A stretch of DNA of 64,000 nt. Source: Mycolicibacterium flavescens (lineage in GTDB: Bacteria; Actinomycetota; Actinomycetes; Mycobacteriales; Mycobacteriaceae). Below the pieces are notes generated by a model, which was not told where the DNA came from, made no database searches, and saw only the letters and a program-made list of their open reading frames with translations. Below, piece by piece: positions 1 through 64,000 of this stretch (positions are counted from its first letter, which is position 1; the number at the start of each line of letters is the position of its first letter). The position numbers and the translations under genes are program-made. The DNA lies in assembly GCF_001722335.1 (NCBI RefSeq), contig NZ_MIHA01000003.1:124001-188000 (forward strand), read 5' to 3'.

Positions 1-1
1 C

Positions 2-868
2 CGGGCCGCGGAGACCAACAGCGAGAATCCGCTGATCCGAGATCCGTACGCGCAGATGTTCCTCGAGGCTGCGGGAAACGGTGTCTGGACCATGTATCTG
101 CGCCCAGAGGAACTGCCCGCCGAACTGGTCGAGATCGATCCCCGCTTCAAAGAGCGGATGCAGGCGATGATGGGATACACCGCTTCACGCACGTTGTTCT
201 TCGACGAGTTCTTCACTGACGCGGCGGCGAGTGGAATTCGCCAGGCGGTGATCCTGGCCGCAGGTCTGGATGCGCGCGCCTGGCGGTTGGACTGGCCTGC
301 CGGCAGTGTGGTCTACGAGATCGATCAGCCGAAGGTCCTGGACTTCAAGTTGTCCGCGCTCGAGGCGCACGGGGTTTCACCAGCAGCAACCTACGTCGGC
401 GTTCCGGTCGACCTGCGCAACGATTGGCCGGCCGCCCTGCGCGCGGCCGGCTTCGATCCCGCCACCCCGACCGCCTGGTCCGCCGAGGGCTTGCTGCCGT
501 ATCTGACCGCCAGTGCGCAGGACGTGCTCTTCGAGCGGATCACGGATCTGAGCGCAGCCGGCAGTCGGGCGGCGGTGGAGGCGTTCAACAACGAGTTCTT
601 CAGCGCGGAGAGTTTTGCGCGACGCGAGGAACAAATCCAGCTATATCGCGAAGCCGCGGCCAAGCTGGGCCGGGAGGACATCGCTGCGTCTGGCAATCTC
701 CTTTACGAGGAGGAGCGCACCGAGGTTGTCGATTGGCTCACCGCCCACGGTTGGCGGGCGTCCGGGGTAAGCGCGGCCGACCTGCTGGCCCGCAATGGCC
801 GGTCCGTGCCAAGCGATCTGGACGACGGCGTTCCGCAGAGCGTCTTCGTTGACGCGCGGTTGCCCTGA
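2..868 (+). CDS. SAM-dependent methyltransferase (leucine carboxyl methyltransferase-like family), 5' partial
   Basis: The reading frame is open from the first bases of the window, so the start codon lies upstream; an ATG at 56 is in frame but falls after family-typical residues ([11 protein letters not shown]). The glycine-rich AdoMet motif [12 protein letters not shown], followed by an acidic residue in VVYEIDQP, identifies the mycobacterial family of putative S-adenosylmethionine-dependent methyltransferases. The C-terminal half, with [10 protein letters not shown] and an acidic helix, also fits. These enzymes are cytosolic and are expanded in mycobacteria; most have no known substrate. 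The gene converges on the crotonase gene with about 36 bp between stops. The family is clear but the substrate cannot be inferred. Confidence 0.88.
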
Positions 869-904
869 CTGGCAATTCACCGTGGCTGGCACGCGGTTCC
901 GGGC

Positions 905-1732
905 TCAGAGCCGTCCCTCGACCTGAAGTTCCGGATGCACCCAGTCCGGTGAGTTCTTCTGCTTGAACGCCCGGAAGCCCTCGCGCGCCTCCGGACCGAA
1001 CAGGCTGGTCTGCATGCCGATCCGGTCGTACAGGCCCAGGTAGTTGTCCAGGCTGGCCTTGATTACCCCGCGGGCCGCAGGAGCAGTCCGGCAGCTTTGT
1101 GCCAGAAGCTCTTTCGCGGTGTCGAGCAGTTCGTCGTGGGGAACCACCCTGGCGACCATGCCCCACTCCACCGCCTCTTGGGCGTTCAACGTCCGTCCGG
1201 TGAACATCAGGTCCTTTGTGCGGACCGGGCCGATCATCCGCGCCAGCACCTGGCTGTAGTAGGTGTCTGCGATGCCGCGGAACAGCTCGGGCACGCGGAA
1301 GGTGGCCCGGTCGCTGACCACGGCGAGATCGCTGCACATCGCGATCTGCAGACCGCCGCCCTGACACAGCCCGTTGACCGCCGACACGACCGGCTTCGGA
1401 GACTGCCGCAACACGTCGAAGGGCGTCACGTCCATGCCTATGGTGGAGGCGAAGTCCATCCAGTTGTCCTCTGCCGCTTGACCGAGGTCGCCGCCGGGCG
1501 CGAAGACGTCACCGGTGCCGGTGATGAGCAGTCCCGCCAGGTCGGGATCCGCGTTGACCCGACTGATTGCGTAGCGGATGCCGAAGTACATGGCCGGAGT
1601 CATCGCGTTGCGTGCCTGCGGTCGATCCAAGGTGCAGATCGCGAACGCCCCCTCTCGTGTGAACGTGAGAAACGGGGTGCCGAGCCAGTCGCCGTCGGGT
1701 GGGCGCGGACCGCCGTTGGGGCTGTCGGACAT
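905..1732 (-). CDS. Enoyl-CoA hydratase/isomerase (crotonase) family protein
   Basis: A 275-residue crotonase-fold protein. The segments FAPGGDLGQA and GLCQGGGLQIAMCSD correspond to the two oxyanion-hole strands that hold the acyl-CoA thioester carbonyl, and RVPELFRGI matches the helix that carries a catalytic Glu in hydratases. I placed the start at 1732 (MSDSPNGG) because GGAAGGGA lies about 7 bases upstream; an in-frame ATG at 1801 has no comparable site. It is divergent from the SDR gene at 1901 and probably belongs to the same catabolic unit. It would hydrate or isomerise an unsaturated acyl-CoA in a beta-oxidation-like route. The substrate is unknown. Confidence 0.88.
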   Translation of the reverse strand: MSDSPNGGPRPPDGDWLGTPFLTFTREGAFAICTLDRPQARNAMTPAMYFGIRYAISRVNADPDLAGLLITGTGDVFAPGGDLGQAAEDNWMDFASTIGMDVTPFDVLRQSPKPVVSAVNGLCQGGGLQIAMCSDLAVVSDRATFRVPELFRGIADTYYSQVLARMIGPVRTKDLMFTGRTLNAQEAVEWGMVARVVPHDELLDTAKELLAQSCRTAPAARGVIKASLDNYLGLYDRIGMQTSLFGPEAREGFRAFKQKNSPDWVHPELQVEGRL

Positions 1733-1785
1733 CTGAAATCCCTTCCAGAGCTTTGAGTGTTCCGTCAGCATCAAATTAGCCAAAT

Positions 1786-1803
1786 AGTTGAAGGAATCCA
1801 ACT
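1786..1803. promoter_or_regulatory. Short inverted repeat in the crotonase/SDR divergent promoter
   Basis: AGTTG and CAACT arms are separated by 8 bases. On the minus strand TTGGAT and TAATTT are 17 bases apart, a plausible sigma-A-type promoter for the crotonase gene, and the repeat overlaps its -35 region. Arms of only 5 bp are weak evidence for an operator. Confidence 0.3.
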
Positions 1804-1900
1804 TCCCGGCGTAGCATCCTCGGAATGGCGCACGTCACTTAGGCATGCCCGCACCGCCGCGCCGGGCGCGGAAAACAGCGATCTCAATGGAGGAAAATCG

Positions 1901-2728
1901 ATGGGTTCACTCGACGGCCGGGTCGTCTTCATCACTGGCGCCGCCCGCGGGCAGGGCCGTTCGCACGCGGTGATGTGTGCCGAACAGGGCGCCAACATCG
2001 TCGGAGTCGACATCTGCGAGGACCTCGACGTCGTGCCCTACAAGCTCGGCACCTACGACGATCTCGAGGAGACCGCTCGCCTGGTCGAGAAGACCGGGCA
2101 GGAAATGCTGTTCGAGAAGGCCGACGTCCGCGACATGGCCGCACTGCAGAAGGTTTTCGACGCTGGAGTGGAGCGGTTTGGCCACATCGACACCGTCATC
2201 GCCAACGCCGGTGTGGTGCTCACCAATGCAGACGAGCGCGACGCCTCCGAAGCGCTGCGACTGGGCCTCGACATCATGCTGATCGGGGTGTGGAACACCT
2301 TCCAGGTCGCCATCCCACACATCAAGGAGCGCGGCCAGGGCGGCAACCTGATTGCGACCAGTTCCATGATCGCGTTGCTTGATCTCACCGACGGACGCGG
2401 TGGCACCGATGCCTATCTCACGTCGAAGCTCGCGATCACCGGCCTGGTGCGCGCCTACGCACTCATGCTCGCCGCCGACCGCATTCGCGTCAACGCCGTG
2501 GCGCCGACCAATTGCTCGACACCGATGATCACCGAGAATCCGGCACTCTTCAAGGTGATCGAGGAGAACCCGCACCTGGCCAACGCGATGTCGACCGCGC
2601 TGCCGGACTTCCCGATGATCGAACCACGCGATGTCAGCAACGCGATCCTGTTCTTGATCAGCGACGCGGGTCGCTCGTTCACCGGGAGCTTGTTGAAGGT
2701 AGACGCCGGGATGGACGTCAAGCGCTAG
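1901..2728 (+). CDS. Mycofactocin-type SDR family oxidoreductase
   Basis: A 275-residue short-chain dehydrogenase. The Rossmann motif is GAARGQG at residues 13-19 followed by RSHA, a signature of the SDR subgroup whose bound nicotinamide cofactor is thought to be recycled through the peptide-derived redox carrier mycofactocin rather than exchanged. IANAG and the catalytic YLTSK (Y-x3-K) are intact. The start at 1901 is set by GGAGG at 1889-1893; upstream in-frame codons lack this. It is followed after 13 bp by a second SDR and then a P450, all on the plus strand, suggesting one transcript. The likely role is oxidation of a secondary alcohol in a catabolic pathway; the substrate is unknown. 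Confidence 0.88.
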   Translation: MGSLDGRVVFITGAARGQGRSHAVMCAEQGANIVGVDICEDLDVVPYKLGTYDDLEETARLVEKTGQEMLFEKADVRDMAALQKVFDAGVERFGHIDTVIANAGVVLTNADERDASEALRLGLDIMLIGVWNTFQVAIPHIKERGQGGNLIATSSMIALLDLTDGRGGTDAYLTSKLAITGLVRAYALMLAADRIRVNAVAPTNCSTPMITENPALFKVIEENPHLANAMSTALPDFPMIEPRDVSNAILFLISDAGRSFTGSLLKVDAGMDVKR

Positions 2729-2741
2729 GCGACGACACACG

Positions 2742-3539
2742 ATGCAGTACGGAATAGCGGACCGCTCGGCGCTGGTCGTCGGCGGCAGTAAGGGAATCGG
2801 CTTCGAGGTCGCCAAGCAGCTCGCCGACGAGGGTGCGCGGGTGGCGGTGCTCGCGCGGACCAAAACCGACGTCGATGCCGCGGTCGAGGCCATCCGGGAT
2901 GGTGGCGGCACGGCGATCGGCGTCACCGGCGACGTCAGTGATCCCGAGCAGCTCACCGCCGCCGTCCGCGAGACCTCAGCCGCACACGGTCCGCCGCTGA
3001 TAGTGGTCGGTCAGGCCAAGTATCAGCGCCCGGGAGACTTCGCCGACATCACCGACGTGAATCTCTACCGCGAGTCCTTCGAGATGCACACCATGAGCCA
3101 GATTCTGCTCCTTCATGCAGTGCTGCCGGCGATGAAGGAGGCCGGCTGGGGGCGATTCGTCCACGTCGGCTCGGCCACCGCGAAGGAACCGGCGGGCAAC
3201 ATTCATCATGCGGTCGCCAACACCAGTCGACCGTCGACCGTCGGCATGCTCAAGACGGTCTCCGACGAGTACGCCAGATACGGCATTACGGTCAACACCG
3301 TCGCACCGGGTTGGATCGAGACGCAGAACGCGCTCGACTATCTGCAGAACCACCTCGGCACCAGTTCCGATGAAGAGCGCCGGGAGTTCATGCTGAACCA
3401 GGCCCGCGTCCCTGCGGCCCGCATGGGAAGGCCGAGCGAAATCGCGTCTCTCATCACATATTTGTGTTCCGAGCCGGCCGGATACATCACCGGCAGCTGG
3501 ATCGAAGTCGACGGTGGCTTGCACCGCTCGGCGTTCTGA
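2742..3539 (+). CDS. SDR family protein with degenerate active site
   Basis: A 265-residue SDR fold with an intact cofactor motif GGSKGIG near the N-terminus and the SDR C-terminal signature GYITGSWIEVDGG. The NNAG strand is replaced by VVGQAKYQ. Where Y-x3-K should lie the sequence reads HAVANTSRPSTVG, so aligning SR with the usual SK puts Ala in place of the catalytic Tyr and Arg in place of Lys. The protein may bind NAD(P) without the canonical reduction chemistry, or use other residues. It is 13 bp behind the mycofactocin-type SDR and 15 bp ahead of the P450, so it is probably co-transcribed and co-functional with them. Confidence 0.82.
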   Translation: MQYGIADRSALVVGGSKGIGFEVAKQLADEGARVAVLARTKTDVDAAVEAIRDGGGTAIGVTGDVSDPEQLTAAVRETSAAHGPPLIVVGQAKYQRPGDFADITDVNLYRESFEMHTMSQILLLHAVLPAMKEAGWGRFVHVGSATAKEPAGNIHHAVANTSRPSTVGMLKTVSDEYARYGITVNTVAPGWIETQNALDYLQNHLGTSSDEERREFMLNQARVPAARMGRPSEIASLITYLCSEPAGYITGSWIEVDGGLHRSAF

Positions 3540-4712
<1,173 letters not shown>

Positions 4713-4716
4713 CGGT

Positions 4717-6243
4717 TTACACCGTCGAGGAGTACTTGACGACGAGCTGCTGCTTGTAGAGCTTGCCGGCATCGGTGCGTGGCAACTGCGCCTCGAACGA
4801 GATCGAGCGCGGACACTTGTAGTGCGCCAATCGCTTCCGAAGCCAGTCGAGCAGCTCTGTCGCGAATGCGTCGGTGGCGTCGGCAGGATCGACCAGCTGA
4901 ACCACCCCCTTGACCGACTGCCCCATCTCGTCGTCCGGGATGCCGAACACCGCGGCGTCGAGCACCTTGGGATGGGTGATCAGCAGATCCTCGGCTTCCT
5001 GCGGGTAGATGTTCACGCCGCCCGAGATGATCATGTGGTGTCTGCGGTCGGTGAGATATAGGTAGCCGTGGTCATCGAGATACCCAATGTCGCCCACCGT
5101 CGCCCAGCCGTGTGCATTGCGCGCAGCCGACGTTTTCGCCTCATCCTTGAGGTAAGTGAAGGAATAACCACCCTCGTAATAGATTTCGCCCGCCTGTCCA
5201 GGCGGCAACTCGCGGCCGTCCTCGTCGAGGATGTGCGGCACTCCGACCAGCGGACGGCCCACCGAACCCGGATGGTTCAGCCAGTCCTCCGCGCGGATGA
5301 AGGACGCACCCACGGCTTCCGACGAGGCGTAGTACTCGTCGATGATCGGCCCCCACCACTGGATCATCTGCTTCTTGATGTCGATCGGGCAGGGGGCTGC
5401 GGCGTGGACTACCCGCTTCAGGCTCGAGATGTCATACGAATGTCGGACTCCTTCAGGCAGTTTGAGCATCCGAACGAGCATTGCCGGAACGAACTGGCCG
5501 TGCGTGACGCCGTATCGCTGAATACACTCCAGCGCGGCCTCGGGGTCGAACTTCTCCATGACCACGGTGGTGCCGCCCAATGACTGCACCGCCATCGACC
5601 AAAACGACGGTGCGGTGTGGTACAACGGCGCCGGACTCAAGTACACAGAGTCACCGGTGATTCCAACGGCATCAAGCAGTGGCATCAATATGTTGTGCGC
5701 CTTCGCCGGCGGCAGATGCGGAAGCTCTCGGCGGATCCCCTTGGGCCGTCCGGTGGTACCCGAGGAGTACTGCAGAAGGTCGCCCTCGGTCTCGTCGGGG
5801 ATCGGCGTCGACGGTTGGTCGGCAACACATTCCGGATAGCGCGTCCAGCCGGCGAGGTCGTCGTCGGCCATCAGCAACACGTCGGGCAGTCCCGCAGAAA
5901 GATGGGTTCCGAGGCCTTCGCACACCGCGCGCATGGCACACGAACCGACCACCGCCTTGGCGCCACTGTTCTCGACGATGTACGCCGCCTCGGCCGAGGT
6001 CAGGTGGGTGTTGATCAGCGCGTAATACAGACCACTGCGTCGAGCCGCCCACATCACCGCGTGAATGTGTTCGTTGTTCTCCATGACCACCGCCACGGTA
6101 TCGCCCTCACGCAGGCCGGCGGCCCGCCAGAAATGAGCGAGCCGATTGGCCCGTTCCTCGAGTTCAGCGAAGCCGATCTCGGTGCCCGCTCGGGCCAGAA
6201 TCAGGGCAGGTTTGTCCACGTCGACATGGTCACGGATCTGCAT
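4717..6243 (-). CDS. Acyl-CoA synthetase (FadD-type, AMP-binding)
   Basis: A 508-residue adenylate-forming ligase. The P-loop-like motif YSSGTTGRPKGI, the substrate-pocket segment EYYASSEA, the hinge motif YLTDRRHHMIISGG and the C-terminal lysine region DAGKLYK are all present, so a full acid-to-acyl-AMP-to-acyl-CoA reaction is expected. The start at 6243 (MQIRDH) has AGGAGAG 6 bases upstream; the longer in-frame start at 6279 does not. It is transcribed away from the P450 cluster but converges on it, and probably activates the acid produced or used by the same pathway. The specific FadD number cannot be assigned from sequence alone. Confidence 0.9.
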   Translation of the reverse strand: MQIRDHVDVDKPALILARAGTEIGFAELEERANRLAHFWRAAGLREGDTVAVVMENNEHIHAVMWAARRSGLYYALINTHLTSAEAAYIVENSGAKAVVGSCAMRAVCEGLGTHLSAGLPDVLLMADDDLAGWTRYPECVADQPSTPIPDETEGDLLQYSSGTTGRPKGIRRELPHLPPAKAHNILMPLLDAVGITGDSVYLSPAPLYHTAPSFWSMAVQSLGGTTVVMEKFDPEAALECIQRYGVTHGQFVPAMLVRMLKLPEGVRHSYDISSLKRVVHAAAPCPIDIKKQMIQWWGPIIDEYYASSEAVGASFIRAEDWLNHPGSVGRPLVGVPHILDEDGRELPPGQAGEIYYEGGYSFTYLKDEAKTSAARNAHGWATVGDIGYLDDHGYLYLTDRRHHMIISGGVNIYPQEAEDLLITHPKVLDAAVFGIPDDEMGQSVKGVVQLVDPADATDAFATELLDWLRKRLAHYKCPRSISFEAQLPRTDAGKLYKQQLVVKYSSTV

Positions 6244-6333
6244 GCCGCTCTCCTTGCTCGTAAGCTTCTCGGGTACCAATCCCGTTCACGGGTAAGGTTT
6301 TACCGCGTCCCCCAAGTCGTCTAGTCTAGTAGC

Positions 6334-6951
6334 ATGCCCCGTACCATTTGGAACCCCGAAACCACCGCCGTCGTCTGCGTCGAATGCCAGAACGGCGTGC
6401 TGGGGCCGGAATCGGTCTTGCCGGCGTTGGCCGCCGACAGCGCCGACCTTGTGAGCAACGTGCGCCGCCTGCTCGAATCCGCGCGCGAGTTCGGTGCCCG
6501 AGTGGTGCATGCCACCTATGAGGGCAACTTTGGCGGCCAGCCGACAGGTACCGCCTGGCTGTGGCGCGCGCTCGGTCCGGCGACAGCGCATTGGAAGCCT
6601 GGCACAGCTGAAACCTCCGTCGTTCCAGAGTTGTTGGGCGAGCATGATCTCGTACTCCCCCGTCATCACGGCCTGTTTCCCACGGTGGACTCGGAACTGC
6701 TGCCGGTACTGAAGGGCCTTGGCATCACCACGATCGTTCTGGTGGGCGTGTCGTTGAATCTGGCCATCACCCACACCGCCGGGCACGCCACCCAAGCCGG
6801 CTTCGAGCTCGTCGTACCCCGCGACGCCGTCGGAGGAACCCCGGTCGAGTACGCGGAGCAGGTTCTGAACAACACGATTGCCGTACTCGGTCGGCTGACC
6901 ACCGTCGACAAGTTGATCGAGGAATGGACTCCAGCTCCATCGCCGGTGTAA
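6334..6951 (+). CDS. Isochorismatase-like fold protein with missing catalytic residues
   Basis: A 205-residue alpha/beta protein with the isochorismatase/cysteine-hydrolase layout: N-terminal strand AVVCVECQNGVL, central HATYEGNFGG, and the late strand VLVGVSLNLAITHTAGHAT. In active cysteine hydrolases the first strand ends in Asp, a Lys follows the middle strand, and Cys sits in the GVxTxxCVxxTAxxA motif. Here they read Glu, no clear Lys (LVLPRHHGLF), and Ala. It is therefore probably not a cysteine amidase; it may bind ligand or use a divergent mechanism. A TAGTCT hexamer lies exactly 6 bases before the ATG, so the transcript is probably leaderless. Confidence 0.8.
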   Translation: MPRTIWNPETTAVVCVECQNGVLGPESVLPALAADSADLVSNVRRLLESAREFGARVVHATYEGNFGGQPTGTAWLWRALGPATAHWKPGTAETSVVPELLGEHDLVLPRHHGLFPTVDSELLPVLKGLGITTIVLVGVSLNLAITHTAGHATQAGFELVVPRDAVGGTPVEYAEQVLNNTIAVLGRLTTVDKLIEEWTPAPSPV

Positions 6952-6973
6952 CGCCTACCCGGCCCTCGACAGA

Positions 6974-7298
6974 TCAGACCGGATCGAATCCAGAGATCAG
7001 CCAACGGTTGTCAACCTTGTCGAGACTCACGCGAACACTGGACACGCTTTGGCCTGCTTCGACTGCCTGGCCTCGTGGGCGTGCACGCCCAACCACCCGG
7101 CCAACGCGCCAAGGGCCGGCACCGTGACCAAACCTGCGACGAGCCCCCGCCACAGGTGCGGTACCCAGCGGCCGGCTTCTTTCTCGGTCCGGCCCTCGGT
7201 GAGGTCATCAGCGTCGTCGTCGCGCCGCCTGCGTCGACGTAGTCGAGAACGTCGGCGGTGGAAGATGTTTCGTCGTCCGACGTTTCGGTAGTGTCAGC
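6974..7298 (-). pseudogene. Mce-associated membrane protein remnant
   Basis: No intact gene occupies this stretch, but three minus-strand pieces in different frames resemble mycobacterial Mce-associated proteins. They are an acidic segment (ADTTETSDDETSSTADV), then DDADDLTEG plus one transmembrane segment (GLVAGLVTVPALGALAGWLG, ending before HAHEARQ), then after a frame change the typical C-terminus VSLDKVDNRWLISGFDPV and a stop at 6974. Such proteins are about 200 residues and are encoded at the end of mce operons. The central soluble domain is deleted here. The fragment is continuous with an MCE-protein C-terminus upstream, so this is a decayed end of an mce operon. Confidence 0.6.
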
Positions 7299-7344
7299 GC
7301 GGAGGCGTTCAGCTCCCCGGAGATGCCACCATGGACTGCTACGT

Positions 7345-7443
7345 CTACTCCTTCGAGGCGCCCCTGGCCAAATTGGCCTGGGTGTAGACCTTGCCGTCCG
7401 GGCCCATGTAGGTGCCGGTGGCCGGGTCGTACTCCGCGGTCAC
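7345..7443 (-). pseudogene. C-terminal fragment of an MCE-family protein
   Basis: About 31 minus-strand codons (AEYDPATGTYMGPDGKVYTQ then ANLARGASKE, stop at 7345) match the C-terminal tail typical of Mce lipid-transporter proteins, which end in a YDPxTGxYxGPDG segment. Nothing upstream continues the protein. At 7443 the similarity stops abruptly and an unrelated plus-strand fragment begins, marking a deletion junction. It is part of the same mce remnant as the adjacent fragment. Confidence 0.55.
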
Positions 7444-7644
7444 GAGGCGAACGCCGCGACAGTGGCGAAGGTGATTGCCGAACGGCGACATCTGCCGACA
7501 CCCAACGACGAGTGCCGACTGCTGGCGGCCATCGGTATGCTGCTGGTCGAGCGCGTCCTTGATCGATGGGTGTCGGCACCGGGGCGCGCTCTCGACGATC
7601 TGATCCGCCAGGAGTTCGCGGCGCTGCCCGCGGTACTGAAGTAG
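7444..7644 (+). pseudogene. Fragment resembling the C-terminal half of a TetR-type regulator
   Basis: Sixty-six plus-strand codons (EANAATVAKVIAERR, RLLAAIGMLLVERVLDRW, DDLIRQEFAALPAVLK) form amphipathic helices like the ligand domain of a TetR-family repressor, with a natural stop at 7642-7644. No helix-turn-helix precedes it; the frame upstream is antisense to the mce remnant and carries no recognisable domain. I read it as a truncated regulator left at a deletion junction. The family assignment is tentative. Confidence 0.35.
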
Positions 7645-7710
7645 AGGCTTCGCTACCGCCGACGAATCGTCGAAGCGCCTACCGTGGAGGCCACATGCCG
7701 GTCATGCTGG

Positions 7711-8169
7711 CTAGGTCGCGTCGTTCTCGTGCCGGATGGTGAATTCGGGTATGCGGTAACCACTCTCGCCGAGGTCCGCAATGCAGGCCTGCACTGGTTG
7801 GCCGATGCGGACGTCGGCCGGGTCGGCGTCGATAACCGCGTTGATACGCAGGCCTGGCTGTTCGTCGAGTTCGATGAGGCCGACGACGTAGGGCGGTATG
7901 CGGCCCGGCACCAGCGCCTGGCGTATCACGATGTAGCTGAAGATGGTGCCCCGGCCGCTGACTTCTTCGAAGTGCACCGGGCCGCCTGTATACCGGCTGC
8001 GTTCCAACGGGGGATGAATCCACTTGCCAGTGTCGTCGCAGCGACACAGCATCAACTTGCCCTGCTTGAGACCCTCCCAATACGGTGCCGAGTCGGGGTC
8101 CGGAACCGGGATCGGCGGCATCAGTTGCGGATTGGTGGCCGATGGCGATGCCGCGGCTGGTGATGTCAT
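7711..8169 (-). CDS. DUF35 OB-fold protein, partner of the thiolase-fold enzyme
   Basis: A 152-residue protein of the DUF35 (rubredoxin-like zinc ribbon plus OB fold) family. These proteins form complexes with thiolase-superfamily enzymes, as ChsH2 does with Ltp2 in steroid side-chain cleavage. The N-terminal helix DSAPYWEGLKQGKLMLCRCD and the OB-fold segments GTIFSYIVIRQ and YVVGLIELDEQPGLR are clear. The usual two CxxC pairs are reduced to a CRC, so the zinc site looks degenerate. Its start overlaps the stop of the thiolase-fold gene by ATGA, implying translational coupling and a stoichiometric complex. Confidence 0.85.
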   Translation of the reverse strand: MTSPAAASPSATNPQLMPPIPVPDPDSAPYWEGLKQGKLMLCRCDDTGKWIHPPLERSRYTGGPVHFEEVSGRGTIFSYIVIRQALVPGRIPPYVVGLIELDEQPGLRINAVIDADPADVRIGQPVQACIADLGESGYRIPEFTIRHENDAT

Positions 8170-9302
8170 GGCTTCTCCCTGCTGTAGACGTTGGCACCGC
8201 CGAAAGGACCGCCGCCGGCAGTGACGAGAGCGAGCTGCGCGTCGTCGACCTGGCGTACGCCGGCGGCGTGGCGCAGCTGCAAGGCGGCTTCGTAGTGGTG
8301 GTTGAGGCCGTGGATGTAGCCCTCGGATAACAGGCCGCCGTGTGGGTTCACCACCACGTCGCCGCCGTACGTCGCGCGGCCGGTGGAGAAGAACTTGCCC
8401 ACCTCGCCCTTCTCGCAGAAACCGAAGCCTTCCATGGTGGCCATCACCGTGTAGGTGAAGCAGTCGTACATGCAGGCCAGATCCATGTCGGCCGGCGTCA
8501 GACCCGTCTTCTCCCAGATTTTTGGACCCGCCGTGCGCGAATACATCTCGGTTGGGTCATCCCACTCCGTCCACCCCGCCCCGCCCTGGGAGTTCGACGA
8601 TCCGAGCAGCCACATGGGATCCTGCTTGGCGTTGCGCGCGATGTCCTCGCCGGTGATCAGGATAGCCACCGCCCCGTCGACCTCGGACGTGCAGTCCAGC
8701 ACCCGGAACGGCTCGTTGATCCAACGCGCGGCCAAGTAGTCGTCCATCGACAGCGGCTCACGACGCAGCGCATGCTCATTGGGGCCAGCATGCTTGCGCT
8801 GAGTGATCGCGATGTGACCGAGATCCTCACAGGTGGAGCCGTACTCGTGCTGATGGCGGCGGGCCCACATGGCGAACCACTGCGGCGGCACCATATAACC
8901 GGATGCGGTGTCGAACTGGTCGTGATGCGGCACCTGCATCGGACCCTCGACATGACCGAACCGGTAACCGGACCGGCCGTTGAGCGAGCGATATACCAGT
9001 ACCGCCTTGCACATCCCGGCTTCGATCACCGCTGCGGCAGTGGCGATCTGGTCGGCGACCAGGTTCCCACCGCCGTACATCGAGTTGGCCCATGCCAACT
9101 CGTCGATTCCGAGCGCCCACCCCACAAAGATCGGCTGCTCGGAGTCTCCTGCAGAGAACGTACAGATTCCGTCGATGTCGGCCGGTGTCAGCCCGGCGTC
9201 TTCGATGGCATCCCGGCAGGCGGCGACGGCCATGCCGCGGGTGGTGCGGCCGGACTTCTTCGAGTAGGTGGTGCGGCCGATTCCGATGACGGCACAGGTC
9301 AT
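8166..9302 (-). CDS. Thiolase-fold lipid-transfer protein (Ltp2-like aldolase candidate)
   Basis: A 378-residue thiolase-superfamily protein beginning CAVIGIGRTTYSKKSGRTT. The C-terminal catalytic region NPHGGLLSEGYIHGLNH is present, but no cysteine occurs where thiolases carry the nucleophile (the region reads ANSMYGGGNLVADQ). This matches the Ltp2/SCP2-thiolase branch, whose studied member is a retro-aldolase acting with a DUF35 protein. A GGAGAG site precedes the ATG. It lies between a two-domain acyl-CoA dehydrogenase gene upstream and the DUF35 gene downstream, so I infer it cleaves a beta-hydroxyacyl-CoA formed in that operon. Thiolysis is less likely. Confidence 0.83.
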   Translation of the reverse strand: MTCAVIGIGRTTYSKKSGRTTRGMAVAACRDAIEDAGLTPADIDGICTFSAGDSEQPIFVGWALGIDELAWANSMYGGGNLVADQIATAAAVIEAGMCKAVLVYRSLNGRSGYRFGHVEGPMQVPHHDQFDTASGYMVPPQWFAMWARRHQHEYGSTCEDLGHIAITQRKHAGPNEHALRREPLSMDDYLAARWINEPFRVLDCTSEVDGAVAILITGEDIARNAKQDPMWLLGSSNSQGGAGWTEWDDPTEMYSRTAGPKIWEKTGLTPADMDLACMYDCFTYTVMATMEGFGFCEKGEVGKFFSTGRATYGGDVVVNPHGGLLSEGYIHGLNHHYEAALQLRHAAGVRQVDDAQLALVTAGGGPFGGANVYSREKP

Positions 9303-9324
9303 TTCATCTCTCCAGTCATCTTGG

Positions 9325-11532
9325 TTAGGTAGTGGTCGGCGCGGGGGCTGGGTCCCTGGGCAGGCCCAGGATTCGTTCGGCGATCAGATTTCTGACAACC
9401 TCGGAGGTGCCGCCAGCGATGGTCAGGCAGCGACTGAACAGATAGTCGTGCACCACCGTTCCGGCGGCCTGCCGGCCCAGTGGATCGCCGTCGGCGGCCG
9501 GGTTGCCGTCTGGTCCGGTCAACAAGGCAGGCCCGGCAATGCGCAGTGCCAGTTCGGCGACGCGCTGGGCGTGCTCGGCGCCGAACAGCTTGGCGATGTT
9601 GCCTTCGATACCGGGTCCGGATTCGAACACCGCGCGGGCGGCTTGGCGCAGGTTCACCGTCGCCAGGGCGTACGACTCAATGAGCAGCGCGCCGACCTCG
9701 CCGGCCAGACGATGATCATCGCGGCGGTGACGAGCCAGCAGATCGAGCAGGTCCTCAGCGACCATGGTCACCGAACCGCCACCGATCGACACCCGCTCGT
9801 TGCCAAGCGCTGCCATCGCCACCCGCCAGCCGTTGTTGACCTCGCCGACCACGCGATCATCAGCGACGAACACCTCGTTGAAGAACACCTCGTTGAACAA
9901 GGCTTCCCCGGTGATCTCCCGCAACGGCCGGATCTCGACACCCGGTGCCGACATATCGATGATCATCGCCGTAATGCCTTTGTGCTTGGGCACATTCGTG
10001 TCGGTACGCACCGTGGCCAACCCGAGCTGGCAGTTCACCGCGTCGCTGGTCCACACTTTCTGACCGGTGAGGATCCAGCCGCCTTCGGTGGGGACGGCTC
10101 TCGTCGACACCGCAGCCGCGTCGGAGCCGGCACCCGGTTCACTGAACAGCTGGCACCATCGCACCTCGCCCTCCAAGCTGGGCCACATGAACCGGTCGAT
10201 CTGTTCGGGGCTGCCGTGCTGAAGCACCGTCGGCACCATCCACTCGCCGAGTCCCAGGCTGGGGCGCTCCACGCCGTCGAGCTCCTGCTCGATGATCAGC
10301 TGCTCGACGGATCCGGCAGCGCGGCCGTACGGTTTCGGCCAGTGCGGCACGAGATAGCCGGTGCGAGCCCACAGCTTCTGCTGCTCGGCGGGCTCGGTAT
10401 TGGCCAGCTCCGCCCGGAAGTCCTGGACCGCCTGCCGGTACTGTTCGGCTTCCGGTGGTAGGCCCAGCGATGTGCCTTGGCGTGCACCACCGATCTGAAG
10501 GGCTGCGACATCTTCGCGGAGCGCGTCCTCGCCGCCGGCGAACGCCAGCAGCACCGTAGCGCGCCGGACATAGAGGTGGGCGTCGTGTTCCCAGGTGTAC
10601 CCGATACCGCCGTGGATCTGGATGTTCTTCAATGCGACACGTTGGTACGCAGGCAACACGTGGCCCGCCGCCATCGTCACCGCCAACTCGGCCTCCGACG
10701 CCGGGGCTCGGGCCGCATCCCAGGTGGCGGACACGGCGAGCTCGGTGTCCACCAACATGTTGGCGCAATGATGCTTGATCGCCTGGAAGGACCCGATCGG
10801 TCGCCCGAACTGTTCACGGGTGGCCGCATAGATGCTGGCCATCTCGGTGCACGCGGCCAGCCCTCCGGTGGCTTCGGCGGCGGCCAGCAGGCGCATCGTC
10901 TGGACGGCCCCGCGGGCCGCTCCCGGGAAACGTTCCGCCACCGGCGCTTCGGTCAATGTGACGACGGTAATCGGACGCATCACCTGATCGACGGAGTCGC
11001 TGCGCGTCGTGCTCACCGCGTCGCCGGCCTCAATGAGCACCAGATCCCCCCCGACCGGGATGAGGAAGATGTCGGCGCGCCGCTCCCCTAGGGTCGCCAC
11101 GGCGTCGGCAACGACCGCCGCTCCGCTCATCGTGGCATTACTCGTCGTGCCGATCGCGGCCACCACGTCGCCCGACACCAGCTTCGGGAGCCAGCGTTGC
11201 CGTTGGTCCTCGGTGCCCACCTCGGCGATGACTGCAGAGGCGGCCACGGTCGGCAGGAACGGCCCCGCGATCGCGGCGCGGCCGAGTTGTTCGAGCACGA
11301 TGGTCAGCTCGGGAAGTCCATAGCCCTGGCCGTCGTAGCGTTCGTCGATGTGCAAACCCAGCCAACCGGTGGAAACGATCTCCTTCCACAAGGCGTCGTT
11401 CTGCCACCAGCGGCCGTCGTCGTCCGGGTCGAGCAGGATGCGGCGGGCCGCTGCGGTTCCCCCGCGACCGGTCACCAGTGATTTGGCGACGTCGGCGAGC
11501 TCACTGTGGTCTTCGGTTAACGCCAAGGGCAT
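9325..11532 (-). CDS. Two-domain (fused) acyl-CoA dehydrogenase
   Basis: A 735-residue protein made of two acyl-CoA dehydrogenase units in tandem. The first (about 1-345) ends with GGIGYTWEHDAHLYVRR. The second (about 365-735) contains WCQLFSEPGAGSDAA and ends with IAGGTSEVVRNLIAERILGL. Fused dehydrogenases of this size, such as FadE34 in steroid side-chain catabolism, replace the alpha2beta2 heterotetramer used for bulky ring-containing acyl-CoAs. This suggests a cyclic substrate here too. The gene is 22 bp upstream of the thiolase-fold gene on the same strand and is probably co-transcribed from the promoter before the EthD-like gene. It would use FAD with ETF as acceptor. Confidence 0.9.
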   Translation of the reverse strand: MPLALTEDHSELADVAKSLVTGRGGTAAARRILLDPDDDGRWWQNDALWKEIVSTGWLGLHIDERYDGQGYGLPELTIVLEQLGRAAIAGPFLPTVAASAVIAEVGTEDQRQRWLPKLVSGDVVAAIGTTSNATMSGAAVVADAVATLGERRADIFLIPVGGDLVLIEAGDAVSTTRSDSVDQVMRPITVVTLTEAPVAERFPGAARGAVQTMRLLAAAEATGGLAACTEMASIYAATREQFGRPIGSFQAIKHHCANMLVDTELAVSATWDAARAPASEAELAVTMAAGHVLPAYQRVALKNIQIHGGIGYTWEHDAHLYVRRATVLLAFAGGEDALREDVAALQIGGARQGTSLGLPPEAEQYRQAVQDFRAELANTEPAEQQKLWARTGYLVPHWPKPYGRAAGSVEQLIIEQELDGVERPSLGLGEWMVPTVLQHGSPEQIDRFMWPSLEGEVRWCQLFSEPGAGSDAAAVSTRAVPTEGGWILTGQKVWTSDAVNCQLGLATVRTDTNVPKHKGITAMIIDMSAPGVEIRPLREITGEALFNEVFFNEVFVADDRVVGEVNNGWRVAMAALGNERVSIGGGSVTMVAEDLLDLLARHRRDDHRLAGEVGALLIESYALATVNLRQAARAVFESGPGIEGNIAKLFGAEHAQRVAELALRIAGPALLTGPDGNPAADGDPLGRQAAGTVVHDYLFSRCLTIAGGTSEVVRNLIAERILGLPRDPAPAPTTT

Positions 11533-11629
11533 GATGCGGCCTCACTCATCGGGTCGAACGGGAAAGGTCATGGGCGTGGGTCCGAGCGATGCCGCCATCA
11601 AGCGTGTCGCGTTGCACGGGTCCCGGCCG

Positions 11630-11998
11630 TCACGTCGCCACCCGGCGTTCGCCGCGGGGGGTCCAGCCGGTCAACGACACGGTGCTCAGGTCCAAGGTCT
11701 CACCCAGCGTCAACGTTCCCGCCATGACCCGCTTGAGGAACTCTCCCATCACGGCCTCGGGCTCACGATCGAGTTCGTAGATCACCAGGTAGCGGTGCGT
11801 CGGTGGCGGCAGCTGTGCGGGGAGGTCCTCGTCGTCGGGCACCGTGATCTCGGACAGGTCGTAGCGCTGCGCCGCTACGACACCGGGAACCTCGAGCACC
11901 TCAGGCACGTGCGTGGAGTCGTACCACGAATTGAAGGCGTCGTCTTGACCTTCGATGGGGTTGCTCAACACGAGGAACAGGTTCTCCGCCACGGACAC
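11630..11998 (-). CDS. EthD-like dimeric alpha/beta-barrel protein
   Basis: A 122-residue protein with the pattern of small dimeric ferredoxin-fold proteins: an N-terminal strand ENLFLVLSNPIEGQ, the WYDSTHVPEVLEVPGVVAAQ helix and strand typical of EthD/muconolactone-isomerase-like proteins, and a final strand THRYLVIYELD. The function is not established; relatives accompany ring-modifying pathways. The GTG start at 11998 has GAAAGG upstream. It is the first gene after a promoter overlapped by a perfect inverted repeat (12030-12055) and probably leads the operon with the acyl-CoA dehydrogenase, thiolase-fold and DUF35 genes. Confidence 0.7.
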   Translation of the reverse strand: MSVAENLFLVLSNPIEGQDDAFNSWYDSTHVPEVLEVPGVVAAQRYDLSEITVPDDEDLPAQLPPPTHRYLVIYELDREPEAVMGEFLKRVMAGTLTLGETLDLSTVSLTGWTPRGERRVAT

Positions 11999-12029
11999 GC
12001 CTTTCGGGGAAAGGATTCGAGTGATGCGA

Positions 12030-12055
12030 GACTATGACAGACGACTGTCATAGTC
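12030..12055. promoter_or_regulatory. Operator 1: perfect 11-bp inverted repeat over the EthD-fadE operon promoter
   Basis: GACTATGACAG and CTGTCATAGTC are exact reverse complements separated by ACGA. On the minus strand TTGACT overlaps the first arm and a CATAGT/TAGTCT -10 overlaps the second, so a bound repressor would block RNA polymerase at the promoter of the gene starting at 11998. This is the best copy of a motif found four times up to 12802. Confidence 0.75.
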
Positions 12056-12395
12056 AATGTCCTGCCAAGCACTGGCCCTTCGATCGGGCCTGCTCGAGGT
12101 GCATCTGCCATGTTGACCGGGAATTCACGGGGGCATGCCAATCGCGAATGGACATCTCGGACGCGGCTGGCGAGGCCGTGCGCGCACTCACCCCAGCAAT
12201 TGCTGTGATGATTAATAATGTTGTTGGACAGCCATATTCGGCACCCGGAGCCACCACAGCGCGACAGCTCGCACCGCAGCGTTTCGGCAACAGCATGCCG
12301 CGACTTCCGAGTCCGAAATCCGACCGCACGGCAGGAGAATTCCAGCGCCGATGTCGGAGAGGGTAGGGCGCGAGGATGGCTACCGCGGTTCGAAT

Positions 12396-12420
12396 CGTGT
12401 GACACCAGACTGTCATAGTG
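12396..12420. promoter_or_regulatory. Operator 2: degenerate copy
   Basis: The right arm CTGTCATAGT is identical to operator 1. The left arm CGTGTGACAC keeps only the TGACA core, and the spacer is CAGA. No clear -35 accompanies it. Confidence 0.5.
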
Positions 12421-12543
12421 TCCGGGGAAAGCGTCGCGGGTGACGGACGTAGGGGAACGGCTCTCATGATCACACCGTCGAGGGACTTCATCCGGCAAGT
12501 TCTGGTCCTGTCGCCAGCCTTGCGCTACCCCGGCTCCCCCACA

Positions 12544-12567
12544 TGTATGACAGGCAACTGTCACCAC
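12544..12567. promoter_or_regulatory. Operator 3: degenerate copy
   Basis: The left arm TGTATGACAG and right arm CTGTCACCAC share the perfect core TGACAG-N4-CTGTCA with operator 1; the outer bases diverge on the right. Confidence 0.5.
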
Positions 12568-12774
12568 GTCCTGTTGACCACACGATGGATGCCTGCCGTG
12601 GCCGTTCGCTCACCGTCGATGTACAACAGTAGGGAGTTGGTCGCCATGACTGCACTGAACTGCTAATCGTCTATTTGCCGACAGCACAACGACTCCTACG
12701 GCCAGTCCCAATCGCCGTCGTATCGTTCAGTGCAGTGCCTGACTGGTTCGGGGCGAAATCATCGAGTCGCGCTC

Positions 12775-12802
12775 TTGACAGTTGACACTCGGCTGCCATA
12801 GT
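12775..12802 (+). promoter_or_regulatory. Promoter with operator 4 upstream of the mycofactocin-type SDR
   Basis: TTGACA (12775-12780) and CATAGT (12797-12802) are 16 bases apart, a good sigma-A-type promoter. The -10 lies in the arm CTGCCATAGT, one base different from operator 1, and the left arm keeps TGACA. The SDR start codon at 12942 is 140 bases downstream. Confidence 0.6.
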
Positions 12803-12941
12803 GTCGGTATCCCGCCGCGTGGGGCCGACGGCAGATGTCTATGAGTTGGTGGAGGTCCCCGGTGGCACGTCGGTGCCCGCCGCGGGTCTCACTCCCGGCG
12901 GGCGAGAGCGCGCAATACAACAGCGAAAAGGGTTGAGGGAC

Positions 12942-13757
12942 ATGGGAGTTTTGGACGGTCGGGTTGCCTTCATCACCGGCGCCGCGCGCGGGCAAGGACG
13001 CGCGCATGCGGTGCGGTTGGCCGCCGACGGCGCCGACATCATCGCCCTGGACATCTGCGCTGACATCGCGTCGATGGACTACCCCAACGCCACCCCTTCC
13101 GATTTGGACGAGACGGTCAAGCTGGTCGAGCATACGGGCCGACGCATCGTGGCACGCCAGGCCGATGTCCGCGACGGCGACGCCGTGGAGGCGGCATTGT
13201 CCGACGGCCTCGCCGAATTCGGGCGCCTGGACATCGTGATCGCCAACGCCGGCATCATCCGGCTCGGCAGCGGGGGTGACGACCGGCAGGTGTTCCGCGA
13301 CATCGTCGACGTCAACCTGATCGGGGTGTGGAACACCGTGCACGCCGCGATCCCCACCCTGATCGACGGTGGACGTGGCGGATCGATCGTCATCACCAGC
13401 TCCAGTGCCGGCCTCAAGGCCACCGGCACCGACCGGACCGGCGGTCAGGCCTACTCGGCTGCCAAGCGAGGACTCGTCGGCCTGATGCAGGTGTGGGCCA
13501 ACGATCTGGGCAAGCATTCCATTCGCGTGAACACCATCCATCCCACCGGAGTGGCGACCGGCATGGTCATGAACGAAGCGATGGGCAAACTGCTGGAGTC
13601 CGGGGACGTCGCGATGGAGGCCATGCAGAACGTCTTGCCGATTCCGGTGCTGGCGCCCGAAGACGTGGCGAACGCGGTGGCCTTCCTGGTCTCGGATGAA
13701 GCCAAGTTCATCACCGGAACGGCGTGGCCCCTTGATGCCGGCTTTGCGGTTCGTTGA
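12942..13757 (+). CDS. Mycofactocin-type SDR family oxidoreductase
   Basis: A 271-residue SDR closely similar to the one at 1901: GAARGQGRAHA cofactor signature at residues 13-23, IANAG, and catalytic YSAAK. The mycofactocin-linked subgroup is indicated by the GAARGQG signature and the acidic loop after the second strand (LDICADIASMDYP). The start at 12942 (MGVLDGRV) fits the family N-terminus and has purine-rich AAGGG/GAGGGA upstream; an earlier in-frame start at 12801 would add an unrelated leader. It is controlled by promoter/operator 4 and divergent from the EthD-fadE operon, so it probably oxidises an alcohol in the same pathway. Confidence 0.88.
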   Translation: MGVLDGRVAFITGAARGQGRAHAVRLAADGADIIALDICADIASMDYPNATPSDLDETVKLVEHTGRRIVARQADVRDGDAVEAALSDGLAEFGRLDIVIANAGIIRLGSGGDDRQVFRDIVDVNLIGVWNTVHAAIPTLIDGGRGGSIVITSSSAGLKATGTDRTGGQAYSAAKRGLVGLMQVWANDLGKHSIRVNTIHPTGVATGMVMNEAMGKLLESGDVAMEAMQNVLPIPVLAPEDVANAVAFLVSDEAKFITGTAWPLDAGFAVR

Positions 13758-13822
13758 TTGCTGCTGCGCGAATCACGGCGGGCCGTCATCGGGAGCGCCG
13801 TGTCAGCAACATGCATGCCGGC

Positions 13823-13925
13823 CAGGTTGACCTGCACTTCATCCCGCCCCGCCACCCGTGGCGCAACAGCTACGTCGAATCATTGAACTCCCGCATCCGC
13901 GACGAATGCCCGCTGGGATGGCATC
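13823..13925 (+). pseudogene. IS3-type transposase fragment (integrase core end)
   Basis: About 34 codons read DLHFIPPRHPWRNSYVESLN followed by SRIRDECPL, matching the late part of the DDE integrase domain of IS3/IS481-family transposases (F/YIPPGxPWxNGYxESFNxRxRDECL). This segment normally carries the last catalytic Glu, seen here in YVES. No start, no upstream catalytic Asp residues and no terminal repeats remain, and the reading frame degenerates after 13925. The stretch to 14160 otherwise holds nothing I can name. Confidence 0.65.
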
Positions 13926-14160
13926 GGCGAGTGAGGGCGTCTCGCGGGCACGGGTCAAAAACGCCAACTCCGGACCGACGTGGCGACCCGACCAGGCCGC
14001 GAAAAAATGCCTCTCTCTTCACCGAGCACTGGATCCGACAGGGGCGAGGTAGGGCACCGATGGGCATGAGGGGAAGCCTGCGCTCCACGCGTTCGCAATC
14101 ACCAATAACGGCCCGATCACCCCGACCGGCAACTAACCAATGCCAAGGTCGGGTCCGCGG

Positions 14161-14589
14161 TTAATCAGATAGCCTCGAGGGCAGTCGTTCACCGTCAGGC
14201 AGTACATCTCCGGTTTTCACAGTGATGTGCTTCGACAGACGCCAGCGGCCGTCCTCTCGGCGCAGGTGATCGTGATATCGCCCCACAAACGACATCTCTG
14301 CCGGCCCGTCCTCCGGTATCAGTGACACAATCACGTCGCTCCAGGCTCTAGCCTCGTTCTCGTAGATGTCGATTACCGGCGCGTAGACGAAATGTTTGAT
14401 CCTGTGGGGAGTGGAGGGTTGCGTTGCAGGCAACCCTTCCATGATCGCCTTTCGCCCGCGAAACGTCTGTCCCGCCCATGGCAGCACACCGTCATCACAG
14501 AACAACGCCGCAAGGTCGGCCCATCGACGTTCGTCGAGCAGCTGAGCGTGCAAAGCAATTACGCGCCTGATCTCTTCGTAATCGTCCAC
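14161..14589 (-). CDS. SnoaL-like/NTF2-fold protein
   Basis: A 142-residue protein with the cone-shaped NTF2/SnoaL fold pattern. The N-terminal helices EEIRRVIALHAQLLDERRW are followed by ADLAALFCDDGVLPWAGQTF, then beta strands ending MSFVGRYHDHLRREDGRWRL. Members act as dehydratases, isomerases or ligand-binding domains on polyketide- or steroid-like molecules; no catalytic assignment is possible here. It sits between an IS3 remnant and an IstA remnant, so it may have arrived with, or survived among, mobile elements. It looks intact. Confidence 0.75.
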   Translation of the reverse strand: MDDYEEIRRVIALHAQLLDERRWADLAALFCDDGVLPWAGQTFRGRKAIMEGLPATQPSTPHRIKHFVYAPVIDIYENEARAWSDVIVSLIPEDGPAEMSFVGRYHDHLRREDGRWRLSKHITVKTGDVLPDGERLPSRLSD

Positions 14590-14780
14590 TGCTACCTCTC
14601 GTTCCAGGCGTTGGCTTGTCGCCTCTCAAGACGGAGTCAAGCAAAGCCGCACGCTGTGAACCTTACCGCGGTGTAGGTCGAGTCCCGGGCGGTGTCGGAA
14701 TGCCAGGGTGATCTGATGTCCGCGACGGGTGAAGTGGATGCGTCTTGGAGGCTGGTATGTGGCGAATTAACCTGCGGTGC
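14590..14780. other. Intergenic stretch, nothing recognised
   Basis: No coding or structural signal I can support lies between the SnoaL-like gene start and the IstA remnant. Together with 14904-15080 it forms the spacer sequence of an insertion-element graveyard. Confidence 0.4.
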
Positions 14781-14903
14781 AACGGCTTGCAGAACCATGC
14801 CCGGGTGATGGACGTGGGCCGCAATACGGTGCGGCGGGCGTTGGCCGCTGGGGGGCCGCCCATGTATCGGCGGCGCCGCAGCCAGTCCACCGCCGGAGCT
14901 GAG
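14781..14903 (+). pseudogene. IS21-type IstA transposase fragment
   Basis: Forty codons contain ARVMDVGRNTVRRALAAGG followed by PPMYRRRR, matching the helix-turn-helix region of IS21-family IstA transposases (GVxRNTVRxALAxDxPPKY). A stop follows at 14901-14903 and no DDE domain remains. It is a short decayed fragment. Confidence 0.6.
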
Positions 14904-15080
14904 ACCGCCGATTGCGACCGGTGACGGATCAACCCAAGGCTGCTGGTTTGCGTCCAGCAGAGTGGTGTACGAGTCGGACCTGATCAGGGGTACCGGCGTG
15001 TCGCAGCCGAGCGATTGAAGGTCATCGCGTGATTCTTCGAGAGACCGACCAAAGTCACTCGGAGCTTGGGAATCAACGCG

Positions 15081-15236
15081 ATGACCAGTGCCCACAACAT
15101 CGACCTGCCTGCTGTGCTCGCCGAACGACTCACCACCTGCCACCCTGACGTCTTGCGAGCTGCTGGCCACGTTCATCCACACCCTGATGGGCGCGGAGGC
15201 CGACGCCCTGTGCGGGGCCGGCTACGGCAAGGCCAA
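15081..15236 (+). pseudogene. IS256-type transposase N-terminal fragment, frameshifted
   Basis: From ATG 15081 the frame reads MTSAHNIDLPAVLAERLTTC then HPDVLRA. After a one-base frame change it continues ELLATFIHTLMGAEADALCG followed by AGYG. Together these reproduce the N-terminus of a mutator/IS256-type transposase, which normally continues with ER.P.R.N.RNGYR. Instead, at AGYG (about 15228) the sequence enters a chaB gene in frame. A single missing base near 15150 explains the frame change. Confidence 0.65.
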
Positions 15237-15624
15237 GGAAAGTGAACTGCCGAGCACTCTGCGGCGTTCCGAGGACAAAGCCCAGCGCACGTTCGCCAAG
15301 GCGCACGACGCTGCCGCCGAGGAATACGGCGAGGGTGAACGGGCGCACCGCGTCGCCTACAGCGCCCTCAAGCACAGTTACGAGAAGGTGGGCGACCACT
15401 GGGAGAGGAAGGGCCGGCGCGGCCCGTCCGACGAGCGGGCCGAGAGCGGAGGCCCGCAGGCCAAGGGCGACACCGCCGAGGGCGTCGACGCCAACGCGAG
15501 CAAGAAGCACCTCGTCGATCTTGCCCGTCGCCTCGACATCCCCGGCCGGTCGAAGATGACCAAGGACGAACTCGTCGACGAGATCAAGAAGGCCAACCGG
15601 CGGGAAAGCAGGCGCAGCCGCTAG
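15187..15624 (+). CDS. chaB: ChaB-domain protein fused to a transposase stub
   Basis: The C-terminal 130 residues are a mycobacterial ChaB-type protein. ELPSTLRRSEDKAQRTFAKA and HDAAAEEYGEGERAHRVAYS make up the ChaB domain, followed by a charged linker and a Rho_N/SAP-like tail KHLVDLARRLDIPGRSKMTK. The usual N-terminus (MPKTTK-like) is absent and replaced in frame by the transposase stub MGAEADALCGAGYG. The first usable ATG in the fused frame is 15187, giving 145 residues; a GTG at 15088 would add more. ChaB proteins are linked to cation transport or stress but their mechanism is unresolved. The 3' end overlaps the convergent YdeI-like gene by a few bases. Confidence 0.65.
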   Translation: MGAEADALCGAGYGKAKESELPSTLRRSEDKAQRTFAKAHDAAAEEYGEGERAHRVAYSALKHSYEKVGDHWERKGRRGPSDERAESGGPQAKGDTAEGVDANASKKHLVDLARRLDIPGRSKMTKDELVDEIKKANRRESRRSR

Positions 15625-15890
15625 GCCTTGCCATTGCGCTCGCGGTGCTTGCAGCCCGGCCAGCAGCACGGCCGGCGCATGCCCTCCTCAAGTTCCTCCT
15701 GAGTGCGGCGGATCCGCCGCTCACGGGTCTTCTGCTGCTTGGCGTCCTCGACCCAGCAGATGAACTCGTTGCGCGCCAGCGGGGTGATGTCCTGCCACGC
15801 CGCCAGCGCCGTCGCGCTCCCGGTCAGCGCGGTGCGCAGATCATCGGGAAGTTCGTGCACCACGCCGCCCGGAATCACCTGAGTGCCCAC
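15621..15890 (-). CDS. YdeI/OmpD-associated family protein
   Basis: An 89-residue cytosolic protein matching the YdeI/OmpD-associated (bacteriocin-protection) family: LPDDLRTALTGSATALAAWQ, then LARNEFICWVEDAKQQKTRE, then RIRRTQEELEEGMRRP. The C-terminus has CCWPGCKHRERNGK, a Cys-rich tail common in actinobacterial members. The function is uncertain; a stress role is suggested for the family. It is convergent with chaB, sharing 4 bases at the stops. Confidence 0.75.
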   Translation of the reverse strand: MGTQVIPGGVVHELPDDLRTALTGSATALAAWQDITPLARNEFICWVEDAKQQKTRERRIRRTQEELEEGMRRPCCWPGCKHRERNGKA

Positions 15891-15960
15891 CCGCCCACAT
15901 TAACTCCGCAGGCTCCGGCTCTGGATGTGGAGCGATCGTTGCGACCGGAACAGGAGGGCC

Positions 15961-17843
15961 ATGTCGGTGTCAGTGTCGACGGTGCGGGACTCGGATCCCG
16001 ACCGGCTGGTCGACGCCGCCGACGCGCTGGGTCGCCGGCGCAGCGAACTCGAGACGATCCTGACCGGCGAACGAGAAATGCTGGCCCACCTGCAGGAGCA
16101 CTGGACCGGGCAGGCCGCCACCGGCGCGGTCGCGCAGGGGGTCACGGACCTCGCCCAGCAGGACCGGATCGCCCGGCGGCTGCGCAACCTCGAGTCCGCG
16201 CTGCGCAACGGCGGCGTGCAGATGGCCGCGTTGCGGGACGCTCTGCTGGACCTGGTGTCGACGCTGGACCGATTCGGGTTCGCCGTCGCCGACGATGGGA
16301 CGGTCACCCCGCAGCAGTGGCTGGTCGGGCGCTTTCTGGACAGCCTGGCCGACAAGTTCACTGCGTTTCTGAAGAAGATGCTGCAGCTGTTAACCGACCT
16401 GGACGAGAACACCGCGTCGGCGATCGATCAGGCCGCGGGAGTAGACATCCCGAGTCCGCCCGTGGCGGTGGGCGGGCAGAGCATCCAGATCCCCTCGACG
16501 GACACCGATCCTGCCGACGTGACGACCTGGTGGAATGCGCTGACCGACGATCAGCGCCGTGGGCTCATCGACCAGCATCCGCCGATCCTGGGCAATCTCA
16601 ACGGGATTCCCGCCGAGGTGCGCGACCAGGTCAACGTCGCGGTGATGGACGACGACCTCGACCGGGTGGAGAACGTGGCGTCCCGCAACCACGTCCCAGC
16701 CGACGAGGTGGTGGGCAATCCGGGCCGCTACGGGCTGACCGACAGCGATGTCACGCGCTACCAGAACGCGAAGCGGACCCAGGAAGGACTGCTGCATCAG
16801 CTCGGCGCGCCCGACGGAGAGTCCCGGCGCTACAGCGAGATCGGCGCACAGGAGCGGCACGACAGGAACTGGCGGCCGACCATGCTGTGGGCCTACGACC
16901 CGCAGGCCTTCGACGGCAAGGCCGCGCGGCGGTCTCGATCGCCAATCCGGACAAGGCGTCGAACACCGCGGTCATTGTGCCCGGCACCAGCGCCAGCGTC
17001 CGCGACGGCTGGCTGTCCGTCGGGCACAACGACGCGATCAATCTGTACGGCCAGTCACTCAAGGCCGATCCTGGTGACCCGACGGCGGTGATCTCCTGGA
17101 TGGGCTACGACACCCCGGAGAGCTTCACCGACCCCAACATCGCCAACACGGGCCTCGCACGCGCCGGGGGCGACGCCCTGGCGTGGGATGTCAACGGACT
17201 CAGCGTGACCCACGAGGCGGGCGTTCCCGAGCATGTGACGGTGATCGGGCACTCCTACGGTTCCACCACCGTCGCCGACGCGTTCGCCAACAGCGGGATG
17301 CGCGCCGACGACGCCATCCTGCTCGGCAGCCCCGGCACCGACGTGGCGCGCAGCGCCGCGGACTTCGACCTCGACGGCGGGCAGGTCTACATCGGGGACG
17401 CGTCCACCGACCCGGTGGGCTGGCTGGGTCAGATGGGCAACACGCTGCCTGGCGAACTCAACGATTCGTTGGGCGACATGGTCGGTCCGACGGCCGGTCT
17501 GGGCGCCGACCCGGCGTTCGAGGACTTCGGTGCGACGCGGTTCCGGGCCGAGGTTCCCGGTGCGGACATGATCGACCCGGCCGACCATTCGTACTACTAC
17601 GCCGTCGGTAGCGAGTCGCTGCGCAGCATGACCGAGATCGTCACCGGCAATCCCGACCGTCTCGGCGAACTCGGCCTGCTGGCGCAGCCGCGTACCGAGC
17701 TGACGGTGTCGACACCGCAGCAGCTCGACGTCCCGATCCTCGGTGAGGTTCCGTTGCCGCACATGAACGTCGAGACGCCGGTGATCTATGACCCCGAATG
17801 GAACCGGGCGGGAGGATCGGTGACCAATGACCACGGGTACTAG
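15961..17843 (+). pseudogene. DUF1023-type alpha/beta hydrolase, interrupted by a frameshift
   Basis: AGGAGG precedes ATG 15961. The first 320 residues hold a helical N-terminal module with a WxG turn (LQEHWTGQAATG) like ESX-secreted WXG proteins, then the start of the hydrolase domain up to PQAFDGK. At about 16919 the frame breaks: one G appears missing after AAGG. The rest (AAVSIANPDKASNTAVIVPG onward) continues in another frame to 17843 and carries the nucleophile elbow GHSYGST. Restoring one base gives a continuous protein of about 627 residues. It is either a recent pseudogene or a sequencing error. The intact protein would be a serine hydrolase of the DUF1023 family. Confidence 0.75.
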
Positions 17844-18375
17844 TCGTCGTATCGCGGGGCTGGCCGTCATACTCGCCGCCGCGACGTCAGCTGTAGGAGG
17901 ATGCTCACCGATGTCCCCGTCCGAGCCGAACTCACCGCAGCCCGGGGGGCCCACCGCTCCGCCGCCGTCCGATGCCGAATCCCGCGCCCAGGTCGTCAAC
18001 GCGGCCAAAGATGTTGTGCGGGCCGCGAACCTGCGTGTCACGTATGCGAGCTTCCAGTGGGAGTGGTGTAACGATCAGGGCGACCCGCCGTTCCACGGCC
18101 GCGTCGACGTGGCGTTCGAGACGCCGCCCGGCCAGAGCGTCAGCCGGCAGATCGCCGACACCCTGGCCGGCCAGCCCGGCTGGGCGCCCGGGCCGCCGCC
18201 GGGCTTCCAGCCCGCGGGCGACGCGGTCCACAAGGGCGGCGTGATGGTCCTCGTCGGCCCCGGGAACTACCCCGACCGCGGCACGGTCGAGATCTACGGG
18301 GAATGCCGCAACATGAACGACCACCGCGACGACAACCAGCTCGCCGACATCACCGACGAGGTGCGCGGTGATTGA
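17827..18375 (+). CDS. Putative lipoprotein
   Basis: A 182-residue protein with a positively charged start (TTGTSRR), a hydrophobic stretch and a lipobox-like SAVGGC with the lipidated Cys at residue 26, followed by a Pro/Ser-rich linker. The mature part has two further cysteines (WEWCNDQ and YGECRN) that could pair. It overlaps the 3' end of the DUF1023 hydrolase gene by 17 bases, so the two are probably co-transcribed and may act together at the envelope. No enzymatic motif was recognised. Its 3' half lies opposite the readthrough part of the oxidase subunit IV frame. Confidence 0.75.
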   Translation: MTTGTSRRIAGLAVILAAATSAVGGCSPMSPSEPNSPQPGGPTAPPPSDAESRAQVVNAAKDVVRAANLRVTYASFQWEWCNDQGDPPFHGRVDVAFETPPGQSVSRQIADTLAGQPGWAPGPPPGFQPAGDAVHKGGVMVLVGPGNYPDRGTVEIYGECRNMNDHRDDNQLADITDEVRGD

Positions 18376-18675
18376 GTTCGCGAATCCCAAGACAGCGCTG
18401 AAGTACAGGCCCAGCAGCACCCCGAAGAGGACGACCAGCCATCCGTTCGTCGTCACCTTCAGCCACCGCGGCGCCTGCCGTACTTCCATGAAATGCCACA
18501 TCACCAGCTGGGTTTTGACCGCTGCGATCAGCAGCACGACGACGGTCACCGACGCGTCGAGATGTTCTCCCGCACCGCCGTCGCGGGCGGTCAGCCACGA
18601 CGCTACGGTCACCGCCGTCAGCAGCGCCCACACCAGGGTCAGCGGGTGGCGCAGATATGCGGTCAGCAAGATCAC
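17932..18675 (-). CDS. Cytochrome c oxidase subunit IV/NorF-like membrane protein with antisense readthrough
   Basis: The first ~105 residues (GTG start 18675; ILLTAYLRHPLTLVWALLTA to GWLVVLFGVLLGLYFSA) form the three-helix prokaryotic subunit IV/NorF family, including the typical KTQLVMWHFMEVRQAPRW. Family members end here, but this frame has no stop and continues another ~140 residues across the antisense strand of the lipoprotein gene to 17932. That tail has no domain. The native stop may have been lost, or the tail is tolerated. The start overlaps the stop of the subunit III gene (GTGA), so it is translationally coupled. Confidence 0.7.
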   Translation of the reverse strand: MILLTAYLRHPLTLVWALLTAVTVASWLTARDGGAGEHLDASVTVVVLLIAAVKTQLVMWHFMEVRQAPRWLKVTTNGWLVVLFGVLLGLYFSAVLGFANSITAHLVGDVGELVVVAVVVHVAAFPVDLDRAAVGVVPGADEDHHAALVDRVARGLEARRRPGRPAGLAGQGVGDLPADALAGRRLERHVDAAVERRVALIVTPLPLEARIRDTQVRGPHNIFGRVDDLGAGFGIGRRRSGGPPGLR

Positions 18676-19280
18676 CTCATCAGGTAGAGCAGTGCGAACA
18701 GGACGAGCCACAGCAGGTCGACCATGTGCCAGTACGTTGCGCCGGTTTCCACCAGCGACATTCGGGGCGCCGGACTGCGCAGATCACGGATCACGAAGCC
18801 CAGGATCACCAGGCCGAGCAGCACATGGCACAGGTGCATCCCCGTCATCACGTAGTAGAACATGAAGAACAGGTTCGTTCCCGGGGTTAGGCCGGCGGTG
18901 ATCTCGGGGATGTACTCGAACGCCTTGAGCGCCGGAAAGAGCGCACCGCCGGCCAGCGCCAGCCAGAACAACCGGTAGGCATCGGTGGTCTTCCCGGCCC
19001 GGGCTGCGGCGGTACCCAGCGCGACGAACAGCGAGCTGGTCAGCAGCACGACGGTGTTGACGGCACCGATGGTGAGGTTCAGCTTTGCCTGGCTGTGCAG
19101 GAATAGGTCCTGGTCCTGGCCGCGGTAGTACATGTAGACGACGAAGTAGACGCCGAAGATCAGCAGGTCGCCGATGACGAAGAACCACATGCTGGATTCG
19201 CCGGGAAGGTGACCGCCCCGGTGAGTCTTTCGCGCCGTGATGCCGGGTCCGGCGGTGGGCTGGGTGGAAACCCCGGTCAT
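18672..19280 (-). CDS. Cytochrome c oxidase subunit III family protein (NorE-like)
   Basis: A 202-residue membrane protein with five predicted transmembrane helices. It starts with GESSMWFFVIGDLLIFGVYF and contains LLTSSLFVALG, FKAFEYI-like ALKAFEYIPEI, MTGMHLCHVLLGLVILGFV and the C-terminal YWHMVDLLWLVLFALLY, all typical of subunit III/NorE. NorE-type proteins accompany nitric-oxide reductase or cytochrome oxidase assembly rather than carrying cofactors. Its ATG overlaps the stop of the upstream gene (ATGA), making it the third gene of a four-gene operon. No catalytic subunit I lies in the window. Confidence 0.85.
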   Translation of the reverse strand: MTGVSTQPTAGPGITARKTHRGGHLPGESSMWFFVIGDLLIFGVYFVVYMYYRGQDQDLFLHSQAKLNLTIGAVNTVVLLTSSLFVALGTAAARAGKTTDAYRLFWLALAGGALFPALKAFEYIPEITAGLTPGTNLFFMFYYVMTGMHLCHVLLGLVILGFVIRDLRSPAPRMSLVETGATYWHMVDLLWLVLFALLYLMR

Positions 19281-20071
19281 GCGCCGGCCTTGGCCGGAGG
19301 TTGCGCGGTAGCCGATTCCGCGGTCAGCCAAGCGTTCTCCAGCTCCTCGTCGGGCTGATTCTTGATCGCCCGGAAGATGCACGCGTACACGATCATCTGC
19401 CACGACACGTAGAGCGCCATCGCGAACCAGAACGTCATCACCCCGTTCCACGCGAACGGACCCGACTTGGCGATTCAGACCGGTGCGGCGATCAACTCGG
19501 TGACGTACTGCCACACGGTGTAGTAACCCAGCCATTTCGGCAGGATGTTGTTCTGGTCGAGGATGATCGCCAGCCCGAAGGCCATCCACATCACGCAGAA
19601 ACAGCCGAGGGAACCGATGAACGCCAGATATCCGAAGTCGAACAGCATCGCCAGGATCGCGGGGGCGTAGCCGGGGCGGAACGCGCCGAGCCCGAAGCAG
19701 AACATCGGGAACAGCATGCCGACGATGGTTCCGGTGATCGCGCCCATCATCAGCGTGAAGCGCAGCACCGGACTGACCGACATCCGCTTGATCTGGATCA
19801 GGTAGCACGCATTGGATACCGGCCCCAGCCCGAACGTCAGCGTCAGGATCACGCACGCGACAAGCAGGTTGGGGGACTGAATGAACTCGACGATCTCGGC
19901 TTGCGAACTGCTCGGCGATCGCGGCGGCATCATCCAACTCATCGGCACGAAGACCAACCCGAACAGGCTGAAGAAGATCGGGACCGACCAGAACGCCATC
20001 CACTGGTCCAGCTTCCTGGATGTGCGCCACGAGCCCCGCCGCCCGGGCGCCGGAAGCACGGTCTGGGTCAT
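19277..20071 (-). pseudogene. Polytopic membrane protein with in-frame TGA
   Basis: From ATG 20071 the frame encodes about six hydrophobic helices, beginning near FFSLFGLVFVPMSWMM and including FGLGPVSNACYLIQIKRM and AFRPGYAPAILAMLFDFGYL, and stops at TGA 19475-19477. The same frame continues without interruption (IAKSGPFAWNGVMTFWFAM to QPPAKAGA) to a second stop at 19277 that overlaps the next start by ATGA. The paralogue upstream has SGPLAWNGAVSF at the equivalent place, so the conserved C-terminal region lies beyond the TGA. A TGG (Trp) to TGA change is the simplest explanation. The function is unknown; it looks like an oxidase-associated membrane subunit. Confidence 0.75.
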
Positions 20072-20805
20072 ACCAGGGCCTCCCGCTCGTCGCCTTGGCG
20101 GTTGACGACGCCCACGAGGACGATGAACATCACCACGATGTAGCACGCGAAGACGCTGAGCCGCAGGGTGAATGACACCGCGCCGTTCCACGCGAGCGGA
20201 CCCGAGGTGTGCAGGATGGAGAACGCGCTGGGAACCAACAGGACCGCGGTCGCGACGTTGAAGTGCGCCACCCACCGGGGGAAGATCGGGTCCGGCCGCG
20301 CGTCGAGGTAGATGCTGGCGGCCAGACAGAGGTTCTGCATGACGATCGTGCCGACCGGGGCGATGAAGAAGAACCACGCCATGTCGTTGAGCAGGCTGAT
20401 CAGCTGGGGGTCGCGCTCGGGCCGGAACGCGGCCATCCCCCAGCAGTAGTCGGCGAGGATGAACGCCGTGAGTCCGACGCCGACGCACAGGATGTAGGCG
20501 TAGGTGAAGACGCTGCTCGAGGTGGCGGTCCGGGATATCTGCACCGCGGTCACCGCGAAAAGCGGGACCAGCGAGCACGCGATGAGATTGCACAGGATCG
20601 CGACGCCCAGAATTCCGGTGGTGTTCTCGGCGAAGAACGCCGCCACCTGCTCGGGGGTCATCGTCGGCGACAGCGGCGGGGAGAACACCGGGAACAGGAA
20701 GAACGCGAGCACGAACAGCGCCGCCGCCGGCGGCACCGTCCACAAGAGAATGCGCTGGCCCCTGGTGTTCATCGCCGTCGTTGTCTTCGCCGTCGCCGTC
20801 GTCAT
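20068..20805 (-). CDS. Polytopic membrane protein, first gene of the NorE/NorF-like operon
   Basis: A 245-residue protein with about six transmembrane helices, starting near ILLWTVPPAAALFVLAFFLF. It is a paralogue of the next gene: shared landmarks are AAFRPERDPQLISLLNDMAW versus AFRPGYAPAILAMLFDFGYL, and SGPLAWNG versus SGPFAWNG near the C-terminus. No metal-ligand pattern stands out. Its stop overlaps the next start (ATGA). The operon order (two paralogous membrane proteins, NorE-like, NorF-like) suggests a respiratory or detoxifying membrane complex. I do not recognise a named family. Confidence 0.7.
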   Translation of the reverse strand: MTTATAKTTTAMNTRGQRILLWTVPPAAALFVLAFFLFPVFSPPLSPTMTPEQVAAFFAENTTGILGVAILCNLIACSLVPLFAVTAVQISRTATSSSVFTYAYILCVGVGLTAFILADYCWGMAAFRPERDPQLISLLNDMAWFFFIAPVGTIVMQNLCLAASIYLDARPDPIFPRWVAHFNVATAVLLVPSAFSILHTSGPLAWNGAVSFTLRLSVFACYIVVMFIVLVGVVNRQGDEREALV

Positions 20806-20862
20806 CGCTTGCCCTGCCTGGTTGGATCTGCTGCCGCTCCGGTCGCCATAGGTCTAGCACAT

Positions 20863-20882
20863 TCACTGACAGATGACAGTGA
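20863..20882. promoter_or_regulatory. Inverted repeat between the membrane operon and the TetR gene
   Basis: TCACTG and CAGTGA arms are separated by 8 bases. The repeat lies about 58 bases before the operon start at 20805 and 160 before the TetR pseudogene. Size and position suit a TetR-type operator; the arms are short, so this is suggestive only. Confidence 0.4.
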
Positions 20883-21042
20883 GTCTGGGTCGGCCCGGGC
20901 GGCTCGTGGCACGGGGATCAAGTCGAATCGGCTGGCATAACCGCAGTTATCGTGTATTCGCGGGCATCTGCACGGCCTGATCAGCCGAATGGCGATCTCA
21001 TGTTTTCGGTGACACTGGTCAGCAACGGCGCCGTGCTGCACA

Positions 21043-21681
21043 ATGGGGCGCGTGCCAGAGAGTGCGACGCGCCGCGAAGCTCAGCGGCGAAACACCCGTG
21101 CGCGGCTGCTCGACGCCGCCATTGTGGAGTTCCAGCGTTCCGGCACCAGCGCGGCCGACATCAACGCCATCGTGAAGGCGGCGGGGGTCGCGCGCAGCAC
21201 TTTCTACTTTCATTTCCCCACCAAGGAACATGTGCTGCTCGAACTCATCCGACGAGACGAGATGCGCCTGGCGAACGAGCTGAGCAGGTTCCTCGACACC
21301 CGCCGCGACCTGCCCGCGGTGTTGACACGGATCGTCGAGCTGGTCCTGGAACTCGAAACCCGTTGAGGATCAGCGCTGTTTCACGACGTCATCAGTCTGT
21401 ACTTCTCGCCCACCCGGCCCGAACGGGAACAGTGGACCAACCATCCGCTTTTCGTGCTGCTCGCCGCTGAGATCGAGCGCCTGCGCGTCCGCGGCGAACT
21501 CTATGACGACGTCGACTCCTATCACAGCGCGGCGTTCTTCCTCCTCGGCGTGTACGCCCTGCTAACAACCGTCGGCGAGGCCCGGTCCGAACGCGACGTG
21601 GCGCTGCGCAAGTTCGTCACCAGCACCCTGCGCAGCCTGCTTCGTGTGCCCTCGCCCGCCCCGGCCTCCGCGGACGGGTGA
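21043..21681 (+). pseudogene. TetR-family regulator interrupted by an in-frame TGA
   Basis: From 21043 a typical TetR N-terminus is encoded: RARLLDAAIVEFQRSGTSAA, then the helix-turn-helix AIVKAAGVARSTFYFHFPTK. After ELETR a TGA at 21364-21366 ends the frame at 107 residues, but the identical frame reopens at once (GSALFHDVISLYF to PASADG) and supplies the rest of a ligand-binding domain to 21681, for 212 residues in all. CGA to TGA is a likely single change. It is divergent from the NorE/NorF-like operon, which it probably regulated. Truncated to the DNA-binding half, it is presumably non-functional or unregulated. Confidence 0.8.
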
Positions 21682-21687
21682 GGGCGC

Positions 21688-22551
21688 TCAGCGCGGAATG
21701 TCGGGCGGCGTGATCGACCGTGGTGAAAGCCTCAGCGTCCGAACGTGTTCGGCGACGTCTTGCAGCGAGGCCACCCAGACGTCGTCGTGGTCGAGCACGT
21801 ACCGCATCAGCTCACCGAGTTCGGCGGCCCGCGACGCCCGGCCGGTCAGGAACGGATGGTTGGTCAGCACCCAGCAGCCGCCCACCTTGCGCAGCGCGTC
21901 GAACTCCAGCTGCCACAGCTCCCGCGCCTTGCGTGGGCTCTCGATCAACCCGCTGCCGGAGATGTCGGGCAGGAAGCAGTACTGCTCCCAGTCGTCGAGC
22001 GCCCACTGGATCGGGATCTCGACCAGCGACTCCTGCGTGTCCGGGGTGATCGCCAACTCGTAGGGATGGTCGGCGTCCATCAGGCTCGAGTCGTACAGGA
22101 AGTCACGCTCGGCCAGCAGCGCGGGGGTGCGCCAGGACAGATCCCACATCGGGGCCCGGTACCCCACCGGCCGTACGCCGGCGACATCGGCCAGCGCGGC
22201 GAGTCCGCGGTCCAGCGCGTCGATCTCCTCCTCGAGGGTCAGCGCGGTGGGCTGCTCGTGCAGATATCCGTGATGGGCGATCTCGTGCCCCGCCGCGACG
22301 ATGCTGCGCACCGCCTCGGGGTAGCGGTCGGCGCTGTGTCCGGGCACGAAGAACGTCGACCGGATCTGGTGTTTCTCAAGCAGATCCAGAATGCGTGGGA
22401 TCCCGACCAGCGGACCGTAGGCCTGGTGGCTCATCACACTCATCCGGGCCCCGACGCTCTCGTTGCCCCACAGGATCGCCGATTCGGCGTCCACGTCGAA
22501 CGTGAACGCGGCCGCGGCGGTCTTGTCTTCGGGCCAGCTGAAGCGCTCCAT
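21688..22551 (-). CDS. Polysaccharide deacetylase (NodB-like) family hydrolase
   Basis: A 287-residue NodB-homology protein. The first metal/catalytic motif is FTFDVDAE, and the H-x4-H-type motif lies in GHEIAHHGYLHEQ; GYRAPMWDLSW is motif 3 and LTNHPFLTGR a late motif. Members near agmatinases often act on small C-N bonds (allantoinase- or amidase-like) rather than polysaccharide, and there is no signal peptide, so a cytosolic amidohydrolase role is likely. It shares one base with the agmatinase stop/start junction (22551), implying co-translation. It is the last gene of a minus-strand cluster. Confidence 0.85.
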   Translation of the reverse strand: MERFSWPEDKTAAAAFTFDVDAESAILWGNESVGARMSVMSHQAYGPLVGIPRILDLLEKHQIRSTFFVPGHSADRYPEAVRSIVAAGHEIAHHGYLHEQPTALTLEEEIDALDRGLAALADVAGVRPVGYRAPMWDLSWRTPALLAERDFLYDSSLMDADHPYELAITPDTQESLVEIPIQWALDDWEQYCFLPDISGSGLIESPRKARELWQLEFDALRKVGGCWVLTNHPFLTGRASRAAELGELMRYVLDHDDVWVASLQDVAEHVRTLRLSPRSITPPDIPR

Positions 22552-23516
22552 CAGCCGACCATCAGGGTGATCAGCTCGTAGGCCAGGTTCGCAGCGGCCA
22601 CGGCCGTCACCTCGGCGTGGTCAAAGGGCGGCGCCACCTCGACCACGTCGGCGCCGACGATGTTCAGCGCGCGCATCGCCCGCAGCACCGCGACCAGCTC
22701 ACGGCTGGTCATGCCGCCGATCTCGGGGGTTCCGGTGCCCGGCGCGAACGCCGGATCCAGCACGTCGATGTCGATCGACACGTACACCGGATGGTCACCG
22801 ACGCGCTCGAGCACGCGCTCGATGACGCCGTCCACGCCGATGCGGTCGATGTCGCGGCAGTGCACCACGGTGAACCCGAGTTCGGCGTCGTCTAGCAGAT
22901 CGGCCGCGTCGTAGAGCGAGCCGCGGATGCCGACGTGCGCGGAGTGCCCCTTGACGATCAGGCCCTGCTCGGACGCGCGCCGGAACGGGGTGCCGTGGGT
23001 GCAGGGAGCCCCGAAGTAGGTGTCCCACGTGTCCAGGTGAGCGTCGAAGTGCACCAACGCGACCGGGCCGTGCAGCTCGTTGACGGCCTGCAGCGCCGGC
23101 AGCGCGATGGTGTGGTCGCCGCCGAGCAGCACGAACCGCTGCTCCGGCCGGGTGACCAGGCCGAGGATGCCGTCCTTGACCTGCTCGACGGCGGCGGTGA
23201 TGTCGAACGGGTTGGCGGCGATGTCGCCGGCGTCGACGACCTGGGCGGCCGCGAACGGGGAGACGTCCAGCGCCGGGTGGTAGGGCTTGAGCAGCCGGGA
23301 GGCCTGCCGGATCGCGGCCGGTCCGAAGCGCGCCCCGGGCCGGTAGGTGACGCCGCTGTCGAACGGCACGCCGATCACCGCGACGTCATGGTCGGCGACC
23401 TCGTGGCGCTGCGGGAGCCGGGCGAACGTGCCGAACCCGGCGTAGCGCGGCACCTGCTGGGCGTCGACCTGGCCCAGCACGCCGGACTCCGCCCGCGTCC
23501 GCGGATCTTGTTGCAC
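22551..23516 (-). CDS. speB: Agmatinase/ureohydrolase family enzyme
   Basis: A 321-residue arginase-superfamily enzyme with the complete binuclear Mn site: LLGGDHTIALP, HFDAHLDTWD and SIDIDVLDPAFAPGTGTPE. The family hydrolyses guanidino compounds (agmatine, guanidinobutyrate, guanidinopropionate) to amine and urea. The GTG start at 23516 has AGGAGAG upstream. It lies between the deacetylase-like gene and two SDR genes, with a broken amino-acid permease further upstream, suggesting a guanidino- or amine-compound catabolic unit. The exact substrate is uncertain, so the speB symbol denotes the family. Confidence 0.88.
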   Translation of the reverse strand: MQQDPRTRAESGVLGQVDAQQVPRYAGFGTFARLPQRHEVADHDVAVIGVPFDSGVTYRPGARFGPAAIRQASRLLKPYHPALDVSPFAAAQVVDAGDIAANPFDITAAVEQVKDGILGLVTRPEQRFVLLGGDHTIALPALQAVNELHGPVALVHFDAHLDTWDTYFGAPCTHGTPFRRASEQGLIVKGHSAHVGIRGSLYDAADLLDDAELGFTVVHCRDIDRIGVDGVIERVLERVGDHPVYVSIDIDVLDPAFAPGTGTPEIGGMTSRELVAVLRAMRALNIVGADVVEVAPPFDHAEVTAVAAANLAYELITLMVG

Positions 23517-23534
23517 AGTGCTCTCCTCTTGCCT

Positions 23535-24299
23535 TTACGCTCTGGTGCGGGTGGATCCACCGTTACACGAGATCACCTGTCCGACAACTGCTTCCATGCT
23601 GAAGTCGGACAGCAGCTCGACCGCCGCGGCGATCTCGTCAGGCTCGCCGATGCGGCCCATCGCGATCGTTTCGGCATAGCTGCGCCGGATCTCGGCGACC
23701 GGCACTCCGGCGGCGTCGGCGTCGACCTGCAGCTGCGGGGTGTCGATGACCCCGGGCGCCACTGCGTTGACGATGATCCGCTCACGGGCCAGCTCGCGGC
23801 CCAGCGTCTTGACCAGCGAGATCAGCCCCGCCTTGGATGCCGCATAGGCGGTCGCCTCGGGCCACCCCGTCACTCCCCATTCACTGGTGATCACGACGAT
23901 GCGGCCGGCTCCGGCGTTCCGCATGTAGGGCAGCACGCTCTGCACCAGGAAGAAGGTGCCACCGAGGTTGGTATCCACCACCTTCCACCAGTCGTCGGCG
24001 TCGTGCTCGAGCAGCGGCGCCATGGTCATGTACGCGTGGTTGGCCACCAGCACATCCAGCCGGCCCGCGGAGGCGGCCACGTGCGCAGCGATGGTCTGGC
24101 ACTGCTGCGGATCCGAGACGTCGCCGGCCGCGGTCAGCCCGCCGAGCTCGGCGGCCAACGCGGTCAATGCGTCGCTGTCTTCACGGTCGTTGACCGCCAC
24201 GACCGCACCGGCTTTCGCGAGTCGCCGCGCGTGTGCGGCGCCCATGCCCTGGGCCGCACCGGTCACGAGCGCGACCCGACCGTGCAGATCGGTACTCAT
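23535..24299 (-). CDS. SDR family oxidoreductase
   Basis: A 254-residue classical SDR: GAAQGMG cofactor motif, VANHAYM in place of NNAG, catalytic Ser in VITSEWG and YAASK. The C-terminus GQVISCNGGS is typical of FabG-like members. The start (MSTDLHGRV, 24299) overlaps the stop of the next upstream SDR by ATGA. Two adjacent coupled SDRs suggest sequential oxidation of an alcohol or amino-alcohol, or a hetero-oligomer. The substrate is unknown. Confidence 0.87.
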   Translation of the reverse strand: MSTDLHGRVALVTGAAQGMGAAHARRLAKAGAVVAVNDREDSDALTALAAELGGLTAAGDVSDPQQCQTIAAHVAASAGRLDVLVANHAYMTMAPLLEHDADDWWKVVDTNLGGTFFLVQSVLPYMRNAGAGRIVVITSEWGVTGWPEATAYAASKAGLISLVKTLGRELARERIIVNAVAPGVIDTPQLQVDADAAGVPVAEIRRSYAETIAMGRIGEPDEIAAAVELLSDFSMEAVVGQVISCNGGSTRTRA

Positions 24300-24988
24300 A
24301 TCACCGCTCCCGAGTTCACGTTGACGACGTCCCCGGTGCTGAACGTCGCTTCGCAGACCAGGTATTCGACACAGCGGGCCACCTCGGCCGGTGTGGTGAG
24401 GCGCCGCAGTGGCAGGGTCTGCAGGTATTCCGGTGCGCGCCACGGTGAGTCGGCGGCCAGCAGCGGGGTGTCGGTGGGGCCTGGTGCGACCGCGTTGATC
24501 CGCACCCCCGTGTCGGCGACTTCGGCGGCCAGGCTGCGCACCAGGCCGAGGATCGCGCCCTTGGCGGCCGCGTAATGAGCGTCCTCGTCACCGCCACCCA
24601 CGGCGAGCTCACTGGCCACCGCGACCAGCGACCCGCGCGCCGCGCGCAGGTCCGGCAGCGTGGCCCGGGCGACGTTGACCAGCCCGCCCAGGTGCACGCG
24701 CAGCATCCGTCGCCACGCATCCACGCTGATCTCCGACACCGGCGCCATCTCGTAGTAGCCCGCCGAGGTCACCACGGCGCTCACCGGACCCAGCCGCTCG
24801 CGGAGCTGTCCCACCGCACGCGTCACCGCGCCGGCGTCGGAAACGTCAGTGGCGACGGCATTTTCGGCGGCCCCCGGGTTGAGGTCCAGGCACCCGACCG
24901 TGTAGCCGCGCGCGGTCAGCGCCTCGACCACCGCGGCGCCGATCCCGCTGGCGCCGCCGGTGACCAGCGCGACCGGTTGCTCACTCAT
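24296..24988 (-). CDS. SDR family oxidoreductase
   Basis: A 230-residue SDR with GGASGIG, TSAGYYE at the NNAG position, and YAAAK. It ends with the SDR signature GDVVNVNSGAVI. I chose ATG 24988 (MSEQPVALV), which overlaps the stop of the permease remnant upstream by 8 bases; the longer frame would run into that gene. It is coupled by ATGA to the next SDR, forming a tandem pair behind a decayed transporter. No substrate can be assigned. Confidence 0.85.
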   Translation of the reverse strand: MSEQPVALVTGGASGIGAAVVEALTARGYTVGCLDLNPGAAENAVATDVSDAGAVTRAVGQLRERLGPVSAVVTSAGYYEMAPVSEISVDAWRRMLRVHLGGLVNVARATLPDLRAARGSLVAVASELAVGGGDEDAHYAAAKGAILGLVRSLAAEVADTGVRINAVAPGPTDTPLLAADSPWRAPEYLQTLPLRRLTTPAEVARCVEYLVCEATFSTGDVVNVNSGAVI

Positions 24989-25867
24989 TCGCCAGTACCG
25001 GTTCGTCCTCGTCCTCGTCCTCGTCACGCGGAGCGGTGATCCTCGACTTCACCGTGGCATACAGCACCGCACCGATGATCCCGAGCACCACGATGCCGAT
25101 CCACACCGACCAGTCCAGGTAGCGCTGCTCGAACGCGACACGGGGCCAGGCGATGTTGACGAACTGCAGCACCGCCCACACCACGGCCACCACCGCCACG
25201 GGCAGCGTCCACGCGCGCAGTGAGAACGCCCCGGCCGTCCAGCCCTTGCGCAGCAGCACCACCAGGAAGCCGATCAGCGGGAACAGGAACGCGAGGTAGA
25301 AGCCGCCCGCGGTGAAGTTCACCATCAGCGAGTAGTGTCGCCGTCGACGATGCTCAGCAGAAACAGACCGGCGCCGATCGCAGTCGTCACCAGGATCGCC
25401 ACCACCGGGATACGGGCCTTGCCTCGCAGCTGCACCAGGGTGCCGGCCGCCGGCAGCGCACCGTCGCGGGCGTAGGCCCAGATGACCCGCGACGCCGAGG
25501 TCTGCAGCGCCAAGAAGCTGGCCAGGAACCCGATCACGAACATCACCTGGACCGGCTTGGCGATGCCGGCGCCCAGCGCGTCGGTCAGCGTCTCGTACAC
25601 CGGGTCACTGACCGCGCCCTCGGCCACCGCATCCAGATCGGGGATGGCCAGAATGATCGCCAGGCTCGAGTAGCCCACCACCAGCGCGATGAAAACCAGC
25701 GAGAACAGCACGGCCTTGGGCAGGTCCCGCTTCGGGTTGTGCACCTCTTCGGCGATGGAACCGGCGCTCTCGAAGCCGACGAACGACCAGCCGATGAACG
25801 CGACCGCGAGCAGGAACGGCCCACCGAGGTAGGACCACAGATCCACATCGGCGCCGCCGCCTTCAAA
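24981..25867 (-). pseudogene. Amino-acid permease (APC family), truncated and frameshifted
   Basis: The C-terminal half of an APC-superfamily transporter. FEGGGADVDLWSYLGGPFLL, AFIGWSFVGFESAGSIAEEV and NPKRDLPKAVLFSLVFIALV are the signature central helices; later helices run to FLLSIVDGDTT. There the frame ends at TGA 25325-25327, while the last helices (NFTAGGFYLAFLFPLIGFLV to DEDEPVLANE) follow in another frame, ending at 24981. A one-base loss near 25330 explains this. The N-terminal helices are missing: at 25868 the sequence switches to an unrelated oxidoreductase start. The transporter is therefore broken twice. Confidence 0.8.
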
Positions 25868-25944
25868 CGCTCCTCCAGCGCGACGGCGAGTTCGTCGGGC
25901 CGCAGTCCCTCGTCGGTGGCGAACGTGCAGACCCCGAACCTCAT
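25868..25944 (-). pseudogene. N-terminal stub of an LLM-class F420-dependent oxidoreductase
   Basis: ATG 25944 begins MRFGVCTFATDEGLRPDELA followed by VALEER, the typical first strand and helix of a luciferase-like (LLM class) F420-dependent enzyme. After about 26 codons the sequence passes directly into the middle of the permease gene. It is one side of a deletion junction. Confidence 0.6.
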
Positions 25945-26035
25945 GCCTTCAGCGTTTCGGATCCACGCCGGCGCGGACAGTGTCGGCTGATCCCGGGACT
26001 GCCACCACCAGGCTGGCCCGGCCTACAGTCGAAGG

Positions 26036-26866
26036 ATGTCCGTGCCGGAGGTCCGTGCGCCGCGCCGCACGGCCCTGCGCGACTTCCTGAGGTCGCGTCG
26101 CACCCGGATCACCCCCGCCGAGGTGGGCCTGCCGCCCGGTGGCCGGCGCCGCACACCCGGCCTGCGCCGTGAAGAGGTCGCGATGCTGGCCGGGGTCGGG
26201 GTGTCCTGGTACACGTGGCTCGAGCAGGGCCGCGACATCTCGGTTTCGGTCGACGTGCTCGACGCGGTCAGCGCGGCGCTTCGCCTCGCGCCGGCCGAGC
26301 GCATGCACCTGCACCGGCTCGCCGGCATCGGTCCGCAACCGCTGTCACCGCTCGACGACGGACCGGTGCCCGCCGAACTGCAGGCGCTGGTAGCGGCGTG
26401 GGCGCCGCGGCCGGCGATGCTGCAGGACCGCCACTGGGATCTGCTGGCGATCAACTCCGGTACGCGAGAGGTGTTCGGCTACACCGATTCCGACCGCAAC
26501 TGCCTGGTCAGCTTTTTCACCAACGCCCGCTACCGCGCGATGTACGTGGAGTGGAGCGCGGCGGCTCCCGGCGTCGTCGCAGCCTTCCGCTCCGACGCGG
26601 GACGCTACCCCGACGATCGGGGCTTCGACGAGGTGGTCGACGAACTTCGTTCGCGCAGCCCCGAATTCGCGGAGTTGTGGGCGCTCAACGACGTCGGCCC
26701 GCACCTGCAGGCGGTCAAGGCGGTCCGCCACCCCGAGGCCGGCGAGCTCGTCTTCGACAAGACGACGCTGGGCGTCACCGATCACCCCGACTGGCACCTG
26801 GTGCTCTACAACCCGCGGCCCGGCACGCCGACACAGCAGCGGCTGACCGCGCTGCTGCCCGGCTAG
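26036..26866 (+). CDS. XRE-family regulator with MmyB-like ligand domain
   Basis: A 276-residue regulator. The N-terminus RTALRDFLRSRRTRITPAEV, then RRTPGLRREEVAMLAGVGVS and WYTWLEQGRD, is the helix-turn-helix typical of the MmyB-like group. The C-terminal two thirds (HWDLLAINSGTREVFGY, DPDWHLVLYNP-like DHPDWHLVLYNPRPGTPTQQ) form the PAS-like MmyB ligand-binding domain, reported to bind fatty acids in a relative. TACAGT lies exactly 6 bases before the ATG, suggesting a leaderless transcript. It is divergent from the broken permease/agmatinase cluster, which it may regulate, and overlaps the convergent phosphatase-family gene by 4 bases. Confidence 0.87.
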   Translation: MSVPEVRAPRRTALRDFLRSRRTRITPAEVGLPPGGRRRTPGLRREEVAMLAGVGVSWYTWLEQGRDISVSVDVLDAVSAALRLAPAERMHLHRLAGIGPQPLSPLDDGPVPAELQALVAAWAPRPAMLQDRHWDLLAINSGTREVFGYTDSDRNCLVSFFTNARYRAMYVEWSAAAPGVVAAFRSDAGRYPDDRGFDEVVDELRSRSPEFAELWALNDVGPHLQAVKAVRHPEAGELVFDKTTLGVTDHPDWHLVLYNPRPGTPTQQRLTALLPG

Positions 26867-27825
26867 GGATCGACCGGAATCGCCACGGTGGTCGCCAGCG
26901 CGCGGTGATCCGAGCCCCGCACTGCCACCGTGTACGCCGCGGTCGCGGTGCAGTTGCGCACGAGCACATGGTCGATGCCGACGACCGCCGGGCGCCAGGG
27001 CCGGCTGGGATAGCTGCGCGCCAGACCTCCGCCGGCCTGTTCGACGGCGTCGCGGTAACCCTCGTCGAGCAACCGCCGGAACGGCCGCATGTCGTAGGTG
27101 GCGTTGAGGTCACCGGCCACGATCACCGCCCCGGATCCGGCGTCGCGGGCCAGCGCTGCCATCGTCTGCGGCAGCTGTTCGATGTCACCGCTGAACCAGT
27201 GCAGCGGCTGCACCAGCGGCGCGGCCATGTGCACGCCGAGCACCGTCACCTCGTCGCGCACGCCGGCCACGCGGATCCGCGCGCTCAGCATCGGCATCTG
27301 GTAGCCGTTGATCGCGGCGGACGAGGTGATCGGATACCGGCTCCACACCCCGATACCCGCGGCCATCGGGCGCGGGTCGATCACCCGGTGCGGGAAACCG
27401 CGGTCCAGTCCGGCCGCCGACATCGCGGCGGCGGCCTCCGGCGTCATCTCCTGCACGACGAGCACATCTGCTGCGGCATCGGCTAATTCGGTGACCGCCC
27501 GGGCGTCGGCGCGGCCCATCCCGAGGTTCGCGGTGAGGACACGGACCGCGACCGTGGGCTCGGTCGGCTGCTCGGGTCCGAGGAACCGGGGTATCAGCAC
27601 CGCGAGCATCACGATGCACAGCAGCGCGGCGACGATGGTCGCCAGCCAGCGCCTGGCAACGGCGAACAGCACCATCGCCACCACCCCCGCGGGGGTCAGG
27701 TACGGTGCCGCCGCGGCGAGCACCAGCACGGCCTCGTGGCCGATCGGCAGGTAACGCGCGAGCAGACCGGCCAGCGCCACCAGGAATGCCAGCGCGCCCA
27801 GCGCCGTCGCCGCCATGCGAATCAT
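26863..27825 (-). CDS. Membrane-anchored endonuclease/exonuclease/phosphatase family protein
   Basis: A 320-residue protein with three N-terminal hydrophobic helices (about 1-85) and then an EEP domain. TANLGMG, VVQEMTPE (metal-binding Glu), VAGDLNATYD, GIDHVLV and the terminal GSDHRALATT (catalytic His) are all present. The catalytic domain probably faces outside the membrane, where family members hydrolyse phosphodiesters. A specific substrate cannot be given. It converges on the MmyB-like regulator. Confidence 0.85.
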   Translation of the reverse strand: MIRMAATALGALAFLVALAGLLARYLPIGHEAVLVLAAAAPYLTPAGVVAMVLFAVARRWLATIVAALLCIVMLAVLIPRFLGPEQPTEPTVAVRVLTANLGMGRADARAVTELADAAADVLVVQEMTPEAAAAMSAAGLDRGFPHRVIDPRPMAAGIGVWSRYPITSSAAINGYQMPMLSARIRVAGVRDEVTVLGVHMAAPLVQPLHWFSGDIEQLPQTMAALARDAGSGAVIVAGDLNATYDMRPFRRLLDEGYRDAVEQAGGGLARSYPSRPWRPAVVGIDHVLVRNCTATAAYTVAVRGSDHRALATTVAIPVDP

Positions 27826-27852
27826 GCTGTGGCGCCGTCGGTTCCGGGCGTG

Positions 27853-28863
27853 TCAGCCGAGGCGACGCAGGCGCGGCTCCAGATCACGCTGGAACAGTTC
27901 GAGGAACCGGCGCTGATCGTGGCCCGGCGCGTGGAACACCAGGTGGTTGAGTCCCCAGTCGACGTAATCCTTGACCTTCTCGACGGCCTCATCCGGGTCC
28001 GACGCGACGATCCAGCGCTTGGCCACCTGTTCGATCGGCAGCTCGTCGGCGGCCTTCTCCATCTCGATCGGGTCGTCGATCGAATGCTTCTGTTCGGCGG
28101 TCAGCGACAGCGGCGCCCAGAACCGGGTGTTCTCCAGCGCCAACTCGGGATCGGTGTCGTAGGAGATCTTGATCTCGATCATCCGGTCGATGTCGTCGGC
28201 ATCGCGGTCGGCGGCCTGCGCGCCCTCCCGCACGGCGGGGATGAGCTTGTCCTTGTAGAGCTCTTCGCCCTTACCGGAGGTGCAGATGAAACCGTCGCCG
28301 GCGCGGCCCGCGTACTTGGCCACCACCGGACCGCCCGCGGCGATGTACACCGGGATCCCGCCCTCGGGCACGTCGTAGATCGACGCCCCCCTGGTGTGGT
28401 AGTACTCGCCCTCGAAGTCGACGCGGTCACCGAGCCACAGCTCGCGCATCAGCTTGACCGATTCCCGCAGGCGCGCGAAGCGCTCCTTGAACTCCGGCCA
28501 GTCGCCCTCGAAGCCGGTGGCGATCTCGTTGAGGGCCTCACCGGTGCCCACGCCGAGGAAGATCCGATTCGGGTACAGGCAGCCCATCGTGGCGAACGCC
28601 TGCGCGATGACCGCCGGGTTGTACCGGAAGGTCGGGGTGAGCACCGACGTGCCGAGGATCAGGTTCTTGGTGCGTTCGCCGACGGCCGTCATCCATGCCA
28701 GCGAGAACGGGGCGTGGCCGCCCTCGTGCCGCCAGGGCTGGAAGTGGTCGCTGACGGTCGCGCTGTCCATGCCGTGCTCTTCGGCTGCCACGCCCAGTTC
28801 GACGAGTTCGCGCGGCGCGAACTGCTCGGCCGACGCCTTGTATCCAAGTCTTAGTTGTGCCAC
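27853..28863 (-). CDS. fgd: F420-dependent glucose-6-phosphate dehydrogenase
   Basis: A 336-residue protein that I recognise along its whole length as mycobacterial Fgd: [76 protein letters not shown] and the end [20 protein letters not shown]. It oxidises glucose-6-phosphate to 6-phosphogluconolactone and reduces coenzyme F420, supplying F420H2 to the many mycobacterial deazaflavin enzymes. The start is GTG 28863. It is divergent from a metallo-beta-lactamase-fold gene, the same arrangement as Rv0407/Rv0406c in M. tuberculosis. Confidence 0.97.
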
Positions 28864-28897
28864 GCCTACTTTCTACTCTGCTGCCTACACTCGCGGC

Positions 28898-29632
28898 ATG
28901 GCAGTAGCCCTGAGCGCCGTCACCGACACTGTTCATTTCGCCACCACCGACCTGGTCAACTGGACGTTGGTCACCGACGGGCAGGGTGTGCTGCTGATCG
29001 ACGCGGGCTTCCCCGGCAGCCGCGACGACGTGCTCGAATCGCTGGGCTGGCTCGGGTTCGGCGCCGACGACGTGCGCGCAATCCTGTTGACCCACGCCCA
29101 CGTCGACCATTTCGGTTCGGCCATCTGGTTCGCCGAAACCCATGGCACACCGGTCTACTGTCACGCCGCCGAGGTCGGGCACGCCAGACGCGAATATCTC
29201 GAGCAGGTGTCCCCGGTGGACGTGGCCAAGCGGATCTGGCGGCCCAGCTTTCTCACGTGGACCATCGCGGTGAGCCGCAAAGGTGGTCTGGTCCGCGACG
29301 GGATTCCGTCGGCGCAGCCCTACACCGAGGAGGTGGCGGCCGGGTTGCCGGGCAGCCCGGCGGCAATCCCGACTCCAGGCCACACCGGCGGGCACTGCTC
29401 GTTTCTCGTCGACGGCGTCCTGGTCAGCGGCGACGCGTTGGTCACCGGGCATCCGGTGTCGCCGCGCATCGGCCCGCAGCTGCTGCCCGGCTTGTTCAAC
29501 CACGACGAGCAGGGTTGTGTGCGCAGTCTCGCCGCTCTCGGACTGCTCGACAGCGAGGTGCTGCTGCCCGGACACGGGCAGCTGTGGCGCGGGTCGATCC
29601 GCGAGGCGGCCGAGCGCGCCGCCGCCGGCTGA
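28898..29632 (+). CDS. Metallo-beta-lactamase-fold hydrolase
   Basis: A 244-residue MBL-fold protein with the metal-binding motif LTHAHVDHFGS (HxHxDH), PGHTGGHCSF, SGDALVTGHP and LLPGHGQ, so a full dinuclear site is expected. The fold serves many hydrolases (glyoxalase II, lactonases) and no substrate is evident. The pairing with fgd is conserved in mycobacteria, which hints at a role near sugar phosphate or F420 metabolism. TACACT lies exactly 6 bases before ATG 28898, so the transcript is probably leaderless. Confidence 0.9.
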   Translation: MAVALSAVTDTVHFATTDLVNWTLVTDGQGVLLIDAGFPGSRDDVLESLGWLGFGADDVRAILLTHAHVDHFGSAIWFAETHGTPVYCHAAEVGHARREYLEQVSPVDVAKRIWRPSFLTWTIAVSRKGGLVRDGIPSAQPYTEEVAAGLPGSPAAIPTPGHTGGHCSFLVDGVLVSGDALVTGHPVSPRIGPQLLPGLFNHDEQGCVRSLAALGLLDSEVLLPGHGQLWRGSIREAAERAAAG

Positions 29633-29727
29633 CACCCGAATTCCGGTTTCCGACGAACGATTTGGCCGCTGCCGTCGTCATTGACTGCAGAGCTGCGCCA
29701 CGACGGCGGCTCCGACAGATCCATCTT

Positions 29728-29748
29728 CTGGTTCACAAATTGAACCAG
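29728..29748. promoter_or_regulatory. HxlR-type operator A (perfect 8-bp inverted repeat)
   Basis: CTGGTTCA and TGAACCAG are exact reverse complements around CAAAT. The repeat lies 23 bases before the monooxygenase-like gene start at 29772. The same core GGTTCA-N5-TGAACC recurs before the HxlR regulator gene (31417-31437). Confidence 0.75.
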
Positions 29749-29771
29749 CTATTTCCGGCTGCGAGGCATCG

Positions 29772-30926
29772 ATGTCCTACCCCCACGCCACTGTGGCGCC
29801 CGCGCATGCGCCGCAGCACCTGTACGCGACCGCCAAGCGGATTGCCGACACGGCGGCCGGTCTGGCCGCCGATATCGACGCTCACCGCCGCCTGCCCGAC
29901 AAGGTGCTCACGGAACTGGCCGTCGCGAAACTGCTGCGCGCGGGGGCGCCGGTGGAGACCGACGGACTCGAACTCGATCCCGTGACCCTTCTGCGCTGCG
30001 CGGAGACGGTGGCCCGCGGGAACGCCTCGGCGGGTTGGTGCGTGTCGATCGCGGCCACCAGCAGCCTGATGCAGGCCTACCTGCCCGAGCGCAGCGGGAT
30101 GACGTACTTCGGCAACGGGGTGGGGGTCGCCGCGGGGGTCTGGGCGCCGCGCGGCCGGGCGCGCCGCGTCCCCGGCGGCGTCAAGGTCACCGGCCGTTGG
30201 CAGTTCTGCAGCGGAATCAGCCACTCGGACATGTTCTTCGGCGGCTGCGTCATCGGCGACAGCGCGGAGCACTCGGTGGTCGCGATCCCGGTGGCCGATC
30301 TGAACGTCCTCGACACGTGGCACACGTTGGGCCTGCGTGGCACCGGCAGTCACGACGCGGTGGCCGACGAGGTTTTCGTCCCCGACGACCGCGTGCTGTC
30401 GCTGGCCGACGGCCCGCGGATCGACCGTGCGCTGTACCGGTTCCCGATCTTCGGCTACTTCGCGAGCAGCATCGCCGCCGCGGCGCTGGGCAACGCGCGC
30501 GCCGCGGTCGACAACTTCGTCGACCTGGCCGCCGACAAGAAATCCGGGGGTTCGGCGCGCACACTCGCCGAGCGCCAGAGCGTGCAGGGCACGGTGGCCG
30601 CCGCCGAGGCGGCGCTGCGGGCGGCGCGTGCGCTCTACTACCACGCCATCGAAAAGTCCTGGAACGCAAGTCGAGTCGACACCCTGACCACCGACGATCG
30701 CCTACAGCTGCGGTTGGCGGCCAGCCACGCCGTGCGGACCTCGGCCGACGTGGTGCGCACCGTCTACGACCTGGCCGGCGGCAGCGCCGTCTACGACGAC
30801 GCGCCGTTGCAGCGCAATCTGCGCGACGCGTTCACCGCGTCCGCGCACTTCCAGGTGAGCAGTTCGTCATTCGAGTTGTCCGGCCGGCTCCTGGTACGCC
30901 AACCGACGAACGTCGTGACGTTGTAG
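29772..30926 (+). CDS. Acyl-CoA dehydrogenase-fold flavin monooxygenase (HsaA/HpaB-like)
   Basis: A 384-residue protein of the acyl-CoA dehydrogenase fold, in the branch of group D flavin monooxygenases. The features are helical domain AETVARGNASAGWCVSIAAT, beta domain KVTGRWQFCSGISHSDMFFG, WHTLGLRGTGSHDAVADEVF, and C-terminal VRTVYDLAGGSAVYDDAPLQ then RNLRDAFTAS. There is no catalytic Glu pattern of true dehydrogenases. Such enzymes hydroxylate phenols or oxidise heteroatoms with reduced flavin from a separate reductase, which is not encoded next to it. Operator A immediately upstream and the convergent HxlR gene downstream indicate control by that regulator. Confidence 0.83.
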   Translation: MSYPHATVAPAHAPQHLYATAKRIADTAAGLAADIDAHRRLPDKVLTELAVAKLLRAGAPVETDGLELDPVTLLRCAETVARGNASAGWCVSIAATSSLMQAYLPERSGMTYFGNGVGVAAGVWAPRGRARRVPGGVKVTGRWQFCSGISHSDMFFGGCVIGDSAEHSVVAIPVADLNVLDTWHTLGLRGTGSHDAVADEVFVPDDRVLSLADGPRIDRALYRFPIFGYFASSIAAAALGNARAAVDNFVDLAADKKSGGSARTLAERQSVQGTVAAAEAALRAARALYYHAIEKSWNASRVDTLTTDDRLQLRLAASHAVRTSADVVRTVYDLAGGSAVYDDAPLQRNLRDAFTASAHFQVSSSSFELSGRLLVRQPTNVVTL

Positions 30927-30927
30927 A

Positions 30928-31401
30928 TCAGGGCTGTTCGCCACCGAAGCCGGGCCCCGGCTCGGGTGTGACGGTGCGCGCGGTGAGCTCCTGATGGCAC
31001 TGGCTGCACAGCAGGAGACCCTCGGCGATCTGGCCGCATGCCTTGTGCCGCAGCACCACCGGCGGCCCCTGCGGCACGGGCAGGTGCTTGTCACCCCACT
31101 GCATCAGCGCGACGACCGCGGGAAACAGGTCGCGGCCCGAATCGGTCAGCCGGTACTCGAAGCGTTCGGGATCCTGCGTGTAGGGCACGCGGACCAGCAA
31201 GCCGTGTTCGACGAGGGAACGCAGGCGGGTCGCCAACGTGGGACGCGGGATGTCGAGGTTGCTCACGAGCTGGCCGAACCGGTGCACCCCCAGGAAGATT
31301 TCGCGGAGGATGACGAACGTCCACCGCTCGCCGACCAACGCGAGGGTGCGCTCGACGGATTCCACCTCGAAGCGGTGGGACAACTCTGCGGGCCCCGTCA
31401 T
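30928..31401 (-). CDS. HxlR-family transcriptional regulator
   Basis: A 157-residue MarR-like winged-helix regulator of the HxlR family: VERTLALVGERWTFVILREI, LVSNLDIPRPTLATRLRSLV (recognition helix), then PERFEYRLTDSGRDLFPAVV. The C-terminal extension carries CGQ...CSQCH cysteines, so a redox- or metal-responsive element is possible. AGGAGG precedes the ATG. A perfect inverted repeat with the same core as the one before the monooxygenase gene lies 16 bases upstream, implying autoregulation. Its gene ends convergently, 1 bp from the monooxygenase stop. Confidence 0.9.
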   Translation of the reverse strand: MTGPAELSHRFEVESVERTLALVGERWTFVILREIFLGVHRFGQLVSNLDIPRPTLATRLRSLVEHGLLVRVPYTQDPERFEYRLTDSGRDLFPAVVALMQWGDKHLPVPQGPPVVLRHKACGQIAEGLLLCSQCHQELTARTVTPEPGPGFGGEQP

Positions 31402-31416
31402 GACCTCCTCACCCTA

Positions 31417-31437
31417 TCGGTTCACATACTGAACCGA
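31417..31437. promoter_or_regulatory. HxlR-type operator B (perfect 8-bp inverted repeat)
   Basis: TCGGTTCA and TGAACCGA are exact reverse complements around CATAC, located between the MmyB-like regulator stop (31441) and the HxlR start (31401). It shares GGTTCA-N5-TGAACC with operator A. Confidence 0.75.
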
Positions 31438-31440
31438 CGG

Positions 31441-32319
31441 TCACGCGACGACACGATGCGCAGATTTCGGCGGGTCACCACCCGTGGCAAGCTCGGAACT
31501 GTCCTCGTCGTCGGCCTCGGCCAACCGCTCGAGCGCGGCGAACGACGACGTACCCGGCCGCGCGTGGAACACCACCACCGCCAGATCCCAGGCGGCGGCG
31601 ATGTGCAGCTTCTCGGAGAACACTTCGAGCGGTCCGACGACGGGGTGGCGCATCCGGATCGGGTTCTTCGGTGCCGGCTGCACCTCCGCACGCGACCACA
31701 GCTCACGGAAGTGTTCGCTGCTGTCCGTCAACTCGCGGATCAGCCGCCGCGGCCGCTCCGCGGTCATATCACCGCCGATCGAAAGACGTAGCTGCGCAAC
31801 GCAGTTCGCTGCCGCGCGATCCCAGTCGACGAACAACGCGCGGCTGCGCGGGTCGGTGAAGATCGCCCAGATGCGGTTCTCCCCGACCCGCAGGTTCGGC
31901 GACAGCCGCGGTGCGAGCCGATTGGCGGCCAGCACATCGGTGTACCTGTTCTGGATGATCGCAGGCACCGCGAGGCCGTCGATGAGCAGCCGGCTGCCCT
32001 CGGGTATGCACGAATTGCTCTCGTCCGCACGCAACCTCGTCGGGTTCGCCAACTCCAGCAGGTGGCGCGTCTCGAGTGGATCGAGACCGAGCGCTCGGGC
32101 CAGCGCCTCGCACACCGCCGGCGAGGGGGTGCGGACCCGCCCCTGCTCGAGACGGCTGTAGTACTCCACGCTGATGTTGGCCCTGGCGGCCACTTCTTCC
32201 CGTCGCAGGCCGGGAACACGGCGCGGCCCGACCCCCAACAGCCCGACCTCCTCGGGCCGCCGCCGGGCGCGCTGCTGACGAAGAAACTGTGCGAGCGGAC
32301 TCGCGTAATAGGAGGACAC
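31441..32319 (-). CDS. XRE-family regulator with MmyB-like ligand domain
   Basis: A 292-residue paralogue of the regulator at 26036: PLAQFLRQQRARRRPEEVGL, RVPGLRREEVAARANISVEY and YSRLEQGR make the helix-turn-helix, followed by an MmyB-like domain (NRYTDVLAANRLAPRLSPNL, IWAIFTDPRSRALFVDWD, DLAVVVFHARPGTSSFAALE). It starts with GTG at 32319, preceded by an AT-rich stretch (TTTAAATACTC) and no clear ribosome site. It lies upstream of the HxlR gene on the same strand, but the 39 bp gap contains an HxlR-type operator, so they are probably separately controlled. Confidence 0.87.
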   Translation of the reverse strand: MSSYYASPLAQFLRQQRARRRPEEVGLLGVGPRRVPGLRREEVAARANISVEYYSRLEQGRVRTPSPAVCEALARALGLDPLETRHLLELANPTRLRADESNSCIPEGSRLLIDGLAVPAIIQNRYTDVLAANRLAPRLSPNLRVGENRIWAIFTDPRSRALFVDWDRAAANCVAQLRLSIGGDMTAERPRRLIRELTDSSEHFRELWSRAEVQPAPKNPIRMRHPVVGPLEVFSEKLHIAAAWDLAVVVFHARPGTSSFAALERLAEADDEDSSELATGGDPPKSAHRVVA

Positions 32320-32360
32320 GAGTATTTAAACGTTTCAATGGCCGGGACGGTTCAACTTTC

Positions 32361-32777
32361 TTACTTGCGTCCGGGACCGCCGGGCGGCTGAGGGGTGCGC
32401 CAGGGCCGGATGCTCGCCCGGCACGCCCGGTCGTAGTCGCGCATCACCTGCGCGACGGCCCGGTCGTCGGCTTCTCCCGCGGCGGTTTCGGCAGGCATTC
32501 TCAGCACCGAGACGCTGTGGGCGACCGAGGCGTTCTCGGCGCGGCGGGCGGCGGCGGCCGCGCTCATGCTGAGCTCACGCAGCCACCGGCCGAACCGTTC
32601 GAGCCGGTGGGCAGCATCGTCGTCACCCGCGCGCTTCAGTTCCGCGACTGCGTCGTCGCAGTCGTCGGCGACCCTGTCGAACTCCTCGGCGATCAGCACC
32701 CACCCGGCGCTGGCGCGGGCAAGCGGACCCGGTCCGCGTCCGCGGGTGAGCTCGCCGACCACCTCGTTGTAGCTCAT
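32361..32777 (-). CDS. Small helical protein co-transcribed with an ECF sigma factor (1)
   Basis: A 138-residue protein I do not recognise. It is mostly alpha-helical: LARASAGWVLIAEEFDRVAD, DAAHRLERFGRWLRELSMSA and a long Ala-rich helix, then a Pro/Gly-rich tail (PPGGPGRK). The pattern resembles secreted ESX-type helical hairpins but lacks a clear WXG or PPE signature. Its start overlaps the stop of the next small gene by ATGA. A partner or effector of that protein is the likeliest role. Confidence 0.55.
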   Translation of the reverse strand: MSYNEVVGELTRGRGPGPLARASAGWVLIAEEFDRVADDCDDAVAELKRAGDDDAAHRLERFGRWLRELSMSAAAAARRAENASVAHSVSVLRMPAETAAGEADDRAVAQVMRDYDRACRASIRPWRTPQPPGGPGRK

Positions 32778-33016
32778 GGTTCACACCGTTCTTCCGGCCG
32801 CAATGCTTGCGCCATTCCGCGGATCTCGGCGGCACCCCGGTTGACCGACCGGGAGAACTCCTCGGCCATCCGGTTCAGGGACTTGGCCACCCGACGGGAT
32901 ATCTCATCGTCGCCTGCCGCGGAGACCTCGAGATCGGCGCGCTCGCGGGCCAGCAGCGCGTCGATCCGCTCTGCGATCACCTCGAGGTGTCGTACCACGC
33001 CCGCATCGCCGCTCAT
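32774..33016 (-). CDS. Small helical protein co-transcribed with an ECF sigma factor (2)
   Basis: An 80-residue, highly charged helical protein (VVRHLEVIAERIDALLARER, SRRVAKSLNRMAEEFSRSVN) with no cysteine/histidine zinc motif, so it is not a ZAS-type anti-sigma factor. It overlaps the sigma factor stop by ATGA upstream and the next gene by ATGA downstream. The tight coupling suggests it binds the sigma factor or the 138-residue protein. The family is unknown. Confidence 0.55.
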   Translation of the reverse strand: MSGDAGVVRHLEVIAERIDALLARERADLEVSAAGDDEISRRVAKSLNRMAEEFSRSVNRGAAEIRGMAQALRPEERCEP

Positions 33017-33615
33017 GCCCGTCGCTCCACGCCCGGGATGGCCGGTTGCCGGGCCGAGACGCAGCCTAACGGGCGGTGCTGCAACAGATCCCGCATCCGC
33101 AGGCGGGCCCGGTGCAGTCGGGATGCCACGGTGCCGACCGGGATGCCGAGGATCTCGGCGATCTCGACGTTGCGATAGTCCAGCACGTGCGCGTAGAAGA
33201 CCGTGAGCTTGAGATCGTCCGGCAGAGCCCTGACCGCGCCCGCGACATCACCGGCCAGCGACTCCAGTGCCCGCGCCTCGGCCGACCGGGATTCGGGCCG
33301 CACGGCCGCCGAATCCGATTGCGCGGTCTCCAACGAGGCGTCGCCGGCCAACCAGGTCGGCGGTCGCCGTTTCGCGCTTCGGTAGTTGTCGACGAAGACA
33401 TTGGTCATGATGCGGTGCAGCCAGGCGCGCATGTTGCCGCCCGCCTTGAAGGTCGGCAGCCCGACGTAGGCCTTCAGCAGGGTCTCCTGCACGAGGTCTT
33501 CGGCGTCGTTGCGGCATCCGGTCAGTCCGTAGGCGTTGGTGCGCAGGTAGTCGAAATGGGGCATGACGTCTCGGACGAATTGCACCTCTGCGTCGTCGCG
33601 GTGAGTCGGGTTCAT
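33013..33615 (-). CDS. ECF RNA polymerase sigma factor
   Basis: A 200-residue sigma-70 of the extracytoplasmic-function class. Region 2 is seen in GCRNDAEDLVQETLLKAYVG and NMRAWLHRIMTNVFVDNYRS, region 4 in YRNVEIAEILGIPVGTVASR followed by LHRARLRMRDLL. The sequence is nearest the SigH/RpoE-like type. The start MNPTHRDD at 33615 has GAGGAC upstream; a longer frame to 33741 has no support. No classical anti-sigma gene follows; two small helical proteins do. A 14-bp palindrome (33678-33691) lies in its promoter region. Confidence 0.88.
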   Translation of the reverse strand: MNPTHRDDAEVQFVRDVMPHFDYLRTNAYGLTGCRNDAEDLVQETLLKAYVGLPTFKAGGNMRAWLHRIMTNVFVDNYRSAKRRPPTWLAGDASLETAQSDSAAVRPESRSAEARALESLAGDVAGAVRALPDDLKLTVFYAHVLDYRNVEIAEILGIPVGTVASRLHRARLRMRDLLQHRPLGCVSARQPAIPGVERRA

Positions 33616-33677
33616 CGGAAGTCCTCGGTTCGGGCCGGTGGCGCGTTCGACGCCTGCTCGGATGAACACTCTCGAAA

Positions 33678-33691
33678 TGCAATATATTGCA
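33678..33691. promoter_or_regulatory. Palindrome TGCAATATATTGCA upstream of the sigma factor
   Basis: A perfect 14-bp palindrome in the 289 bp region between the sigma factor start (33615, minus) and the hypothetical gene at 33905 (plus). Its centre contains TATATT on both strands, which could serve as a -10. The half TGCAATATAT recurs at the GntR gene start (35353-35366), so it may be a GntR-type operator. Confidence 0.55.
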
Positions 33692-33904
33692 CGTTGCGCT
33701 GCGATGTCCGGGGCAGCAGGCAAGCGGGTTGTCCGGTCCATGGGGCGATCGTCGCCGTCCCGTCACCCGCCAACCAGGATCAATCAGTGCCTGGGACGCG
33801 GCGCAGGCTCACTGAACCCGGGCGGGCTGTGAATCAGCTCACACAGGTGAATCACCGGGCGGCCGAAGGCGTTTTCAGGGAGGCCACCGAGATCTGGAGA
33901 CACG

Positions 33905-34339
33905 ATGAACCACACCACCGGCGCCGCGCTTCCCGGCGTCGGAGCTCACCTTGCGGGCCGGCTGTTCGCCGGCCGGCTGGACCACCAACTCGCGGTCGGG
34001 GTCATACCCGGCTCCGGCACGGCACTCGCCGTCCACGCGGAACGCCTGCGGTCAGACCGTGAGCGTCATGCGATCGCACGGACCCTGCGCAGAGCGCTCG
34101 ACGAGGCCCGGGCCCGTCACGCCCCGGGACTGTCGGCGATCGGGGCTCACCGGCACAACGTCAGCGCTTCAGCCGACACCATCCACGCGGTCGCGCTGCG
34201 GTTGCACGCACCGCGACCGGTCCGCGCGATGGGCATGGCCCGGCTGCGCCGGATTCTGTCCGACCCTCAGGGGCCGATGTACCACGGCGGCACGGGCGAT
34301 CTCGACGGTCGGCTCAACGCAGCGCTCGCGGCACTGTGA
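33905..34339 (+). CDS. Hypothetical protein
   Basis: A 144-residue protein with no domain I recognise. It is rich in Ala, Arg and His: an N-terminal Gly/Ala segment (TTGAALPGVGAHLAGRLFAG), an Arg-rich helix RERHAIARTLRRALDEARAR, and PVRAMGMARLRRILSDPQGP. A GGAG site precedes ATG 33905, which supports this frame over an overlapping alternative starting at 33951. It is divergent from the sigma factor and convergent with the EthD gene. It may be a target of that sigma factor, but nothing in the sequence proves it. Confidence 0.55.
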   Translation: MNHTTGAALPGVGAHLAGRLFAGRLDHQLAVGVIPGSGTALAVHAERLRSDRERHAIARTLRRALDEARARHAPGLSAIGAHRHNVSASADTIHAVALRLHAPRPVRAMGMARLRRILSDPQGPMYHGGTGDLDGRLNAALAAL

Positions 34340-34358
34340 TGATGCGCGACCGGCACCG

Positions 34359-34679
34359 TCAGTGCGACGGCACCTCGACGTCTGACATCAGCACGCGCAC
34401 ACCGCCGGTGGACAACCGTGCCATCGCCTCGAAGAACGCGCTCGCTTCGGGAGTGGACACCGCATCGACCGCCGTGTCGTAATCGGGGTAGTACAGATCG
34501 ATCATCCGGTACGCCGGAGTCGGGCTGCCGTCCTCCTTCGGCCACACCTTCGACGCTTCCAGCCGCAGGTAGCCCGGGATATTGCGGGCGGCCTGCAGCT
34601 GTTCGTCGGGGTATGCCGCCTCGAACGCAGCGGGATCGGTCGGGTTGTCGTAGATGACGGTGACCTTCGTTTCGGACAT
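34359..34679 (-). CDS. EthD-family protein
   Basis: A 106-residue EthD-type dimeric alpha/beta protein: VTVIYDNPTDPAAFEAAYPD, then PGYLRLEASKVWP, YRMIDLYYPDYDTAVDAVST and the closing GGVRVLMSDVEV. EthD proteins assist P450-dependent ether degradation and related oxidations, but the biochemical role is unsettled. It lies 11 bp downstream of the GntR regulator on the same strand, so the two are probably one transcript and the regulator controls it. Confidence 0.8.
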   Translation of the reverse strand: MSETKVTVIYDNPTDPAAFEAAYPDEQLQAARNIPGYLRLEASKVWPKEDGSPTPAYRMIDLYYPDYDTAVDAVSTPEASAFFEAMARLSTGGVRVLMSDVEVPSH

Positions 34680-34690
34680 GGGCGTCCCTC

Positions 34691-35353
34691 TCAGATGGTG
34701 TCGTTATCGACGAGAGACGACAATGTCTCCCAGTTCTGTTGTGTCGCCTCGGCTGCGGCGTCGGCCTCACCGCGGCGGCAGTGATCGATGATCCGCTTGT
34801 GCTGGGCGATCGACTGCCGGCCGGTCAACGAGGAGAAGCGCAGGTACTCGAGCCTGCGCAGCACCGGGGTGACCTGTTCGAGCACCGAGCGGATCGTTCC
34901 GTTGCGGCTGGCTTCGACGGCGACGTTGTGGAACTCGTCGTCGCTGCGCAGGGCGGCCTCGGGGTCACCGGCGGCGAACGCGGCGGCGAAATTCTTGTTG
35001 GCCTTGGTCATTGCCGTGATCTCCGCGCTGCCCATCAGCGGCACCGCGGTGCGGACCGCGAGCGCGTGCATCGCCGCCGCGACCGCTTGAGCGTCGAGCA
35101 CGGTCTTGCGTTCGATCGTCGAGACCACCGTGGACCGACCGGGTGTGGTGTGCACCAGACCCGCCGCCTCGAGGCGTCCGATCGCCTCGCGGATGGGTGT
35201 GCGGCTGACACCGAGCCACTCCTCGAGTTCTGCGTCGCGCAGTTTCTCGCCCGGCTGGAAGGTCCCGTTGATGATCGCGTCCCGCAGCGACACATAGGCC
35301 TGCTCACGCAGCAGTGACCGCTTGTGCTTACCGCTTTCCGACGGGACCGGCAT
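34691..35353 (-). CDS. GntR-family regulator (FCD domain)
   Basis: A 220-residue regulator. The winged helix spans SLRDAIINGTFQPGEKLRDA and EEWLGVSRTPIREAIGRLEA then AGLVHTTPGRSTVVS. The C-terminal FCD ligand domain includes RSDDEFHNVAVEASRN and FSSLTGRQSIAQHKRIIDHC, with Asp/His residues that bind metal in relatives. The ATG at 35353 abuts TGCAATATATCGTA, one half of which equals the palindrome before the sigma factor. TACGAT lies 7 bases before the start, compatible with a leaderless, autoregulated promoter. Confidence 0.88.
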   Translation of the reverse strand: MPVPSESGKHKRSLLREQAYVSLRDAIINGTFQPGEKLRDAELEEWLGVSRTPIREAIGRLEAAGLVHTTPGRSTVVSTIERKTVLDAQAVAAAMHALAVRTAVPLMGSAEITAMTKANKNFAAAFAAGDPEAALRSDDEFHNVAVEASRNGTIRSVLEQVTPVLRRLEYLRFSSLTGRQSIAQHKRIIDHCRRGEADAAAEATQQNWETLSSLVDNDTI

Positions 35354-35366
35354 GCAATATATCGTA
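35353..35366. promoter_or_regulatory. GntR-type operator candidate at the GntR gene start
   Basis: TGCAATATATCGTA overlaps the first base of the GntR start codon. Its first ten bases match one half of the 33678-33691 palindrome. Position over the promoter/start suggests autorepression. Confidence 0.5.
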
Positions 35367-35382
35367 TCTCACGATTAGCGGG

Positions 35383-35679
35383 TCAGGTCAGATTCTGATA
35401 TCCGAGCAGGAACACCGCGGTCAGCGACAGCCCACACGCCACCACGACCGTCGGCATCAGGATCATCGCGTCGAGTTCGTCGTCGTCGAGCACGTCGCTG
35501 TCGAATCGGCCGAACAGCACGCGCGCCACCCCGGTGCGGCGGAAGGTGTGCACCATGCTGCGCACGGCCTTGGCCTCGCGGTGCCGGCCGATCAACACCC
35601 GCGACGTCACCCCGATCAGAAAGGTCAGCACGCCTGCGGCAACCAGCAGCCAACCGACCATCGTCTGCGACAACACCAC
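35383..35679 (-). CDS. Small membrane protein of unknown function
   Basis: A 98-residue protein with two predicted transmembrane helices: MVGWLLVAAGVLTFLIGVTS at the N-terminus and MPTVVVACGLSLTAVFLLGY at the C-terminus. They are separated by a soluble loop with a basic half (GRHREAKAVRSMVHTFRRTG) and an acidic half (FDSDVLDDDELDAM). It has the same strand as the GntR and GNAT genes but is not tightly linked to either. No family was recognised. Confidence 0.6.
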   Translation of the reverse strand: MVLSQTMVGWLLVAAGVLTFLIGVTSRVLIGRHREAKAVRSMVHTFRRTGVARVLFGRFDSDVLDDDELDAMILMPTVVVACGLSLTAVFLLGYQNLT

Positions 35680-35718
35680 GTCACCCCCGGGTTCGCGGGC
35701 CAGCCTAGTGCCCGGCGC

Positions 35719-36207
35719 TCAGCCCAGCGCCTTGACGAAGGCGACCGGGTAGACGTCGCCTTCGGCGGGCAGGGGTTCGGCCAGCCGCGAATAGCCGGCC
35801 GAGATGTAGAGCGCCTCCGCTTCGGGCTGGCGGTCCCCGGTGGTCAGGTAGACCCGCCGATATCCGCGGCTCACGATCCGCGACTCGAGTTCGGACAGCA
35901 GCGCCTTGGCCAGACCCTGCTTGCGGTGATGCCGGTCGGTCCAGATCCGTTTGAGCTCGGCGGTGGCGTCGTCGAACCGGCAGAACGCACCGCCGGTGAC
36001 CGGCCGGTCGCCGAGCAGCCCGACCACCAGATCGCCGTGCGGCGGGGTGAACGCGTCGGCGGGGTGGCCGCGCAACCAGGTCAGCACCGCGCTCTCGGTG
36101 GAGCCGTAGCGCCGCGAGTACTCGACCGCCAGGTCGGCGAACAGCGGCTCGACCAGCGGGTCGTCCTGGGTGACGGCGATGAAGTTCAGCCGGGTGGACT
36201 CGGACAT
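35719..36207 (-). CDS. GNAT-family N-acetyltransferase
   Basis: A 162-residue GNAT fold. The acetyl-CoA pyrophosphate-binding motif is represented by HHRKQGLAKALLSELESRIV (R/QxxGxG/A), preceded by the strand ATAELKRIWT and followed by GYRRVYLTTGDRQPEAEALY. The start MSESTRLNF at 36207 was chosen because the longer frame runs into the divergent SDR promoter. The substrate is unknown. It is divergent from the SDR gene at 36296, sharing an 88 bp region with a long palindrome. Confidence 0.83.
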   Translation of the reverse strand: MSESTRLNFIAVTQDDPLVEPLFADLAVEYSRRYGSTESAVLTWLRGHPADAFTPPHGDLVVGLLGDRPVTGGAFCRFDDATAELKRIWTDRHHRKQGLAKALLSELESRIVSRGYRRVYLTTGDRQPEAEALYISAGYSRLAEPLPAEGDVYPVAFVKALG

Positions 36208-36267
36208 CACGTCGATCTCAACGCTTTCCGGGCTGAAGCATTCCAGGTGGCCAACCTCTTCCCCGCA

Positions 36268-36289
36268 AAACTTGACACGTGTAAAGTTT
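36268..36289. promoter_or_regulatory. Near-perfect 22-bp palindrome upstream of the SDR gene
   Basis: AAACTT and AAGTTT flank a central ACACGTGT, with one mismatched pair (G/A) between arm and core on each side. The right end is 6 bases from ATG 36296. The size and the TNACACGTGTNA-type core resemble TetR-family operators; no TetR gene lies beside it. Confidence 0.6.
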
Positions 36290-36295
36290 AGCGGC

Positions 36296-37147
36296 ATGGA
36301 CAACATCAGGGGTAAGACCGTCGCGATCACCGGCGCCGCCCGGGGTATCGGGTTCGCGACCGCGAAGGCGCTGCTGGCCCACGGTGCACGCGTGGTGATC
36401 GGCGACCGCGACGTGGCGTTGCAGGAGTCGGCCGTGGCCACGTTGGGCAACCTGGGACCCGCGTCGGGGTACCCGCTCGACGTCACCGACCGCGAGTCGT
36501 TCGCCGCCTTCCTCGACAAGGCCCGCACCGACGGTGGCGGCCGCATCGACGTGCTGATCAACAACGCCGGCGTGATGCCGATCGGGCCGTTCGTCGACGA
36601 GTCCGAGCAGTCGATCCGCTCGTCGCTGGAGGTGAACCTCTACGGCGTGATCACCGGCTGCCAGCTGGTGCTGCCCGAGATGATCGCGCGCCGCAGCGGC
36701 CACATCATCAACATCGCGTCGCTGTCGGGCCTGATCCCGGTGCCGGGCCAGGTGGTCTACGTCGGCGCCAAGTTCGGCGTGGTCGGGCTGACCGCGGCGC
36801 TGGCCGACGAGGTCGCGCAGCACCACGTCGACGTCTCGGTGGTCATGCCGCCGTTCACCAAGACCGAGCTGATCTCGGGCACCCGGAGCGGCGGCGCGAT
36901 CAAGCCCGTCGAGCCCGAGGAGATCGCCGCCGCGATCGTCAAGACGCTGCAGAAGCCCAAGACGCACGTCGCGGTGCCCACACCGCTGCGGTTCACCGCG
37001 CAGGCCGCGCAGATGCTCGGCCCCCGCGGCCGCCGTTGGCTGAACAAGAAGCTGGGCCTGGACCGGGTGTTCCTGGACTTCGATCCGAACGCCCGCAAGG
37101 GTTACGAGGACCGCGCCCGCACGGCCCAGGGCGTCGTCGAGAGCTGA
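36296..37147 (+). CDS. SDR family oxidoreductase
   Basis: A 283-residue SDR with GAARGIG, LINNAGVM, IASLSG and the catalytic YVGAK. The C-terminal extension of about 60 residues (AAAIVKTLQKPKTHVAVPTP, RFTAQAAQMLGPRGRRWLNK) is typical of mycobacterial SDRs that act on lipids or steroids at the membrane. ATG 36296 directly follows a long palindrome, so expression is probably controlled by a repressor binding there. It converges on the hypothetical gene at 37165. Confidence 0.87.
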   Translation: MDNIRGKTVAITGAARGIGFATAKALLAHGARVVIGDRDVALQESAVATLGNLGPASGYPLDVTDRESFAAFLDKARTDGGGRIDVLINNAGVMPIGPFVDESEQSIRSSLEVNLYGVITGCQLVLPEMIARRSGHIINIASLSGLIPVPGQVVYVGAKFGVVGLTAALADEVAQHHVDVSVVMPPFTKTELISGTRSGGAIKPVEPEEIAAAIVKTLQKPKTHVAVPTPLRFTAQAAQMLGPRGRRWLNKKLGLDRVFLDFDPNARKGYEDRARTAQGVVES

Positions 37148-37164
37148 CCTCGCCGAGCTCGGCG

Positions 37165-37575
37165 TCAGAAGCCGGGGATGGGGTCGCCGAGCCGGTGGGC
37201 CTCGATGAGCTCGAGGTTGGCGAACAGCTCGTCGAAGTCGAACTGGTAGTCGTCGGCGGTGCCGACGAACACGACGTGCGCGATGTCGGCGACGTCGTCG
37301 GCGGTCAGCACGATCGTCGTGACATTGACCAGGTCCTCGTCGGGCACCTCGGCGTGTGACGGCGGATAGAACCACAGCGCCGACTCCTCGTCGGACAGGT
37401 CCTCGTCGAACACCCAGCCGCGCTCGGTGATTCGCGCGTCGAACGCCTCGAGCACCGCGGCGGTCGTACTCTCCTCGGTGAGCGCGTCCAGCACCTGGTC
37501 GGGCACCCAGCGCTGATCGCGGGCGGCCTGCCGCTTGCGCCGCCGCGCCTTCTTCTTGTCGCTGCCCCGCGACAT
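37165..37575 (-). CDS. Conserved hypothetical protein downstream of metZ
   Basis: A 136-residue protein with a very basic N-terminus (RGSDKKKARRRKRQAARDQR) and an acidic remainder (WVFDEDLSDEESALWFYPPS, FVGTADDYQFDFDELFANLE). It has no recognised domain. It starts 1 bp after the metZ stop on the same strand, so it is probably translated from the purT-metZ transcript. The bipolar charge suggests nucleic-acid or ribosome contact, but that is a guess. Confidence 0.65.
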   Translation of the reverse strand: MSRGSDKKKARRRKRQAARDQRWVPDQVLDALTEESTTAAVLEAFDARITERGWVFDEDLSDEESALWFYPPSHAEVPDEDLVNVTTIVLTADDVADIAHVVFVGTADDYQFDFDELFANLELIEAHRLGDPIPGF

Positions 37576-38814
37576 CTAGCCCAGCGCCCGGTCGAGGTCG
37601 TCGAGCAGGTCGTCGGTGCCCTCGAGCCCGATCGAGATGCGCACCACGCCGTCGCCGAGCCCGATCGCCGCCCGCCCGTCGGGTCCCATCGCCCGGTGCG
37701 TCGTGGTCGCCGGGTGGGTGATCAACGACTTCGAGTCGCCGAGGTTGTTCGAGATGTCGACGATGCGCAGCTTGTCGAGTACCTCGAACGCGCGCTCCTT
37801 GGCTGCGTCTGGATTCCCGGCTCCGCCGGGGGCCGCCAACTCGAACGTGACAACCGTTCCGCCGCCGGTCATCTGGCGCTTGGCCAGCTCGAACTGCGGA
37901 TGCGACTCCAGGAACGGGTAGCGCACCCAGCTCACCGCCGGATGGCCCTCGAGGAACTCGGCGATCCGCTGGGCCGACGCGTTCTGGTGCTCGACCCGGA
38001 TCGCCAGTGTCTCCAGACCTTTGAGCAACGTCCAGGCGTTGAACGGGCTCAGCGCCGGCCCGGTGTGGCGCATCAGCTTCTGCACCGGCTCGTCGATGTA
38101 CTGCTTCTCGCCGAGGATCGCCCCGCCGAGCACCCGGCCCTGACCGTCGATGTGTTTGGTGCCGGAATACACCACGACGTCGACGCCCAGCGGGAAACCC
38201 TGCTGCAGGATCGGGGTGGCGAACACGTTGTCCAGCACCACTTTCGCGCCTGCGGCGTGCGCCATCTCGGAGACCGCGGCGATGTCGACCAGCGACTGCA
38301 TCGGGTTCGACGGCGTCTCGAAGAACACCGCCTGGGTGGGCACCGAGAGCGCCTGCTCCCACTGCGACAAGTCGTCGCCGTCGACGAACACCGTCTCCAC
38401 ACCCCAGCGCGGCAGGATCTCGTTGCACACCACGAAACACGAACCGAACAGGCTGCGCGCGGCCACCAACCGGTCCCCCGCGGCCAGCAGCGCACCCAGC
38501 GAGGTGAACACCGCGGCCATCCCGGTCGCGGTGGCGAAACACGCCGGGGCACCCTCGATCAGCCGCAGCCGCTCCTCGAACATCGAGATCGTCGGGTTGC
38601 CGTAGCGCGAGTACACGTACCGGTCGACCTCACCGGTGAACGCCCGTTCCGCTTCTGCCGCCGACGAATACACGTAACCCGACGTGAGGAACAGACCCTC
38701 GGCGGTCTCGTCGAAGCCGGACCGCAGCAGCCCGCCGCGCACGCCGAGGGTGGCCTGGCTGACACCCTCGGGCAGTTCCGCGGGTATGCGGACCGACGGC
38801 ACCTGCTCACTCAT
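37576..38814 (-). CDS. metZ: O-succinylhomoserine sulfhydrylase
   Basis: A 412-residue Cys/Met-metabolism PLP enzyme. RSGFDETAEGLFLTSGYVYS, YVYSRYGNPTISMFEERLRL, FFETPSNPMQSLVDI and the Schiff-base lysine in VVYSGTKHIDGQGRVLGG are diagnostic. It makes homocysteine from O-succinylhomoserine and sulfide. The ATG overlaps the rhodanese stop (ATGA). The order purT-rhodanese-metZ is the same as Rv0389-Rv0391 in M. tuberculosis, which supports the metZ assignment over other members of the family. A rhodanese neighbour fits a sulfur-supply role. Confidence 0.93.
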   Translation of the reverse strand: MSEQVPSVRIPAELPEGVSQATLGVRGGLLRSGFDETAEGLFLTSGYVYSSAAEAERAFTGEVDRYVYSRYGNPTISMFEERLRLIEGAPACFATATGMAAVFTSLGALLAAGDRLVAARSLFGSCFVVCNEILPRWGVETVFVDGDDLSQWEQALSVPTQAVFFETPSNPMQSLVDIAAVSEMAHAAGAKVVLDNVFATPILQQGFPLGVDVVVYSGTKHIDGQGRVLGGAILGEKQYIDEPVQKLMRHTGPALSPFNAWTLLKGLETLAIRVEHQNASAQRIAEFLEGHPAVSWVRYPFLESHPQFELAKRQMTGGGTVVTFELAAPGGAGNPDAAKERAFEVLDKLRIVDISNNLGDSKSLITHPATTTHRAMGPDGRAAIGLGDGVVRISIGLEGTDDLLDDLDRALG

Positions 38815-39242
38815 GACTGCTTCCAAGGCAATCCGACGGCCTTCCAGCCGGCCCGGCCGCGGTGCCGGTTCTCGTCGAGGTCGCCCTCGAACCCGTCGAG
38901 AATGTTGTAGGACGGCCCGATCCCGGCCTCGGTGGCGGCTTCGGCCGCGCCGATCGACCGGTTCCCGGAGCGGCACAGGAACACCACCGGCCTCTCGCCC
39001 GGTGTGATGCCCGCGCGCTGCAGATCGTCGACGAACGACTCGTTGTGCGTGCCGTCGAAGCGGTTCCATTCGATGAACACCACGTCGCGCTTCAGCGACG
39101 ACAGGTCCGGCACCCCGACGAAGCGCCACTCGGCGTCGGTGCGGCAGTCCACCAGCACGGCTTCGGGGGTCTCGGCCAGCAGCGTCCAAGCCTCCTCGGG
39201 CGTGATGTCTCCGGCGTATGTCACGGTCGTTGAGTGTCCCAC
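38811..39242 (-). CDS. Rhodanese-domain protein
   Basis: A 143-residue single rhodanese domain: LLAETPEAVLVDCRTDAEWR, then the active-site loop FLCRSGNRSIGAA with the persulfide cysteine, and ILDGFEGDLDENRHRG near the C-terminus. It carries sulfane sulfur and is translationally coupled to metZ, so it may deliver sulfide to homocysteine synthesis. It corresponds to Rv0390 by position. The start MGHSTTV at 39242 lies 2 bp after the upstream membrane gene stop. Confidence 0.92.
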   Translation of the reverse strand: MGHSTTVTYAGDITPEEAWTLLAETPEAVLVDCRTDAEWRFVGVPDLSSLKRDVVFIEWNRFDGTHNESFVDDLQRAGITPGERPVVFLCRSGNRSIGAAEAATEAGIGPSYNILDGFEGDLDENRHRGRAGWKAVGLPWKQS

Positions 39243-39244
39243 AG

Positions 39245-39700
39245 CTACCTGGGGCCCTGGGAGCAGACCTTCCAGCCGTCGCCCTCGCGCACGAACCTCA
39301 TCTCGACGGTTTTCTTGTCGTCGGCCGCGTTGTCGAAGTGGTAGACCACCTTCGCGGTGGCCCGGTCCCCGTCGATCGCGACGTCGGTGACGTCGTCGAC
39401 ATAGCGCTCGCCGTGCTTGCCGACCGAGTCCCGTTGCGCGGCAAGGACATCCTGCTCGGTACCGTGCTGGCCCGCGCAGGTGTAGTCGCGGAAGTCGGCG
39501 TAGCTCTGCCGCTGCAGCGCGTCGTTCTGGCCGACCGCCGCGCGCGCCACCTGCTGATCGGGCGGCGGGGTGTCGTCGCCGAAGAAGTTCAGCAGCCAGA
39601 TTGCGATCACCACGAGCACAAAGATGGTCAGCCCGATCATGAACGGTGCCGCGGTCGAGATCTCGCGGGGTGCGCCGTCGTCGTCGCCCACCGGCGTCAC
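39245..39700 (-). CDS. Single-pass membrane protein with Rv0361-like extracytoplasmic domain
   Basis: About 151 residues: a short cytoplasmic acidic segment, one transmembrane helix (APFMIGLTIFVLVVIAIWLL), then an extracytoplasmic domain with two cysteines, FRDYTCAG and the terminal GDGWKVCSQGPR. The start is a GTG overlapping the purT stop (GTGA, 39700); another GTG at 39703 is possible. The domain pattern (helix, Cys, strands, W-K-x-C end) is shared with proteins at 51216 and 63521 in this window. The function is unknown; the position between purT and rhodanese looks like an insertion into a conserved operon. Confidence 0.7.
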   Translation of the reverse strand: MTPVGDDDGAPREISTAAPFMIGLTIFVLVVIAIWLLNFFGDDTPPPDQQVARAAVGQNDALQRQSYADFRDYTCAGQHGTEQDVLAAQRDSVGKHGERYVDDVTDVAIDGDRATAKVVYHFDNAADDKKTVEMRFVREGDGWKVCSQGPR

Positions 39701-40902
39701 CACAGACCCTGCAGGGACGCCGTCACCCGCCGGGCTCGGTCGCGCGCCACGATCGGATCCGGTGCGGTGGCCAACGCGACCGCGAGCCGCCGCCGGGCTT
39801 CGGTCTCGTCGGGGCGGTCGAACAACCGCAGATCGCTCTCGGCGACCTCGAGCGCCTCGGCGAGCACCCCCTGCCGGTCGACGCCGGCGCTGATCTTCAT
39901 CTCGGCGCCCGCGTAGGTGACCTCGGCCGCGGCGGGCGAGATCATGATCGTGTCCACGGGCAGGCCGAGGATGGCGCGGGCGTGCAGCTCGAATTCGGAG
40001 AGCCGCTGCGAGCGCAGCGTGACCAGGCCGCTGTCGTGCGGGCGGGGCCGGACGTTGTCGAAGTAGACCTCGTCGCCGCGCACCAGCAGCTCCACCCCGA
40101 ACACGCCGCGTCCGCCCAGCGAGTTGACGATGCGGGCGCCGATCGACTTCGCCGAGTCCAGCGCGGTCGGGGACAGCGCCTGCGGCTGCCAGGTCTCGAG
40201 CACGTCGCCGTCGCGCAGGCGGTGCCCGATGGGCTCGCAGAAGTGCACGGCGGGCCCGGTCGGGCCGACGGTGCGCACGGTCAGCAGCGTCACCTCGACG
40301 TCGACGTCGACCACCGATTCGGCCATCACCCGGTTGTGCGGGATGCGGCCGGCGGCCACCGCGCGGTGCCATGCCGGTTCGACGTCCTCGGGCCGCACCA
40401 GCACCGACTCGCCTTCGCCGGGAGCCGACGCGATCGGCTTGACCACCAGCGGGAAGCCGGCGTGCTGGGCGACGGCCGCCAACTCCTCGGTCGAGCCGGC
40501 GAACCAGAACGGCGCGGTCGGCAGCCCGAGCTCGTCGGACGCCAGCCTGCGCAGGCCCTCGCGGTCCAGCGACAGCCGGGTACTGCGCGGGGTGGGGAAC
40601 ACCTCGACCGCGCCGCGTTCGGCGACGGCGATCAGCGCGTCGGTGGCGATCAGCCCCGCCTCGGCGACCACGTAGCGCGGCCGCTCGGTCTCGATGAGCG
40701 CGGTGAGCGCCTCGGCGTCGTTCATCTTGACCACGGCGGACCGGTCGGCGACCCCGTGCGCCGGCGCGTCGGCGTACCGGTCGACCGCGATGACCTCGGT
40801 GCCGAGCCGCTGAAACGCCAGCGCCAGCTCGCGGCTGAGCTCCGAGGAACCGAGCAGCATCACGGCGTCGGTCACGGGTCCGTTGTCGGTGCTGTCAGTC
40901 AT
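39697..40902 (-). CDS. purT: Formate-dependent phosphoribosylglycinamide formyltransferase
   Basis: A 401-residue ATP-grasp enzyme. The N-terminal VMLLGSSELSRELALAFQRL, EVIAVDRYADAPAHGVA, the ATP-grasp core PLVVKPIASAPGEGESVLVR and GRGVFGVELLV with EVYFDNVRPRPHDSGLVTL are characteristic of PurT. It forms formyl-GAR from GAR, formate and ATP in purine biosynthesis. It begins the operon that continues with the membrane protein, rhodanese and metZ. Confidence 0.93.
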   Translation of the reverse strand: MTDSTDNGPVTDAVMLLGSSELSRELALAFQRLGTEVIAVDRYADAPAHGVADRSAVVKMNDAEALTALIETERPRYVVAEAGLIATDALIAVAERGAVEVFPTPRSTRLSLDREGLRRLASDELGLPTAPFWFAGSTEELAAVAQHAGFPLVVKPIASAPGEGESVLVRPEDVEPAWHRAVAAGRIPHNRVMAESVVDVDVEVTLLTVRTVGPTGPAVHFCEPIGHRLRDGDVLETWQPQALSPTALDSAKSIGARIVNSLGGRGVFGVELLVRGDEVYFDNVRPRPHDSGLVTLRSQRLSEFELHARAILGLPVDTIMISPAAAEVTYAGAEMKISAGVDRQGVLAEALEVAESDLRLFDRPDETEARRRLAVALATAPDPIVARDRARRVTASLQGLW

Positions 40903-40950
40903 CGCGCGTCCAGGCTGCCCAACATGCTGACCAAGATACGGCGGTGCGGC

Positions 40951-41436
40951 TCAACCGGGGACGACGCTGTCGTCGAGTTCGTCGCGGAACTCGCGCATGG
41001 CCGCGATGAGCGCGGTGAACGTGCGGTGCGCGGCGGCCAGGTCGGAGTCGGACAGCCCGGCCAGCGCGCCGCGGGTGCGCGCGGACAGCGGGGTGAAGAA
41101 CCCGCGCGCGACGGTCCGCCCGTGCTCGGCGACCCGCAGGATCACCTTGCGCCGGTCGGTCGGATCCGAATCGCGGATGAAGTGCCCGGAGGTGATCATC
41201 CGCTCCACCAGGTAGGTGATCGCCGCCCCCGACATGCCCATCCGTCTGCGCAGGTCGCCCGCCGTCAGCGGCGCTCCGGCCGTCTCGGCCACCATCACGT
41301 ACAGCAGGGCCCGAAAGTCGTTGGCCGCCACGTCATGCCGACTCGCGAACAGCCTGCCGATCTCGTCGGTCTCGGCGTTCATCGCGCGCACGTCGGCGGC
41401 GATCGTCGCCTCCAGTGCGTCACGGTCCGCGGTCAC
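40951..41436 (-). CDS. MarR-family transcriptional regulator
   Basis: A 161-residue MarR protein: DFRALLYVMVAETAGAPLTA, the winged helix LRRRMGMSGAAITYLVERMI then TSGHFIRDSDPTDRRKVILR (DRR wing), and a C-terminal dimerisation helix. GTG 41436 has TATGCT exactly 6 bases upstream, the leaderless pattern. It is divergent from the MMPL transporter gene across 64 bp, so it probably represses that exporter in response to its substrate. Confidence 0.88.
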   Translation of the reverse strand: MTADRDALEATIAADVRAMNAETDEIGRLFASRHDVAANDFRALLYVMVAETAGAPLTAGDLRRRMGMSGAAITYLVERMITSGHFIRDSDPTDRRKVILRVAEHGRTVARGFFTPLSARTRGALAGLSDSDLAAAHRTFTALIAAMREFRDELDDSVVPG

Positions 41437-41469
41437 GCCGAAAGCATAGGTCGGCGGCCGCGCATTTGA

Positions 41470-41480
41470 TTAATTGTTAA
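41470..41480. promoter_or_regulatory. TTAA repeat in the MarR/MMPL divergent promoter
   Basis: TTAATTGTTAA (TTAA-N3-TTAA) lies in a strongly AT-rich 45 bp patch between the two start codons. MarR proteins bind AT-rich inverted repeats of this general kind. The arms are short. Confidence 0.35.
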
Positions 41481-41500
41481 GATTCTGAAATATTTGTGGA

Positions 41501-43549
41501 ATGTCCCGGCGTCTTTCCTGGATTCTCGCCGCCCTGGTCGTGCTGGCATCCGGTGCCCTGATGGGGCTGATCGGCAGCGACGACTCGAGTTCCCAGTCCC
41601 CAGTACCCGTTCCCGAATCGGCCGAATCCGCACGGGTGGACGCCCTGCTCGCCGAGTTCCCCGGCGGCGACAGCGCACCCGCGATCGTGGTGGTCACCCG
41701 CGAGGACGGCGCGCCCCTGTCCGGCGCCGACACCGCCGCGGTCAGCGGAAAGTGGCCGGGCGCCCAGGTTTCCGAGGACGGCGCCGCGGCGCTGGCGGTG
41801 GTGCCGCTGAGCGGTGACCTGTCCGGTTTCGCGCTCACCGACGAGGTCGAGAAGGTCCGGGCGCAGGCCGACGACGGGCTGCCCGCCGATCTGCGCGCCG
41901 AGGTCACCGGCGGACCGGCCTTCGGCGCCGACATCGCCGACTCGTTCTCGGGCGCGAACTTCACGCTGCTGGCGGTCACCGCGACCGTGGTGGCGCTGCT
42001 GCTGATCATCACCTACCGCTCGCCGGTGCTGTGGCTGGTGCCGCTGCTGGTGATCGCGTTCGCCGACCGGGTCGCCGCGGTGCTGGGCACCGCGGTGGCC
42101 CAGTCGCTGGGGATGACGCCAGACGGGTCGACCTCCGGGATCACCAGCGTGCTGGTGTTCGGCGCGGGCACCAACTACGCGCTGCTGCTGATCTCCCGCT
42201 ACCGCGAGGAACTGGCCCGCACCGACCAGCACCACGACGCGCTGGACACCGCGGTGCGCCGGGCCGGGCCGGCGATCGTGGCCAGCAACGCCACCGTCGT
42301 CCTGGCGCTGCTGACCCTGGTGCTGGCGACGTCGCCGAGCGTCGAGAGCCTCGGCGTGCAGGCGGCCGCCGGGCTGGTGGTGGCCGCGGTGTTCGTGCTG
42401 CTGGTGCTGCCGCCGCTGCTCGGGTTGTTCGGCAAGCGGCTGTTCTGGCCGTTCATCCCGAAGGTCGGCGACCGGGCGCTGACCGACTCCGGGTTCTGGC
42501 ACCGCATCGCCGAGGGCGTGGCCCGCAAACCCGCGGTGGTGGCGACGACCGCGATCGCCGCGCTGGCGCTGCTGTGCACCGGGTTGCTGGCCACGCCGAT
42601 CGGCCTGTCGCAGACCGAGCAGTTCCGGGTGCAGGCCGAGTCGGTCAGCGGCTACGAGCGCCTCTCCCAGCACTTCCCCAGCGGCCTGACCGACCCGACC
42701 CGGGTGGTCGCCGACACCGCGCGCGCCGCCGACGTGCAGCGCGCGATCACCGGGACCCCCGGTGTGGTGTCGGCGAACCCGGCGGGCCAGAGCCCGGGCG
42801 GGTTGACCCAGTGGTCGGTCGTGATCGACGCCGAGCCCGCCTCCGAGGGTGCGTTCGAAACCATTGACCGGCTGCGGGATTCGGTGCGCGACGCCGACCC
42901 GACGGCGCTGGTCGGCGGCTCCGACGCGACCGCGCGGGACGCGAGCGCGGCGGCGTCGCGGGACCGCGCGGTGGTGATCCCGGCGATCCTGCTGGTGGTG
43001 CTCGCGGTGCTCTACGTGCTGCTGCGGGCCGCGCTGGCGCCGCTGGTGCTGGTGGCGGTGACGGTGCTCAGTTCGGTGGCCGCGCTGGGACTGGGCGGCT
43101 GGGCCAGCGTGCACCTGTTCGGCTTTCCCGCGCTGGACAACACCACCCCGCTGTTCGCGTTCCTGTTCCTGGTGGCGCTCGGCGTGGACTACACGATCTT
43201 CCTGGTCACCCGCGCCCGCGAGGAGACACCCGAGCACGGCACCCGCGGCGGGATCGTGCGCGCGGTGTCGGCCACCGGTGCGGTGATCACCAGCGCCGGC
43301 ATCGTGCTGGCGGCGGTGTTCTGCGTGCTCGGGGTGCTGCCGCTGATCGTGTTGACCCAGATCGGGATCATCGTCGGGCTGGGCATTCTGCTCGACACGT
43401 TCGTGGTGCGCACGGTGATCATCCCGGCGCTGTTCACGCTGATCGGCCCGCGGATCTGGTGGCCGGCGCTGCGCGATGCGGACTACCGTGCCAACGGTGG
43501 AGGAGCACAGGGTCGCCACCGCGCTGGGCAGGCTGCGGATCCGCACTAG
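41501..43549 (+). CDS. MMPL/RND-family transporter
   Basis: A 682-residue exporter with two repeated halves of about six transmembrane helices each and two extracytoplasmic loops. The paired signatures are FGAGTNYALLLISRYREELA in the first half and FLVALGVDYTIFLVTRAREE in the second; they carry the proton-relay positions, Asn-Tyr in the first and Asp-Tyr in the second. The protein is shorter than MmpL3 and closer to ActII-3-type drug or lipid exporters. It is divergent from the MarR gene and overlaps the start of the hydrolase gene, suggesting an exported compound modified by the hydrolase, P450 and ferredoxin that follow. Confidence 0.9.
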   Translation: MSRRLSWILAALVVLASGALMGLIGSDDSSSQSPVPVPESAESARVDALLAEFPGGDSAPAIVVVTREDGAPLSGADTAAVSGKWPGAQVSEDGAAALAVVPLSGDLSGFALTDEVEKVRAQADDGLPADLRAEVTGGPAFGADIADSFSGANFTLLAVTATVVALLLIITYRSPVLWLVPLLVIAFADRVAAVLGTAVAQSLGMTPDGSTSGITSVLVFGAGTNYALLLISRYREELARTDQHHDALDTAVRRAGPAIVASNATVVLALLTLVLATSPSVESLGVQAAAGLVVAAVFVLLVLPPLLGLFGKRLFWPFIPKVGDRALTDSGFWHRIAEGVARKPAVVATTAIAALALLCTGLLATPIGLSQTEQFRVQAESVSGYERLSQHFPSGLTDPTRVVADTARAADVQRAITGTPGVVSANPAGQSPGGLTQWSVVIDAEPASEGAFETIDRLRDSVRDADPTALVGGSDATARDASAAASRDRAVVIPAILLVVLAVLYVLLRAALAPLVLVAVTVLSSVAALGLGGWASVHLFGFPALDNTTPLFAFLFLVALGVDYTIFLVTRAREETPEHGTRGGIVRAVSATGAVITSAGIVLAAVFCVLGVLPLIVLTQIGIIVGLGILLDTFVVRTVIIPALFTLIGPRIWWPALRDADYRANGGGAQGRHRAGQAADPH

Positions 43550-44303
43550 CGGTCACGGCCCGGCGCTGATGTTGTGGCCCAGCCTGCTGATGACCGGCGA
43601 CATGTGGTCGGCGCAGGCGGCGCACTTCAGCGCCACGCACCGCGTCGTACTGGTCGACCCACCGGGGCACGGCGGAAGCGAAAAGTTGTTCGCCCCCTTC
43701 ACATTCGAGGACTGCGCGCGCTGCGTCGTCGACATCCTCGACGCGCTGGGCATCGACCGGACCCACTTCGTCGGCAACTCGTGGGGCGGGATGATCGGCG
43801 CCACGTTCGCGGCCGAGCACCCCGGGCGGATCGGGCGCGCGGTGTTGATGAACTGCACCGCGTCCCCGGCCGGCGCCCGGCAGAAGCTCGAGTACGGGTT
43901 GCTCCTGCGCGTGGCCGCGCTCATCGGCGGCATCCGACCGCCGCTGACCCGGTCGGTGCTCAAGGCGTTCCTCGGCCCCACCACGATGCGCACGCGGCCC
44001 GCCGTCGTGGCGTTCGTGCGCGCGGCAGCCGCCGCCGTCGATGTGTCGTCGTGCGCGTGGGCGGTCAAAAGCGTCGTACCCGCGCGACCCGACCAGCGCG
44101 CGCTGCTGGCGCAGGTCACCACGCCGGTGCTGGTGGTCGCGGGCAGCGAGGACGCGACGTTCCCCGTCGCCGAGACGCTCGCGATGGCCGACGCGATTCC
44201 CGGCGCGACCGGCGTGGTGCTCGACGGCGTCGCGCATCTCGCCGGTCTGGAGGACCCCGACCTGACGAACAAACTCATCGAGGAGTTCGTCTCGCGCGGG
44301 TAG
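43476..44303 (+). CDS. Alpha/beta hydrolase
   Basis: A 275-residue alpha/beta hydrolase with PGHGGSEKLF, the nucleophile elbow VGNSWGGMIGA, the acid in VVAGSEDATFPV and the terminal His in DGVAHLAGLEDP. The start is uncertain: ATG 43476 overlaps the MMPL gene by 74 bp, and GTG 43488 is an alternative. It probably acts on an ester or lactone. Only 9 bp separate it from the P450 start, but the P450 has its own -10-like hexamer formed by this gene's stop codon. Confidence 0.87.
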   Translation: MRTTVPTVEEHRVATALGRLRIRTSGHGPALMLWPSLLMTGDMWSAQAAHFSATHRVVLVDPPGHGGSEKLFAPFTFEDCARCVVDILDALGIDRTHFVGNSWGGMIGATFAAEHPGRIGRAVLMNCTASPAGARQKLEYGLLLRVAALIGGIRPPLTRSVLKAFLGPTTMRTRPAVVAFVRAAAAAVDVSSCAWAVKSVVPARPDQRALLAQVTTPVLVVAGSEDATFPVAETLAMADAIPGATGVVLDGVAHLAGLEDPDLTNKLIEEFVSRG

Positions 44304-44312
44304 CGTCGGGTC

Positions 44313-45521
44313 ATGACGCGAGCACCAGCGCCGCCGCCGGTCCACATGCGGCGCGACGCGTTCACCCCCACCGCGGAGCTCGCGCGCATCCGCGAGACCA
44401 CCGGCGTCAGCACCGTGACGAACACGTTCGGTATGACGGTGTACCTGGTCACCCGCCACGACGACGTCAAAGACGTGCTCTCCGATCACGAACGGTTCTC
44501 CAACAGCAGACCGCCGGGTTTCGTGATGCCCGGGGCACCAACGCTTTCCGACGAGGATGTGGCCAGCGCCCGGGCGGGCAACCTGCTCGGGCTCGATCCG
44601 CCCGAACATCAGCGGCTGCGCCGGATGCTGACCCCGGAGTTCACGATCCGACGGATGCGGCGGCTCGAGCCGCGCATCGCCGAGATCGTCGACGGCCAGC
44701 TGGACCTGATGGAGAACAGCGGAGCACCAGCCGATCTCGTCGAGCATTTCGCGCTGCCGATCCCGTCGCTGGTGATCTGCGAACTGCTCGGGGTGCCGTA
44801 TGAGGACCGCGCCGACTTCCAGCACCGCAGCGCGCGGCAACTCGACCTGTCGCTGCCGTTCGCCGAGCGACTCGAGTTGCAGCGCGCCGGCCGCGCCTAC
44901 ATGCAGTCGCTGGTCGCGCGGGCCCGGCAACACCCCGGCGACGACATCCTCGGGATGCTGATCCGCGAACACGGCGGCGAACTCAGCGACGACGAACTCG
45001 TCGGCATCGCCGGGCTTCTGCTGCTCGCCGGGCACGAGACGACGTCGAACATGCTGGGTCTGGGCACGCTGGCGCTGCTGCGCCACCCCGATCAGCTCGC
45101 CGCCGTGCGCGACGATCCCGACGCCGTCGGTCCCGCGGTCGAGGAACTGCTGCGCTGGCTGTCCATCGTGCACACCGCGATTCCGCGGATCACCACCACC
45201 GACGTCGAGATCGCCGGCGTGCCGATCCCGGCCGGGCAGCTGGTGTTCGCGTCGCTGCCGTCGGCCAACCGCGACCCGGACTTCGTCGGATCGCCCGACG
45301 TGCTGGACATCGCGCGCAGCGCGGCCGGGCACGTCGCCTTCGGCCACGGCGTGCACCACTGCCTGGGCGCGCCGCTGGCCCGCATGGAGATGCGCATCGC
45401 GTTCCCCGCTCTACTGCAACGGTTTCCGGAACTGCGGCTGGCCGAGGATTTCGCCGACGTGCAGTTCCGGTCGTTTCACTTCATCTACAGGCTCAAATCG
45501 CTGGAGGTCACTTGGAGATGA
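44313..45521 (+). CDS. Cytochrome P450
   Basis: A 402-residue P450 with heme loop FGHGVHHCLGAPLAR (Cys 350), I-helix LLLLAGHETTSNM and ExxR in EELLRWL. The I-helix acid-alcohol pair ETT is canonical, unlike the P450 at 3555. TAGCGT at 44301-44306, made from the upstream stop codon plus CGT, lies exactly 6 bases before the ATG. A 3Fe-4S ferredoxin gene overlaps its stop by ATGA and is almost certainly its electron donor. The substrate is unknown. Confidence 0.93.
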   Translation: MTRAPAPPPVHMRRDAFTPTAELARIRETTGVSTVTNTFGMTVYLVTRHDDVKDVLSDHERFSNSRPPGFVMPGAPTLSDEDVASARAGNLLGLDPPEHQRLRRMLTPEFTIRRMRRLEPRIAEIVDGQLDLMENSGAPADLVEHFALPIPSLVICELLGVPYEDRADFQHRSARQLDLSLPFAERLELQRAGRAYMQSLVARARQHPGDDILGMLIREHGGELSDDELVGIAGLLLLAGHETTSNMLGLGTLALLRHPDQLAAVRDDPDAVGPAVEELLRWLSIVHTAIPRITTTDVEIAGVPIPAGQLVFASLPSANRDPDFVGSPDVLDIARSAAGHVAFGHGVHHCLGAPLARMEMRIAFPALLQRFPELRLAEDFADVQFRSFHFIYRLKSLEVTWR

Positions 45522-45721
45522 GCAACGTGAAAGTGCATGCCGACCGCGACCTGTGCATCCAGGCCGGTAACTGCGTGATGTCGACCGACGCGGTGTTCGA
45601 CCAGGACGACGACGGCATCGTCGTGGTGCTCGTCGACGAGGTGCCCGACGACGAACTCGAACACGCCCGCGAAGCCGTGAAACTGTGTCCGGCGCAAGCG
45701 CTTCGGCTCGTCGAGAGCTAG
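45518..45721 (+). CDS. 3Fe-4S ferredoxin, P450 partner
   Basis: A 67-residue single-cluster ferredoxin with cysteines at 13, 19 and 57 in the pattern C-x5-C...CP (DLCIQAGNCV and KLCPAQAL), the 3Fe-4S type that feeds actinobacterial P450s. I start it at ATG 45518, which overlaps the P450 stop; GGAGG lies about 10 bases upstream. A TTG at 45512 would add two residues. Co-translation with the P450 defines the redox pair; a ferredoxin reductase is not in the window. Confidence 0.92.
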   Translation: MSNVKVHADRDLCIQAGNCVMSTDAVFDQDDDGIVVVLVDEVPDDELEHAREAVKLCPAQALRLVES

Positions 45722-46349
45722 ACCGCGCGGGGCTGGCGCATCAGCAGCACGCTGACCACCAGCACCCACGCCGGGAACGTCAGCGCCAGCCACATGGTGG
45801 TGTCGCCGGCGGCCAGCAGCCCGACCGCCAGCAGGTAGCTCGCGCCGACCAGCCAGCGCGGCATCAGCCCGGTCCTGAGCCAGATGGTGGCCAGCGACAT
45901 CATGAACACCGCCGCCATCCGCAGCCCGTAGGTCTTGGAGATCGTCAGCAGGATCATCTGCCCCACCGCGGCGACCGCGGGATGACCGGCCGCGCCGCCG
46001 CGTTCGAGTCCGGCGCCCACCCCGGCCGCGACGAACATCATCGCCAGGAACAGCAGTCCGCTGCCCAGCAGCACCGTCGAGAAGAACTTGTCCTCGTAGT
46101 CGCCCAACCCGTCGCGCACCACGCCCAGAAACCACAGGAACGCGATACCGGCGAACGGCATCAGCAGCGCGGCGATCCGCAGGTTCACGCTGCCCTCGCG
46201 CAGCCACTGCGAACCCGGCGGAGCCCCCTCGGGCAGCGCCAACCGGATCAGCACCAGCGCCGCGGCGAACAGCACCGCGAACAGCACGCCGGCCAGCGCC
46301 GCGGCCCTCGGAGTGGTGAGCCGCCGCAGCCGCCGATCGGCGGGTCCGG

Positions 46350-46353
<4 letters not shown>
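45718..46353 (-). CDS. Integral membrane protein of unknown function
   Basis: A 211-residue protein with about six hydrophobic helices (AAALAGVLFAVLFAAALVLI, AALLMPFAGIAFLWFLGVV, LLGSGLLFLAMMFVAAGVGA, MAAVFMMSLATIW and two at the C-terminus). A conserved-looking loop GDYEDKFFSTV follows the second helix. No family was recognised. Its start overlaps the stop of the thioesterase gene by ATGA, so it follows purA and the thioesterase in one transcript, and it overlaps the convergent ferredoxin stop. Confidence 0.7.
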
Positions 46354-48343
<1,990 letters not shown>

Positions 48344-48376
48344 CTACCTTATCCCAGCCGCGTGTGAGGAGTTGGC

Positions 48377-48979
48377 ATGAGCACCGCCGACGTCGTGGTG
48401 TTGCCGTGCGGAGCCCTCCGGATACCGCGCCCGCTGCGCGGCCTGCCCACGGCCGAATCCGCCGATGTCGACTGCCGCCGGTTGGTCGTGGTGGGCTCGG
48501 ACGCCGACGTCGCGGCCGTGCTCACCCGGCTGATGCGCACCGAGCGGCTCGGCGTCGAGGTGGCCCACGTCCGGCGCCCCTGGCAGGCCCGCCGGGCGCT
48601 GAGCGCCCCGGCGAGCCGGGTCCCGCTGATCCGCGACGACAGCGGCACGGCCGTCGTCGGCGCGGCGCTGTGGCTGGGTGAGGCGCAACTGCACCGCGGT
48701 GCGCGGGCGGCGAAGCTGACCGGGGAGGCCGTCGTCGACGACGAGGTGCTGTTCGACGGCACGGTCACCGGGGTGCGGATCGAGCCCACGTCGACGCTGC
48801 CCGGGCTGCGGGCGGCGGTGCTCTCGCCGCACATGCGGCCGGGCCGCTGGCTCGCCGGCCGGGCCGCGCAGCTGGGCACCACCGGGGCGTTCGTGGTGCG
48901 CGACGGGCAGTTGGGCACGCGTGCGGTCCGGCGATCGACCCTCTACCGGCACACCGAGGGTTGGCTGCGGGTGGGTTGA
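48377..48979 (+). CDS. Conserved mycobacterial protein (Rv0358-like position)
   Basis: A 200-residue soluble protein: VVVLPCGALRIPRPLRGLPT, RLVVVGSDADVAAVLTRLMR, GLRAAVLSPHMRPGRWLAGR and the C-terminal STLYRHTEGWLRV. No catalytic motif was recognised; the repeated strand/helix pattern suggests an alpha/beta ligand-binding domain. GAGGAG precedes the ATG. Its place between purA and the M50 protease matches Rv0358. The function is unknown. Confidence 0.75.
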   Translation: MSTADVVVLPCGALRIPRPLRGLPTAESADVDCRRLVVVGSDADVAAVLTRLMRTERLGVEVAHVRRPWQARRALSAPASRVPLIRDDSGTAVVGAALWLGEAQLHRGARAAKLTGEAVVDDEVLFDGTVTGVRIEPTSTLPGLRAAVLSPHMRPGRWLAGRAAQLGTTGAFVVRDGQLGTRAVRRSTLYRHTEGWLRVG

Positions 48980-48999
48980 GCGGTCGGTAGCGTCGACGC

Positions 49000-49782
49000 G
49001 TGAGCGTTCGCCCGCTGCACCGGCCGGTGCGGCCCAGCCCGGTCTTCCTGGCGATCGTCGCGGCCACGGTGGCCGGCGGCGTGCTGGCCTGGTTCTGCGC
49101 GACCGACGCCCGCCGACCGTTGGCCTACGTCGCGGTGTTCACGTTCGTGATCGCGGGCTGGCTGGTGTCGCTGTGCATCCACGAGTTCGCGCACGCGTTC
49201 ACGGCGTGGCGGTTCGGTGACCGCGACGTCGAGGTCCGCGGGTACCTGACGCTCAACCCGCTCAAGTACTCCAACCCGCTGCTGTCGATCGGGCTGCCGG
49301 TGCTGGTCATCGCAATCGGCGGCATCGGGTTGCCGGGCGGCGCGGTGTACGTGCGCACCGCGTGGATGACGCCGCGCCAACGCACGCTGGTCAGCCTGGC
49401 CGGCCCGGCCACCAACCTGGTGTTCGCCGTGGCGCTGCTGGTGCTGACCGCCGCGCTCTTCGACCCGGCCCACGGCGTGTTCTGGTCCGGTATGGCGTTC
49501 CTGGGGTTCCTGCAGGTGACCGCGTTCGTGCTGAACATGCTGCCGGTGCCGGGGCTGGACGGGTACGGCGCGCTGGAACCGCACCTGAGCCCGCAGACGC
49601 AGCGCGCGGTCGCCCCGGCCAAGCAGTGGGGGCTGCTGATCCTGCTGCTGCTGTTGTTCACCCCGACGCTCAACCAGTGGTTCTGGCAGACGGTGCTGTG
49701 GGTCTTCGACTTCTCGGGGGTGCCGCGGCCGCTGGTGTGGAGCGGCAGCGCGTTGACCCGCTTCTGGTCGGCCTGGTTCTAG
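49000..49782 (+). CDS. Site-2 protease family (M50) membrane protein
   Basis: A 260-residue polytopic protein with the intramembrane zinc motif LCIHEFAHAFTAW (HExxH) and the second metal motif MLPVPGLDGYGALE (the NxxPxxxLDG type). About six hydrophobic helices surround them. There is no PDZ domain, placing it in the compact S2P-like group whose substrates are mostly unknown. GTG 49000 has TAGCGT exactly 6 bases upstream, indicating a leaderless transcript. Position corresponds to Rv0359. Confidence 0.88.
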   Translation: MSVRPLHRPVRPSPVFLAIVAATVAGGVLAWFCATDARRPLAYVAVFTFVIAGWLVSLCIHEFAHAFTAWRFGDRDVEVRGYLTLNPLKYSNPLLSIGLPVLVIAIGGIGLPGGAVYVRTAWMTPRQRTLVSLAGPATNLVFAVALLVLTAALFDPAHGVFWSGMAFLGFLQVTAFVLNMLPVPGLDGYGALEPHLSPQTQRAVAPAKQWGLLILLLLLFTPTLNQWFWQTVLWVFDFSGVPRPLVWSGSALTRFWSAWF

Positions 49783-49800
49783 CCCCGTGACCTTGCCACA

Positions 49801-49818
49801 TATGCGCGTTTACGCATA
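49801..49818. promoter_or_regulatory. Inverted repeat before the cation efflux gene
   Basis: TATGCG and CGCATA are exact reverse complements with a 6-base spacer, ending 10 bases before ATG 49829. This resembles ArsR/SmtB-type metal-sensor operators. Confidence 0.5.
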
Positions 49819-49828
49819 GATTGCTGGC

Positions 49829-50719
49829 ATGGGTGCCGGCCACGATCACAGTCACGGGGACGCCCGGGTCAGCCGCATGATCATCGCGGCGGCGATCCTC
49901 ACCGCGTTCTTCGTGATCGAGCTCGTCACCGCATTGCTGATCAACTCGATCGCGCTGCTGGCCGACGCCGGTCACATGCTGACCGACCTGGTCGCGATGT
50001 TCATGGGCCTGACCGCGGTGCTGCTGGCCCGGCACGGCAAGGCCTCCCCGGCCCGCACCTACGGCTGGCACCGCGCGGAGGTGTTCACCGCGGTCACCAA
50101 CGCGGCGCTGCTGCTGGGCGTCGCGGCGTTCATCCTGTACGAGGCGATCGAACGGATCGGCGACGCGCCCGAGGTGCCCGGGATGCCGATGATCCTCGTG
50201 GCGTCCGCCGGGCTGGTGGCCAACCTCGTCGTCGTACTGCTGCTGCGGTCGCACTCGGAGACCAGCCTGGCGGTCAAGGGCGCCTACATGGAGGTCATGG
50301 CCGACACGGTCGGCAGCATCGGCGTGCTCATCGCCGGCGTCGTCACGGTCACGACGAGCTGGCCCTACGCCGACATCGTGGTCGCGGTGTTCGTCGCGCT
50401 GTGGGTGCTGCCGCGGGCGTTCTCACTGGCCCGCGCGGCGCTGCGGATCCTGTCCGAGTCGTCGCCGGCCCACATCGACGTCGAGGAGCTGCACTCGGCG
50501 CTGTGCGCGGTCGAAGGCGTCACCGATGTGCACGACCTGCACGTGTGGACGCTGGTGCCCGGCAAGGACATGGTCACCGCGCACCTGACCAGCAACCGGG
50601 ACTCGGCGCAGGTGCTCGACGACGCCCGCGCGGTGCTGACCGCCCGCGGGCTCGACCACTCCACGGTTCAGGTCGAACCGGCCGAAAGCAGCGGGGACTG
50701 CAACTGCGAGGCCGAGTAG
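49829..50719 (+). CDS. Cation diffusion facilitator (zinc/cobalt-type exporter)
   Basis: A 296-residue CDF protein: His-rich start GAGHDHSHGD, six transmembrane helices, and metal-site A residues in LLADAGHMLTDLVAMF (HxxxD). In helix 5 the usual HxxxD reads EVMAD (YMEVMADTVGS), an acidic replacement that could alter selectivity. The C-terminal domain VEELHSALCAVEGVTDVHDL, VWTLVPGKDMVTAHL is typical, and the tail CNCEAE adds a C-x-C. It exports divalent metal in exchange for protons. An inverted repeat just upstream suggests a metal-sensing repressor. Confidence 0.92.
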   Translation: MGAGHDHSHGDARVSRMIIAAAILTAFFVIELVTALLINSIALLADAGHMLTDLVAMFMGLTAVLLARHGKASPARTYGWHRAEVFTAVTNAALLLGVAAFILYEAIERIGDAPEVPGMPMILVASAGLVANLVVVLLLRSHSETSLAVKGAYMEVMADTVGSIGVLIAGVVTVTTSWPYADIVVAVFVALWVLPRAFSLARAALRILSESSPAHIDVEELHSALCAVEGVTDVHDLHVWTLVPGKDMVTAHLTSNRDSAQVLDDARAVLTARGLDHSTVQVEPAESSGDCNCEAE

Positions 50720-50726
50720 ACCGGGC

Positions 50727-51152
50727 TCAGGCCAGCCCGAGTTCGGTGCGCGCGCCCGGATCGCAGTCGTCGAGCAGATCGAGGCAGCGCTGGTTCTCGT
50801 CGGTCTCGCCGATCGCGTCGGCGGCCCGCGCGAGCGCGGCCACACAGCGCAGGAACCCGCGGTTGGGCTCGTGGCGGTACGGGACGGGCCCGAAACCCTT
50901 CCAGCCGTTGCGGCGCAACTGGTCGAGCCCGCGGTGATACCCGGTGCGCGCGTAGGCGTACGCCGTGATCGCCTTGTCGTCGGCCAGCGCCTCCTCGGCA
51001 AGGGCGGCCCACGCGACCGACGCCGACGGGTGCGCGGCGGCGACGATCGCCGGCTTCTCCCCGGCCGCGAGTTCCTCTTCAGCCTCGCTGTCACCGGGCA
51101 GCAACACCGGCTCCGGCCCGAGCAGATCACCCATCCGTGTCATGGCGTCCAT
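50727..51152 (-). CDS. DUF3151 family protein
   Basis: A 141-residue soluble, helical protein: LLGPEPVLLPGDSEAEEELA, HPSASVAWAALAEEALADDK, AYAYARTGYHRGLDQLRRNG and WKGFGPVPYRHEPNRGFLRC are the conserved DUF3151 segments. The TPR-like helical pattern suggests protein interaction, but the function is unknown. It corresponds in position and orientation to Rv0360c. It converges with the CDF gene (7 bp gap) and is divergent from the membrane protein at 51216. Confidence 0.88.
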   Translation of the reverse strand: MDAMTRMGDLLGPEPVLLPGDSEAEEELAAGEKPAIVAAAHPSASVAWAALAEEALADDKAITAYAYARTGYHRGLDQLRRNGWKGFGPVPYRHEPNRGFLRCVAALARAADAIGETDENQRCLDLLDDCDPGARTELGLA

Positions 51153-51215
51153 TGTGCCGTGCCGGTCGGTGACTAAGCTTCCGGCGGTAGCTTCACGAGG
51201 AGGAAGAGCGCAGGC

Positions 51216-52010
51216 ATGTCGAACCCATCAGGGCCTGACCAGCCCGAAGACGATTCGAACGTCGCCGACGGCGCAGGCGCTCCCGACGAATCAGCCACCG
51301 AGGCGTTCGAACACGACGCCGACCACGAACCGGCGACCGAGATCATGTCGGCGGCGCCGCCGCCGGACCCGAGCGAAGGCGGTGACGCCGAACCCGGCGA
51401 ACGCCGGTTCACCGCCCCGTCCGGTTTCGACGCGGGCACCACCCAGCGCATCGACACCCCCGCCGAACCGGCCACCGAGGTGTTCGCCGCCCCACCCGGC
51501 GCCAAACCTGTTGCCCCACAGATGATTCCACCGCGCGGCGAGGCGCCCAAGCCGTCGCAGCAGCAGCGGCGGAGCTGGGGATGGGTGGCGGCGGTGGTGC
51601 TGGTCATCGCCGCGCTGGTGGCGATCGCCGTGCTCGGCACGGTGCTGTTGACCCGGGACTCCAAACCGAAGGTGTCGCAGGAAGAGATGGTCCGCTCGAC
51701 CATCGAGGAGTTCGACGCCGCGATCCAGAGCGGTGATCTGGCCAAGCTGCGCGGCATCACCTGCGGCAGCAAGCGCGACAGCTACGTCAAGTACGACGAG
51801 AAGACCTGGGCGGAGATCCACGAACGGGTGGCGGCGGCCAAGCAGTACCCGGTGGTGGCCAGCATCGACCAGGTCATCATCAACGGCGACCACGCCGAGG
51901 CCAACGTCACCGCGTTCATGGCCTACGCGCCGCAGACCCGTTCCACGCGCAGCTTCGACCTGGAGTTCCGCGACGAGCAGTGGAAGATCTGCCAGGCCCC
52001 GGTCAGCTGA
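51216..52010 (+). CDS. Single-pass membrane protein with extracytoplasmic Rv0361-like domain
   Basis: 264 residues. The first ~120 are a low-complexity acidic/proline-rich cytoplasmic region with repeats such as PATEVF and PATEIM. Then one transmembrane helix (GWVAAVVLVIAALVAIAVLG) and an extracytoplasmic domain with Cys in LRGITCGSKR and the terminal EQWKICQAP. It corresponds to Rv0361. The unstructured cytoplasmic part with regularly spaced Thr could be a phosphorylation target of Ser/Thr kinases (inference). Related domains occur at 39245 and 63521. Confidence 0.8.
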   Translation: MSNPSGPDQPEDDSNVADGAGAPDESATEAFEHDADHEPATEIMSAAPPPDPSEGGDAEPGERRFTAPSGFDAGTTQRIDTPAEPATEVFAAPPGAKPVAPQMIPPRGEAPKPSQQQRRSWGWVAAVVLVIAALVAIAVLGTVLLTRDSKPKVSQEEMVRSTIEEFDAAIQSGDLAKLRGITCGSKRDSYVKYDEKTWAEIHERVAAAKQYPVVASIDQVIINGDHAEANVTAFMAYAPQTRSTRSFDLEFRDEQWKICQAPVS

Positions 52011-52017
52011 GCACCGG

Positions 52018-53031
52018 TCACATCGTCAGGACCATCCGGTAGCGGGCGCGGCCCTCGTCCATCGCCGCGTACGCCTCGGCGACCTCGGCCAGCGGCCGTT
52101 CCTCGATCCGGGCGCGCACCCCGCTCTGCAGCGCGAAGTGCATCGTCTCCTCCACGTCGCGGGAGGTGCCCGACGGGTGGCCGCTCACGCTGAGCCCGCC
52201 CATGATCAGATCCGCCGGGGAGATCGGCAGCGGGTCGGCGGTCACGCCGACGATGACCAACTCGCCCTCGGGCCCGAGCCCGCCGACGGTCGCGCCGATC
52301 GCCGCGGAGTTGGCCGCGGTGGCCAGCACCACGGCCGCACCGCCGAGATCCCGTAGCGCACCGGCGACGTCCTCGGCGCTCGAGTTGATGTAGTGGTGGG
52401 CGCCGAGTTCCTTTGCGTCGTGCGCCTTCTCGCCACCGCGCGCGATCGCGACGGTCTCGAAGCCCATGGCCCGCGACCACTGCACGCCGAGGTGCCCGAG
52501 CCCGCCTATACCGAGCACCGCCACCAGGTCACCGGGCACCGCGTTCGTGCGGCGCAGCGCGTTGAACGTGGTCACCCCCGCGCAGCCCATCGGCGCGGCT
52601 TCGGCGAACGACAACCCGTCGGGGATCCGGACCAGCGCGGTCACCGGCGCCGTCACCGACTCGGCGTAGCCGCCGGGATAGGCCAGGCTCGGAATCTGGA
52701 ACTGCAGGCACTGCATGAACTTGCCCTTGCGGCAGGGCACACAGCGGTTGCAGTTGCCGCCGAACCACCCGACCGCGACCCGGTCACCGACCGCGAAACC
52801 CTCGACACCGTCGCCGATCTCCGCGACCGTGCCCGCGATCTCGTGACCCGGGGTCAGCGGCCAGCTCACCCCGGGGAACGCACCGTTGATGACGCCGGCG
52901 TCGGTGCCACACACCCCGCACGCGGCGACCGTGATCCGGACGTGGTCACGCGGCGGCGAGACGGTCTCGGCGTCGGTGAGGTGCAGCTCTCCCCCGACAG
53001 ATTCGACGTGCACTGCCCTGTGTGTCGCCAT
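52018..53031 (-). CDS. Zinc-dependent alcohol dehydrogenase (MDR family)
   Basis: A 337-residue medium-chain dehydrogenase. The catalytic zinc ligands are CGVCGTD and PGHEIAG. The structural zinc loop GGNCNRCVPCRKGKFMQCLQ has all four cysteines, and the Rossmann motif is GIGGLGHLGVQWS. It belongs to the cinnamyl-alcohol/aldehyde-reductase-like group (PSLAYPGGYAE). ATG 53031 has TACGCT exactly 6 bases upstream, so the transcript is probably leaderless. It is divergent from the DedA gene. The substrate is unknown. Confidence 0.9.
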   Translation of the reverse strand: MATHRAVHVESVGGELHLTDAETVSPPRDHVRITVAACGVCGTDAGVINGAFPGVSWPLTPGHEIAGTVAEIGDGVEGFAVGDRVAVGWFGGNCNRCVPCRKGKFMQCLQFQIPSLAYPGGYAESVTAPVTALVRIPDGLSFAEAAPMGCAGVTTFNALRRTNAVPGDLVAVLGIGGLGHLGVQWSRAMGFETVAIARGGEKAHDAKELGAHHYINSSAEDVAGALRDLGGAAVVLATAANSAAIGATVGGLGPEGELVIVGVTADPLPISPADLIMGGLSVSGHPSGTSRDVEETMHFALQSGVRARIEERPLAEVAEAYAAMDEGRARYRMVLTM

Positions 53032-53095
53032 CCGGTGAGCGTATCGGCATCGACGTTGCCGGGCCCGACGAAACAGACCGGTATCTTGGAGCCCT

Positions 53096-53818
53096 GTGAC
53101 CACCATGACCCTGGCCGCGACCGACCAGCTCGCGTTGATGCCCGACTTCCTGGACCCGATGACGTTGCTCGGGTACTTCGGCGCCTGGGCTCTGGTGGGC
53201 CTGCTGGTCGTCATCTTCGTCGAATCCGGGGTGCTGTTCCCGATCCTGCCGGGCGACTCGCTGCTGTTCGTCGCCGGCATGCTGGCCGCCGGTACCGCCG
53301 CGCTGGCCGAGGACGGCGGCGAGGTGATCAATTTCCAGCTCTGGCAGCTGCTGGTGTTCATCCCGATCGCCGCGGTGCTCGGCGGTCAGGCCGGCTACTG
53401 GATCGGCCGCAACCTGGGCACCGCGATGTTCAAACCCGACGCCCGGTTCCTCAAGCAGAAGTACCTCGAGGAAGCGCATCTGTTCTTCGAACAGAGGGGG
53501 CCGTTCGCGATCGTGATCGCGCGGTTCGTGCCGATCGTCCGGACGCTGGCGCCGCTGACCGCCGGCGCGGCCCGCATGAGCTACGGCGTGTTCACGCTGT
53601 TCAACGTGATCGGTGCGCTGGTGTGGGGCATCGGGCTGACGCTGCTGGGGTACTGGCTCGGCCGCTTCGAGGTCGTCCAGCAACTGCTCGAGCCGATCGT
53701 CATCGCGATCGTGGTCGTCTCGGTGCTGCCGATGTTCATCGAGTGGTACAAGCGGCGCCGCGCCGCCAAGCGCGCCGGGATTCCGGCCCCGCCGATCGAG
53801 ACGGGTGAACAGGCCTAA
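53096..53818 (+). CDS. DedA family membrane protein
   Basis: A 240-residue DedA/VTT-domain protein. The signature FFEQRGPFAIVIARFVPIVR followed by TLAPLTAGAARMSY, with the re-entrant helix region ESGVLFPILPGDSLLFVAGM, is complete and carries the essential acidic and arginine residues. DedA proteins act as phospholipid (undecaprenyl-phosphate or similar) scramblases or flippases and affect envelope stress. GTG 53096 is the likely start. It corresponds to Rv0364. It overlaps the convergent NhaA fusion gene by 4 bases. Confidence 0.93.
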   Translation: MTTMTLAATDQLALMPDFLDPMTLLGYFGAWALVGLLVVIFVESGVLFPILPGDSLLFVAGMLAAGTAALAEDGGEVINFQLWQLLVFIPIAAVLGGQAGYWIGRNLGTAMFKPDARFLKQKYLEEAHLFFEQRGPFAIVIARFVPIVRTLAPLTAGAARMSYGVFTLFNVIGALVWGIGLTLLGYWLGRFEVVQQLLEPIVIAIVVVSVLPMFIEWYKRRRAAKRAGIPAPPIETGEQA

Positions 53819-55662
53819 TCGCGGCCGCGCTCCAGCGCGCGGATCAGGCTGGCGGCGTCCCACGGGCCCTTGTGCCGCACGCCGTTGACGAAGAACGTCG
53901 GCGTGGAGTTCAGATCCATCACCTCGCTGTCCTGGGCGTCGTCCTGCACGTGGTGCAGCACCTTGGACGCGTGCACGCGCACGTCCCGGTCGAAGCGTTC
54001 GATGTCGCAGCCGGCGGCCACCGCGTAGCGGTAGATGTCGGACCATTCGAGGTCGTCCTGATGGCCGAACAGTTCGTGAGCCATCTCCCAGAACCGGCCC
54101 TGCAGCGCGGCGGCCTCGCTGGCGCGGGCGGCGTCGAACGCGTGCGGATGGGCCCGCTCCAGCGGCATGTGGCGCCACACGTAGCGCAGTTCGGCGCCGA
54201 AGTGCTCGCGGACCTCGTCGATCGCGCCGGTGGCCCGGCTGCAGAACGGGCATTCGAAGTCGCCGTACTCGACCAGGGTCAGCGGCGCGTCGGGGTCGCC
54301 CTTGATGTGGTCGCGGTCCGGGTCGACCGGGCGGACGAGCTTGAGGCCGACCGGGTCGGGCGGGCTGAGCCGGTCGGTGAGCTTGAAGATCGCCCAGCCG
54401 AGGGCGAACGCGACGACCGAGGCGATCAGCACGCCGATGATCGCCTGCTCCTTGCGGGTCGGGTCGTCGATGGCGATGTCGACGATGAACAGCGAGATCG
54501 TGAACCCGATACCGGACAGCGCCGCGCCGCCGGCGACCCGCCGCAGCGACATGCCCGGCGCGAGTTCGCCGATCCGGCTGCGGGCCATGAGCCACGTCGC
54601 GGTCGTGATGCCGACGAACTTGCCGATCACCAGGCCCGCGACGATGCCCCACGTCAGCGGCGAGCGCAGTGCGGCCGTCACGCTCGCGGCGTCGAGCACC
54701 ACCCCGGCGTTGACCAACGCGAACAGCGGCAGCACCAGAAACGACACGTACGGCCCGACGGCCATCTGCAGGCGTTCGTTGATCGAGATCGAGTCGCGCA
54801 GACCGCGGGTCACCTCGCGGGCGTAGCGCGAATTCGGCGACTGCCGGAACGCGCGGATCCGCTGCACGACCTCCTCGACCTGGCTGCGTTGCGGTGAGAA
54901 CACCGGAATCAGCAGCGCCACAGCGACACCGGCCAGCGTCGGGTGGATGCCGGCCATGAACAGCGCCACCCACAGCGCGAACCCGAGCGCGGCGTAGGCG
55001 GGTCCGCGTGCCACCGGCAGGAACCGCACCGCCGCGATCGCCGCCACCAACACCAACGAAACCACCAGTGGCGCAACGCTGATCCGTTCGGAGTAGAACA
55101 GCGCGATCACCAGCAGCGCGCCGACGTCGTCGACGACGGCCAGGGTGAGCAGGAAGATTCGCAGCCGCGCCGGGAACTTGGGTTTGATGACGGCCAGCGC
55201 GCCGATCAGGAACGCGGTGTCGGTGGAGATCACCACGCCCCAGGCTTGCGCGTTCTCGCCGGACGGGTTGAACAACAGGAAGATCGCGGCGGGTACGGCG
55301 AGCCCGGCGATGGCGGCGACCACCGGCACCGCCGCGCGGGCGCGTTCGGTGAGCTCGCCGATCGCGAACTCGTGTTTGACCTCGAGGCCGACGATGAAGA
55401 AGAAGAACGCCATCAGCCCGTCGTTGATCAGGTGCTTGACCGTCAGCTCGAACCGGTGCTCGGCGAAGGCGAACCCGACGTGGGTGTCCAGCAGCGTCCA
55501 ATAGCTGTCGGCCCACGGCGAATTCGCCCAGACCAGCGCGGCGATGGTGAACAGCAGCAGCAGGACGGCGGCGGTGTTCTCGCCGGTTCTGGTGGCCTTG
55601 GCGTCGCGGCTGAACCGGGCGGGCAGCATACGGACGATCCGCGGAATCGACTCCGCGGTCAT
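53815..55662 (-). CDS. nhaA: NhaA Na+/H+ antiporter fused to a DsbA-like thioredoxin domain
   Basis: 615 residues. The first ~425 are NhaA: FFFIVGLEVKHEFAIGELTE, the ion-binding Asp pair in LAVVDDVGALLVIALFY, and SGIGFTISLFI. The last ~190 form a DsbA-like thioredoxin fold with the redox motif YGDFECPFCSRATGAIDEVR and the cis-Pro loop in NSTPTFFVNGVRHKG. Such fusions occur in actinobacteria. In topology the C-terminal domain of NhaA follows the last helix on the cytoplasmic side, so the redox role is unclear. The gene overlaps the downstream end of DedA (convergent) and the GH76 stop by 4 bases. Confidence 0.9.
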   Translation of the reverse strand: MTAESIPRIVRMLPARFSRDAKATRTGENTAAVLLLLFTIAALVWANSPWADSYWTLLDTHVGFAFAEHRFELTVKHLINDGLMAFFFFIVGLEVKHEFAIGELTERARAAVPVVAAIAGLAVPAAIFLLFNPSGENAQAWGVVISTDTAFLIGALAVIKPKFPARLRIFLLTLAVVDDVGALLVIALFYSERISVAPLVVSLVLVAAIAAVRFLPVARGPAYAALGFALWVALFMAGIHPTLAGVAVALLIPVFSPQRSQVEEVVQRIRAFRQSPNSRYAREVTRGLRDSISINERLQMAVGPYVSFLVLPLFALVNAGVVLDAASVTAALRSPLTWGIVAGLVIGKFVGITTATWLMARSRIGELAPGMSLRRVAGGAALSGIGFTISLFIVDIAIDDPTRKEQAIIGVLIASVVAFALGWAIFKLTDRLSPPDPVGLKLVRPVDPDRDHIKGDPDAPLTLVEYGDFECPFCSRATGAIDEVREHFGAELRYVWRHMPLERAHPHAFDAARASEAAALQGRFWEMAHELFGHQDDLEWSDIYRYAVAAGCDIERFDRDVRVHASKVLHHVQDDAQDSEVMDLNSTPTFFVNGVRHKGPWDAASLIRALERGRD

Positions 55663-56777
55663 GCGGTCGGCTGGTCCTCGCGCGCGGTCACGGTGTGCGC
55701 GGCTTCCATCAGCATCCAGCCCGCCAGCTGTACCGACAGGTCCCGCTCGGGCACCTCGGAGGCGTTGACGGCGCCCTCGACGAACTGCGCTTCGGCGCCC
55801 GCCGCGGTCGGCACCTCGGCGACGCGGTCCCAGAACGCGCCGAACAGCGGCAGCCCGTCGATGCTCTGACAGTTCTGCCAGGCGGCCTCAGCCGAGGCGA
55901 GCACCAGCTTGCCGGCGGTGTCGCGCGCGGCGGCGTCGGCGTCGGTGCGCTGCGGCAGCGTGGTGACGACGACCGCGAGGTACCGCGCGAGGATCCCGTT
56001 GAACAGTCCGCCGTCCCCCCCGCCTGCGCCCTTGATCACGCCGTCGGGCGCCATGTGCGCGGCGACCGCGGCGACCAGGCGGTGCACCCGGGGGGCGTGG
56101 TCGGCGTCGTCGGTGCGCGCGGCCAGTTCGGCCTCCAGACCCAGCACCACGCCCTGGCAGTAGGTGTACTGCGCGCGCACCAGCGAGCCGCCCTTGATCC
56201 CGTCGAACACCAGGTGGGTGTCGGGGTCGATCAGCGTCTCGTCGATCCAGTCCGCCATCTGCTGGGCCCGGCGCAGCCGGTCATAGCGGGCCAGGAAGAT
56301 CGCGGCCGGGCCGTTGGCGGGGGCGTTGAAGAACTGGTCCTGTTTGCGCCACGGGATCCCGCCGCCGTCCTCGGGCACCCAGCTGTTGAGGAACTGTTCG
56401 GACAGCTTCTTGAGCGCGCCCGCCTTGACCACGCCGGCGTGCCGTCCGGCCCGCTCCAGCGACAGCGCCAGCCACGCCATGTCGTCGTAGTAGTCGTTGA
56501 CCCAGGACAGGTTGTTGCGCAACCGGTGTCCGCGGATCTGGCGGGCGATCCGGGTCAGCCGCTCGGGCTGCGGATCGCGCAGCTGCGCGTCGACGAGGTT
56601 GTCGAGCAGGTGCGCCTGCCACCAGTAGTGCCAGGTGCCGAACCACCGGTGCCTGCGCGCGGCGGGCCAGGCCACGACGCCGAGCTGGGTGCCGGGCAGC
56701 CCCCACAGCCGCTTGAGGTGTCGGGCGGTGATCGCGGCCTCGGCGCTGGCGGCGCGGTTGGCCCAGAGCTGGTCCAT
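55659..56777 (-). CDS. Glycoside hydrolase family 76 protein
   Basis: A 372-residue (alpha/alpha)6-barrel protein. NDYYDDMAWLALSLERAG carries the adjacent Asp pair that is catalytic in GH76 endo-alpha-1,6-mannanases; NAPANGPAAIFLARYDRLRR and YTYCQGVVLGLEAELA are further conserved helices. There is no signal peptide, so it would act in the cytosol, perhaps on mannan or lipomannan intermediates. It corresponds to Rv0365c. Its stop overlaps the NhaA start region by 4 bases. Confidence 0.87.
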   Translation of the reverse strand: MDQLWANRAASAEAAITARHLKRLWGLPGTQLGVVAWPAARRHRWFGTWHYWWQAHLLDNLVDAQLRDPQPERLTRIARQIRGHRLRNNLSWVNDYYDDMAWLALSLERAGRHAGVVKAGALKKLSEQFLNSWVPEDGGGIPWRKQDQFFNAPANGPAAIFLARYDRLRRAQQMADWIDETLIDPDTHLVFDGIKGGSLVRAQYTYCQGVVLGLEAELAARTDDADHAPRVHRLVAAVAAHMAPDGVIKGAGGGDGGLFNGILARYLAVVVTTLPQRTDADAAARDTAGKLVLASAEAAWQNCQSIDGLPLFGAFWDRVAEVPTAAGAEAQFVEGAVNASEVPERDLSVQLAGWMLMEAAHTVTAREDQPTA

Positions 56778-56792
56778 ACCGTCGATCCTGCC

Positions 56793-57437
56793 CTACCAGG
56801 CCTGTGAAAGGTCTCCGTGTCGGGTGATCCAGGCGTGCATCGCGATGCCCGCGGCGACTCCGGCGTTGATGCTGCGGGTCGAGCCGAACTGGGCGATCGA
56901 CACCGTCACCGCGGCGCCGGCGCTGGCCTCGTCGGTGATGCCGGGCCCCTCCTGGCCGAAGATCATCAGGCAGTTCCTCGGCAGCGTCGTCTGCTCGATG
57001 CGCGCGGCGCCGGGGATGTTGTCGACGGCGACGACGGTGAGCCCCTCGGCGGCGGCGAAGGCCAGCAGGTCGGCGGTGGTGTCGTGGTGGCGCAGCCGCT
57101 GGTAGCGGTCGGTGACCATGGCTCCGCGCCGGTTCCAGCGGCGCCTGCCGACGATGTGCACGGTGTCGACGGCGAACGCGTTCGCGGTGCGCACCACCGC
57201 GCCGATGTTGGCGTCGTTGCCGAAGTTCTCGATCGCGACGTGCAGGGGGTGGCGGCGCCGGTCGATGTCGGCGATGATCGCCTCCCGCGTCCAGTAGCGG
57301 TAGGCGTCAACGACATTGCGGGTGTCACCGTCGCGCAGCAGCGCGGGGTCGTAGCGCGCGTCGTCGGGTGGCGGGCCGGGCCACGGCCCGACGCCGGGCG
57401 ATTCGCCCCATTCGGTGGGGCCGGGTGTCTCAGTCAC
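56793..57437 (-). CDS. TrmH/SpoU-family RNA methyltransferase
   Basis: A 214-residue SPOUT-class enzyme with all three motifs: VAIENFGNDANIGAVVRTAN (motif 1), CLMIFGQEGPGI (motif 2) and VSIAQFGSTRSINAGVAAGI (motif 3, part of the AdoMet-binding knot). It 2'-O-methylates a ribose in tRNA or rRNA; the exact site cannot be read from sequence. It corresponds to Rv0380c. It overlaps the lipoprotein gene upstream by 8 bases. Confidence 0.9.
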   Translation of the reverse strand: MTETPGPTEWGESPGVGPWPGPPPDDARYDPALLRDGDTRNVVDAYRYWTREAIIADIDRRRHPLHVAIENFGNDANIGAVVRTANAFAVDTVHIVGRRRWNRRGAMVTDRYQRLRHHDTTADLLAFAAAEGLTVVAVDNIPGAARIEQTTLPRNCLMIFGQEGPGITDEASAGAAVTVSIAQFGSTRSINAGVAAGIAMHAWITRHGDLSQAW

Positions 57438-58329
57438 CCTTGGTCCACAGCGCGGCGTGGGTGCCGACGAGCGAGACCGTCGCGTACAGCAGCGCGTTGT
57501 TGATCTCGCCCTGCGTGCACAGCGACGCGCGCACCTGGACCGCGTCGCGGGAGGCGTCGGGCAGCACCAGCACCGACGCGCCGTAGATGTCGCAGGCGTG
57601 GCTGAGGCCGGGCGCGGGCAGGGTCGGGGCGACCAGCACCATCGCGGGCCCGCCCCGCTGTTCGGTCACTTCGCGGTATTGCTCCGCGAGCCCGTCGATC
57701 TGGAGTCCGATCAGCATGTAGCCGTTACCGGTGAACGCGTTGGGGTCGCCGAGCGCCGTCGGGTCGAGCATCGCGCCGTCGGCGCGGAACGCGTCGAGGC
57801 TGGTGGTGCTCAGCGACAGCCCGGTGTCCTGGTCGCGGGTGGCGGGCAACCCGACCGGGTAGGCCGCCGGATACGCGACGGTGGTGCCTTCGATCCGGTC
57901 CTTCGGCGAGTACACGTACACCCCGCGCACCTGCACCTGGTCGCGGGCGGGTCCGATGCACACGGTGCCGGTGAGGCGGTCCGGTGTCTGCGCCGAAACC
58001 GGTTGTACGCCAAGGTCGGTGATGTCGCGGCAGCCGTCGGTCGCGTTGGCTTCGACCGGGTGGGCCAGCGCACCGGACAGGCCGAAGCGGATGTCCTCGG
58101 GTTTGGTGCGCGGCGCGTCGGGGTCCGCCGGGGATGCGTCGACGTCGACGAGCACGTGGTCGCCCTCGAAGCGCAGGTTGGTCAGCGACATGTTCCAGCC
58201 GAGTACGGCCAGGGATTCGCCGATCGTCGCGGTCTGGGTGGCGTACGGCGACGCGGGTGTCTTGTCGCCCGAGCACGCGGAAGCCACCAGAACGACGACC
58301 GCGGTCAGCGTCGCGATCAGCGCGCGCAC
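57430..58329 (-). CDS. Conserved lipoprotein
   Basis: A 299-residue exported lipoprotein: MRALIATLTAVVVLVASACS has the lipobox VASAC with Cys 19. The mature part is rich in beta strands (VLGWNMSLTNLRFEGDHVLV, VQVRGVYVYSPKDRIEGTTV) and has further paired cysteines (TDGCRDI, GTVCIG, HACDIYG, ASLCTQ), suggesting disulfides outside the membrane. No enzyme motif was recognised. It overlaps the RNA methyltransferase start and lies 6 bp after the SDR gene. Confidence 0.8.
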   Translation of the reverse strand: MRALIATLTAVVVLVASACSGDKTPASPYATQTATIGESLAVLGWNMSLTNLRFEGDHVLVDVDASPADPDAPRTKPEDIRFGLSGALAHPVEANATDGCRDITDLGVQPVSAQTPDRLTGTVCIGPARDQVQVRGVYVYSPKDRIEGTTVAYPAAYPVGLPATRDQDTGLSLSTTSLDAFRADGAMLDPTALGDPNAFTGNGYMLIGLQIDGLAEQYREVTEQRGGPAMVLVAPTLPAPGLSHACDIYGASVLVLPDASRDAVQVRASLCTQGEINNALLYATVSLVGTHAALWTKGD

Positions 58330-58335
58330 GAGACT

Positions 58336-59112
58336 CTATGTCCGGCCACGGCCCCTGCCCACGACTTTGGTCATGGCGCGCACCAGGTTTCGCGGCACCA
58401 ACCGTCCGCCGGTCACCACCGCCTTGTACTGCAGCCCCGGTACGATCACCACCTTGCCTTTCGCGGCATCGGCGAGTGTCTCGCGCACCACGTCGTCGAC
58501 CTGGAGCCAGAACCACGACGGGGTGCCCTCCATGTCGATCCCGGCCCGCTCGTGGAACTCGGTGCGCACGAATCCCGGGCACAGCGCGTGCACCCCGACG
58601 CCGGTGCCGCCCAACCCGTTCGCCAGGCCTTCGGAGAACGCGATCACCCACGCCTTGGACGCCGAGTACGTCGACCCGCGGCCGGGCAGCAGACCGGCCA
58701 CACTCGCGACGTTGATCACCGTGCCGCGGCCGGCGGCCAGCATCGCGGGCAGCGCGGCGTGGGTCAGTTGCATGACCGCGGTGACGTTGACGTCGAGTTG
58801 TGATTGCAGCAGCGCGAAGTCGGAGGTCCAGAACTCCCCGGAGGTACCGAATCCGGCGTTGTTGATCAGTACCTGCACTCCGGCGCTCAGCCGGTCGGCG
58901 ACCTTGCCGCGGTCGGCGGCCTCGGCGAGGTCGGCGACCAGCACCTCGACGTTCGCGCCCGCCTCGTCGTGCAGTTCGGCGGCGAGGCTGTCCAGCCGCG
59001 CGCGGTCGCGGGCGACGAGCACCAGGTCGTGACCGTCGCGGGCGTAGCGGCGCGCGAAACCCGCGCCGATGCCGGAGGTGGGCCCGGTGATCAGGGCGAC
59101 GGGACGGGACAT
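58336..59112 (-). CDS. SDR family oxidoreductase
   Basis: A 258-residue SDR: GPTSGIG cofactor motif, VLINNAGFG, VASVAG and the catalytic YSASK. The group with GPTSGIGAGFARRYARDGHD at the start and a PSWFWLQVDDVV segment is common in actinobacteria and acts on lipid or aldehyde substrates that are mostly undefined. The start MSRPVALI at 59112 is family-typical; the frame upstream is unrelated. It sits between TtfA and the lipoprotein gene on the same strand. Confidence 0.87.
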   Translation of the reverse strand: MSRPVALITGPTSGIGAGFARRYARDGHDLVLVARDRARLDSLAAELHDEAGANVEVLVADLAEAADRGKVADRLSAGVQVLINNAGFGTSGEFWTSDFALLQSQLDVNVTAVMQLTHAALPAMLAAGRGTVINVASVAGLLPGRGSTYSASKAWVIAFSEGLANGLGGTGVGVHALCPGFVRTEFHERAGIDMEGTPSWFWLQVDDVVRETLADAAKGKVVIVPGLQYKAVVTGGRLVPRNLVRAMTKVVGRGRGRT

Positions 59113-59147
59113 GGGTTTCAGGCTACTTCGCTGCCCGGCGCGGTCCG

Positions 59148-59960
59148 CTAGCGCTGATAGTGCGGCGACTGCCGGCCGTTGCGCGCCGGCGGTGGGCGCC
59201 GTCCCGCGTCGGGCCGAGGGGGCGGCTGCTGGTAGCGGGCGCTTTCGGGACGCGGCGCCTCGGAGCGGCTGGGGGCCGGGGTGAGCGGACGGCTCGGTGA
59301 GCCGCTGCGCCGGGCCAACGCCCCCTGAGCACCCTGTGCGGCCATCGCCTGCGGGGTCGGCGGGAGCACCCGCAGCAGGTCGTTGAACTGCCGCACGGTG
59401 CGCAGACCCTCGTCCCACTGGGCCCGGGTGCTGGTGACCGGCATGGACACCAGCGTCCAGTGCTCCTCGTTCCACATGATCTCGGCGCAGTCCGGCGCGG
59501 TGTGGGCGAACGTCACCATCCGCCGGTCGCAGGCGCGGCGGGCGGCGTCGAGGTTGGTGGAGTACACCATCCGCGGGCCGATCGCGCCGAGCAGCCAGAT
59601 GTCGTTCTCGCGGGGCTCTTTGACGCCCTTGAGCCGCAGGTCGACGACGACGTTGGTGCCGACCTTGCGGTGCAGGGCGATCACGGTGGCGACGTCTTCG
59701 AGGTCGAAGATGAACACCGCCTCGCCGCGGATCTGGCCGAGGACGACGTTCTTGGCGCTGATGTCGCCGACGGTGGACATCACGCCGCGCTTCCAGCGCT
59801 TGAGGATGTCGTGCGATTCGTGCTCGTAGTCGAAGCCGTGCGACTTGGCCCACGACTTGCGTCGACGTCCCAGCCCGCGCCGTCGGTCGTTGTCGACGTA
59901 CAGCAGCACGCCCGCACCCACGAAGCAGAGTGCGGACAGCGTGAACCAAAGCGGAACCAT
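59148..59960 (-). CDS. ttfA: TtfA-like trehalose monomycolate transport factor
   Basis: A 270-residue membrane-anchored protein. One N-terminal helix (MVPLWFTLSALCFVGAGVLL) is followed by a cytosolic domain (RKSWAKSHGFDYEHESHDIL, GQIRGEAVFIFDLEDVATVI, WNEEHWTLVSMPVTSTRAQW) and a proline/arginine-rich disordered tail. By sequence pattern and by position next to clpB it matches Rv0383c, known as TtfA, which binds MmpL3 and is needed to move trehalose monomycolate to the mycomembrane. I chose ATG 59960 because the helix begins there; an earlier in-frame ATG lies at 59990. The name rests on memory of the family, not on a search. Confidence 0.78.
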   Translation of the reverse strand: MVPLWFTLSALCFVGAGVLLYVDNDRRRGLGRRRKSWAKSHGFDYEHESHDILKRWKRGVMSTVGDISAKNVVLGQIRGEAVFIFDLEDVATVIALHRKVGTNVVVDLRLKGVKEPRENDIWLLGAIGPRMVYSTNLDAARRACDRRMVTFAHTAPDCAEIMWNEEHWTLVSMPVTSTRAQWDEGLRTVRQFNDLLRVLPPTPQAMAAQGAQGALARRSGSPSRPLTPAPSRSEAPRPESARYQQPPPRPDAGRRPPPARNGRQSPHYQR

Positions 59961-60090
59961 TGTGCTCAGCCTACTTGCACCGGCCGCCAAATCCCGAACT
60001 TGATTTGGTTACAGGCTTATCTCAGCTGCTCTCAGCCGCCGAGTGGGAAGTTAATCAGCGTTTGTCGATCGAATCCGCGTCATAACTGGC

Positions 60091-60107
60091 CACTCGGCAG
60101 CCGAGTG
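60091..60107 (-). terminator. Hairpin after clpB
   Basis: CACTCGG and CCGAGTG form a 7-bp stem with a 3-base loop, 13 bases past the clpB stop region in the gap before ttfA. There is no U-tract, as is common for mycobacterial hairpins. A third CCGAGTGG copy at 60039-60046 could pair with CCACTCGG at 60090-60097 as an alternative stem. Confidence 0.4.
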
Positions 60108-60120
60108 CTCAGTCAAGGGC

Positions 60121-62667
<2,547 letters not shown>

Positions 62668-62721
62668 GACACCTTCCCTTTCCTGGGTACGTGAGCTTGG
62701 CAAAAATGCTTGTCGGATAGA

Positions 62722-62756
62722 ACAACGCCGTCAAGGTTGAGTCTGTTCCGCTCAAG
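62722..62756 (-). promoter_or_regulatory. clpB promoter: SigH/SigE-type hexamers inside and beside a HAIR-like operator
   Basis: GTTGAGT-N7-GCTCAAG at 62736-62756 differs by two bases from the HspR operator consensus CTTGAGT-N7-ACTCAAG. On the minus strand GGAACA (62749-62744) lies in the N7 spacer and CGTTGT (62727-62722) follows after 16 bases, matching the GGAAY-N16/17-CGTT pattern of SigH/SigE promoters. Repression by HspR and activation by a stress sigma factor would thus compete at the same site. Confidence 0.75.
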
Positions 62757-62834
62757 TCTATCCAATTTTTGTCCGGCCGGGAATCGCCCCGGGAGATCCG
62801 CACGATCGCGCAGTCGGCGGGTTAGCTTCGCAAT

Positions 62835-63464
62835 ATGTCCGATGACTTCGAGTTCGAGCGCAAGTTCGTGGTCCGCGACATGCCCGCCGTGGTGGCCTCC
62901 GACCCGAGCCCGGTACTGATCGCGCAGGCGTATCTGTTCGCCGCGGACGGCTACGCGGTGCGGGTCCGGCTGCAGGGAACGGCACCGGCCGATCTGCGCG
63001 GCACTCCCGCCGAGCTGGTGGCCGCCTTGGACGAGGACGCGATCGGCACCATGACCGCGAAGGGTCCGGCTGTCGGCGGCACCCGATACGAGGCCGAGCG
63101 CGAACTCGACCCGCTGGTCGCCGGCGCGATCGTCGCGCGCGCCGACCACGTCATCCTCAAGATCCGCTCCTCGGTCTGGCTCGGTGAGGACGGTTGGATC
63201 TTCGACCGGTTCCTGGCCGGCAACGCTCCCCTGATCCTGGCCGAGGTGGAACGCAACCAGCCCGTCGTCGACCTGACGATCCCGTCGTTCTGCGCCACCG
63301 AGGTCTCCGAGGACGACCGGTTCCGCAACGAGTACCTGGCGTACCACCCGTACGGCAGCTGGGCCGAGGAGTTTCGGCGCGAACTCGACCGCGTCGGGCC
63401 GAAATTCGTCGAAACCCTGGGCGAGAACCGGTTCCTGAACTCCTCGGACTCCGCGGCTCTTTGA
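62835..63464 (+). CDS. CYTH-domain protein
   Basis: A 209-residue CYTH (adenylate cyclase/thiamine triphosphatase-like) protein. The hallmark ExExK is E6-F-E8-R-K10, followed by basic strand YAVRVRLQG, GTMTAKGP and YEAERELD, RADHVILKIRSSVWLG, and WIFDRFLAGNAPLILAEVER with the late acidic residues. The tunnel binds triphosphates; members hydrolyse inorganic or thiamine triphosphate. TAGCTT lies exactly 6 bases before ATG 62835, so the transcript is probably leaderless. It is divergent from clpB. Confidence 0.9.
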   Translation: MSDDFEFERKFVVRDMPAVVASDPSPVLIAQAYLFAADGYAVRVRLQGTAPADLRGTPAELVAALDEDAIGTMTAKGPAVGGTRYEAERELDPLVAGAIVARADHVILKIRSSVWLGEDGWIFDRFLAGNAPLILAEVERNQPVVDLTIPSFCATEVSEDDRFRNEYLAYHPYGSWAEEFRRELDRVGPKFVETLGENRFLNSSDSAAL

Positions 63465-63520
63465 GCCGGCCCGGCGCGTCGTACGCCGATCGCGCCGCGG
63501 CACCGGCGATCCTGGGTGTC

Positions 63521-63910
63521 ATGCGCTTCTTTGTCGGCGCCGCGGCGGTCGCGGCCGCGGTGAGCACGCTGCTTGCGGCCCCGGCGGTCGCCGACTCCGG
63601 CGAGCAGGAGATCCGCGCGGTGCTCGACGCGATGAACTCCTCGTACAACCGCACCGACTTCGCCGGGTTCGCCGCCCACGTGTGCGCCGACATGCTGCAG
63701 GGCGCAGCGTTCGCGGCCGGCTGGTACGAGAGCCGCAAAGTCGACGGGCCCACCCGCATCACCGTGGAGTCCGTGAGCACGCGCGGCGACGACGCCGTCG
63801 CGCACGTCCGGTTCCAGGCCGGCGGGAACAACCGCACCTTCGACGTGGACTTCCTGCGCGAGGGCAGCCAGTGGAAGGCCTGCCAGTACCACCCGACGCA
63901 GAGCGCATAG
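63521..63910 (+). CDS. Secreted protein with Rv0361-like domain
   Basis: 129 residues with a Sec-type signal peptide (MRFFVGAAAVAAAVSTLLAA, cleavage expected after PAVA) and a small domain: EIRAVLDAMNSSYNRTDFAG, Cys in AAHVCADML, and the terminal GSQWKACQYHP. The helix, Cys, strands and W-K-x-C ending resemble the extracytoplasmic domains at 39245 and 51216. A role as a soluble periplasmic partner is possible. No enzyme residues were recognised. Confidence 0.75.
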   Translation: MRFFVGAAAVAAAVSTLLAAPAVADSGEQEIRAVLDAMNSSYNRTDFAGFAAHVCADMLQGAAFAAGWYESRKVDGPTRITVESVSTRGDDAVAHVRFQAGGNNRTFDVDFLREGSQWKACQYHPTQSA

Positions 63911-63917
63911 TTCTACC

Positions 63918-64000
63918 GTGCTGACCGAACTGATCCCGCTGGCGCTGGTGATCGCGCTGTCCCCGCTGTCGATCATCCCCGGCGTGCTGGCCCTGCACAG
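63918..64000 (+). CDS. GAP-family membrane protein, 3' partial
   Basis: GTG 63918 begins LTELIPLALVIALSPLSIIP followed by GVLALH before the window ends. This first helix with an internal SP-I-IP motif is typical of the actinobacterial GAP/Sap (sulfolipid-addressing-like) membrane family, implicated in glycolipid or peptidolipid export. Only 27 codons are visible, so the assignment is tentative. Confidence 0.5.
   Translation, partial: MLTELIPLALVIALSPLSIIPGVLALH

Follow-up and report, generated by a model that had tools for sequence, protein, structure and literature searches.

Four copies of one inverted repeat, set between divergent catabolic genes in a mycobacterial genome that probably serve the breakdown of a lipid-like compound, are most likely the operators of an MftR-like TetR repressor, termed A1, and of its sister TetR_B, and the locus is probably controlled in trans by an intact A1 from another part of the chromosome. 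The stretch of DNA analysed, referred to below as the window, is 64,000 nucleotides long, and the repeats lie in the spacer between the start codon of an EthD-like gene (11998, minus strand) and that of an SDR gene (12942, plus strand). We infer the binding of A1, the repression and the ligand from sequence. The predicted repressor dimer, sitting on operator 1 or operator 4, would cover the -10 region at the divergent promoters, thereby blocking RNA polymerase, and an inducer, most likely the CoA thioester of the compound being degraded, would release it.

The four copies start at 12031, 12396, 12544 and 12779 and share the consensus ACTATGACAGTNNACTGTCATAGT. The perfect repeat that an earlier note on this DNA had placed over the operon promoter is exact, GACTATGACAG-ACGA-CTGTCATAGTC, spanning 12030-12055. 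The core TGACAN6TGTCA is likewise exact at 12035, 12400 and 12548 and carries one mismatch at 12783, and at one mismatch or fewer there is no other such place within the 64 kb. Allowing two mismatches yields 18 matches in the window where 17.6 are expected, and therefore only the four strong sites are meaningful; one two-mismatch site, at 20867, was ruled out by its score (-2.3) against an operator matrix (PWM). This matrix has 24 columns and rests on 86 distinct sites that came out of scanning 37 other loci. Neither the window nor the orthologous four-operator spacers belonged to this training set; three training loci (L032, L033 and L036) extend into the flanks of three orthologue clusters and end before the spacer. 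Its consensus is TGACAGTNNACTGTCA, with a spacer one base longer than that of the MftR operator. The four operators take PWM ranks 1-4 of the window, namely operator 1 (12031-12054) at 37.2, operator 2 (12396-12419) at 21.9, operator 3 (12544-12567) at 21.2 and operator 4 (12779-12802) at 14.7. The fifth match, at 14477, scores 6.85, lies inside the reading frame 14161-14589 and is taken as chance. Across 100 first-order Markov random windows the PWM maximum was 2.9 on average and 16.1 at its highest, and matches at 14.7 or above arose at a mean of 0.01 per window. The original observation of four repeat copies in the divergent spacer is right, and unusually clean. No operator was found before the window's crotonase/SDR pair, its P450 or its isochorismatase gene in the three stretches scored, where the best PWM was -16.0. 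A different element, a perfect 12-bp inverted repeat (ACTGCACTGAAC / GTTCAGTGCAGT; 12649-12660 and 12725-12736, 64 nt apart), lies between operators 3 and 4 and has no explanation from the repressor motif.

Operators 1 and 4 each carry a CATAGT -10 box, that of operator 1 on the minus strand. At operator 4 the predicted SDR promoter (12775-12802, plus strand) consists of TTGACA (12775-12780) and CATAGT (12797-12802) separated by 16 bp, with 10 of 12 hexamer matches to the sigma-70 type; it is the sole promoter-like match in 11900-13000, where shuffling gives an expectation of 0.3, and the promoter proposed for this site in the earlier note is upheld. The scan sought TTGACA and TATAAT-like hexamers with spacers of 16-18 bp and for that reason did not return the pair at operator 1, where the spacer is 15 bp. 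Read from the sequence, TTGACT (-35, 12057-12052) and CATAGT (-10, 12036-12031) here form the predicted promoter of the EthD-like/FadE/thiolase/DUF35 operon (12031-12057, minus strand). The TTGAC outside operator 4, the TTGACT outside operator 1 and CATANT at operator 1 are kept in 7/7 aligned spacer sequences, a set that includes two near-copies of the window (G001 and G164) and one pair that nearly copy each other (G266 and G268). The positions 11998 and 12942, formerly offered as transcription starts, are start codons; from the -10 boxes, transcription would be expected to begin at about 12023-12025 on the minus strand and 12808-12810 on the plus strand. The overlap of these two operators with -10 boxes gives a geometry that would fit simple steric repression.

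The predicted operon begins with a small EthD-like protein of 122 aa (11630-11998, minus strand), for which the label EthD used earlier proves too strong, as it reaches 13.8 bits (E 0.14) with the Pfam model (PF07110) against a gathering score of 22. The genes beyond it on the same strand encode a double acyl-CoA dehydrogenase of 735 aa (9325-11532; Pfam Acyl-CoA_dh_N and _1 in two stretches each, _M in one), whose best PDB sequence is 6wy9 (Tcur3483), an SCP2-type thiolase / lipid-transfer protein (8166-9302; Pfam Thiolase_C_1), whose best PDB sequence is 6ok1 (Lipid-transfer protein), and a DUF35 / ChsH2-like OB-fold and zinc-ribbon protein (7711-8169; Pfam OB_ChsH2_C and zf-ChsH2). On the plus strand the SDR (12942-13757) is of the mycofactocin-coupled kind, as had been proposed, scoring 362.8 bits with TIGR03971 against a cut-off of 300. 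The proteins behind 6ok1 and 6wy9 we take to be steroid side-chain enzymes. Because of these two PDB neighbours and the ChsH2 domains of the DUF35 protein, our guess is that the pathway may shorten the side chain of a steroid-like or terpenoid CoA ester. When plasmid records were searched with 11600-13800, the matches listed (20 of 45 records) all fell over the SDR part only. Directly past the SDR gene, the reading frame 13754-14164 contains a stretch, HPWRNSYVESLNSRIRDECP, which is presumably transposase-like and may be a trace of a locus-remodelling event.

Of 396 genomes, with one or two candidates scored in each, only G001 and G164 (98% each) are listed with a match along the full length of the window locus (11640-13750). 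Four further relatives, G266 (M. rhizamassiliense), G268 (M. numidiamassiliense), G021 and G298 (M. vulneris), have the same genes, the SDR being 96% and the EthD-like protein 90-93% identical. In these, TetR_B sits between operators 2 and 3, and A1 is intact, lying past the operon on the opposite strand; operator 2 is there the operator of the TetR_B gene and operator 3 follows immediately after the TetR_B stop. The four operators stand in the same order in all seven sequences. In the spacer alignment TetR_B is missing from the window, G001 and G164 save for some 60 bp of its 3' end (12468-12527, plus strand; 76% over 63 aligned columns to TetR_B of G298, E 4e-5), and a tblastn search for a TetR gene in the SDR-EthD spacer gave matches only at E 0.15 or worse. 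The truncated TetR-like fragment reported earlier at 7444-7644 is real and extends over 7435-7641 (plus strand), adjoining the DUF35 gene. It is the stump of the cognate regulator A1, comprising the C-terminal 69 residues without the helix-turn-helix, and matches residues 128-196 of an intact A1 of G001 at 78% (E 8e-32); its identity to TetR_B is 50%. G001 and G164 bear a similar stump. The statement that no intact regulator lies nearby accordingly holds for the operon-SDR spacer and the stump, and for this kind of regulator. Further along the window, at 21067-21477, there is a TetR-like helix-turn-helix match (about 40% to A1) that has no listed frame of at least 120 aa and may be a broken or short regulator gene.

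The layout with both regulators appears to be ancestral, with TetR_B between operators 2 and 3 and A1 past the operon. In the lineage of the window both local repressors would then have been lost, TetR_B through deletion of nearly all of its gene and A1 by trimming to the ligand-binding end, with the operators persisting. Since both local repressor genes are gone or shortened, a sister repressor encoded elsewhere most likely acts here. In G001 and G164 the closest intact A1 lies about 125 kb from the orthologous locus, G001 having two such genes (2006438 and 3177152) and G164 a single one (5955485); by extension from these two relatives, the window's own genome probably carries an intact A1 that now controls the locus.

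A1 is a conserved TetR protein of 196 aa (195 in G014) found near some motif sites in G001, G014 and G021, the other three copies being 83-89% identical to the first. As a 20-bp pattern with up to one mismatch the motif is present in 14/61 relatives, and G001, the nearest genome compared, has 11 motif places against 1 for a reversed control. The earlier note had held that a random density genome-wide would speak against its reading; in G001, where density was checked, that objection fails. Of 396 genomes surveyed in the genus, 37 have A1 (at E 1e-30 or better, 8 candidates scored per genome) and 43 have the motif (TRTGACAGN4CTGTCAYA, up to one mismatch). The motif occurs in 36 of the 37 A1-positive genomes against 7 of the 359 A1-negative ones, once in each of the seven (Fisher p 7e-43, a statistic that ignores the relatedness of the genomes); the reversed control pattern matches 2/37 and 24/359, respectively. 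One genome, G347, has an A1 relative (E 1e-48) and no motif. Scores were obtained for six of the seven A1-negative sites (all but that of G136), four falling at 12.4-17.0, with G215 at 22.3 and G080 at 33.7, and at least G080, with so strong a site and no detected A1, is therefore a real exception. Its site (L145:1499-1522) lies between homologues of the window's crotonase (91%) and SDR1 (89%), a pair that in the window has no site, and another regulator may read the motif in G080. The proposal that one repressor serves both directions is supported at the level of one repressor family, by the co-occurrence of operator and regulator and by the position of the operators over the -10 region.

The association appears to reach beyond the mycobacteria. 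Scanning GTDB contigs with peptides gave 388 places with a TetR relative, of which the best 80 were kept, each locus extending up to 10 kb either side of the TetR gene. A PWM score of at least 20 was reached in 28/28 mycobacterial A1 loci (all of which the training scan had included), in 11/11 non-training loci at 52-59% identity (Williamsia, Pseudonocardia, Frankia, Actinocorallia and Modestobacter), in 1/6 TetR loci at 39-46% identity and in 3/35 more distant ones; none of the shuffled loci (n=80) attained 12. The identity of the recognition helix among these loci is partly a product of selection, as PRTFFRYF served as the search pattern. The 54 loci scanned hold 168 distinct sites with PWM >12. 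Counting genes up to 250 bp downstream, with each site allowed to count for up to two, these sites precede genes for LLM (44), EthD-like (40), TetR_A1 (34), PEP-utiliser-like (27), AveC-like (25), SDR (10) and APH-like (10) proteins, among others, and 18 of the 168 have no query-set gene downstream. The median distance from site to gene is 41 bp for the EthD-like start and 101 bp for TetR_A1. On these patterns the operator motif can be taken to mark a regulon that follows one regulator, A1. Near the A1 clusters of G014 and G021 is a protein of 446 aa whose single chain carries two TetR-like DNA-binding domains (L022:6287-7627 and L024:17598-18938), 85% alike between the genomes.

With both resident regulators gone, the operators could instead be relics, the operon and SDR of the window's strain having been expressed without this control since the local repressors were lost. 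This we regard as unlikely, even though operator 2 is weaker in the window, G001 and G164 (PWM 17.8-21.9) than in relatives keeping TetR_B (29.7-37.0). Nor do the operators show clear constraint among the three, 3/96 operator bases differing from the window in G001 and 2/96 in G164 while the whole spacer alignment differs by 3.0% and 4.8%, a comparison that proves nothing. Operator 1, however, stands in the same place in G298, G266, G268 and G021 and is no weaker in the window, G001 and G164 (35.1-37.2) than in relatives with regulators (32.3-36.4), and G001 and G164 keep, besides an intact A1, further sites at other loci in the stretches examined. Homologues of operators 3 and 4 score 13.2-22.9 and 10.7-22.1 in relatives. 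When conservation was measured as the share of cells keeping the window base in G298, G266 and G021, operators 1 to 4 gave 83%, 64%, 58% and 74%, against a mean of 48%, a 95th percentile of 72% and a maximum of 85% for 24-bp windows of the remaining spacer. Operators 1 and 4, at the predicted promoters of genes still present, therefore stand out, and operators 2 and 3 fall within the null. Selection acting on the remaining promoters only would fit both the scores and the conservation of the four sites.

Cooperative binding, or DNA looping across the four sites as a single array, had been suggested in the earlier note and would be in keeping with their joint presence in the window and all six relatives; we nevertheless consider it very unlikely. 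The distance between sites 1 and 2 is 365 bp in the window and 353, 377 and 374 bp in three other lineages, and is not locked to the helix turn, while sites 2 and 3 are 722-724 bp apart in three relatives against 148 bp in the window, and such spacing without phase lock argues against cooperation among the sites. Operators 1, 2 and 4 of the relatives each adjoin a gene start of their own, with operator 2 lying 93-95 bp upstream of TetR_B (three distinct sites counted), and at other loci a single site lies near each of several EthD-like genes (e.g., L017 and L195). The earlier interpretation holds for the shared repressor and the missing regulator and is unsupported for cooperativity.

Control by A1 in trans remains our preferred reading, and on balance we favour a broader one: that the locus was rewired from local control by two resident repressors, since lost, to control by a paralogue more than 100 kb away, and that A1 is an undescribed shared regulator of a dispersed accessory regulon across actinobacterial genera, taking in EthD-like/FadE/thiolase, P450, F420-type LLM, AveC-like, PEP-utiliser-like and mycofactocin SDR genes. 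Literature searches listed papers on other TetR regulators, such as MftR, KstR and bkaR, and as far as title and abstract opening show, none of the papers listed describes an A1-type regulator, operator or regulon; on the same measure, the motif letters CTGTCATA sought in print together with Mycobacterium led to no mycobacterial operator. As a kind, the system is known and ordinary; the regulator, the operator and the regulon were not found in the literature searched. An orphan operator array would in this way gain a named regulator, and scattered catabolic loci of environmental and opportunistic mycobacteria would be joined into one regulon. The pathway also becomes testable, since knowing what releases A1 would indicate the substrate. 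The locus would be a clear example of TetR circuits moving from local control to control in trans, a shift that escapes any prediction method in which repressors are paired with their neighbours only.

Among known systems the nearest is MftR. The TetR_N helix-turn-helix (PF00440) scores 59.6 and 60.4 bits in A1 copies and 64.7 in TetR_B against a gathering score of 24, and both proteins pass the cut-off of TetR_C_14, the C-terminal Pfam domain of MftR. Their best NCBIfam model is MftR (TIGR03968), with 73.0 bits for A1 and 80.6 for TetR_B where the cut-off is 224.9, and they are accordingly best described as MftR-like TetR proteins rather than MftR. A1 and TetR_B differ at one position of the recognition helix and are 72% identical in the helix-turn-helix against 52-54% in the C-terminal domain, which would fit one operator code read with different ligands. 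MftR is the repressor of mycofactocin biosynthesis, responds to long-chain acyl-CoA and binds T-N2-GGCA-N5-TGCC-N2-A (PMC8728441); by analogy, an acyl-CoA inducer may be guessed for A1 as well. The two systems are alike in family, in the TetR_C_14 domain and in a palindromic operator with a related half-site, placed in the case of A1 and TetR_B near their own genes and targets (PWM at least 20 in 28/28 and 11/11 loci), and the A1 cluster shares the link to mycofactocin-coupled enzymes. That related half-site, the choice of best model and the strong site of G080 might be held to indicate that another regulator, such as MftR itself, reads the sites, to which we give very little credence, as A1 and TetR_B fall far under the MftR cut-off, the motif tracks A1 across genomes and the A1 sites, TGACA-N6-TGTCA, have a spacer one base longer than the GGCA-N5-TGCC of the MftR operator. 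A1 sites, moreover, precede catabolic genes at several loci, a further difference from MftR.

The adjoining SCP2-thiolase and DUF35 genes resemble the Ltp2-ChsH2 retro-aldolase of cholesterol degradation, which we take to be the system behind 6ok1, whereas the DUF35 protein here stands alone. Against the KstR model (NF033703; cut-off 280 bits) A1 scores 24.4 and TetR_B 24.5, and the KstR operator is presumably unlike that of A1. KstR and KstR2 of steroid catabolism are nonetheless comparable, being TetR repressors with short palindromes before several lipid-degradation operons (PMC4482099). The thiolase and acyl-CoA dehydrogenase of the window resemble steroid side-chain enzymes by their PDB sequence matches (6ok1 and 6wy9), but A1, present in 37/396 genomes, is an accessory regulator and not a core one.
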